Of a stretch of 64,000 nt of DNA, positions 1 to 64,000 are shown one piece after another. The DNA is taken from the NCBI GenBank assembly GCA_902728285.1, contig CACVBU010000056.1, positions 62,001 through 126,000 on the forward strand, in the 5' to 3' direction. How positions within the stretch are numbered: the stretch's first letter is position 1; the number at the start of each line of letters is the position of its first letter. Source of the stretch: Clytia hemisphaerica (lineage: Eukaryota; Cnidaria; Hydrozoa; Leptothecata; Clytiidae). Below the pieces are notes generated by a model, which was given only the letters and a program-made list of their open reading frames with translations, searched no databases and was not told where the DNA came from. The position numbers and the translations under genes were made by a program.

Positions 1-352
1 TATACTCATCTTTTTCGCCATCTTTGGTTTACTTTGTAAGGACTAATTACCGAAAGGCATATTGCCTTCAATCAAGAGTTATTGATTTGATTCTTATAAA
101 GTAGATGCTTATAATAAAAATAAATATGCTCATCTTTTTCGCCATCCTTTGTTTACTTTGTAAGAACTAATTACCGAAAGGCATATTGCCTCCAATCAAG
201 AGTTATTGATTTGATTCTTATAAAGTAGATGCTTATAATAAAAATAAATATGCTCATCTTTTTCGCCATCCTTTGTTTACTTTGTAAGAACTAATTACCG
301 AAAGGCATATTGCCTTCAATCAAGAGATATTGATTTGATTCTTATAAAGTAG
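1..352. repeat. Tandem repeat, about three 124-bp units
   Basis: A unit beginning tatRctcatctttttcgcc recurs at 1, 125 and 249, giving a 124-bp period with few mismatches; the last unit ends near cttataaagtagac. The left edge is cut by the window. The same unit appears in reverse orientation near 27265-27475, so this is a dispersed satellite-like family. No coding potential was seen. Confidence 0.85.
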
Positions 353-1945
353 ACTTTCTTTAGGCGCTAAAACGGGCGTCGATCAGGGCGTACGGAAGGC
401 GTTTTGACACGGGAAATTATTATTATGACGGAGAAAGCCCGTTTTAATAAATATTTCCCTTTTGGAAAACGGGAAATATTTAATTATGAGAGGAATTATA
501 ACAAGTTATGCTCGTGAGAGTGGATATACCTCAGGCTTGATTTTTATTTTTAAAATTCAAACTTCATGTGCTTGAGAACAAATTGAGAACAACATTTTTT
601 ATGAGAACAAATCTCATAAGAACATGAATTCGATTGCCAAAATATCAAGAACAAGTTAAACATTTTAAGGCTTGGTGGACTTTGAATGCCAAATTTCTAA
701 GGGAATTGCACGAAAATACTTTCAAAATGGTGAATATAAGAACATTTTAAGAATATTGTTAGTAGGCTCTAAAGCTCAAAAAGTTAAAAATATCTGAGCG
801 CTTGAGAAATTTTGGATGTTGTTAAAAGAAACGCGTAAATGAGTAAACTTAATGTACACTTTTATCTTGCTTTTTTATCATTCAGGTACACGTTTTTAGT
901 ATAAGAGCACAAGGTCTTCGAGTCCAAAATAATTTAAAAACATTCTAAGGCTTTGCAGACTCTAAAAACGTGTAATTTCTGAAGAAATTTTAGGCCCAAT
1001 ACTTCCATATTGTACGAGCGAGCAAATGTCTGATAACTGGTTTATCGGTGACCCAAAAAATACACTTTTGTGTTGGAAAAAAGCGCAGGGCAGTTTGTAG
1101 CGTGACGTAAAGTGACGTTAGATTGCTGCTACCGCTACAATGCAACAACATCTTTTCGTCAATTTATATTTTTACATGTAAAATACAAGATATATTGTAC
1201 TTTTTAACCAATCAGATTGCAGATATTTTTTAGATCGCCGAAATAATATTTTATATTACACACACAAGCTGAAAAATCACAACATAACACACTACCTAAA
1301 CATTTAACAACTTCAGCAACTTCACAGTAAAGACGTAATTTTATTTCTTGAGCAAAACATTTCTTTCTCAGCAAAGTATCTATACAGAATCCTTCTAATG
1401 AGATTTCAAAAGAAAAACACTGTAACACATCTTCAGTATAAAATATTTAAACAATCTCGTTTAAAAATAAGCAGGACAGACTCGAAAACCACGGCTTGGG
1501 AATACGGTATCAAGGCCAAATTTTTCCACAGATTGTAGAATATTCTAAATCTTTGCGGATTCTAAAGAACGTCCGAAATTTCTGGTTTTTCAAAGTTAGA
1601 TGGCTTTTCTTTTAGGATGTACTTACCGTACTCAAGCAAAAAAACTTTATTCAAACTTAAGTTATATTCAGAAAGGTCATTTATCCTCTAAGTTCCCAAA
1701 GATCTTCGAAGTTGGTACATTATTGTAGAAAGAGTAGTCTAGCATGCTTGACGACTTAACTCAGTAAAAAATAGGAAGTAGAAAACTTGACAGGAGCATC
1801 AATTTATTTTAACCATATCCCGACATAAAAATTTCCCGCTTTCAACAAAAACGTTATAAACGACTGGATTCCCAGTCTATAGAAAGAGCACAAACTTTCC
1901 GTGATAAAGCAAAATCTCAAAAAGTTAAACGTCTTAAATCCGCTT
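353..1945. other. Non-genic stretch with degraded dispersed repeats
   Basis: No exon was recognised. Around 530-990 there are pieces of a dispersed family rich in AAGAACA (or TGTTCTT) and phrases such as aaggctt and ctctaaa. Related copies lie at 1946-2155, 25621-25874 and 61122-61350. The rest is AT-rich sequence with nothing I can name. Confidence 0.5.
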
Positions 1946-2155
1946 ATACACGTTTTTAATAAGAACATCCAAAATTTTAAAGGCTTCGGATGTTCTTAAC
2001 TTTTCGAGTTTTAAGCCTAAAAATGTTCTTAACATGTTCTTATTTTCACCATTTTGTGAGCATATTTGCCCATTTTCTTAAGAAATTGGGTATTTTAGGG
2101 TCTGCAAAGCCTTAAAATGTTCTTAACAATTTGGTCATGGTGGTCTTGTGTACAC
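1946..2155. repeat. Dispersed AAGAACA-type element, copy
   Basis: It begins tacacgtttttaataagaac and ends near gtgtac. The interior repeats TGTTCTTAAC, aagcctaaaa and ccattttg phrases shared with other copies in the window. Ends of the TACACGTTTT type with mirrored far ends suggest a non-autonomous DNA element. No transposase is present. Confidence 0.5.
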
Positions 2156-2349
2156 ACTGTTTGAAAAGATTTAGCAAATCTGCAACAGTTCAATGCTCTT
2201 CAAAACAAAATTTCTCACTCAATTTCTTCGTAAAAACAAAATCCTTAAAAAACTTAAGTTGAAAATACGGTAGGAAAAGAAGGTTATAAAGGCTTTGAAG
2301 TTTTCTGATGAACAAACGTGAACTATGAAACGAACTTACCAATCCATTT

Positions 2350-4217
2350 TTATCTCCAAGTGGACCATTTGAATTGATCAGGGCGAACACATTGTTCCTC
2401 AGTCCACCATTGGCTTATGTCTCGATACCACATAGGAAAGATAGATGCAATCTGAACCATTGCACAGACTCTACAAACAAATTTAGTATTGATGAACTCT
2501 CCAGTACCCTTCCAACGAAAATATTCATTATATAAATCATCATTATTATCTAGTATGTGCATGTATTCGGCGAGTTGTCTTGGCGAGTTGAACTCGTCCA
2601 CGTGTATGAAACTATTGGGTGGAGCAACTCGCTTGTAATCATCTGGATGTGCTCCCATTACTATTGGTATGACGTCATGCCTGGAAGATTGAAAGTAAAG
2701 AAATACTAAGTTAACAAAAATGTCAAAAACGCTTGGAGAAAAAGTTCGAATCAAAAGGGGGGGGGGTGGAAGGCGCAAGTCAAGAAGTTATTCTGGACAT
2801 CGCGATGACATGTTTATAGTTTCTCTATAGAAGAGATTCATTTAAATGGAAAATTCCCCAGGAACTTATCAAGAAAGAACGAATGTCAAATTGGTTTTGA
2901 AAAAGATTTTGAATTTGAATACTTTCGTGAAAAAGGCCAGTGGGTGGTGTCGATACTTTTATGTCAAAAAGCAGTCATGATTTCGTAAAGTGTTTTTATT
3001 GACCCCCTGTTCACAAAAGTTTTAATCTTAAGAAAAAGCAGAGAAGAAAAAGTAAAGCAAAGAAAGCTTTCACATTTTACTTCTAGAACATATTGAAATC
3101 TTGTCGAAATTTCGTATGACTCCCAAGTTTCTATTTGATGTTGATGAGTTTTGGAGTAAAGATACTTACTGCAAAGCATTGTGGAAGAATTTCTCCGTAA
3201 TGTAATCCCGACAATTGGAATTTTCGAACGATAAATAAAATTTGTAGTCACTTCTCAAAATTTCTAAACATTTATCACCACCCAAGCCTCGTTTGCATGT
3301 CAACGGCCCACAAAACCCATAAATATCAATCTTTATATATTTCTGTAGTTCTTTTACATACGCCATACGGCCGTTAAAACCTCCACAATTCGAGACAAAC
3401 CAAGCTGCTATTTTAGTTTTCCCAAACGCATAATTTTTATCCGCTTTTAGAGGCATTTCGTTAACATGGTCATGACGAATAAACAGTCCGTAAGGTGTTG
3501 GCAAAACACTATCTGAACGAAAAGTGGCAGTCCAATTCACAGACCCTTTATTCCCAGTAATATACGGTATTGTAGCTGGCGATTCTAGTTGGTGATATAT
3601 CCAAATCTGGTCTGGTTTTTGTACAGGTCTTCGGATGCGTTTAGGAATCTGATGAGAAATGACTGCATCAGCATTACGAAATTGTTTCTTGTCTGAGGTC
3701 AGTTGACAATTATCAACAGGGCATACATTATTATGTATTGCACTAGCTGTTAAATGGTTATCATAGAAATTTACTAATATGAGTTTCGGTTCTGCGTGTT
3801 TTAAACGTACATTTAATTGATTTAGGAGACGATTTTTAGAATATGTTTCGACACCATTTTTCATCGATTGGAAAATAACGTTTGAAGTATATTCTGGTCC
3901 TCTGGATCGTAAATAGAAAGTGAACGATCAAACATTGTGCTTTTTGATTGTGTGAAATAATCTATCTCATTCGTGACAACTTTGAGAGATTTAGCAACTT
4001 CACGAACACTTTGAAAATCGGACTTTGCGTTTCCAAGATTTTTATCTTTTGAACAGGTGGTACAGTTACAAGAGGGTTGGATCTGAGTCATTGATTGATG
4101 CGGGATCTGACGCATGCGCAGATGGTCGATACTGTACCACATGAAAAATGTGGATGTTAGCGCGAATATGATTACGTAAAGAACCATTAATCTCATTCCT
4201 CTCTTGTTCGAGATCAT
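2350..4217 (-). CDS. Alpha-1,3-fucosyltransferase (GT10), Golgi type II membrane enzyme
   Basis: GT10 enzymes transfer fucose from GDP-fucose to GlcNAc in glycans in the Golgi. Segments read on the minus strand: 4217 to about 3863, which gives a short cytosolic tail and one signal-anchor helix (MVLYVIIFALTSTFFMWY), then a Cys-containing stem; about 3864-3170, the main catalytic part with WIYHQLESPATIPY, SVNWTATFRSD, DIYGFCG and the GT10 signature YKFYLSFENSN...DYITEKFFHNAL; then, after a GTAAGT donor, 2680-2350, which opens with HDVIPIVMGAHPDDY and ends KWSTWR stop. The last splice keeps frame. The first two segments are in different frames: a TGA closes the first just where the second becomes continuous, and no convincing small intron joins them. 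This is either a one-base assembly error, an unusual splice, or a real break. The fucose-binding half is intact. Confidence 0.85.
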
Positions 4218-4263
4218 AATGAAGAATTATAGCTGGAAAGAAGAAGAGAAGAGATGAGATATA

Positions 4264-4426
4264 CAGTGGAGTCTCCATAACTCGAACACTCACGGGGGAT
4301 AACGAATATGTTCGAGTTAAGGAAATTTCCAGTTATTGAGGTTAAGGTTTATATGGCATTATTAACTGAAGGGACCAGAAAACTTGTTTGAGTTAAGGAA
4401 ACATTCGAGTTATGATGACTACACTG
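4264..4426. mobile_element. Short pogo/Tigger-like MITE, about 163 bp
   Basis: Termini are CAGTGGAGTC on the left and GACTACACTG on the right, 9 of 10 complementary. The next bases (ccataactcgaac and cattcgagttatg) are also inverted. TA precedes the left end; the right copy of a TA duplication is not intact. CAGTG-type ends with an AACTCGAA subterminal motif are typical of pogo-like elements. It lies about 46 bp upstream of the fucosyltransferase start codon, so it probably falls in that gene's promoter or 5' leader. Confidence 0.65.
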
Positions 4427-5539
4427 TTTTATCAAAAGGTAAATTCATAGCAGGGAAAAATTGAATCTTATGAATAGCCAGTCATGAAAATGAGACAAGT
4501 ATAATTTCTGCCCTTCCATTGTAAAAAAATCATCTCGAAACATCAAATCTAAGTTACCAATCAAGAAAAATCGACAGCAGTTTACCTCTCCGTTCTGTTG
4601 AAAAGACATCACCAGTCTTTACGTATCCTGTATGAATCAAATGGAAAAATACCTAAAAATTTAAAACATTAAAAATGTTCAAAGGAAATTGTATTGCAAC
4701 AGTAGCTTGCATTCAAATCAAATAAAACACATTGAATGCAGACTTTTTAAATCTTCATGAAGTTTATACAATCAGGCAACAGATTTCGTATCGTAGTGTA
4801 GTTATGATTTATTAAAAATTTCGCTAAAATCTGATACAAAGAACTTTTAATGAAACAAGCAACATGCTGAATTGACCTACCTGACGATGAGAATCAGATA
4901 AGAATAGGACAAATAGCAAGAGAGTAAAAAAGTGTATGGCCAGCTTGAATAGATTACCGTAAGTATCACAGCTCAAACTAATATCGACCTGTGAAGTATA
5001 GTTGAAGTCGTATGACTTATAGTCGTAGATACTGGGGTGAATAAACATTATAGCGTGATTTCCCTATTGACGATAAAAAGTGAATTTTCCCAAAAAAAAA
5101 CCATGTTAGGCACTTCTTAGCCCAAATGTGTCCATCAGGAATTAATTATTACCATTCTATATCACTATGTAAAAAAATAAGAAAAAACTACCGCAAGCCA
5201 GAGAAATGCTCAGTTTCCCTAAACTCACATTTTAGGTATTGTCATTTTGCATCAGTGTGCAAAGTTTCATAAAAAAAAAGTACAGCTCGAGAAATTCAAG
5301 AAATACTGTCTTTCCAGCGAAAAAAGGCTGTTCCGGCGATTTTTAAATAGTTCCGGCTTCAAAAAGGACATTGCTATTAATAATGTTTTTGAATGAAAAA
5401 ACAACCAATCGTAAGGAATAGTCGAACGTGCGCACCGCACTGGGCTCAACTTCAGATTTTCCCGTTATTAGAAGGCCCAATTGTAACATTTCAAATATTT
5501 AGTATTAGGTAGCAAATATACTTTGTCCGTTTTGGCTGA
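4427..5539. other. Intergenic stretch with dispersed repeat pieces
   Basis: No gene was recognised. About 4855-4900 (caagcaacatgctgaat followed by gacctacctRa) matches 10855-10890, so part of this stretch is a dispersed repeat. About 5230-5280 belongs to the family containing cattttgcatca that recurs near 6610 and 11090-11490. Confidence 0.5.
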
Positions 5540-6332
5540 AATTTGATACACTTGTTCCTTGGGTGAATACCTGGGGGTGTTTTTATCTTAATTTTTTCAT
5601 TTTTTTATGTGTCCTTGTCCTAAGAGCCTTTCAAAATAAATAACTTAGGAGAAAGTTCCTCAAACCTGTGCCAAATTTCAGCCAAATCGGACCGTTTTTA
5701 AAGTCTCCAAGCTGCCAGCCTCGTTTTGGTGAAAAACTTGTCCCCAGGCCCCAAAAATCAAAATTTTCAAAAAATGAAAAAAAACACCCCCAGATATTCA
5801 CCCAAGGAACAAGTGTGCCAAATTTCAGCCAAATCCGACCTTTTTTGAAGTGTCCAGGCTGCCAGCCTCGTTTTGGTGAAAAACTCGTCCCCAGGCCCCA
5901 AAAATCAAAATTTTCAAAAAATGAAAAAACACCCCCAGATATTCACCCAAGGAACAAGTGTGCCAAATTTCAGTCAAATCCGACCTTTTTTGAAGTGTCC
6001 AGGCAGCCCCAAAGTTTTAGCCTCGTTTTGGCGAAAAACTCGTCCCCAGGCCCCAAAAATCAAAATTTTCAAAAAATGAAAAAAACACCCCCAAATATTA
6101 ACCCAAGGAACAAGTGTGCCAAATTTCAGCCAAATCCGACCTTTTTTGAAGTGTCCAGGCTGCCCCAAAGTTTTAGCCTCGTTTTGGCGAAAAACTCGTC
6201 CCCAGGCCCCAAAAATCAAAATTTTCAAAAAATGAAAAAAACACCCCCAGATATTCACCCAAGGAACAAGTGTGCCAAATTTCAGCCAAATCCGACCTTT
6301 TTTGAAGTGTCCAGCCTGCCCTAAAGTTTTCG
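5540..6332. repeat. Tandem array of 145-156 bp units plus one inverted piece
   Basis: The phrase gccaaatttcagYcaaatc recurs at about 5670, 5817, 5962, 6118 and 6274, each time followed by cctcgttttggYgaaaaact and ccccaggccccaaaaatcaa. Later units carry an 11-bp insertion (ccaaagtttta). Around 5540-5590 the same text runs in reverse complement, so the array's left end folds back. Long open frames on both strands are by-products of the repeat. Confidence 0.85.
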
Positions 6333-6385
6333 GACGGACATACATACATACATACAGACATACATACATACATACAGACATTCTC
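6333..6385. repeat. CATA/CAGA microsatellite
   Basis: Runs of acatacatacatacatacag, repeated twice, directly follow the 150-bp tandem array and may mark the end of the same element. Confidence 0.85.
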
Positions 6386-6604
6386 AGATTATAGCTCAAC
6401 TGAAGTTGAGAAAAAGTCCAATGAAAATCCAGAAAAACGGCGATTTCCGGCATATTACCGGCATTTTTTCTCAAAAAATCGGACTCGGTCATGTTTTGGG
6501 CATTGTTAATACGCATCTTTGAACAAAAAAAACAGAAAATACTAATGATAAAATCACGAGAAAATGCCAAAAAACCAGTTTTTCCGGCATATTTTTTTTT
6601 CGAA

Positions 6605-6690
6605 AATCGGGCTCCATCACATTTTGGGCATTGCCATTTTGCATCATTGTGTCAAAAATCAGAAAAAACTAATGAGCCAATCCTGAGAAA
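6605..6690. repeat. Dispersed repeat containing cattgccattttgcatca
   Basis: The text acattttgggcattgccatt followed by ttgcatcattgtg and a run ending aaaaactaatgagccaatcc also occurs two or three times at 11087-11490 and, more diverged, near 5230. No terminal structure was seen. Confidence 0.65.
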
Positions 6691-6692
6691 TA

Positions 6693-7339
6693 GTAGAGGG
6701 AAATTTGTTCGTTTTTTTTAGGTCGCTCGATTTTTTTAGTCAAAGCACTTGTTACACATTTTTGGAAAGCTAAGGGGTAGGGGAATCAAAATAATTTGGG
6801 TGCCAATTTTTTTTTGGACACTTTGGTGTGATTTTCGGACAAATATGACGGTCTCAGGCAAAAATTAATATAAATAGAGATCTGTTGTATATTTTTGGAA
6901 AGCTCTCAAAAAATTAAGATTAGAGATATATTGCAAGTATAGGTGATTTCTCTACTAACTCGAGATATTAACCCTTAAAAACAGTGTTTTTCAGCCAGAA
7001 ACAGCTGTTGTGTCCAGTTTTTGCGCTTTTAGACGCTCAATATCTCGAGTTAGGTACTGAAATCGCCTATACTCGCAATATATCTCTAATCTTAATTTTT
7101 CGAGAGCTTTTCAAAAATATACAATAAGTCTCTATTTTCTCAAGCTAAAATTTTCATTAATTTTTTGACCCTATAATTTTTGCCTGAGACCATCATATTT
7201 GTCCGAAAATCACAACAAAGTGTCCGAAAAAAAATTGGCACCTAAGTTATTTTGATCCCCCTACCCCTTTAGCTTTCCAAAAATGTATAACAAGTGCTTT
7301 GAATAAAAAAATCGAGTGATTTTACAAATGTCACCCTAC
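6693..7339. mobile_element. Long foldback element (647 bp), copy 1, TA target duplication
   Basis: The two halves are near-perfect inverted complements, with arms of roughly 280 bp: left caaatatgacggtctcaggc against right gcctgagaccatcatatttg; left aaagctaaggggtaggggaa against right ctaccccttt followed by agctttcc. Ends are GTAGAGGG and CACCCTAC, flanked by TA on both sides. A second copy lies at 24362-25038. Non-coding; TA duplications suggest mobilisation by a Tc1/mariner/pogo transposase. Confidence 0.85.
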
Positions 7340-7598
7340 TAAAAGACGGTAACAGACGGACGGACGGACATCGGTTAATTTATAGGACCTCCGAGGTAGG
7401 TCCAGAAAGGATTACTTTTACCTCAATCGACGATAGTTTTTTTTCTCGACAACTTAAAAAAGTCTTTAGATAAGGGAGCAAATAAATTACTTAGCCTTTT
7501 GTTCTCATTATGTTTCTTTATCGATTCTTTTAAATTTTGCATAAATAAAATTCTGGATCCAAAAAAATAAAATTCAAAATTTTCAAAAAGAAAATGTA

Positions 7599-24263
<16,665 letters not shown>

Positions 24264-24361
24264 CTTGAGATTCAAAGTTATGTTCTAATCACTAAAAAAT
24301 CATGCAGATTTTGCTTGAAACAGCTATTTTTTCATTGTAAAATTTTCATATCTACAATTTA

Positions 24362-25038
24362 GTAGGGGGAATTTTGTTCGATTTTTTGGAATCGCTTGAC
24401 TGTTTTGTTAGAAGCACTTGTTATACATTTTTGGAAAGCTAAGGGGTAGGGGAATCGAAATTACTATGTTTCCAATTTTTTTTCGGACACTTTGGTGTGA
24501 TTTTCGGACAAATATGACGGTCTCAGGCAAAAATCATAGGTTTAAAAATTAATGAAAATTTTAGCTCGAGAAAACGGAGACCTGTTGTATATTTTTGGAA
24601 AGCTCTCAAAAAATTAGGATTAGAGATATATTGCAAGTATAGGTGATTTCAGTACCTAACTCGAGATATTGAGCTTCAAAAAGCGCAAAAACTGGACAAA
24701 ATAGCTGTTTCTGGCTGAAAAACACGGTTTTCAAGGGTTAATATCTCGAGTTAGGTGCAGAAATCACCTATACTTGCAATATATCTCTAATCTTAATTTT
24801 TTGAGAGCTTTCCAAAAATATACAACAGGTCTCCATTTTCTCGGGCTAAAATTTTCATTAATTTTTAACCCTATGATTTTTGCCTGAGACCGTCATATTT
24901 GTCCGAAAATCACACCAAAGTGTCCGAAAAAAAATTGGAAACATAGTAATTTCGATTCCCCTACCCCTTAGCTTTCCAAAAATGTATAACAAGTGCTTTT
25001 AACAAAACAGTCGAGCGATTTTACAAAATGCCCTCTAC
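24362..25038. mobile_element. Long foldback element (677 bp), copy 2, TA target duplication
   Basis: Same family as 6693-7339: ends GTAGGGGG and CCCTCTAC flanked by TA, with long inverted arms sharing gacggtctcaggcaaaaatc and ctcgagatattgagc text. It lies about 99 bp upstream of the ZNF330 start codon, so that gene's promoter or 5' leader must lie within or across it. Confidence 0.85.
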
Positions 25039-25620
25039 TAATTCTGTGATTTTGGGGTATTGTGTTTAATAATGGTTATTATCAGTTATTGGGTTTATTG
25101 GGTGTTCCCAGAATGTAGAGGCCCCAATTGGGCTACTTATTGGGTACCCCTTTTTGCCCAAAACTTTACAAACTGATGCTTGATTTTTATGTTAACCATA
25201 TAGGGGAACCACAAAATCGTCAAATAACTGGGGGAAAGCAAAAAAAGGGGGATCAAAAATTTAAAAAAGGGATAAAAAAGAAGAGGGAATAGAGAAAAAT
25301 TTGGATTTTTAGTAGGGGGAACCAACCCCAGAGGACACTATGATACACTATGATGGGCCATTTGAAGGCATACTGTATTAGAGGGTCAAAATCGAATTTT
25401 TTTCCCCTTAGTACAAACCGTGGTTGCAACTCTCAAGTCAGTATATTTTAGGCATCTCCACTTTCCAGTGTCAAGGCAAATTTACTCCAGATTCTAAGGA
25501 TTAAGCAAAACAAGTTAAGAAAGATAGAGCCCATATCACCAGAGAGCTAAGCCTCATTTAATTGTAAAATTTGAGGTATTTGAAATTAAGGATTTTTGGT
25601 GAGAATGGGACCTTATATTA
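25039..25620. other. Non-coding stretch
   Basis: No exon was recognised. Short repeats such as tattgggtgttcccag and catactgtatta and an A-rich block are present; nothing can be named. Confidence 0.4.
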
Positions 25621-25874
25621 CGTCTTATTTTATACGAGAACATCCAAAATTTTTGAAAGCCTTGGGATTTTGTTAAATTTTTGAGTCTTAAGCCTAAAAA
25701 TGTTCTTAACATGTTCTTATTTTTGACATTTTTGAGTACTTTTGTCCATTTTCTTAAGAAATCGAGTGTGTGTTTTAGAGTCCATAGATAGCCTTAAAAT
25801 GTTCTTAACTTGTTCTTACTCTGTAGGATTTTAGCAATTGTTCTTATAGTTTGTTCTTATAAAAAACATGTAGT
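25621..25874. repeat. Dispersed AAGAACA-type element, copy
   Basis: It shares gagaacatccaaaatttttg, aagcctaaaaatgttcttaa and cttaaaatgttcttaac with copies at 1946-2155 and 61122-61350, and ends ttcttataaaaaacatgtag. Non-coding. Confidence 0.55.
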
Positions 25875-27115
25875 GCTAAACTTATTCCAATATTTAAAAG
25901 TTCAACAGAAGTAAGCCCATCTACTCTACACAAGGCCGAGTTGTTCACTTGGTGCCTATATTGCAAATCCCTAAATTCGATAGTCTGCGATTTTTACAGC
26001 TCGAAAACTGCAATAGAGAGCGATTATTTTTGGTGGAAATGAAACTCAAGAATCTTTTCTACCATATTCCTTTTATTTGAAGGTCAAGTTGATTAGATTT
26101 TTTGAAAAATTCAATCAAAGTTTGAATCCTTAATCTCTAATTGTGATTCCCTAAATTCCGAATACCTAACCAAGTTATTTCTAAAATCTTACCACTGAAA
26201 TACAAACTTGAGAATCTTGGATTTCAGGTACACTTTAGCCTATTATAAGTTGGTCTAATGTTGACTCATCCCTCTTCTTATTTTGACACCCATCTTTCAG
26301 TTAGCAGAAGTACCTTGATTATAAGCACGTTCACAATAACGACTTTCTTTTTATTACGGAGACTAAACGAGTGAGAACAAGTCATAAAACTACAAGTCAG
26401 TGCTCCGTTGCTGTGACGTAGTTTACGAATTGTTAAGATAAAGTGACATACTTTTTAACAACTTTTTTCTACGTCATATTTTTGAAGCTTCTTCGCAGGA
26501 GAATGTATTATTCTATAAGGAATTTTATAACACTTCATGGCAGATTAAAATGGTGATCAAAAACGAAACCTTCTTCGTTTTTCATTTTTGCATTTATGGG
26601 GAAGAATGAAATTTTCAGAAGATGCTTTATTCAAATGAGGATTCTCATTTCCGTAAAATCGCGATTCCCCATGGTTGCTAAATGATGGCTATGGGTAATT
26701 TCTTTGTTCTTTTGCTATTTTCTTTTGTTCTATGTGAAGTAAAGACGCTTCACAAATCAAAGTACTTCCACTAACTGTCTTTAGCAGCTGGGATTAATAG
26801 AAGGTGTGAATCACCCAACTTAAAATAAAGAATAAATAAAATAAAAATAAAATCACTGATTGACGAAACTTTATTTCTTTGCTTTATTTTTATTCATAGT
26901 CAGAGAGAGGGCAAGAGAGGGGAAAACATCTACTTCAATCAGTGATTCCAACCTTACTATTTTTCATATCTCTGAAAAGGGTGTCTGAATTAGATGAGGC
27001 ATGTCAACATTAGACAATTCAATATAGCTAAAGTTTCAACGTGATGATTTCGCCTTCAAGTGGCTTACTTACCCTGAGAAAAAAAACACTTGAAATAATT
27101 CAAAAATATAACACC
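25875..27115. other. Non-coding AT-rich stretch
   Basis: No open frame with splice support and no terminal inverted repeat was seen over these 1.2 kb. Confidence 0.4.
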
Positions 27116-27131
27116 TTAGGGGTCACTCACA
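27116..27131. repeat. 16-bp end motif TTAGGGGTCACTCACA
   Basis: The reverse complement TGTGAGTGACCCCTAA occurs at 33247-33262 and 40901-40916, each next to a caattgacg motif. It looks like a transposon terminus. The first two could be the two ends of one 6.1-kb element containing later insertions, or unrelated fragments. Confidence 0.4.
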
Positions 27132-27264
27132 TATCGATTCTTCCCATGACTAACATCAAATTGACGCTAATTTGAACCCCCCCCCCCACCAAAATTCATT
27201 TTTTATGATAGGACTTACTATCTGTGTTTTGTGCCCGTTTTGTGTCTTGTTAATTTCGCCTAGC

Positions 27265-27475
27265 GAAAGTATTATGAGCATATTTATTTTTCTCATAAGC
27301 ATGTACTTTATAAGAATCAAATTAATAGCTCTTGATAGACGGTGATCTACCTTAGGTAATCAGTCCTTACAAAGTAAACAAAGGATGGCACGCAATATGA
27401 CAATATTAATTTTCTTATAAGCATATAATTTATAAGAATCAAATCAATAACTCTTAATAGACGGTGATATACACT
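27265..27475. repeat. Reverse-oriented copies of the 124-bp satellite unit
   Basis: Two units read cttataagcatRtaMtttata, agaatcaaatYaatagctct and tccttacaaagtaaacaaag, the reverse complement of the array at 1-352. Confidence 0.75.
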
Positions 27476-27584
27476 TTCGTCTTAAATGGTGACTGAATGA
27501 GAACTTTGAATCAAACAGATAACAGACTTGGTATAGTATCCTTTGATGAGGGCGAGGTTTTTAAGCGTGGTGTACGCTTTTGTA

Positions 27585-27808
27585 CTTTAATCGAATTAGC
27601 TTTCGCGAGATTAAATTTTGCGATTTCGTGAATTATTGCCATTTTTAATCCACCACAAAATTTTTAAAATTGCATTTTAGGCGGAGAAACAGTCCCAAGC
27701 CTCAATTTTTCAGCTGTTTTCAGGCTTATTTGCGAAATTAAATCCAGAAAATTTTGCAAGTGTTCTCGCTCGCGAAATTTAATATCGCAAAATTTAATCT
27801 CATTAAAG
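27585..27808. mobile_element. MITE, CTTTAAT ends, TA duplication, 224 bp
   Basis: Left end CTTTAATCGAATTAG and right end taatctcattaaag are flanked by TA on both sides. The interior repeats ttcgcgag, cgcgaaatttaat and gcgaaatt. Same design as 13804-14045. Confidence 0.65.
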
Positions 27809-28173
27809 TAGTTGCTTTCTTCACATGGTCGTCCCATGTAAGGTGTTAATAATAAACCCCATTCTCATAGACCCGGTAGAATTATTTCAGTCAGTGGGGG
27901 TAAAAATAGCAGAATGAAACTCGATGGGGATCGATATTCCCTTATTTCTTATGACCTGGATTTTTTAAATTCTTTTGTTTTGAAGTCAGAAAATGCAGAA
28001 GGGATGGTAAAAATAACCTAATATTTTGCAGTGAGGATTGGTCTATTTGATTATTTTCAGTGGGGACGAAAATTGGGGTATAATTTTCCAGCGGGGACAA
28101 TATTTTGGCCAATTTTTCCAGTGGGAAGGGTTACCAGTGGGTCTGTGAGAAAGGGGGTGTTAATTAAAAGTTT

Positions 28174-28398
28174 GCAGCTATTGGATCGATCACAGAAAAC
28201 ACAGAAAACACAACATTTGCAAGTCCGATCATAAAAAATAATTTTTTTGCAGCTAATGGATCGAACACACAAAACACTTAAAACACAACATTTGCAAGTC
28301 CAATCACAAAAAATGAATTTTTTGCAGCTATTTGATCGAACACACAAAACACAGAAAACACAACATTTGCAAGTCCAATCACAAAAAGTCCTATCTAG
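28174..28398. repeat. Tandem repeat, three 75-bp units
   Basis: The unit gcagctaWtKgatcgaWcac, then acagaaaacacaacatttgc and aagtccRatcacaaaaa, starts at 28174, 28249 and 28324. A Cys-rich open frame on the minus strand is only the translation of this repeat. Confidence 0.85.
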
Positions 28399-28649
28399 TC
28401 CTTCGGTGTTCGGGCTCATACTTTATTGGAATAAATTGAACTAGCCTGGATGATCCTTTAGACTGAAGGACATATTCCATCGACCAATCAGATTCATTCT
28501 TTACTTTGTTCACCTTAACCCTTTTGAGGGGGCGCCTATTCGAGCCAGGACGGCTAATTGAGCCGGGGCGCTAATTAAATTATTTTCAAAATTGCAGTAT
28601 TTCTTTCATTCCTTCTTTTCATTCATATAGACATTACAATTATACAATC

Positions 28650-28991
28650 TTATATTATATCAATGTCCTCAGCATCCTCATGGTCTGAATCGATAGTTAG
28701 GAAATCAGGTGTCGCTTCGAAAATATCCCCGTCATTGATATCTATCTCACTAAATGGATCAACATCTTTTTTAGTCAAAATCGAGAGCTGGCTTTCCAAA
28801 ATCTCCTTTCCTTTGTGACATGGCTGACCTTCTTTGAAACAATGTATCTTTTGGTCCTCAGCCCCATCAACTGCAAGGTTGAGTGCACATAATTTGAATG
28901 ATGTTTTGATTGTTTCTGGGCTGATTTGTTCCCATGCTTTAAGGATCCATTTTACGATAGTACGGTGGGGTGGATTCCTGGCCTTCTGAAC
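28650..28991 (-). pseudogene. pogo/Tigger-type transposase C-terminal remnant
   Basis: The minus strand encodes IVKWILKAWEQISPETIKTS, then FKLCALNLAVDGAEDQKIHCF, then an acidic tail (SEIDINDGDIFEATPDF). The pattern W-I-x-x-A-W followed by I-x-x-S-F-K-x-C and D-G-x-E-D is the segment just after the DDE catalytic core in pogo/Tigger/jerky transposases. No DDE core was found upstream, where a SINE at about 28999 interrupts. Terminal-type repeats follow at 28525-28590 (gcctattcgagcc, ggctaattgagcc). A domesticated protein is possible but a broken transposon copy is likelier. Confidence 0.65.
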
Positions 28992-28998
28992 CCTAGCC

Positions 28999-29226
28999 AA
29001 GCCCTAAGTAAGTAAGTTTGCGACCGCAGTCGAGGGCGACCCGAAGGCTCCCTTTTCGTATAGCTGTCTACCCGAAGGTAGGGGAGGGTGCCACTCCTTT
29101 CCCTGGATTTCTCCATTTACCCTTGATCCGTCTCTTTAGTTGCTGAGCATCAAGCAGAGAGGCACCAAGTACCGCGAGTGGTCCTAAATCCGACAGCCCT
29201 GCCTAAATCTGATAGGGTCTTTCAAA
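28999..29226 (+). mobile_element. SINE-like element with shared 3' tail
   Basis: It starts gtttgcgaccgcagtcgagg and ends gagtggtcctaaatccgaca gccctgcc, a tail also found at the end of the minus-strand SINE at 31085-31222. The 5' part differs from that copy and has no clear tRNA boxes. It is inserted beside the Tigger remnant. Confidence 0.55.
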
Positions 29227-29459
29227 GATACAAACTAAAATAAAAACTGTGACACAACGAAGATACCAAAGTGTCAACTAAACTGAGAAATTTGATACAC
29301 TGAACCAATTGAACCAAATAACAATAATTGCTTTTATACAAATTTGTCCGAATTGTCAACGTTAAACAGGAGCAACGGATTCAAAATAATAGAGGTAATT
29401 ATTTTTACAACTCACACGTTTTTGATCTCATTAATTGACATCTTCAGATCTTGACATTA

Positions 29460-30371
29460 GGCGAACCCTAAAAATATTTTTGTTTCCGGTCCACCGGGTG
29501 ACGAAAAAAACACTCACCCGGCCGGCCGCAAAACTCGATTTTTTAAAGCACTCGTAGAAATTAAAATGATGGTCTTCTTTACCTTAAATATGTAGTAACT
29601 TGACACCGCTACAGGCTTCGGCATAAGAAAAATTCACGTGTGATCATCGCATGCCTAGATTTTGATTTATAGTTGTCTAGACGTGCGATTATTCAAATAC
29701 TTAATTTTCATCGTTTACATTTTCAATTGTGCTACAATATCTCTAAGAACTGGACACTCTCTTTCATTTTGAATATTTATCTTCAATTGCTAAAGGCTCC
29801 AAACTGTGAATTACGAAGTGAACTTTTTTGAGAAAAAAGTAGAGTGAGGGAAATATTTCCCCAATTTTTTAAATCCTCACTTTATGAATGTTTCTTTTTA
29901 TTTTACTCACAAGTCAACATGATTCCTTTTATAAAAACAAAGCTGTTTACTTACTGAAAAGTCTCCACTTTGTGAATGTTTCTATTTATTTTACTCACAA
30001 ATCAGCATGATTCTTTTATAAAAACCAAGTTGTATATAAAAAATAACATTCTTAAAAGTTGAGTTGCAAGCAAGAATTAACAAAAACAATGCAGGGTTTA
30101 ATTTGAGATGAATAAAATTTCCTTTCTATAACAATGATCAGGATAAAACCTTCATTCCATGTGATTTCTAGGCGTGCATTTTACAGTAGAATATAAAATA
30201 TCACGTGCGATAAATCACACGCCTCAAAAACTGATTCACGAAAGTTTTCCAAACAAACAAACTAACATTAACCCTAACGATGATGTACAAAAAAACATGC
30301 GGCCGGGTGATGACAAAAGAAATTTTCACCCGGCCGGTGGACCGGAAACAAAACATTTTTTCGGGTTCGCC
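29460..30371. mobile_element. PIF/Harbinger-like non-autonomous element, 912 bp, TTA duplication
   Basis: Termini GGCGAACCC and GGGTTCGCC are flanked by TTA on both sides (29457-29459 and 30372-30374). Both ends continue with gtttccggtccaccgg and then ccggccg blocks, so inverted similarity extends for about 80 bp. A 3-bp TWA-type duplication is typical of PIF/Harbinger. The interior is AT-rich with an internal duplication of ttttactcacaaRtcaRcat (29910 and 29990). Non-coding. Confidence 0.8.
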
Positions 30372-31084
30372 TTATAGTCATACTGTTAGATGTTTTGTTT
30401 CAAGAGTTCTTGCAATAGTTTATTGTTCAACTTGGAGAGGAAATGTTTGTAAACATAGAATTTTTTTTCATAACAGTTATTTGGGGGGTCAGATTTAGAC
30501 AGGCAGTGAAAATTCCAAGCACTTTTCTGTGGCCGTTATACGGTCAGAAAACTCAATTTTAAATTGAGTTTTGAAACTCAATATTTGAAGAAAAAAATTT
30601 TTGAGTCATAAAAAGTCGGAAAAATATAGACAGTAAACCTTAGTAAACAATAGTCAAAGTTATTTACTCTATAATCAAAGGTAAGCTCAATTTCTCTCGC
30701 ATTCTTTATATCTTTCAACAATATAATATTTTTTCTTCTCTCTTTCTGTGTTTTTCTCTCTTGCCATTCTTTTGACGAAATCAACATCAAAGGCTCATTA
30801 GAAAAATATCAAAACATTTGTTTTTTTAGGGCCATTCAAAGTGGAGCTGCGGCCCCTATCCATGCATGGTTAAAGTGTATTCTATTATAGTTACTAGTAA
30901 ATGATAATTTTGTTTATGTTACCAAAGAAAAGTACTTATTTTTGTTGCATTTTAATTCTTGATATCATTAATAAACTCTTAACTAGGAGTCCGTAGGGGG
31001 GGGGTCTCAGATAATAGCAATGGCATGGCTGAAACTCAATTTCTTGATCAAAAACGGCCAGTGGGAAAAGTGCTTGGAATTTTG
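30372..31084. other. Non-coding stretch
   Basis: No gene was recognised. A small hairpin (actcaattttaaattgagt) lies at about 30550. The remainder is AT-rich with a G-run near 31005. Confidence 0.4.
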
Positions 31085-31222
31085 CCTGGCAGGGCTGTCG
31101 GATTTAGGACCACTCACGGTACCATTTTGGGAATCTTTGGTATGACCCGGCTGGGGATTGAACCCACAACTTTGCGCACCGTAGCTGGATGCTCTACCTT
31201 TGTGCTACGGTCGCCAAGCCCT
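31085..31222 (-). mobile_element. tRNA-derived SINE, minus strand
   Basis: On the minus strand: GACCGTAGCACAAAGGTAGA (A-box region), then TGGGTTCAATCCCCAGC (B box), then a short body and the tail gagtggtcctaaatccgaca gccctgcc shared with the element at 28999-29226. Not a functional tRNA gene, since no anticodon arm and acceptor stem of normal form is evident. Confidence 0.65.
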
Positions 31223-31856
31223 AGAACACCCCCAACCACTCATTTTTGCTATGCTTTCACCGCGTTTACCCTGCCAAGCCAAACGGGGTGACTCAAACTT
31301 CCTTTCCTGACATGAAAAAAAATGAAAAAAAACTTTGTCACTGCAACAGACCACGAAAAAGAGAAATCAAGACTGGTTGTTCCAACAAAAAACTTTTCGA
31401 CCTACACAACCGAACGAAGAGTAGCAGAGACTCTTTCGAAAGAGATATTGAAAATTAAAACAAAGTACTTGCATTTTGATCTTCAATATGAAGATAATAA
31501 AATTTGTAAAACGCCTTATTTATTAAAAAGAGAAAAGTCATAACAAATCAAAATGTGGTTGTGGTTATTTTTTCATTTGTTCTAAATAAGTGCCCCCTTA
31601 TATTTTATATTGATTTAGATATTTGGTGTGGGACAACTAAAAAACAAGTGTAGATAGCTAAAATTTCGTCTGCAGCGCCATGTTAAACTCTTTTTTCTTA
31701 TAATTTTTAATACAAATTTCAATGTTTTTGGTTTTAAATGACTGGCAACTGGTGGACTGCTGCTGAAAATAGTGTGGATTCAAAAAATTTCTTGAATAGA
31801 GGGATACACGTATAGGGGGGGGGGGTGAAAAAAATTAGGGGGGTTCAGACCCCTCT

Positions 31857-32192
31857 AGGACCCTACCGACGCACCGGACTGTCCGGTGTATTTGTCCGGT
31901 GGCAAAAAGTATCCTTTCGCTACACCGGACACAATAAGTCCGGTGTCAGTACGGTGTTGCATACAGGGAATTTTGGACGCTGGACTTAATTAAAAAATTA
32001 AGAAACACCGGACTGGCCATGTCCGGTGTTTTGATTGTCCGGTGGAAAAAATATCCTTCTCCGCCCGACACCGGACATCCAACTTTCTTTAAGTCCGGTG
32101 TAGAAATTGTCCGGTGGTAAAAAAAATTCTCATTTTACACCGGACTTTCGCGTGTCCGGTGTTCGTTAAGTCCGGTGCGTTGGCAGGGTCCT
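31857..32192. mobile_element. hAT-like MITE with 14 CCGGTG/CACCGG motifs, 336 bp
   Basis: A perfect 8-bp target duplication ACCCCTCT flanks it (31849-31856 and 32193-32200). Terminal repeats AGGACCCTRCC and the adjoining ACGCACCGGACT are inverted, 22 of 24 matching. The interior holds nine CCGGTG and five CACCGG hexamers arranged so that neighbouring motifs can pair. The 8-bp duplication suggests mobilisation by a hAT transposase. No open frame of its own. Confidence 0.85.
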
Positions 32193-33424
32193 ACCCCTCT
32201 GCACACTATGTTACAGTTTATGGTTTAGCGCCTGCCACACAAGTGTTACGCGTAAGCCAAATCGCGTATTACGATCAACCTCTAAATTGCCGAGTACAGG
32301 AGAAAAAAAATCGAAATTCAAAATGGCGGCCAAGCCCACGCTGATAACTATCAAAAGTTTTTCAATCAGCTATTGCAGCTCAATAAATCAATGAAATAAT
32401 TGGAAATAAAAAGTAAACAAACCTTGAACCTTTCATGAATCCAAATAAATAAAATTGTTCATCTAAAGTGAAGATTACATTTCAAAATAAAACGATTTCC
32501 AAACCAACCTAAAGTCAGTGTCTGCCAACTAAAAATTTCTCTGCGGGGTCACTGGCAAGAAGTTACGACTTCAGACTTTAGATTCGAATTCTTGTATAGG
32601 CTGCAACTACACTGCCAAATGATCTGTATTACAAAGACTTCCAAATGGGACCATAAGTTAAGAAAATGAGATCATCTTCTAGCACGAGGGTTTTGTTTTT
32701 AAAAACAAACTTCAAAATAAAATTGTTAATGAACTTGTTACTTAAAATATCACTTACTTACATAATTTATTTATGATATAACACCCTTTTCTTAAATAAA
32801 TGGCCTCTTAAAGTCTTTCATGTTTGCCGCAAGAAGGGAAAAAAATTTAATTTGACCCCTGGTTTTTTCTCTCTTTTTCTAGCCATTTCCCGCCTGTTAG
32901 TGTAGACACAACTTTAATCCGGGGAAATGAAGCGTTTTCATTGGTCTAAAATCACGGATGGTCACGTGACCAGAATTTTTATCCAGGGAAATGCCGTGGC
33001 CGCAATGTTTTGCTTTAGTGAGATATTGACCATTTTGTTGTTTTGGATTATTGAGCGGGCGAAACTTCTGTACAAACCATACTATGGCTTCGTTGGAATA
33101 CCGATTGAAACACTTGTGAAACAAAAACATGGCGAGAAGTAATATTTGGCATGGAATGAAAAATCGATGTTTCTGAAAAACGTCAACAACCTTAAACCCA
33201 CCCACCCATATACATCAATTGACGTTCTTCTAACCTAAAATTGATTTGTGAGTGACCCCTAACCTGATAACAGCTGTTCATAATTTCTTACGTGGACGGT
33301 TAACCTCTGAAGGCACTTGAAAATTATACATCTGAGGAAAATAGTCCTCCCACAAAAAATTTTACAACAAGAATCTTGTTGTGCGCCAGAAAGTCAAAAA
33401 CTGATACGGCGCCCTATTCGTAAA
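32193..33424. other. Non-coding stretch including an element end at 33247-33262
   Basis: The end motif TGTGAGTGACCCCTAA occurs at 33247-33262 (see 27116). A pseudo-coding stretch at 32927-33142 has no recognisable domain. No exon is supported. Confidence 0.4.
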
Positions 33425-33994
33425 ACGACCCTCGACATGGCCCAAGAATTCTCGGGCCAAAACTTTTATTGGAATTCACGTAAAGCCCGAGTATGGCCCG
33501 AGCTGGCTCAACAATTCGGGCCGTGTTCGGGCCACACGCGGGCCACACTCGGGCCAATTTTTGAAAACATGATTTAAACAGGCGTGTAATTTCAGGTCTG
33601 ATTTTCTTTGAGAAAAACTTGGTTTCTCTTAATTATATTAAATGTATGAATGTTGTAAATTCATATAAATATTAAATGTCTTATTTGGTATGAAAACATA
33701 GTTATAAATATACTTAGGGTGGAAATATTTGCTAGTAAACTGGTCCTGGTTTTAAACTGAAGCGTGTCCACCGGAAGCTCGTAAAGTTTTTTTGAGCGAT
33801 ATAAACAAAACAGACAAATCTTATTTTGTACTATTTTGTTTGACTGGACATGCTGAATCAATTTAACATTTAACGTGGCCCGAACATGGCCCGAATGACT
33901 CGGGTCATGTTCGGGCCAAAAGAATTGATAGGGTCTCTCGGCCCGAACATGGCCCGAAGAGGCCCAAGAATTCTCGGGCCATGTCGAGGGTCGT
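33425..33994. mobile_element. hAT-like MITE with GGCCCGA motif array, 570 bp
   Basis: A perfect 8-bp duplication TTCGTAAA flanks it (33417-33424 and 33995-34002). Ends ACGACCCTCGACATGGCCC and its inverse, followed by aagaattctcgggcc at both ends, make inverted repeats of about 35 bp. Next to each end are arrays of GGCCCGA or TCGGGCC. The middle is AT-rich and non-coding. Confidence 0.88.
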
Positions 33995-34070
33995 TTCGTA
34001 AACACAATCACGTGTCATCCCCAGTCCTTTTAGACGAAACGAACGCGGTCCTTATGATTTTGAGATAGCA

Positions 34071-34168
34071 TACACATTTTTTTTTATAAGGAACACGTTT
34101 ATAAGGAACTCGAGGCTGAAAATGGTTCAAAAAATAAGGAATTGTTAAGGAACTGCTCAAAACGTGTA
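34071..34168. repeat. Short TACACA/ACGTGTA element, AAGGAAC-rich
   Basis: It starts tacacattttttttttataa ggaacac and ends caaaacgtgta. The interior has repeated aaggaact. It is a 98-bp relative of 17656-17937 in which aagaaac is replaced by aaggaac. Confidence 0.55.
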
Positions 34169-34470
34169 TTTGTCAGATTGTATGTTTTCACCCATCCCTT
34201 TAGAGCTTCAGCGTGGTGGGCAGAAAACAACCACAATCTGATCTCAGGTTACTCCAGTCTGGAATTCATGCACAGTACGCCGAATATATTCGGCGTGAGA
34301 ATGTCCTCAATTGGGTGTAACCTTCTTGATCCTCAAAATATCTTCAGCGTGGCTTTTGCATGGATTCCACACTGCAGGTTACTGCCCGGCAGTTAGTCAC
34401 ACTAGGAAATTAAGTTTTCAGAAAAAACAACATCAGTCATCTACAGGATACATTTCAACAACAAGGGTGA

Positions 34471-34741
34471 CAGTCAGGAACAGTCGCCTTATTAGGAGAC
34501 GCCTCCTGATTAGGAGACGTCTCCTGATTAGGAGACATGTAGGTCGCTTGGGGTCGCTTGATTAGGAGACCCGTCTGAAAATCACCATATGGAATCAATT
34601 TTTTGTGCTCTTTCCATTGGGACTGGGAGCAATCAAATCATGCGCAGTTTTCTCGTTCACGAGATAATTACACCCGTCTCCTGATTAGGAGACGTGAACC
34701 TCCTGAGAGGCGTCTCCTAATAAGGCGACTGTTCCTGACTG
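34471..34741. mobile_element. MITE with 35-bp perfect TIRs and TTAGGAGAC array, 271 bp
   Basis: Termini CAGTCAGGAACAGTCGCC and its inverse are identical over 35 bp. A 5-bp duplication GGTGA flanks (34466-34470 and 34742-34746). Near each end the motif ATTAGGAGACG or its complement repeats (five or more times). The centre is unrelated AT-rich DNA. The superfamily is uncertain; CAGT ends with 5-bp duplications fit several. Confidence 0.85.
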
Positions 34742-35150
34742 GGTGAGAGTTACCTGAATCAAGTTTGCAAGACAATATTAATTAAAACTTGAAAGTTGGA
34801 AACAAAATAAAACGTGCAGCAGCCAAAATCAACCCACCAAAATTTGTCATTCAATTCCCGAGACAGCGCTTTGATTTTTAAAGGCCTTGTTTATACGCTA
34901 AAGTAAAAACAATTCCGCACATGTAAATGGGTCATTGTTGAGGTCCAGCAAAATTTCCTAGAGATCTAGCCTATCCGGCGGTGCGCGGATCTAGGTGGGT
35001 TCCGCCTCCCCCGTAGATCTTTTTCTTGGGAAGTTGATCTTCAAATTAGTTTTCAAGGTTGGCTTGGCTCAAACTTTTTCATCTATGGCTCAAATTTTAG
35101 GCAATTTCTCAAAGTTTTTGAAAATGTTAATTTCATTAAAAAACGCCGGG

Positions 35151-35626
35151 TTATTTTTTCATGAATCCCTTTAGAAGTTTTGCGGCGCATTTTTTTGCTT
35201 GAGAGTCAAGTAAACGATATAGCGCTTTCGCAGCATTAATCTTTGGTACACATTTTGGCGGGACGCTAGTGTGACTAACTGCCCGGTGGCGGTGGTTGCG
35301 ACTTGCATTTCTGTTCTGAGTCTAGAAGTCTTTCTTGCTTTGGTTTGAACAGGCAAAATGATTGACATTAATGAAAATTAATTAAAGTCAGAAATATAAA
35401 ATTAAGACTTACAAAGTCATAAGAAACGAGATAGAAAGTGGGAAACAGAAGATAGGAAGCGAGGAAAAAGTGTCACGCTCATCAGCATAATATTGATTTT
35501 TGGAAATTCATCGTGCCATTTTGAAGTCGTTGAAACGTATTTGATATAATCATTCTTACCTGAACTATACAACCTATTATCATTGTCTAGTACCGGTGGC
35601 ATTCGTATGTTAAATAATCCCGCAAG
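35151..35626 (-). CDS. Unidentified gene fragment, two 3' exons
   Basis: Reading the minus strand, 35626-35560 follows a cattcccRctctttcatgagcag-type acceptor and encodes LAGLFNIRMPPVLDNDNRLY followed by SS, ending at a GTAAGA donor. The exon 35278-35151, after acceptor ccgccaccgggcag, continues in frame with VSHTSVPPKCVPKINAAKAL, YRLLDSQAKKCAAKLLKGFM and KK stop. The last part is a basic amphipathic helix with regular spacing, unlike random AT-rich frames. I do not recognise the family, and no start exon was found; a possible earlier exon around 35770-35810 is unproven. It could be the end of a real gene or a retained pseudogene fragment. Confidence 0.35.
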
Positions 35627-36884
35627 CTGCTCATGAAAGAGGGAATGAGTATAAAGTTAGGTTTTATAAACTTACTATTCGCCATACATTTAAACGACAT
35701 TAGTTATTTCATGACCCAAAGAGAAAGTTGGAATTCCGAGAAAGTCATCATCAAAACACAACACCTATCATGATGGAGAAGTGTGGGGAATCTCCTAAAA
35801 ACTGTTACAAGAGAAGATACGGTATACTTTCTAGAACCCTAAGGTAAAAAGCGGGCCTTAAAACCTTTAATCTATTTTCCAAAAAAAAGCGTAGAAAACA
35901 TCTAGAAAAATGTTTTAAAAGTGAAAATTTTTTGAGAGCCACTACAGTTACAGTTATACATCAATATGCCAAAAACATTTTAGCAAATCCAGAAGATTTT
36001 TCAAATTTTTTTTCAAAACCTATCCTATCTTGTAGAGCTTTGAAAAAGAAAGAAAATAAGGGGTCATAGGCCTCCAGAGGATAAGTGGTTGTAAAGATAC
36101 TAAAATTTTAGTGTCAAAAATTTGTCAAAAAAAAGGTTCAGGAAAATAGCTTGGAAAAATTCGAAAAATGTGTCAAAAAAGAAAAAAAAGAAATTTTCCA
36201 GTCATGCTTCTTCAATTTTGCATATCTCTTTTTCTATTGTAGCTAGAGACCTGAAATTTGGAGGCAGAATTCTTTGATGGTGTTAGAATATTATTATACA
36301 AAAATAACGAAAGATATATCTTTTTTTGAAAAAAGAAGACATTGCATTGTTTTGTTTTTAATGTAAATTAGCTTGGAAAAGGTTGAAATGAGTCAAAAAA
36401 GGTGGTAGGACCCATTTTCAAGGGGCCTCTGGAAATGGAGGAACAAAAACTTGTGAATTAAGAATAAGTTTTTCTGAAAGGAGATACCCCAAATGAAAAG
36501 AAAATCCATTTCGGCTGAAATAAAAACTTTTTTTTGGGACATTCCCATGCAAAAGAAGCAAAAAAGTGAAAAAAACTAGGCCTAATTGGACTTGAGTTCC
36601 GAGTGGGATTCGACTTTTCAGACAAGGGATTTTCGTCGAATTTGTACTTAACCATAAATCATTAATGTCTACCTTTTTTGGTTTTCTTTGGAATCGATTC
36701 TCTTCCTCTTCTCTCCATTATTATGCGTTTAAAATAAGTCCAATCTAATTTGCCGGAACCCGATTTCAACGTCATTGTAACACGCCCGGAAAAGTACTAT
36801 ACCGATTTAAATTTTTGGAAATGATTGTCCGTGTTTGTAATACTCTCGGGTACCTAATAGCCGTCCCCCCGCTGATTAACGTAT
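35627..36884. other. AT-rich stretch, no supported gene
   Basis: Upstream exons of the minus-strand fragment at 35151 may lie here, but none could be fixed. Long A-runs and phrases such as gcttggaaaaRKttgaaa repeat around 36150 and 36370. Confidence 0.35.
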
Positions 36885-37455
36885 TTTTCAAGGAAGACAG
36901 AGTACTATGTGGGAGAGTAAATACATAGTGTATTCCGCCTTCCTCAGAAATATTCGAAAACGTATTTTTTTAAAGAAGGCGGAATACTATGTTAGGGCAG
37001 TAAGTCCATAGTAGTGTATTCCGCCTTCTTTAGAAACATTCGAAAACGTATTTTTTTAAGGAAGGCGGAATACTATGCTAGGGCAGTAAGTCCATAGTAG
37101 TGTATTCCGCCTTCTTTAGAAACATTCGAAGGGTTTTTTTTTTAAAGAAGGCGGAATACTATGCTAGGGCAGTAAGTCCATAGTAGTGTATTCCGCCTTC
37201 TTTAGAAACATTCGAAGGGTTTTTTTTTTAAAGAAGGCGGAATACTATGCTAGGGCAGTAAGTCCATAGTAGTGTATTCCGCCTTCTTTAGAAACATTCG
37301 AAAACGTATTTTTTTAAAGAAGGCAGAATACTATGTTAGGGCAGTAATTCCAAAGTAGTGTATTCTGCCTTCTTTAGAAACATTCGAAGGAGTATTTTTT
37401 TAAAGAAGGCGGAATACTATGTTATGGCAGAAAGTCCATAGTAGTGTATTCGGTA
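36885..37455. repeat. Tandem array of an 86-bp hairpin unit, about 6.5 copies
   Basis: The phrase aaggcggaatactatg starts near 36976, 37062, 37148, 37233, 37319 and 37406, with a diverged copy at about 36890. Each unit contains gaaggcggaatactatg and its partner catagtagtgtattccgcc, so each could form a stem of about 17 bp. Spacers alternate between cgaaaacgta and cgaagggttt forms. No hammerhead core (CTGATGA with GAAA) was seen. Confidence 0.88.
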
Positions 37456-38640
37456 GTATAGTATAAATCAAACCATCGATCAAATTTTTTTTTCATCGAT
37501 TTCGACTTCTTTACCACGTCGTTCTAGATCGGGACAGTCCCGAGCGGGACTCAAGTTAAATTAGGCCAAAAACTACATGAAAATGAAAGAACTAAAATTA
37601 GCGAATGTGATTTTTGAATTCCTCACCCTTTTTCTGATAAACATACAAAGTTTTAGCCTTCAAATACATTTTCCTCCAATTCCAGAAACATTTGTTCATC
37701 GATAGTTGCACATTTTTTTTCTCCCGTCGGCAAACAATTTTCAAAATGTTGCAAAACGTTTAGGCTGCTGGCATCCACTAACGGATTCGTGCTCCTTATA
37801 GAGGATGCTTAATAAGCGATTTTTCCTTTGTCCAGAGATTTGCCGCCTTTAGCCGATATACGGCTAAAGACATTTTCAGCTGGCGAGTGTCTACAAATAT
37901 AACATTACGTAATGTTTAAATTTTCTGTGAGGCACCAAATCATAGATTGGAAAATATATTTGGATTTCGAAAAAAAAGTAGGCGGAAGGAAGTTTGCTTG
38001 TTTTTTTTCCTCCTTTCTTGTTTAATGTGGAGATTTTGTAAAAGATGAGAAATTAGATTTATTGAATTTTTTAAGTGCCCTGATGTATCTTCTGTGTGCA
38101 CCAACACAATTTTGCTTCATAAAACTACATTTTGATGCTTGAATTTGGACTTGTGTGAGTGTATAACTTTTTATCACACTGGATTCGTTGATCACTTTGG
38201 CTCCAGATAATTGTTTTGTCAGTTCTACAGATATGTTGCAGATTATTTCAAGGTATTCTAGTTATGTATATACGGTACATTTTGGGGGTCATATTGAATA
38301 TTTCCGACATTACTTCTTTATGGTTCTACAAAAGGGAGTGTTGTTGTTCCTTCCAATCCTTCAACAAGGGCCTTTAAATATTAAAACAAAGAGAGAAATT
38401 TTCTTCAGCTTTGGCATTTCACTTTTTAATACTGTGTGGCCTTTATATTTTTTCAGGTACTTAACTTTGAAGAGATTGTAGTGTTTCTGGTTGTTTTCTT
38501 TCACTTTTGCGTTCATATTTGTATTTTTTGAGCTTTGACCGAAGAGCTGATGGAAGAGTTTTGATAAATTTACAGACCAGATATCTTATAAAAGCAAAAG
38601 TCAAAACTAAATCTACAGACTGTACATAATGCGCGCATCA
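37456..38640. other. Non-coding stretch
   Basis: An inverted pair (ttagccgatat and atacggctaaag) lies near 37855. The plus-strand open frame 38188-38481 is hydrophobic but has no recognisable family or splice support. Confidence 0.4.
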
Positions 38641-39553
38641 GGCCAACCCTAAAAAAAAAAGTTTTCGGTCCACCGGCCGGGTGAAATTTTTTTTCGTTGT
38701 CACCCGGCCGCATTTTTTTTTCATAAGAACCAAATAGATAACAGAGGAAACTTTCTTCTTAAAAACCTTTACTCATTTAAACTCCCAGCTGGCACACAAC
38801 GTTGTTTCGACGTTTATATAACGTTAAAAAGACATTATGAACATTAGATGGACGTTGAAACAATGTTGTGTGCCAGCTGGGCTGTTACATCGTTCTCGTT
38901 GCTATATAACACTCTTAAAAAAGTTTTTTTGTTTAACATGGCAGCATGCTTTCTGGACATTACGGATCAAATAAACAGTGTTATGCATTTTAAATGAGTG
39001 AAGAAAATTTTTCTTTGTCTAGGATAGGAGGATTTCTGAACGTTAAAGATCAAATAGATAGTGTTATGCATATTAAATGAGTGAAGAAAATCTTTGTTTG
39101 TCTAGGAGGCTTTCTGAATGTTAAAGATCAAATAAATAGTGTTATGCATATTAAATGAGTGAAAAAAAAGAACTTTTTTCTAAAAAATGACGCTTTTTGA
39201 AGATGATTTTTTACAAATTTTCTTCATGTCTTTTGAATACGTGAAGCAAATTTAAAGAATTATAGCTCAAAATTTAAGTTGGCCTTTCTTCTTTCTAACG
39301 GTGAAAAGATTTTTGTAACAGTTTGTAACATTTTTAGTTTTCTCACAATTTCAATCCAAACCTGTACACTTTTTTTTTGAAACACCCGGTACTTTCTTTA
39401 ACACTAACACCCAGAGAGATGATTTTTTTTCTTTCTAATTTTTTTGATTAGAAATCATGAAAAGGACCAAAAAAAAAATTTTCCCGGCCGCCCGCATGAC
39501 TTTTTTTTTCGTCACCCAGTGGACCGGAAACGAAAAATTGTTTAGGGTCGGCC
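38641..39553. mobile_element. PIF/Harbinger-like non-autonomous element, 913 bp, TCA duplication
   Basis: Ends GGCCAACCCTAA and TTAGGGTCGGCC are flanked by TCA on both sides (38638-38640 and 39554-39556). Next come ttcggtccaccggccggg and the inverse, as in 29460-30371, which is almost the same length. The interior has three tandem pieces around gatcaaataRataRtgttat (38970-39165) and one nested hairpin. Confidence 0.8.
38784..38881. mobile_element. 98-bp hairpin MITE nested in the Harbinger-like element
   Basis: It starts CCCAGCTGGCACACAACGTT and ends with the inverse (aatgttgtgtgccagctggg). The whole unit is one imperfect hairpin. It sits inside 38641-39553 and so was inserted later. Confidence 0.75.
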
Positions 39554-40965
39554 TCAGATTGTTTTTTATCTTTTTTCTGTTTTGTTTTTCTGGTCTGGGA
39601 TTCGAATTTCGAATGTAAACATTCCATTGAAAACGTTTGAAACGATCGTTTTTGCGTGCACATCAATGTCAAACTATTAACTCGCCAAGATTTCCTTTGC
39701 GAACCGGAAAGCGGTTGGTAGATTATTAAGCAGACCTATACTACCTGGGGTTTTGTAGAGGTCTGCGATTCAGACTACAAAACGTTTGGCATTTTACCAA
39801 TTTGTCGTCTAGCCCGTGTCCACAGTGTTATATACCGTTGGAAAGCTAAGATCATGGGCTTTCATATAGTAAAAACCGGAACGCTTTAGCATACATAGAA
39901 AAAGGTTCAAAGGGTTCAAAGTTCACGGAAAAATGAAACATTTGGTTTGACGTCAACGAAAGTTGCATGACTTCTGGAGTCGCTAACTTCAATGATGGAG
40001 TGCAAGGCTGAAAGCCACATGAATATGGTTCATCCTATAAAAGGAAGTTCATTCTATGATGGCCTATCTTGAAGTGAAGGTGGTTGAACAAAACGTTTTT
40101 GGCATATTGATGTAACTGTTTCACTTTATCAATATTACGCAAACGGCAGTGTGCGCTAAATTATTTTGGTTTCACTTTCGATTTCAAGCAAAGGTCTTAG
40201 CAACAGGGCGCGCGTACATAGCAACGGGGCTGGGTAGAAAAATCTAAACATAGAATTTGACAGCTTGAATGGCTCTTGAATTTTTGCAGATGGCCGTTCT
40301 TTCTGTCACTATACACTACGAAGATAATTAATCATGGGAAAAGTTTAGAAATTATCTCCGTTTTTTTTTCAAATATAAACTATGCGAGCCGTAGTGAAAA
40401 TCAGGATGGCTGACGAAACAGCGATGAAGGCAGTTTTTCATCAATTTTCGGGGGATTTCAAGTGTTTGGACTGGGCTTAAAACATTGTTGGTTTGCCGTC
40501 ACCGGACCCTAGATTTTGGAGGTGGGTCGGTCGGTCGGTCAGAATTCTTTTTTATTTTGCCGATTTATGAAATTTTCGTCCATGGAAGGGTTAACAGTTT
40601 GTTTACATTCAGGTAATTTTGAATAAAAAACAGAAGTGCTAGCAGGGAATTTACAATTCTTATGCTTGGGACAAACAAGATACAAGTTTTGATTTTTTAT
40701 TGTTTGAAGTTTTTGAAGGAAAAAAAATCTTCTTTAAAATGGCAATAAAATTTTTTGAGTCGGCAGGTTTCGAGGTAGAGTCGGTCGGGTGACAGCAAAC
40801 CAACAATTTTTTAAGTCCAACCTTGACATTTTAGGGTGTGGGTTGGTGGGTCAGCTTTTTTTTAAACGTCAATTGACGTTTTTCTAACCTAAAATTGATT
40901 TGTGAGTGACCCCTAAGCTATGGATCACCAATTGAAACAAATGTATGAAGGGTGGGGTTTTACAG
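39554..40965. other. Non-coding stretch with repeat pieces
   Basis: It contains ggtcggtcggtcggtc near 40530, a pair of inverted phrases (aacattgttggtttgc at 40480, gcaaaccaacaattttttaa at 40798; the latter again near 55575), and the end motif TGTGAGTGACCCCTAA at 40901-40916. These hint at a degraded element around 40475-40916. Confidence 0.4.
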
Positions 40966-41101
40966 CCGCCCGTCGTACAAGGCACTGAGAGGCCCAGGTG
41001 CCAAAAAGAAGGGCAATGTGAAATGTGGCAATCTCATTGGTGGAAATTTGCTAAACAACTGCAAAGGAGCGCGGAGTTCGAACTATGCCTGGCCGGCATA
41101 A
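40966..41101 (+). CDS. Candidate terminal exon, unidentified
   Basis: After a ggtggggttttacag acceptor the frame reads RPSYKALRGPGAKKKGNVKC, GNLIGGNLLNNCKGARSSNY and AWPA stop. The GC-rich codons contrast with the AT-rich surroundings and the composition looks coding. No upstream exon was found on the plus strand, and I do not recognise the family. It may be a pseudogene or retroposed fragment. Confidence 0.3.
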
Positions 41102-41846
41102 GACTTCCAGGTCATGGTTTAAACAAAATGTCTGCACCCCAATCTAAAATAATGCATACACAATTGATAGGCTATTTGACGACATTATCAGAACAGACTT
41201 CATAACCTAATGATTGTATTGTACTGCTCACGCTCGTTGCGTTACACATGGATGGTAAAAGAAAAAGGCCAGGCCCAATTGATTTGAGAAAAAATATTTC
41301 TTTTTGAGTCAGAAAATCAAATCCTCCTTTTCATGTGATTGACAATCTCTGTATTTCTTTGTTTCTTTATGAACTTAACATCCACTTTGCGCACAGAAAC
41401 GAGATATAAAATATGGCACAGCTTGCCCCATTGTAATCGAGTGGCAAAGATGTCCCTGTGTTACCTTTTCAAGTAAACAAATATTAAGCACCTATAAGCA
41501 GAGAGTTGCGGCTGTATTCCTTCTTATAAGAACACACAACGAATGCCTCAATCTGGAAGATTAGAAGTGATTTTGTGATAGCAGTGTGTGCCCTTGTGGA
41601 TCTGGGCTTCAGGCTATTTCTTTACGTTTGCAGTTGGATTCCAGTGGGAAAAAAATAAAAAAAAGGTACCGACTGACCGACCCATTTTTTAAAGCTTCTA
41701 GGACACGAATCAAACAATCAATTTGGCCTGGCCAAAGTAATAATTAAAACCTTTAAATTAAATGAATTCTTTCCATAATCCATATACATCAGAAAAATGT
41801 CCTTCAGCAATTTTATTTGTCAGAACTTGTTGTCACATGACAAATA
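41102..41846. other. Non-coding stretch
   Basis: No exon, RNA gene or element ends were recognised. Confidence 0.35.
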
Positions 41847-42332
41847 CATAGTGGGCACCCCCCTGGATTCTGGGGGGGGGTTGAGGATTTTCAGATTTTT
41901 AAAAATAGGTGGGGGTTGGGTTGATGAGAAATTTCAGGTGGGGGTTACCCTATGTAGGTGGGGGTAACATTTTTCAGGTGGGGGTTGTCGAGTTTTCTGT
42001 ATGGTAGATAGGATAAAAATAAGCTAGGGTAGAAAATATACAAATAAAATTAGAAATCAAAACCTAAAAGAAAACTAAAACTAATTTTAATGAGTGAGTG
42101 TTCAAACAAAAGCACATCTCTTTATATCCATTACCTATGACATATTATGTTTCCTAAAGGAAATAAGGATAAACTGAATTTTCAGGTGGGGGTTCGAAGA
42201 TTTTACAAATTTAGGTGAGGGTTGCTGAAAAAGGTGGGGGTTGGGCTGATATGAGATTTCAGGTGGGGGTAACCCTATGTAGGTGGGGGTGACCTTTTTC
42301 AGGTGGGGGTTGGAGGGGTGTTGCCCACTATG
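41847..42332. mobile_element. MITE with AGGTGGGGGT motif array, about 486 bp
   Basis: Ends CATAGTGGGCA and TGCCCACTATG are inverted, with a short C-run or G-run just inside. The interior holds about ten copies of aggtgggggt, often within tttcaggtgggggt and ccctatgtaggtgggggt. Two half-elements in direct order suggest internal duplication. No clear target duplication. Non-coding. Confidence 0.7.
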
Positions 42333-43075
42333 TTAAATAAATTTCCAACATCCAATGAAAATGTGTGTATCACACAGTTTTCTGAAGCACATAGATAGAG
42401 GAAGACCTACTGAAAGGGGGAAATTAGGGGGACAGTTCTATTAAAAGTGATTGCCAAAGAAAGTCACCTTTTGAGGTGGAAATGATGGTTTTTCTTGCAT
42501 AACTTTTTATTGCAGTACCCCTGTCTTATCCCGGTTTGAGAACCGGTAGTCAAGTACATCAGAAACATATGGGAATGTCTACACATGGGAAGGGATAAGT
42601 TTCCATGAAGCACCAGCAAGAAAAAAAATTGGGATTTGGCTGAAAATGGCTGAAATTGGACCTTTTAAACATAATTTTTTGGTAAAAGCTATGGTAATTA
42701 TGTTTGACTATAGGAAAAGCTTATACATTCCTTGTCGAGATACTTTTTATTTGAGATTGATTGCTTTACCAAACAAAAAGATATTAAAAAATGTTGACAG
42801 GTCATTTTGTCATTTTTGTGTCATTTCAGGTAATTTTGGTCAGCTGAATGGATTGACGCATTTTCATTGTTTTGCCTTTTGAAACACGCGTGGTAGCTGG
42901 TGGTAGGGTAAAAATGGGGAATGCAAAATCGATTTAGGCAAATCTTTTTTGAAAAATGACCCTACAAGATTTGACTATCTTTTTATTCCAAGAAGCAATT
43001 ACTTTCAAATAAAAGATATATTGAAATGAGTGAGTAAGCTTTCTGGAAATCCAAACATGAATTGCCTAGATTTTA
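42333..43075. other. Non-coding stretch
   Basis: AT-rich; a short plus-strand open frame at 42646-42882 has no recognisable domain. Confidence 0.35.
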
Positions 43076-43549
43076 CCTTAAGTGGATAAATTTACGTGTG
43101 TACTAATTTTTGCGAGACAAGAATTTAAAGATTTCGCGTGGATTAAATTTTGTGAATCAAGGGTCTTTAAAATTTTCGTGTGGATTAAATTTCGCGAAAA
43201 TGGCCTTTTATTATTTAATTTTGCAACTATATAAATTGTAACTAGAAAAGAGATTGAACAAAGGCAGACAAAGTCACTCAAAAGCTTTCAAAAAACTTCA
43301 AATAAAGTACTTTTAGAAGGTTACTAGAGTTTATAATTGAAATGAAGAGTTGAACTCGTAACATGTTTTGATTGTAACATAACATGAAATTTTATTTTTG
43401 CGATTGTAAAATTCCAAATAATTTCGTGTGGACCAATTTTCGCGAATCAAAGGCCTTTAAAATTTTCGCTTGGACTAAATTTGCCCAAAATGGCCAAAAT
43501 TCGCGAAAACCGCGAAAATTAATCCACGCGAAAATTTATCCACTTAAGG
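43076..43549. mobile_element. MITE, CCTTAAGTGG ends, TTTCGCG-rich, 474 bp
   Basis: Left CCTTAAGTGGATAAATTT and right aaatttatccacttaagg are perfect inverted repeats flanked by TA. The interior carries TTTCGCGTGGATTAAATTT-type motifs in both orientations. It is related in motif to 13804-14045 and 27585-27808, and in ends to 11565-11718. Confidence 0.85.
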
Positions 43550-45834
43550 TACTAAAAATAGCACTTTAATATCAGAAACAGTAAAAAGCCAGCTTTTTCC
43601 AATTTTCATCGAGTTTCAGGAAAAGTGCCTTTTTTCCAATATCTTTTAAATAAATTGTCCCAGCTTTAGGCTGTCTTTAGTAAACCTTCCTATACCTTTT
43701 GTCCTTCAGAAAAACCAAAAACATTGGCTTTAATTCAGTTCTTGTAGCCATTATTAGTATGACCACCCCAGGTAGATATATCTTATTTCTGCTGTATTTT
43801 GCTCGGGTTTTTCAATAGAGATTTTTCAAATCCTGTATCTTCACGTGACTCAAATTCTGTGTCTTATTGAACTAGAGAAAGCAAAATTGAAATCGCGCAA
43901 TCTGATTGGATGAAAAAATTCCATGCAAACTGGAATGGAAAACAATTCTCATCCCAAAACAAGATGGCTTTAGTTTTTGCAAGAAAAATTCCAAGTCAAC
44001 TTTTGCGGGTCAAATGACCTATACAAAGTGATAGAACTCTTCAAACTAAGCAAAAAATTGTTTAGTCTGAGAGAATCATGGCATTCAAATCTATTTTGCC
44101 AAACTCTTTTTCTCTACTAACAAAAGAATGCCATGTACAACTTATTTCTGTAAAAATTCAAAACAGACTTAAGTCCATTTTTTGAATTGACTTAAAGACC
44201 ATACCCCCTCCTATTTCAATATGCAAGCTTTCAAAAAATGGCCTGAATCCACAAAATTCCTTCCAGAAAAAAGAAAAAAATAAAGATTTCCGAATCTTCC
44301 ATAATATCAACCAAAACAGTCCTGATTTTAGGGGAACAAAAGGCTTGAAAAGCCTTGTGTCCAAATTTTATTCTTTCAAAGAGCATTCTTGAATTTGAGT
44401 CAAACACATTTAGATTTGGACTGATGAAGATTATGAAGACTACAAAGATTTTCAATTCAAGACAGCCCAAAGATCAATAAATGTCACTTTAGTGCCTCTG
44501 GAGCAAGCAATGAAAATGCCTTTATTACCATAAAAAGATCTACAAAATATCTCATACATAACATCAAAAGTATGCACTCTTACCATTATTTGTTTCAAAG
44601 CTCAGCAAATGAAATCTAAAATCTTTAAAGTTGATTATCTCAAAGTGGAAAGAATGGGCTTAGTCTTGAATTGATATGTTGTTTTATTAGTACTCCTTCT
44701 TTGTCTCAAGTCTAAATTGTTAGTTAAATCTGGGAATTGGTGATTTTGAGATTGTTAACAATAGAAAGCTTGCAAATGTGATCACTATTGTACTATAAAT
44801 ACCAGTGTTCGATTAAAGGTTATATTTCAGGGTTTGCAATGCATTTACAAGCTAAAAACAGGAAAGTTAATAAATATCAAGAGACAAAAACAATGCTTCC
44901 CAAAAAGTATGATACATTTTCTAATCCTTATTTTTATGTATATGAATGGTCGGTCCTCATAACTCATAACTATGGTTGGGGTTCTGAATATTAATTTCTT
45001 TATTTTATTCCTTTCAATAAGTCCTAATCCCCTTCCCAAGTTACTTTAGCATTACATGGAGGAAAGATTGATGAATCGATTAGTTGGCTTGTGTAGGGAT
45101 TTTTACGTTAAGTAGAATACTGACCGCTTTTACAGGGCACACTGTGCAGTTTAAATGAATTATCATCGTCTGATTTTCAACCTTTTCAATTCAAGTATAG
45201 AAGTTTTTTTTGGTGTAGTAACTTGATAACCTTTTTGACTTGATTGGTTACAAGGAATGTAACAATTTTCAGGGCAGGTCTAAGTGTACAAAACTCAAAA
45301 GAAAGCCTAATTTATGGGGATATTTTAGATTAAGAAAATCAATCATGGTCAGGGGAGAAAAGATGTTGGCATCTGGTTTGTGGTTTTAAATGAATTTAGT
45401 TTATTACACACATTTACGGTTAAATTGTTATTCCAAACAAGAATTATATTATATATATTTTAAATATATTCAACAAACAGTGTGTTTTCTAATACCCTAA
45501 ATTGCAAAAAATTTGATGAAAGAAAAAATTTTTTTAAATTTAAAGATGAAAGATTGATTTGTAAAAGGTAACAATCTCTTCTCATGGCCCCTGGCGTGCG
45601 AATCGAATTGAGGGGCCAAAAAAATATGTCGGCCACCATGGTTGGGCGATGAAGAAAATTTTCGACTTTTTACCCTTATTTCACCCCTCTAAACGGTATA
45701 TATAAGATTTTTTTAAAGTATTAAAAAAATACTTTGCAAAATATTGGGGGGGGGGCATGGAGAAAAAAGAATAATTAGTCTTTTCAATTTAATTAAAACA
45801 CTTTTATCCATTGGAAAAACCTCATCAAAAGTAT
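43550..45834. other. Non-coding stretch
   Basis: No exon was supported over 2.3 kb. A short hairpin aaagtattaaaaaaatactt lies near 45716 and a G-run near 45746. Confidence 0.35.
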
Positions 45835-45840
45835 TTTATT
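45835..45840 (-). terminator. Possible polyadenylation signal AATAAA
   Basis: The minus strand reads AATAAA about 34 nt after the stop codon of the beta-helix gene, a fitting distance for 3' end formation. AT-rich sequence makes chance occurrence easy. Confidence 0.4.
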
Positions 45841-45873
45841 ATATAAAATTCAATTCTTTAAAAATTAAATATT

Positions 45874-48800
45874 TTAAACCTTAATATTATCTTCTGTATT
45901 GTCTTTATTACAGATTATTTTAAGTTTTTTATGTATCAGCAATGCTAGTAATATCCATAAAGGTGTAAACATTTCCTCCATTACATTTGTGATTTTCACT
46001 CCAAAGTCTATTGGAAATTGTAGAGGTAAACTATGAATGTATACAACTGATCGAAACATATTGATCACCGCATGTAAACATAAACAAAAATATGAAGATA
46101 AATCCAGTTTAGTAAGAACATTGTTTTTATAAGGATTAACATAGTAATGAATTATCAAGTAGATTGTTATGATAGGTGCTAGAATGGTCATGCGGACTAC
46201 TGGATCAATTAGATATGTTGCCAAGAAAGATAAGATCAACCGTTCATATAAGCGCCAAGCTTCCCACCAAAACATGTTGGTTTTATATGGTGTTTCAAAT
46301 GTTTCATAAAGTTTTTCTTGTATTTTTTTTTCTTCTGATTCTGAGAGCCATCTTTGTTTCTTCCTCAAATAAAAGAAAGGTGTCATAATTGGAAATGTCA
46401 AGCATGTTATAAACAGCCACACACTGATGTGTTTTTTCTTGTGAAGGTTATATGCTGCTGTAGATGCAATAGGGAAAGGAAGCACCCAAATTGCCAAGAA
46501 AATGAAATTTGCGATTTGCCAACTGGTATAACATTCAATATCTCCTGCAATATACAAAACAGCTGTCTCTTTAATTGGGACACAATGTATGAAATTGAAA
46601 GATATTTTGGATAAGTTTTTATAACAGAATGCCATTATGGTAAAAAAGCCTATGGAAAAAGTGTCTATTATGGAAGATGTTCTTTTATTGCAAACCCGAT
46701 TAATCAATTTTGTAAATAATAACGATGATAGAACTGTTGTCAGCATAATAATAGTTGAAGCATATGTTTTCAAGAATTCTCTGTAAATAACAGTTGTTGT
46801 AATTGATGGACAAAAAGATTGAAGGTTGTTGGTGATCATTTCAATGTTGAAAAATCCTGATATAAATGATGTTGGTGGCTGGTACAAATCATTAAGCTTT
46901 ATCGTCAGTAATGATTTGGCTTGATAAAATCCAACAAGGATATTGAAGATAGGTGAGAATGGTAAATCTTGTGGTGCTGCTATTTTAGTGTTGTCTGATT
47001 TCTCCACCAGTAGATGTTCATTTGTCTCTTGGTAATTGCTTTTGTTTATTACGCATAATTCACTTCCAAGGTCAGCCTTAAGACTTTTTGATGATGGACT
47101 AGGATTCTGTTCATGCTTCCTAAAACAGCACGGTAGTTTTTGTTTGATTGAAGAAATGATTTTAGACTTGTTATTTTTTAAATATGATACAATTGGCTTT
47201 GTAAAGCACAACAACAATGCCAAAGTAATTGAAAATGCAAAATAAATAAACCAAAACCAAACACGATGATTGTTACTGCATCTAAACGATGGTATGCAAT
47301 TATTAGAAAAATAGTTCACATAATATCCTTTTTTACAACTTCCACACAGAGTACCGGTACGATAAAGATTACATGTATTAAATGAATTACAAGGTTTTCC
47401 ATGGTTTGAACAGCAGTATAAATCTGGACATGAGATAAATTCCATTTCATGATTTTTATTGATAAAACCATAAAAACTGTCTTGACTTTTGATTTGTTTT
47501 CTACAGTCTCCCCCGGGTGGGCAAAATTTGCATGAAAAGTTAGATTTCACTTCAAGGAATCTGTCAATTACTGTAATATTTTCTTCTTGGTCAGTATTAA
47601 TGTTTTCAAGCCTGTATGCTTTTAGTATGCCTTTGATTTTTTTATGCCCACTTAAAGTCATGTATAGACCCCTGTCACAAGGTTGACAAACAAGTTGATA
47701 ATCAAATTCTGTTTTTGATTTAGTGATTGATGAAACAGGATTCTGGTTTATTGGACAAGCAACAGAAAATCCTTCAAGAATATGATCAGTATTTCTTATA
47801 TCAAGGGATAAGGACATCACATTGGATTTTGAATTTGGCCTTCCCTTTAAAACAACTGATATATTTCTCATTGTAAACTTCCCATGTTTTAATCTGAATT
47901 CCATGATGGCATTGCCAGGTTGTTTCACTTTTGAAGTTGAATAGTAAATATCTTTAAGGTTCACACTCAAACCTTTTGCATCACAACCATCATACTTTAT
48001 CATCTTTCCTATGCCACTTACTTTATTGTCTTGAAGGCTTAAGGATTCAACCCAAAATGTTCCTTTATGGAATGTTGCAAAGCTATAAAAATCATTCTCA
48101 GTAATGTTATTATGTTTCAATGTTACCGTAGACTTGAAACTGGTCAAAAAGTCAATTTTGGCAAAGTTTCTTGTTGCTGTATTGTTCTCAAAAACAAATT
48201 CACTCACACTTTGTTCGTGTCTATCAGTTAACTCAATGTAGAACAATGAATCAGAAGCAATGTTATGCTCAATATTTGTTGAAATAAAATTCAATGTACT
48301 GACTTTAGATGCCATGATATTGACAAGTTTATTTCCATTAATGAAACTGTTTTGAATGTTTGTTTTACCATACCAAGTTTCTATCATGGCATGCGCCAGT
48401 TCATTATCAATGAATTTTGATGAAAAAATGTCAAGTTTTAAAATGTTATTTTTGCTTCCAAATCTTTGCTGAATTATGCTGCCACGTTGTATATAGTTTT
48501 GTTTGAAGTAAGACTGTCTTATTTTCAAATGTCGATATTGGATTATGAAAAACTGTTTGATTCTGTTTTGTACAAACTCGCTACTTTCGATCACTATATT
48601 TTGACGCGATTGTATTCCAGTATTCCCAATAATATTTTTTTGCATCACTACTTTAGAAATCGTAACTTCCTTCTGGAAATTGATCAAGTTGTAACAGCTA
48701 TTGTTCATAAACTTTGTTGTGGTCAATAAAAATCTTGCATTGCGATTGTCCTTCTTTTCTGAATCTTTAATCATATTTTGTATAATTGTATTTTGTTCAA

Positions 48801-50979
48801 AATAGCTGTTACTGATGAAAAGATTGTTGCAAGGAACATATATCATTTTAAATTCAAATCTATTCTTAGAGAAATAACTTTTCTTTATTTCCAGACTGCA
48901 GTGAACACAACTGTCCAAGCACTCAAACATTGAAAATGCATGATTCAGTGTGATATTTGAGTTTTCAATAATAACTTTGGAAGCATGTACTTTGAAAATA
49001 TACTCTTTGATGTATGATTCATACTGTCGGTAGTTTCCATAAATATCACACTTATTAACGTTCAATTTGCTCTTGTGAGGAGAAGAGTTGTCTCTGCTTA
49101 TATCAATAATACTGGTTAAAAGTATGTTTTCTCTGAAGTTTGTCAACTCTAAATTCAAAATGCAGCTTTCAGATCTTATAAGAGTTTGTAATGTATTTTT
49201 GTGGAATTCAGAATTGTTGATGTATATTCTTATATATTGAAACTCTAACATGATTCTCTGGAGTTTATTATTGGCAAAAGTTGTATATGAAATATCTATG
49301 GTAGTATCCTTGTGTTTCCCTTGTTGCTGAATAACTGAGCCATGTTTGAAATGATTTTTGGTTATTGAGGTGTGGATCAAAAGTATTGATCTGTGGATTA
49401 TCATCATGTTATTCTCTACAATGTTTTCATTAATGATACTGTTAACCAACGAGAGATTTTCAAAAGATTCCAACCAATTAGATTGAATGTTGTTGAGCTG
49501 AAAATTGATATTTTCTATGATCACCTTGCCATAATGGTAGATGAATTGGTAAAATGTGTTTTCTTTGAAACTATTATGACTCATTTTCAACTGAGGCTTT
49601 TGGGATGTATCACTCACTTTGAAAAAATCATTATGAAGGTCATTAATGAATGATCCATGCGTGATGGTGTTTTTAAAAAAGATGCAATGTTCAATTGATA
49701 CAGGATTCTCACGCAAGACTATCAGGTTATGATCGAATGTATTATGTTTGAAATTGCTCTTTATCATTGTCAAAGAACAGGTGTTCCAACCACTAAAGCA
49801 TTCAAAAAAGACTGGTGCATTATTAAAGTTGAATCCAGAGTCTCTAATGCTAACATTGGATGACATCACACTGAACAAGTGAAGATTTCCCATATCTGGC
49901 TGCACTTTGTTATTTTCGAATGTACATTGATGAAGCTCAAAATTTGGCAGATCTTCAACATGAATGAGGACGCCCTTATACGAATTCACCCCTTGAAATG
50001 TTGTATTTGATATGACGACTTTCTCAATTCCTTGAACCTGGATGGTACCATTTAGAAAAATACTGTCTTTTATTGTGAGATTTCTACCTTTCCCTGTATC
50101 TCCTGATATGATAGATATTGCTTTTGTATGTACTGAAAATTCACAACGGTTCAACTGAATGTCAACGTGGTTACTTGCTTTCATTTCGACTTGTAGGAAA
50201 TTTGTAATCAGATGGATTGTTCTGATCATTGAGTCTTGGATATTAAAATAAACCTTGTTGATGCTTTGAATTTGGAAATGTATGTTTTCAAAATCAACTG
50301 ATTGTGATTCAAAAAAGTTTTGGGATCCTTTTTGACTTTGAAATGAAAAAATGCATCTTTTTGTTGCAATGATTACCGGCTTGATTGTTGATGGAGATTG
50401 TAGTTTGATTCTTAACGAGGCGAGAAACGTTATAGTTGGTTTTGCCATCTCATATTGAACTTTTTCTTGAGAGCTTCCGAACAGATGTAGATCTAAATGC
50501 TGATTGATATTTGTTTGAGAATGGCGATTAAATACAAAATCAAGTGTTTTGCATTGCCTTTTGAAGGTTCCACAGTGTATTTCGTCTTTCCCATGCGGTG
50601 AAATATAAAATTCAACACCATTGATTCCTAAAAAAAGAAAGATACGTTTGCTTTAGTTTAGGATCTGTTTTTGAAGAAAAACCTTCTTAAACTGCGCAAA
50701 TGTCAATTGTTCTTTGTTCTTGGAAGGGGTGAAAAAATTCAGTCTAATCATTTTTTTTTTAATATTCCTAAATGCTCACTAGTATTGTTTGTGTTCGATG
50801 TTACAGAGTGCTCAATGAAACCAGAGCCAAGTAAGATATTAAGTGATATCTTTCATCACAACAGAAAGTAAAAAGTACAAATGTCAAATGTACAAATAAA
50901 CGCTCGCTAAACAAACAAGCTTACCTCTACTCAACAGAACCATTGATACCAAAATAATTATCCACAATGCCATTTTCAT
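45874..50979 (-). CDS. Giant beta-helix ectodomain / multi-pass membrane protein, two exons
   Basis: Exon 1 50979-50925 encodes a signal peptide (MKMALWIIILVSMVLLS); exon 2 50627-45874 carries the rest, 1602 residues in all. The mature protein opens with YISPHGKDEIHCGT, the usual start of extracellular right-handed beta-helix (pectin-lyase-like) proteins. Residues about 40-930 are a long run of irregular coils of the type N-x-hydrophobic-x-N-S-x-F-x-x-N. A Cys-rich region follows (about 995-1135: LVCQPCDRGLYM, CKFCPPGGDC, RTGTLCGSCKKGYY). After a first membrane helix (VWFWFIYFAFSITLALLLCF) and a roughly 80-residue polar loop come six or more hydrophobic segments, including the motif PYKTNMFWWEAWRLYERLIL. 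The layout suggests a cell-surface receptor or channel. Multi-exon-poor structure inside intron-rich surroundings is notable. The function is inferred from topology only. Confidence 0.85.
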
Positions 50980-51440
50980 GATGATGATGTTGTTAAAAAC
51001 TTTTTCTGAAATGATAGATTCTTGTTTAATTTGTCTTAAAGATTCATTTTTTCATGCTGAGGATAAGGTCCTTTTGAGCCAAATATTTTCTCTTAAACAA
51101 AAAAATTTTCTTCTCCAAATTTATCCAAGAAAAAAAAAGAAATAAGAAACAGCTTTCGTAGTCCATTAAAGGCAGGTTTTATACTTTTGTTTTCTTGTCT
51201 GTTCCTGTTTCTGTTCAAAATGAAAATGAAAAACCTTTCAAAGAATCTCCATATTTTAAACAAATCTATCCGCACCTTGCAGTGAATAGTATCCATGGTA
51301 ATACCTAACATTGTTGGATTACAGGGTTCGAATTATAGCTTCGCACTTCGCAAAATGCGAAGTGAATTTTAGATTTAGCAACCCAAAAAGATTTTGTAAC
51401 TCAAAAATGCGAAGTTAAAAATTTATAAGAAAACACCTAT
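50980..51440. other. Upstream flank of the beta-helix gene
   Basis: Presumed promoter and leader of the minus-strand gene. A palindrome acttcgcaaaatgcgaagtg lies near 51345, just before the minisatellite and sharing its cttcgcaact theme. Confidence 0.4.
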
Positions 51441-52220
51441 TTTGCTACTTCTTTTATTTATTTATTATCTATTGCTTTGTCAACCTGCCACTTTGCAACT
51501 TTATTCACTTGCTTATCTATTGCTTTATCAACTCGCTACTTTGCAACTTTATTCAATCGTTTATATATTGCTTTATCAACTCGCTACTTTGCAACTTTAT
51601 TCAATCGTTTATATATTGCTTTATCAACTCGCTACTTTGCAACTTTATTCAATCGTTTATCCATTGCTTTATCAACTCGCTACCTCGCAACTTTATTCAC
51701 TCGTTTATCTATTGCTTTATCTACTCGCCACTTCGCTACTTTATTCATTCGTTTATCTATTGTCTTTTTATCAACTTGCTACTTCGCAACTCGCTACTTC
51801 GCAACTTTATTCATTCGTTTATCTATTGCTTTATCAACTCGCTACTTTGCAACTTTATTCACTCGTTTATATATTGCTTTATCAACTCGCTACTTTGCAA
51901 CTTTATTCAATCGTTTATCCATTGCTTTATCAACTCGCTACCTCGCAACTTTATTCACTCGTTTATCTATTGCTTTATCTACTCGCCACTTCGCTACTTT
52001 ATTCATTCGTTTATCTATTGTCTTTTTATCAACTTGCTACTTCGCAACTCGCTACTTCGCAACTTTATTCATTCGTTTATCTATTGCTTTATCAACTCGC
52101 TTATTTCAAAACTTTCTTCCTTCGCTTACTTTTATTGCTTTATAAACTCACAACTTTACTCACTCGTTTATCTATTGCTTTACTCGCTACTTCAAAACTT
52201 CACTATTCTTTGCTTTGTGT
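51441..52220. repeat. 48-bp minisatellite, about 15 units with higher-order duplication
   Basis: The unit ttcaatcgtttatatattgc followed by tttatcaactcgctactttg and caacttta is 48 bp. Since 48 is divisible by three, three plus-strand frames stay open for over 220 codons. A block of about 240 bp (from tccattgctttatcaactcg through tatctattgtctttttatca) occurs twice, showing duplication above the unit level. Confidence 0.88.
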
Positions 52221-53982
52221 ATAATTTCTTACTTCAAGTCTTACTTCGCTTTTCTCGAGAAATGCATTTTGTTAGTTTTTCAAACAATCAATCACAAATA
52301 TTGTGAAAATTTCTATTGCATAACTTCCTTTTAATGCTGGTAGCTTTCATTAAAATCACCTTGGATATATTTTTTCTTCTGCGTTTTTAAGATTATAGAT
52401 AGTAGAATGGGAATGACTTAATGCACGTCCAAATATCTTTACGATCAAAGTAGAGATTTCAAAGAAGACCTAATGCATGTCTTAACATATCTTCATGATC
52501 AAGGTAGATAATTGATAAATTCTAAAAAATCAAGCTGTGATGGGAACAAATTTCGACATTCAAAAGCGGGTTTTTTGCCTCCTTATTATTTGAAAGTGTA
52601 TCTCAGTCCAAAATTATTATTTGATAATGCTAAGATAATAAAACAAACTGGAAAAAGGAAAATTCGGCACTTCCCTTTTTATCCCCCTACAAACAAAAAC
52701 CTTATCTTAGAATCCTATATTAAAAAACGTTTCCAAACATAAAATTACCATTTTTAAAATTTACAGAATTTTCACTTTATCATTCTTTTCCTGTAACAAG
52801 AAAGAACTTTTAAAATTCATCTAAAGCAAACAATTTCAAACTTTAATTCAAAAAAGGTAAAATGATTTGCTGCCCTATTTAACTTTTTACTGCAATTTCA
52901 AATAAAAGGAAACAATACTGTGATATGAAGTTGAAAAAAAACACGCTTTCCTGATCATGAATAATTCATTTATACAGTGTTAAATCATCAATATGTGGGC
53001 TATGAATTTCTTTACTTATTCATAAAACATGCAATTGACTTTAGTGCCGAATGTTTGTATTAATAAGTTTAAAGATATGCATTTCTATTGCATTTCTAAA
53101 CTGGCTAGAGTTTTTTCCAAACATGGCTTTTTCAAAATTTCCAACTTCCAATTTAAAATGACTGTACAATTTAACTTATTTTAAGCAAATAAACTCAATT
53201 AAAAAAGACTTAATCCTAATCTTTACAACTTTAAGATACATTGCCACCATAGAAATTGCCATCATAGACAATTGCCCCTACTCCCTGAAGTTTTTCAGAT
53301 CATCTCACCCTCTAATGTTTTTCACTTCTGTCAGAAACGATGTAATTATGAAACTTAGTTTCCTTCCATGAAACTTTAACGATCCAATTTAGACTTTCAG
53401 AGGTTTCTGATTTGATCGGTCATGTTTTTAACAGTACAATTCTTTTTGAAGAGTATCAACTGGTGTCCTTTGGGGTGCCCTGCAACTGACTGTGACCTTT
53501 TAGGAATGTACATCATTAATTTTCTCATAGTTTTTTAAAAATTCTAAAAGGTGTACAAAACTAAAGGTGCAACAATAAATGGTACACAAAAATTAATTGC
53601 GCTTAAACCACTCAGGGAATCACAAATAACAACTTAAATGAGGATGCTGTGTTTAAGGGGCAGCTATTTCATGAAGGTCAATTACCCAGAGCATTCTCCC
53701 AGGCAATCATACCTAGTAGCAATAGTTCCAAGGTAGGGGGTAATTATCAAGGTCAATGTTTATAGGAGAAATTGTCCTCGAACCTGATCGAACAAAATTT
53801 GAATGATATTCTGGGGAATCCATTACCTCCTCAGTGAGATTTTCCATCTTGACTTAATGTCAAATTTATGTTAGATGGATTCTTATAGTTTGCTGTTTTC
53901 ATTGAAAATGAAATATTTTTTTCTCTCAATTTTTAGAAGTATTTCTGCATAAAAAATGAAAATAAGTTAGAGCAGTATAAAG
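52221..53982. other. Upstream flank of DNAJC13, no supported gene
   Basis: AT-rich, with no exon or element ends recognised. A short untranslated leader of DNAJC13 probably lies in the last part. Confidence 0.4.
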
Positions 53983-56900
53983 ATGGCAACGACTTGGGGT
54001 AATGATGATCGGGCATCATTTTACACAACAAAGCACTCTTGGCGTGGAAAGTAAGTTTTTGTATTTTTTCATATTCTTTGTTTTATTCTGTTAGACTCAT
54101 TACAACTGCGGATACTTGCTGAAAATAAATCTAAATCTTCAAAAACTCTCACTCGTTACTTCTGAGTTAAAAGTTTTACTGAAACTTTTGTTCCTTCTTG
54201 TTTCAGGTATAAACGGGTTTTCTCCATCGGCTCAAAAGCTATCACAACATACAACCCATCTACTCTTGAAGTAACAAATCAAGTATGTTATCTTTATTTT
54301 TTGACTTTACTTAACCCTTAGACACCGAGGGACGCCAATATGCGTCCAAAACAAGCCAAAATACTGAGTCTCAGTCTTGACGCCATAGCTCCTGACCACT
54401 TGATTTAAAGGGGTATATAAACCGAATGCTTTTAGAAAGAGTATAAAGATAGCTTTCCAATGGTACCAAAACCATCTTCTAGATCAAAGGCTACAAGCTT
54501 TTATGGCACTTTAAAGTTTCGAGTTTCAAAAATAAAATTAGAAAAATTTCAACTTTTTCAAAAAAAAAACAGCGCGCACAAAAGGTTAAATATTCATTTA
54601 TTTTATCATATCATCCATTATCCTTTATTAATTTAACAAATTTGGCCTGGGTGATTTTTTAAAGTATGAAAGTTCTTACCCCCTTTATTCTGTTTTTAAG
54701 TTGATTTTTTCTCTTTTTTTTTTTAGTGGGCCTACAATGACTTCTTCAGTATCAGTCCAAGTTCAAAAACACTCAATGAACTTATCATTGTTGTCCGTAA
54801 AGGTATGTTTGAGAAGCTACTGGAATAAATATTGGCGTCAGGAAAATCATACTCATTATAAAAACACTGGTCTGGAAGGCTTTGTTGGCTTTTGTCTCTT
54901 TTTATTGTCAAAAGTTGGAGCTTGCGTACCAAAATCGATTTATTCTGCAAACTTTTTGATAATGTGATTAGAAAATAGACCAATCCCAAGATGAGATTTT
55001 GGTAACGTGATCAAAAAGTATGCAAATCGCAACTTGTATTGAACAAAAAGCTAAAACAATACATTGCCAGACTGGGGTTTTTTATAATGACTATGGTAAT
55101 ATCCAGCTTTAATTTCTCAATTTCAGCTATCCTAAAGGGAACCGTTATCTGTGAAAATAACTTTAGCACAGTTTTGTGGTGCAAAAATGTAAGATTGTAA
55201 TTTTTTAATTAGTTCCCTTGTGGTGCTAAAGTCTTGTTTTAAAACATGGGTTGGAATAAAAGTTAATTTGCATTAAAAATATTACGCTCAATTACTTTTC
55301 AGCAAAAGAAGGCAAGAAAACAGTTTCAATGACGTTCTCCTCAGATCATAGAGCAGACCTTCTCACCTATGCATTAGTAAGTTTGTTGCAAATTGTTTTT
55401 TTAAACCAATAAATCAAACTAGGCCTTACAAAAATGATTATCAAGCTTTAAGATAGAACAAGATTGACACAACAGAGGTACTGATTTGAAGAACTACAAT
55501 TTTTTTCTTTAAAATGGCAATAATATCTTTTGGATCCGGAAGTTTTGAGGTAGTGTTGGTCGGATGATTGCAAACCAACATTTAAGTCCATCCTCAGATG
55601 AAGTCTAGAATTATGCTTTTTACAGTTTTGTAAATCTTAAAATTATTTTTTCTAGAAAATGAGGACTGCTTTTGCTGATCAGAAGCAATTGAAAGAGCTG
55701 GTATGAAAATTTCCCCTTTGTAAACTCCATTTTGAGTTTTCTTTTGAAGTTAAAAGTCCAAAAACCTTTCAGCTGCTGCAAACGTTTACTCTTTCTTTAT
55801 ACAACGCAATATACTACATCTATGTGTTTTGAATTTTTGGGGATACCTCTGCCTTTATTCTCTTCAAACGAAAGGTTTGCTTAATAAATCTATGCGTCTT
55901 GGAAGTTTTGTGTTCCATACTATCAAAATTTATTGATAATTTTTTCATAGAATTTCAATGCATTCAAACATCATTGGAGTGAAAACCGAATGCCAATCAT
56001 CCTTAGAGTCACGCCATGCTCTTTAGATCAAGTGGATCGCGCAACAAATAGAATTCTGTGTTCATACGATTACAAAGACATGGATGGGCTAGCTGAGGTA
56101 GCACTACTGCCCTGGAAATTTGTTAGGAAGATTTAAATGTTTTGATAACAAAATAATACCTAAATTATTTAAGATCAGTCCTTGATATTTCTGTGAAATT
56201 CTGAAGACTATTAACTAAGACTTCGAATAACACTGTTCCTACTTCTAAAAATGTTTTTAAATTTTTTCAAGGTATCCGATTACCCAGGAGGATTTGTTGT
56301 TGTTCATGGTGGCTTCAATCGACTGGTAAGTTCTTTACAACTATTTCCCAAAAGGTCCCAGATTATAATGATCCATATTAATTGTCTTTGTTGATTTTTG
56401 TGGAAAATTCTCAAGAGGCACTGTATGTTTTTACGACATGCTATTTTACTAAGAGAAAAAGAAACAAAAAAGGGGTTGGACCTTTTTAACGAAGTCCCAA
56501 GTTGACGCTATGACTAAGTTTTAATGCTTAATGTGTATTTTATAGTCTGAATCATTGATATAATTTATTATGTTAATTTTTTTAGCATTTATTTTCTTCG
56601 GAGTCAAAAGAAGAAATTATGAAGAAGGTTGTAGAGTTTGCATACAACCATATTGGTATCAATATAAAGTAAATCATCGTTTTTTCCCGACTTTCAAACT
56701 ATTTGCAATTATTGTTTCAATCTGTTTCGATCTTGCTTGGACTTTTTTGAAGTTTTTCTATTTGGCGAAATGGTTCTTTTTGAGTTGAACCCGACATAAA
56801 TCACAATTACATTCATTACTTTGAATACATAGTCTACAATCCTTGAACTGTGGAAAGTTGTAGCAATTGTTGGTTGATTTTCATCTTTTGTTTTTAATCC

Positions 56901-59900
56901 AAACGTGTTTTTGATACTTTCATGTGTATTTTTTTTTCAGAAAAAGAAAAGAACCTATAGATTTCGATTATTTTCAAACAAGACGTCTTGGAAAATTCAA
57001 GTAAGAGGAGTTCTGGTTTCTTCAAACTTTTTTTTTAAGAGATTGAGTCTATCAATACCCAAACTTTGAAAGAAGGCACTCGGTTGGATCATATATTGGA
57101 CCGTATTGGTTAGAGATTTTAATTATTTTTCCAATTAATATTTATTTTCTACTACAATCAACAGTAATTTATTTGTATTCAATCTCAAACCTATTCTTTT
57201 TTCATAGTGACGATGATTCAATAACATCTTTGACAGAATTTCGAGTCCAGAAAATCACCCCAAGGAGTTCTGTAAGTATCCTCAAAGACAATCACAAAAT
57301 GAAAATCTAAAGTTTGCAATGGTACCGTTTCAGTTTTGGGTTGAAAATTATATACTGTATTGGTGGTATATATTGTTTACAAGCAATAAACTTTCATTGT
57401 CTTTGGTGTGGAAAGAAAAAGTTTTCATTTAAAAGTTGTTAACGTTTATATGTAATAATAAATGTGATGTTGGTATTGAGGCGCTACCCTCTTTTTAGAG
57501 AGTCTTTGCCCAACGTTTATATGTAGGGTGTCCCAGAAAAAAGTTCCCCTCTTTGAAATGAATTATTTCGAAAACTATTGGGAATTTTTGAAAAAATATT
57601 TTTGCATCGTAAAGAGGAAAGGTTAGCTTAAATTTTGATGTATCGTATATAAAATTCTGATCAATATTCAAAAAGTTATAAAGAAAAACTTTTTTTGTGA
57701 TTTCAAAAAATCGTCAAAAAACGTCAAAAGAGAGGGTATCAAATTAGGCCTTTTTTATATTTTTGCAAGAATTTTTATTGAAAAATTTCCAAAAATTGTC
57801 TTATTTTTTATGCTCTTCCCATCATTGTTTTACTTTTTTGGAAAACTGTTTTTCAAACCATTATAACTATTAATGAAGTCGTAAAACTCTTAAAAAGAGT
57901 GTCATTTTAGAATTAATTGCTTAAATTTGATACCCTCGTTTTTGACGTCTTTTGACGATTTTCTGAAATCACAAAAAAAGTTTTTTCCTTATAACTTTTT
58001 GAATATTGATCAGAATTTTATATACGATACATCAAAATTTAAGTTAACCTTTCCTCTTTACGATGCAAAAATATTTTTTCAAAAATTCCCAATAGTTTTC
58101 GAAATAATTCATTTCAAAGAGGGGAACTTTTTTCTGGGACACCCGGTACTATGCGCTTATCCAGACAAAAATTGAAAGACTATTCTTGTTAATTATTATA
58201 ATTGATTTTAAAACTCATTCTTAAACAATTCTGAATATCTTATAATGGTATTTCTTTTCAATTGATTAGTTATTTTTCATTTCAATATTGTAGGACCCAG
58301 TGAATCGGATATTCTCACTCTCTGAAACATGTATCATCGAAAGAGACCCTGGAACATATCACATTTGCACCCTACAACCTTTGAGTGATGTATGCCTCTA
58401 ATTTCTATCATATTTTGAATTCATAGTATTGTTTTCTATATGGCTTGAACATTTCTTTATTTGATATTTTGATAGTTTTCTGATTAGAATTTTGAACTTT
58501 TTCTTTCAGGTTTTTTGTCTTATACGATCACCTCAAAATCCACAGCTTCTTGAAATTGAATATGTCAGAAACTTCCGTCGAAGGTACCTCTGTGCGGACA
58601 GAGATGCTTTGTTAGCTACATTATTAGATGGAGTGAGGGCTAGTGGGAACACTGAAGTCCATGTAAAAATGTACCCTACCCAAGCAGGTATTATATTATT
58701 TTGTGATAGGGTTCATGTAGTTTTATACACTCTGCATACACTTTGCTATCCAGAAGCTATTAAAGTTGCAAGTCGACCAGATTGCACCCGAGTTTGATTG
58801 AATGTTTCCAAATCTTTGATGTATATTTAATTTTCCTTCTAATTTCGAAAATTGGCTAATTTGAACGATCCTTAGCAACCTGGTTGCTTATAAAGAAAAA
58901 TATGTATTTTTTGTCATTCGTGTCCAAAGGTTTCCGACAGTCACCATTTTATCAGCCTGTGGATGAAGAGATAGAAGCACACCATTTGAAATTCCTTCAA
59001 CAACCACCTGCAAAATTCTTTGAATCTGTTGCTCGATTCAATGCCAATATCTCATATAATGGCTTGCTGCATGCTGTCACTCAAGATACCTTATTCGCTG
59101 AAAACAAAGAAAAACTTATAGTCCAGGGATTGAGCGCCTTGTTGGCTAACGAATGTAAGACTCCTAACTCCCCTTGAATTTGTTTATTCAGGAGTTAAAT
59201 GTTCTCGTGCCATTTCATTTAACTCTTTCAAACTTCTGACACATGGGTTTCTTACTGTGCTACCAACGTAGACGGTCAGTTTTTCTGTCTATTTCCAGAC
59301 CGACTGATGACGATGGCATGGCTCGCACCCCCCCCCGCCTGAGCGGGGGGAGCTACACCTAAAATTTGCCATATAAGAGGTGGGAGCTGCTTGTTTTTCC
59401 TGACAGGCGGGGGGAGCTCTATCTTGGGGGGGGACCTGCATTAGTTTATGTAATTCTGGGGGCTAAATAACACTTCCTAAATATTTTTCTTTACTGTTGG
59501 TTTTTAATTTCTCTAAACCTTTATGTTTTCATGCAAAGTGTGAACCCTTTAAGTGCCAATGTCGTATATATCAGACATGGGCTATGTAGGAGGGCGAAGC
59601 CAAATTTGGCCCTGAGAAACTTGATTCTGTCCTCCAGAGAATTAGTTTGAAGTTTTACCACTCGGCACCTTTCTATCATTCAGTCAGGTCCGCGCCTAAA
59701 TCGGGCGGCGCCGAAGGCGCCTAAAAGAAAGAGGAGACTCTAAGCTATCCAACGGACTATAAACGAGCTTCTAACTCCTTCTAGATCTGGAGATAAAAGC
59801 CTTTAAAGTTTGAACTAGCGATTTTCTTTAAAAAACTTAGCAAAAAAATGACCGTGGCACTAAAGGGTTAAAATGCAAAAATGAAGACATTCTATTGCAT

Positions 59901-62900
59901 TCTCTAAAAGTGTACACACACGTAAATAGAGCTTTGTGAATGCCATAAAATTTTTCCCCTATACTGGGACCTAAAATTTTATCAGGCTGGGGGGACCTTG
60001 TTCTCAGGGGAGACCTAAATTTGGCGGGGGGGCCTAGAACCCCAGTCGGAGCCATGGATGGTAAGTCAGCTTTTTTACTGTCCTCGATTTTGCGGGTCAG
60101 AAAAGTGGGCTGTTCCAAATTGTCTCAGTCACTTCGCCGTCCTCAAAATTGTAAATACATAAACTCGCTATAATTTCACACAGAGGCTGATGATGACTTC
60201 GTGTGTTTAGAAAGCAGTTTATTTATCATTTTATTCCTTTTCTTTTATTATCACGTTATGCTCATTAACAACAGTAGTGCATATTTTAATGTTTCATTAA
60301 ATTGACCTTCTAGACGATGTCAGTAGTGTCAGCTTGGATGAATTGGAGTCTTTCTTTCATGCTCTAAGAAGATTAGTGGCATCAAAAGCTGGCTTCGAAG
60401 CTTTCACCACCCTTCCAAAGTAGGTGGATTCTGATTAGCTTTTTCCTCTTATCTCAGTGCCGTAGCAACTGGGGGGGGCAAGGGGGGGCTATGCCCCCCC
60501 AATAATTTTTTCAAAAATGGTTATTTAGCAAAATGCAAAGTTTTTCTTTTTTAATTTGTCTTATTTGTCACAATTGAGTGCATTTTCAAGCAATCTAGAG
60601 CTCAAATTTTCAAAATTTCCCCCTTCGGGCCAAACCATGGTTGGCCCTCGCGGTGTCACTAAACTTCAGCCCCCCCCCCCAATATGAAAATGCTTCCTAC
60701 GGCACTGTATCTCCTCATCCTTGAAGACCTTCCTAATGTATTTTCAGTAGAAAATCTCTAAATTTGATGACCGAAATTTTTGCAATCATTCTAAAAGTTT
60801 TACAGTTGACGCCCTCTAATTCGACATTTAATCGATACGCTCCATTATTTGATAATATTGAAAGTCACCGTCAACAAGAAACTGTCAAGCTCCCTAATTC
60901 GATGAAAATCCCTTATTCCCCTTGAAAATCGAATCAGAGACTGCAAGAATGATATACAATAGGTAATCAAATAATCGAATGTTATAATGTTTTCGTTCAG
61001 GTTTCGAGAGAAGGTTGGCATCAAAGTTGTGAAAGCGTTGAAAAGAGGAGACGATGGAGTAACACATGCTGCTGTCGATATGTTGGCCGCTCTTATGCAG
61101 GTTTGTAAACATGTTTAACTACACGTTTTTTTTTTATAAGAACAAACTATATAAGAACATAAGGCTTCGATGGCCAAAATGTTAAGAACAAGTTAAAGAA
61201 TATTTTAAGGCTTAGGGAACTCTAAAAGACCTGATTTCTTTTAGGAAAATGGACAAAATTAATCACAAAATGGGGAAAATAAGAACTTGTTAAAAACATC
61301 CAAAATCTTCAAAAATTTTGGATGTTCTTATAAAAAGTAAACATGTATAGTGATTGCTCAAGACGTCCACGAAATTTGTTTTTTTGGCGGCCACAAAATG
61401 TTTCATGCAAAATCTTTGACTTTCAAAAACGGACCATCTTTCAAAACAATGACCATTTCATGTTATAGCCGATGCACGAGAATTACAGTTTGAGACAAGA
61501 ACAACTAAACAAAGCTTCATTGCTCTTCTCCAAATCTTTCTTGGAAGACTTGCTTGGTCTCTTCAATGACCACGTGGTAAGTCCTACTCTCTTTCCCAGT
61601 CCTTTTCCAACTCACATTAGTAAATACGCAACCATTTTTTGATTGAAACCTTTAATAAGCAAAATTTTGCTCCTTTTTTTAAAGTTTACATTGTAGTTAA
61701 CTCCTGAATTATTTAATTTAATTTTAGTTTGTCATCTGAAGGGGTCTTATTTTAAGTCTCGGCGATTTTTGCCGCATCAAGGCATATAAATAACAATTCG
61801 CCGGTCCAAAAATCCGGTTCATCGCCTCAAGATTACAGATTCACTGGGCTTACTAAGAATACGCTGGTCTAGAATCTGGAATTTGTCGGAGTTAATTTTT
61901 CATTTGCCTGCTTATCAACGACAAAGCAAAACTCATGTGTCTGGATAAAATTTCATCACTTGATTGAACTATATTGTCCATCATTTTTCAATGTTTTAGA
62001 CGCATGGTTCAGGTGCTCTTGTCATCAGTGCATTACTTGATTTCCTGACATATGCTTTATGCCCTCCTTACAGGTAGGGTTCATCAGCCCCATAGCCATG
62101 GCGTTCTGAAGGTTCAAGCCTAGCGAATGTGCACGTTCACGTGATCCGGTTTATTAGGAGTGACAAATCGTTTGCCAGGCTTGTGACTTTAGAACGCCAT
62201 AGGCCATTTCACAGTCGCAAAGTGTAATGGGTAATCAGGACCACTGCGCACTAATGACGACTTACTATTGGTCCAAAGTTTTGAAAATTTTTGAAGATTT
62301 TTGCGTCAAGCCAACAGAAAGCCGTCATAGAGGCGCAATCAGTCCTGATTACCCATGATCCATTTTGACTGTGAAATGGCCTATATACAAAATTGAATAT
62401 TGAGTGATGACTAAAATAGTCGGAAGGTGTCACTGATACAAATCAGCGCTCTAACTTGTTAATAGCCTGGCCATAAACCCCGTAAAATACGGAAAAGGGG
62501 CGTACGTGGGTTGTCCACGTAAGTTAATCATATCTTGACTGAGAAAATGGTGGTTTTTTCCAACAGTGCTTTATACAGTAAAATCTTAGTTTTCTATATT
62601 GTATTATATTTTCGGCCCAATACTTTGAACCTAAGCTGTAATTTTTCGTTTCTTTTCTTTTTTAGTGAGACAACTGACAGTCAACAATTTGATACTCTTC
62701 TTGAAATGGTTGCAAGTAAGTTACCCTCCAAAAGCCGAGTCATATAATTAAAAGATAATGAATATTTTTTAGACTCGACCCAAAGCCAACCTACATGATC
62801 AGCTCTTTTTTGGAATGATGATTTTTCTCTGAACCTTCAATTTAAATCTTTGACTCACTTTTTGTTTAGAACTTGGTAGATGTCTTTTCAGACTTTTCCA

Positions 62901-63802
62901 GGTAAGATTGAAATTGATTTATGATTTGCGGATAAGGTATGAACGATGTTCAAATTAATTTCTGCATCTGTAGTTAGCTAATATTTTCCGAAACTTGGTG
63001 AGCTCTGTCACCATCCTTGTTTTTTTTGGTTTTTACGGCTTTTTTTCGAAGTGTTTAATTGTCTTTTTATTGAATATAATTTCTTTTAAATATATGACGA
63101 ATAGCCATTGTGAAAAAGCCAGGGAAGAGCCTGAAAGATAGTTAATATAATACATCAATTGAAGAATAAGATTTTGATGGTCTTCTTCCATTTCATCATA
63201 GCATCCATCTATAGCCATCGTGAAAGGGGCTGGAATGGTCATGAAAGCTGTTATTGAGGTATAAAATATATCAATTTTTTTGATTTTCGAATGCACTTGC
63301 GCAACCAAACTAAGAAAAATTATGACTCCCGACGTTTTTTATTCGGGAGGGTCATTAAACAGGGTGGTATACCACCGGTCACGTAGTGATGACCGAGGAT
63401 ATAAGGCGTCATCAGCCCTACTTACCAGGAGCTTAGATAATATCGAGTGAGCTTGCCGTGGACCCCGTAAAATAATTGAGAAACTATCTTAAAGTGCTAG
63501 ATTACTGGGCTATCCAAGTAAAACATCGACTCTGTTGTCCATCAGTAGACTGCGACATCTTTTACGTGGATAGTCCAGTAATTTACTAAGGAGTAAGACC
63601 AGGACAGTCTTTCGATTGTCCACACAGCAATCACTCATTGATCCAAACTTGTTTTGGTTTTCTTGTCTTCGCTGTAGGAAGGAGACGAAGAGATCGCTTC
63701 ACGGATGCAAAATCTTGCTTTGGCTGAAGGAGCGTTACCAAAACATCTGCATACTGCACTGTATACTGTTGGAACAAACGACAACAGACTTCTTACCAAC
63801 AG
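53983..63802 (+). CDS. DNAJC13: DNAJC13/RME-8 endosomal J-domain co-chaperone, first 21 coding exons (3' partial)
   Basis: Coding exons: 53983-54050, 54207-54282, 54727-54802, 55303-55376, 55656-55700, 55951-56097, 56272-56325, 56586-56668, 56941-57000, 57208-57271, 58294-58389, 58510-58687, 58930-59154, 60314-60419, 61001-61100, 61469-61576, 62000-62073, 62666-62715, 62870-62901, 63202-63258, 63678-63802. All are GT-AG and in frame, about 632 residues of a protein that exceeds 2200 in other animals. The match is close along the length: [119 protein letters not shown]. The N-terminal part holds the PH-like lipid-binding module; the J domain and IWN repeats lie beyond the window. In known animals it recruits HSC70 to endosomes and works with SNX1/retromer and WASH in recycling. 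Confidence 0.96.
54315..54585. mobile_element. TTAA-flanked MITE, 271 bp, in DNAJC13 intron 2
   Basis: TTAA lies at both sides (54311-54314, 54586-54589). Ends are CCCTTAGAC and CACAAAAGG, only loosely inverted. Just inside is the hairpin GGACGCCAATATGCGTCC. Same plan as 14366-15369, so piggyBac-type mobilisation is inferred. Confidence 0.65.
57536..58144. mobile_element. Long-TIR MITE, about 609 bp, in DNAJC13 intron 10
   Basis: Arms of about 225 bp are inverted: left gggtgtcccagaaaaaagtt, ttgatgtatcgtatataaaa and gggtatcaaatta against right taatttgataccctcgttt, attttatatacgatacatca and aacttttttctgggacaccc. The left flank is TA. The outer end may extend two bases (CC) on the right. Non-coding. 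Ends like this are seen in mariner-type MITEs. Confidence 0.82.
59317..60055. mobile_element. Possible MITE with CATGGCTC ends, in DNAJC13 intron 13, split by another element
   Basis: Left CATGGCTCGCACCCCC and right (inverse) CATGGCTCCGACTGGGG are similar. Interior phrases gggggagctYYatct and gggggacct recur on both sides of the nested element 59545-59867. Ends are diverged, so limits are approximate. Confidence 0.45.
59545..59867. mobile_element. TTAA-type MITE, 323 bp, nested
   Basis: Ends CCCTTTAAGTGCC and GGCACTAAAGGG are inverted. The flank is TTAA on the right and TGAA (one change) on the left. A hairpin atgtcgtatatatcagacat lies just inside the left end. Same plan as the other TTAA elements; inserted within the element at 59317-60055. 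Confidence 0.7.
60455..60707. mobile_element. MITE with CAGTGCCGTAG ends, TATCT duplication, 253 bp
   Basis: Termini CAGTGCCGTAGCAA and its inverse ttcctacggcactg are near-perfect inverted repeats, flanked by the 5-bp duplication TATCT. It has a C/G-run on both sides. It lies in DNAJC13 intron 14. The superfamily was not settled. Confidence 0.82.
61122..61350. mobile_element. AAGAACA-type MITE in DNAJC13 intron 15
   Basis: It starts acacgttttttttttataag aacaaac and ends ggatgttcttataaaaagta aacatgta. The inside repeats aagaaca or tgttctt with aaggctt. Relatives are at 1946-2155, 25621-25874 and, with aagaaac, 17656-17937. Confidence 0.7.
62202..62381. mobile_element. 180-bp MITE, TA duplication, in DNAJC13 intron 17
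   Basis: Left GGCCATTTCACAGTC and right gactgtgaaatggcc are perfect inverted repeats flanked by TA. Second inverted blocks gggtaatcaggac and gtcctgattaccc follow. Non-coding. Confidence 0.82.
63095..63185 (+). pseudogene. Decayed tandem copy of DNAJC13 exon 20
   Basis: atagccattgtgaaaaagcc at 63101 parallels atagccatcgtgaaaggggc at 63211, exactly 110 bp later, and similarity continues through the exon and into the intron (acatcaatt against atatcaatt). The upstream copy reads [14 protein letters not shown] and then a TAA in frame, and it lacks an AG acceptor at the matching place, so it should not be spliced in. Confidence 0.7.
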
Positions 63803-64000
63803 GTTTGTGTTTTGTATGTCACTTCAAGTTTACTGAACCCTGGAAAACACCCGATAGCAATTTCCGCTATATTGGAAGAAAACTTTGTATTTTTTTAGTG
63901 ATATAAGTGATTGTTCCTTCAAATTTAAATGTTTTTTTTCGGCTAAAACATATATTTTGCAAAACTTAATAGATTGATAACGATATCATATTCATACGAA

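What the first reader, a model, noticed from the sequence alone, without database searches (positions are those of the whole stretch)
45874..50979. 1602-residue beta-helix / Cys-rich / multi-TM protein with possible receptor or channel role
A long extracellular beta-helix joined through a Cys-rich neck to a multi-pass membrane domain with a large first loop and a conserved-looking PYKxxxFWWExW motif. This fits neither standard adhesion GPCRs nor known animal channels that I can name. Nearly all of it is one exon, set among intron-rich genes. It could be a member of an undescribed family of surface sensors, perhaps for glycans or matrix.
Basis: partly seen in the sequence, partly recalled or inferred. 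Interest (0 to 1): 0.75.

Follow-up and report, generated by a model that had tools for sequence, protein, structure and literature searches.

The report
Beta-helix sensor on TRP-like membrane domain
This is one member of a large, apparently undescribed family of animal cell-surface proteins that carry a long, fast-changing beta-helix outside the cell on a nine-helix membrane domain that may resemble fungal-type TRP calcium channels, so it could belong to a set of diversified environmental or immune sensors.

Summary
The gene is real and lies as described: minus strand, 50979..45874, two exons, 1602 residues. Anatomy: signal peptide; right-handed beta-helix of about 940 residues (Pfam Beta_helix over cut-off when scanned alone; fold neighbours); Cys-rich neck; nine-helix membrane domain, N outside, C inside (my reading). 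The unnamed source genome (417 Mb) holds at least 65-70 related loci, fragments and probable alleles included, on 58 contigs. The membrane domain has no convincing Pfam or PDB match. Its model matches three Megaviridae proteins (prob 0.99-1.00), one named 'Transient receptor potential ion channel', though they superpose loosely. Fungal Pkd2 also has nine helices. Ectodomains diverge faster than the membrane module: one gene pair shares a 95%-identical neck-membrane module under ectodomains without a DNA match. Best reading: a surface sensor whose beta-helix binds a ligand or matrix and gates a TRP-like, Ca2+-permeable domain. Architecture well supported; ligand and channel activity inferred. 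Novelty: the combination and the diversified family.

The parts
50925..50979 (-). Exon 1: start codon and signal peptide (residues 1-18 and the first base of codon 19)
   Evidence: ATG at 50979, hydrophobic stretch, GT donor; no signal-peptide program was run
50628..50924 (-). Intron 1, GT..AG, phase 1 (inferred from sequence, no transcript)
45874..50627 (-). Exon 2: nearly the whole protein, to the stop codon
   Evidence: the DNA search of its genome found this one copy only
50533..50613 (-). Family start cap of the beta-helix, residues 24-50 (EFYISPHGKDEIHCGTFKRQCKTLDFV); S28, C37, G38 and C44 invariant in 17 of 17 aligned ectodomains
47803..50613 (-). Right-handed parallel beta-helix ectodomain, about residues 24-960
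   Evidence: internal duplication, residues 302-528 like 595-816 (E 6e-13)
47275..47802 (-). Cys-rich neck, about residues 961-1136 (R-x-G-x-L-C-G-x-C core, DUF7630-like)
45877..47274 (-). Nine-helix membrane domain, TRP-like by fold, residues 1137-1602
46921..46929 (-). FYQ motif in TM2, residues 1252-1254 (F and Q in 31 of 31)
46531..46584 (-). Predicted extracellular TM4-TM5 loop from C1367 to C1384, beta hairpin and probable disulphide (each kept in 30 of 31; the one exception, L031, has lost both)
46255..46290 (-). PYKTNMFWWEAW motif, residues 1465-1476, predicted cytosolic face before TM6 (second W in 31 of 31)
45835..45840 (-). AATAAA poly(A) signal

Best explanation
A plasma-membrane sensor of a lineage-expanded family. 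The beta-helix (outside) binds a ligand, perhaps a cell-surface or microbial glycan or matrix. The Cys-rich neck passes binding or pulling force to a nine-helix TRP-like domain of the kind found in fungal Pkd2/Flc proteins, which lets Ca2+ in or otherwise signals. Shown here: gene, family, beta-helix, neck, predicted helix number and orientation, a fold resemblance to a protein named TRP ion channel, and faster change of the ectodomain than of the membrane module. Inferred: ligand class, Ca2+ conduction, coupling.
For: Membrane model matches three Megaviridae proteins at prob 1.00, 1.00, 0.99 (E 5.9e-4, 8.9e-4, 0.062); the second is named 'Transient receptor potential ion channel', the other two 'Uncharacterized protein'. 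Nine crossings, N out and C in, with K+R richer in the predicted inside loops in 31 of 31 rows (the loops were assigned by me from the helix list with the window protein's charges in view). Fungal Pkd2 has an extracellular domain plus a 'nine-helix transmembrane domain' and admits Ca2+ on membrane stretch (PMC11277609, passages). F1252, Q1254, Y1354, W1399, P1431, W1473 and L1534 are invariant in 31 rows that are 19-35% identical to the window protein. Ectodomain fold neighbours include glycan lyases, glycosidases, tailspikes and an adhesin. No invariant acidic residue in 17 aligned ectodomains, which speaks for binding rather than catalysis. Purifying selection on the C-terminal part: dN/dS 0.15-0.47 in 11 of 11 close pairs with measurable dS (pairs overlap and some are probable alleles).
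Against: The viral matches superpose loosely: TM-scores 0.21-0.27 by query and 0.30-0.51 by target, and the TRP-named one is the worst (rmsd 22.6, TM-scores 0.21 and 0.30); a holin at rank 12 also has prob 0.96, over 107 columns, at E 0.74. The viral proteins' names are annotations, not tested functions. PF06011, the fungal TRP family, is not among the 13 families matched by the 31 members at E<=0.1 nor by their consensus; the genome search gave one chance-level match elsewhere (E 0.33). No PDB fold reaches E<=0.001. No pore residues were identified. No expression data. The ectodomain model is poor after about residue 320 of 949 (mean pLDDT 53.9).
Confidence: 0.4

Rival explanations
1. A GPCR-like receptor: beta-helix ectodomain and Cys neck on a modified helical bundle that signals through G proteins, like adhesion GPCRs or glutamate-type receptors with a Cys-rich neck.
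For: Domain order (large ectodomain, Cys-rich neck, helical bundle, probable extracellular disulphide) resembles such receptors; GPCRs recur among the weak PDB matches, rank 1 being GIPR (E 0.21, prob 0.28).
Against: Nine predicted crossings rather than seven; no 7tm family among the Pfam matches of 31 members at E<=0.1; the GPCR rows shown have TM-scores of at most 0.23 by either length (50 of 187 rows shown); in the viral library the best GPCR has prob 0.33 against 0.99-1.00 for the Megaviridae proteins.
Confidence: 0.2
2. An adhesion or matrix-anchoring protein, or a transporter, whose membrane domain mainly holds the beta-helix at the surface or moves a lipid or cofactor (as proposed for yeast Flc proteins) without sensing.
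For: Fungal TRP-like proteins include ones named flavin carriers (PMC9600462, passages); a long stiff beta-helix suits adhesion (family knowledge).
Against: F1252 and Q1254 in 31 of 31 rows and N1541 and E1569 in 30 of 31 are more than an anchor needs; a large family with diverging ectodomains is less expected of a transporter (inference).
Confidence: 0.27
3. A membrane-tethered carbohydrate-active enzyme (polysaccharide lyase or glycosidase on a beta-helix).
For: Top PDB fold neighbours of the ectodomain are PL6 alginate lyases, a lacto-N-biosidase and rhamnogalacturonan lyases.
Against: Only S, C, G and C of the start cap are invariant among 17 ectodomains (repeats align poorly, so this is weak). 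Identity is 7-13% in the rows shown and only one match is below E 0.001; the fold is generic.
Confidence: 0.07

Closest known systems
Fungal TRP-like / Pkd2 / Flc family (Pfam PF06011 TRP)
   Same: Extracellular domain followed by a nine-helix membrane domain (PMC11277609, passages); fold match to a viral protein named transient receptor potential ion channel. That this name comes from PF06011 is my guess.
   Different: The extracellular part here is a beta-helix plus Cys neck, not an ML-like domain (PMC9600462, passages); no sequence-level PF06011 match.
Animal TRP channels (TRPP/PKD2, TRPML)
   Same: Multi-pass sensor channels (family knowledge, not tested).
   Different: Six helices per subunit (PMC8618638, passage); no Ion_trans or PKD_channel family among the Pfam matches; no TRP channel in the 50 of 187 PDB rows shown.
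DUF7630 (PF24633) proteins
   Same: Cys-neck core: 10 of 31 family members match at E<=0.1, best 6.8e-6; of 4 matches in the genome, all over the cut-off, 3 lie in this family.
   Different: A 45-position neck domain only; the window protein itself is far below the cut-off (11.8 of 27 bits). The fourth match (C816, L050) is a second family with a related neck and membrane domain (hhalign prob 98.5, E 3.6e-15).
Beta-helix glycan proteins (PL6 lyases, tailspikes, PfbA adhesin)
   Same: Right-handed parallel beta-helix fold.
   Different: Soluble or virion proteins, mostly of bacteria, phages and fungi in the rows shown; 7-13% identity; no shared active site shown.

Membership tests
PF06011 fungal TRP-like family | Sequence match to the curated profile | tested here: not met
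   0 of 31 members at E<=0.1; consensus none at E<=10 (HMMER filters drop most weak matches); own-genome search one match at E 0.33, elsewhere, control rang nowhere
PF06011 fungal TRP-like family | Nine-helix membrane domain after an extracellular domain | tested here: met
   AlphaFold2 helix list read by me as nine crossings and one re-entrant-like broken helix; K+R inside in 31 of 31 rows
PF06011 fungal TRP-like family | Same fold as proteins called TRP ion channel | tested here: inconclusive
   Foldseek prob 1.00, E 8.9e-4 to one Megaviridae protein of that name, but TM-scores 0.21 and 0.30, rmsd 22.6; whether the PDB holds a PF06011 structure was not checked
PF06011 fungal TRP-like family | Ca2+ permeability | not testable with these tools
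   needs electrophysiology or Ca2+ imaging
GPCR (adhesion, glutamate or rhodopsin type) | Seven-helix bundle or 7tm profile | tested here: not met
   no 7tm family in 31 members at E<=0.1; nine predicted crossings; PDB GPCR matches not significant
Right-handed beta-helix (PF13229) | Profile match over curated cut-off | tested here: met
   37.3 bits against 25.9 for the window ectodomain scanned alone; 25.1 bits when scanned with the whole frame; only 2 of 17 ectodomains match at E<=0.01
Right-handed beta-helix (PF13229) | Beta-helix fold | tested here: met
   PDB rows shown (50 of 417) are parallel beta-helix proteins by family knowledge, one at E<=0.001; model confident only over about residues 1-320 of 949
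DUF7630 (PF24633) | Profile match over curated cut-off | tested here: not met
   window protein 11.8 bits, cut-off 27; 3 other family loci are over it

The most novel reading that the evidence does not exclude
The family is a germline-diversified recognition repertoire of channel-receptors: a conserved TRP-like signalling module (neck and membrane domain) topped by rapidly changing beta-helix solenoids, diversified by rung-block duplication, divergent mid-helix segments and module exchange between loci, used for self/non-self or microbe recognition in an animal; comparable in logic to LRR-based receptor repertoires but built on a beta-helix and a channel.
Probability: 0.25. Interest if true: 0.85.

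Novelty: new variant of a known kind. Interest (0 to 1): 0.55.

Why it matters
If right, an animal carries dozens of surface proteins that join a beta-helix, a fold common in glycan-handling proteins, to a fungal-type TRP-like domain, a combination for which the searches named here found no description. A conserved signalling module under fast-changing solenoids is what a recognition repertoire looks like, and I recall few such repertoires outside Ig, LRR and NLR families. It would also give the fungal-type TRP-like fold a set of testable animal proteins.

Tried and rejected
Bacterial, viral or contaminant origin: rejected. No relative was confirmed in viral contigs (4 scans) or genome contigs (2 scans), though these scans reach only what short peptide patterns catch. 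The gene has an intron, and the window also carries reading frames that match rhodopsin-type 7TM, PAN, RME-8 and fucosyltransferase families (5 of 6 frames matched something). 'Animal' is inferred from this.

GPCR: considered and ranked below TRP-like. PHROGs: 0 matches in 8 members. NCBIfam: 0. PDB by sequence: 0 hits with the single protein or the 31-row profile at E<=1; four chance-like hits, E 0.06-0.9, with the 8-row profile. Pfam: besides DUF7630, 12 families matched 1 or 2 of 31 members each at E 0.0015-0.1 (among them the membrane families DUF7442, FAM176 and SARAF), and the consensus matched BacA, DUF6063 and others at E 0.025 or worse; I took these as chance because none recurs across the family. 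The weak DUF3830 match (E 0.045) and two single-member matches were treated likewise.

Organism: not determined. A search for the GFP family found none, but the control rang nowhere, so it says nothing.

Ectodomain model: poor after about residue 320 of 949, because repeat proteins align badly (17 rows); only its start and its general all-beta nature are used.

Papers: ten searches of the held open library. Seven looked for the family or its architecture: 1 paper; 0; 0; 0; 0; 20 of 477 listed; 20 of 1,740 listed; nothing in the listed titles and abstract starts described it. Three looked for TRP-like proteins: 15 of 190 listed; 10 of 12; 12 of 834. Passages were seen of PMC12716839, PMC8618638, PMC9600462 and PMC11277609; of other papers only listings and abstract starts.

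Full report
WHAT WAS CHECKED. The reading frame 45874-50652 on the minus strand has 1592 codons without a stop. The first exon carries only the signal peptide; the rest is one exon. An AATAAA follows the stop. A DNA search of the genome finds this copy only. Other reading frames of the window match rhodopsin-type 7TM, PAN, RME-8 N-terminal and GT10 fucosyltransferase families, from which I infer an animal. No tool names the organism and I do not name it.

ECTODOMAIN. Residues about 24-960 form a right-handed beta-helix. Pfam Beta_helix scores 37.3 bits (cut-off 25.9) when the ectodomain is scanned alone and 25.1 bits, just below, when scanned with the whole frame. A rung pattern, chosen after seeing the sequence, occurs 29 times against 7.9 +/- 2.5 in shuffles. 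The AlphaFold2 model is nearly all-beta and confident only over about the first 320 of 949 residues. Its PDB neighbours in the 50 of 417 rows shown include PL6 alginate lyases, lacto-N-biosidases, rhamnogalacturonan lyases, tailspikes and the PfbA adhesin; the top one is at E 1.1e-4 and is the only one at or below 0.001. The helix holds an internal duplication (residues 302-528 resemble 595-816, 26% identity, E 6e-13, where L001 is the same protein from residue 594 on). In 17 aligned ectodomains only S, C, G and C of a start cap are invariant. An enzyme would be expected to keep catalytic residues, so binding is more likely; the alignment of repeats is poor, so this is weak evidence.

NECK. 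A Cys-rich stretch with the core R-x-G-x-[LFV]-[CW]-G-x-C is present in 26 of 27 reading frames examined (L037 lacks it). Pfam DUF7630 matches 10 of 31 members at E<=0.1 (8 of the 31 rows start after the neck), the window protein only weakly (11.8 bits, cut-off 27).

MEMBRANE DOMAIN. The model of residues 956-1602 with 31 paralogues has mean pLDDT 77.7 and pTM 0.76, with 230 of 647 residues at 90 or above, mostly in helices. I read nine crossings from its helix list: 1137-1170, 1242-1259, 1298-1331, 1336-1363, 1387-1415, 1473-1490, 1494-1515, 1521-1549 and 1556-1601, plus a re-entrant-like broken helix at 1421-1439. With N outside, lysine and arginine are commoner in the inside loops than in the outside ones in 31 of 31 rows (mean 0.20 against 0.07; with the long first loop left out 0.22 against 0.07, again 31 of 31). 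I assigned the loops with the window protein's charges in view; seven rows are near-identical paralogues and some others probable alleles, so these are not 31 independent cases. F1252, Q1254, Y1354, W1399, P1431, W1473 and L1534 are invariant. C1367 and C1384 are each kept in 30 of 31; the single exception (L031) has lost both, as expected of a disulphide.

WHAT THE MEMBRANE DOMAIN IS. By sequence there is no convincing match: in 31 members Pfam gives, besides DUF7630, 12 families that match 1 or 2 members each at E 0.0015-0.1; the consensus gives nothing better than E 0.025 outside DUF7630; PDB sequences give none or chance-like hits; PHROGs none in 8 members. By fold, no PDB chain reaches E<=0.001; the best are a class B GPCR at E 0.21 with prob 0.28, MprF and transporters (50 of 187 rows shown). 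In the library of viral models three Megaviridae proteins stand out (prob 1.00, 1.00, 0.99; E 5.9e-4, 8.9e-4, 0.062); one is named 'Transient receptor potential ion channel', two are 'Uncharacterized protein'. The next by E-value is at prob 0.33; a holin at rank 12 has prob 0.96 over 107 columns at E 0.74. Superposition is loose (TM-scores 0.21-0.27 by query, 0.30-0.51 by target; rmsd 8.9, 22.6, 10.3, the TRP-named protein being the worst). That name is also the title of Pfam PF06011 as I recall it; PMC8618638 uses that profile for fungal TRP-like proteins (passages). [quoted passage not shown] Helix number and domain order agree. PF06011 itself does not match the family by sequence. So 'works like' is plausible and 'is a member' is not shown.

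FAMILY. Two protein searches of the genome (both score only the best candidates, so counts are lower bounds) give rows that cluster into 70 loci (gap under 4 kb) or 65 (gap under 12 kb) on 58 contigs. Into that count I put 114 rows: all 100 and 14 of the 87; the other 73 I judged by eye to fall on loci already listed. Fragments are included. Some are probably alleles: L022/L025, L023/L024, L027/L028 and L036/L041 are 96-98% identical over 4.4-5.2 kb, so the number of genes is lower. In a tree of 31 membrane domains the window gene is the sister of a 16-row clade (100/99); the program warns that long branches meet there. A second family in the genome (L050) has a related neck and membrane domain (hhalign prob 98.5, E 3.6e-15).

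SELECTION AND DIVERSIFICATION. In the C-terminal part, dN is below dS in 11 of 11 close pairs with measurable dS (ratios 0.15-0.47); two further pairs with the window gene are saturated, so selection on the window gene itself was not measured. In the ectodomain 7 of 7 pairs also have dN below dS, with ratios of 0.26-0.62 (L038/L039 is near saturation). The pairs overlap and include probable alleles. Of 325 pairs of 26 frames, 27 have C-terminal identity over 0.5; in 26 of these 27 the ectodomain is less alike than the C-terminal part, in some by little; the exception is L023/L024 (0.96 and 0.98), a probable allele pair (for the two-exon clade the C-terminal part is only the 183 residues of neck and first helix). 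The sharpest case is L038/L039: 95% identical DNA over about 2.0 kb that covers neck, membrane domain and about 160 bases of 3' flank and starts near the beginning of the neck, while the ectodomains are 29% identical in protein and have no DNA match. Each ectodomain is single copy and the shared module is found at just these two places. Apart from 83 bases at 82% just downstream, the flanks do not align within the fetched loci, so they do not look like plain alleles. L023/L025 keep the start (83% DNA) and the C-terminal half (90%) but have almost no DNA-level match over the middle of the helix. In a young two-exon clade, six helix exons range from 1034 to 2014 residues; neck 87-98% identical, helix 78-83% identical where aligned (15 pairs); L018 carries a large repeated block relative to L016. 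Such patterns fit gene conversion or exchange of the signalling module and growth or loss of rungs. Positive selection was not shown: no ratio exceeds 1.

MECHANISM. Shown: architecture, predicted topology, family, fold resemblance. Inferred: the beta-helix binds a ligand or matrix, the neck couples it, and the TRP-like domain responds with Ca2+ entry. Confidence 0.40. A non-conducting receptor, an adhesion protein or a transporter remain open.

LITERATURE. Ten searches of the held open library (several show only part of their lists); no listed title or abstract start describes this family. PMC12716839 on GPCR families of close relatives of animals has no 'beta-helix' or 'pectin lyase' in its main text. 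Subscription papers and preprints were not searched, and databases of eukaryotic proteins, where relatives may sit as uncharacterised entries, were not available.

Noticed in passing
window 51465-52157, + strand: Tandem array (48/96/258-base units) about 490 bases upstream of the gene start, open in three frames of the + strand; satellite-like, probably not a gene.
   Followed up: partly
window 5717-6330 and 36926-37451: Further tandem arrays (156/312-base and 86-base units).
   Followed up: no
G000:C816:571392-572780 (L050) and 577865-579196: A second family with a DUF7630 match over cut-off and a related neck and membrane domain, no beta-helix in the frame read; the first 24 or so residues of that frame recur at dozens of places and look like a dispersed repeat.
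   Followed up: partly
L038 and L039: Two genes with a nearly identical neck-membrane module (95% DNA) under ectodomains without a DNA match; the break lies near the start of the neck.
   Followed up: yes
L022, L041: Family loci whose frames are shorter or split relative to a near-identical partner (L025, L036); broken alleles or assembly errors.
   Followed up: no
window 12159-13088, + strand: Frame of 309 residues that matches the rhodopsin-type 7TM receptor family (PF00001, E 2.7e-19).
   Followed up: no
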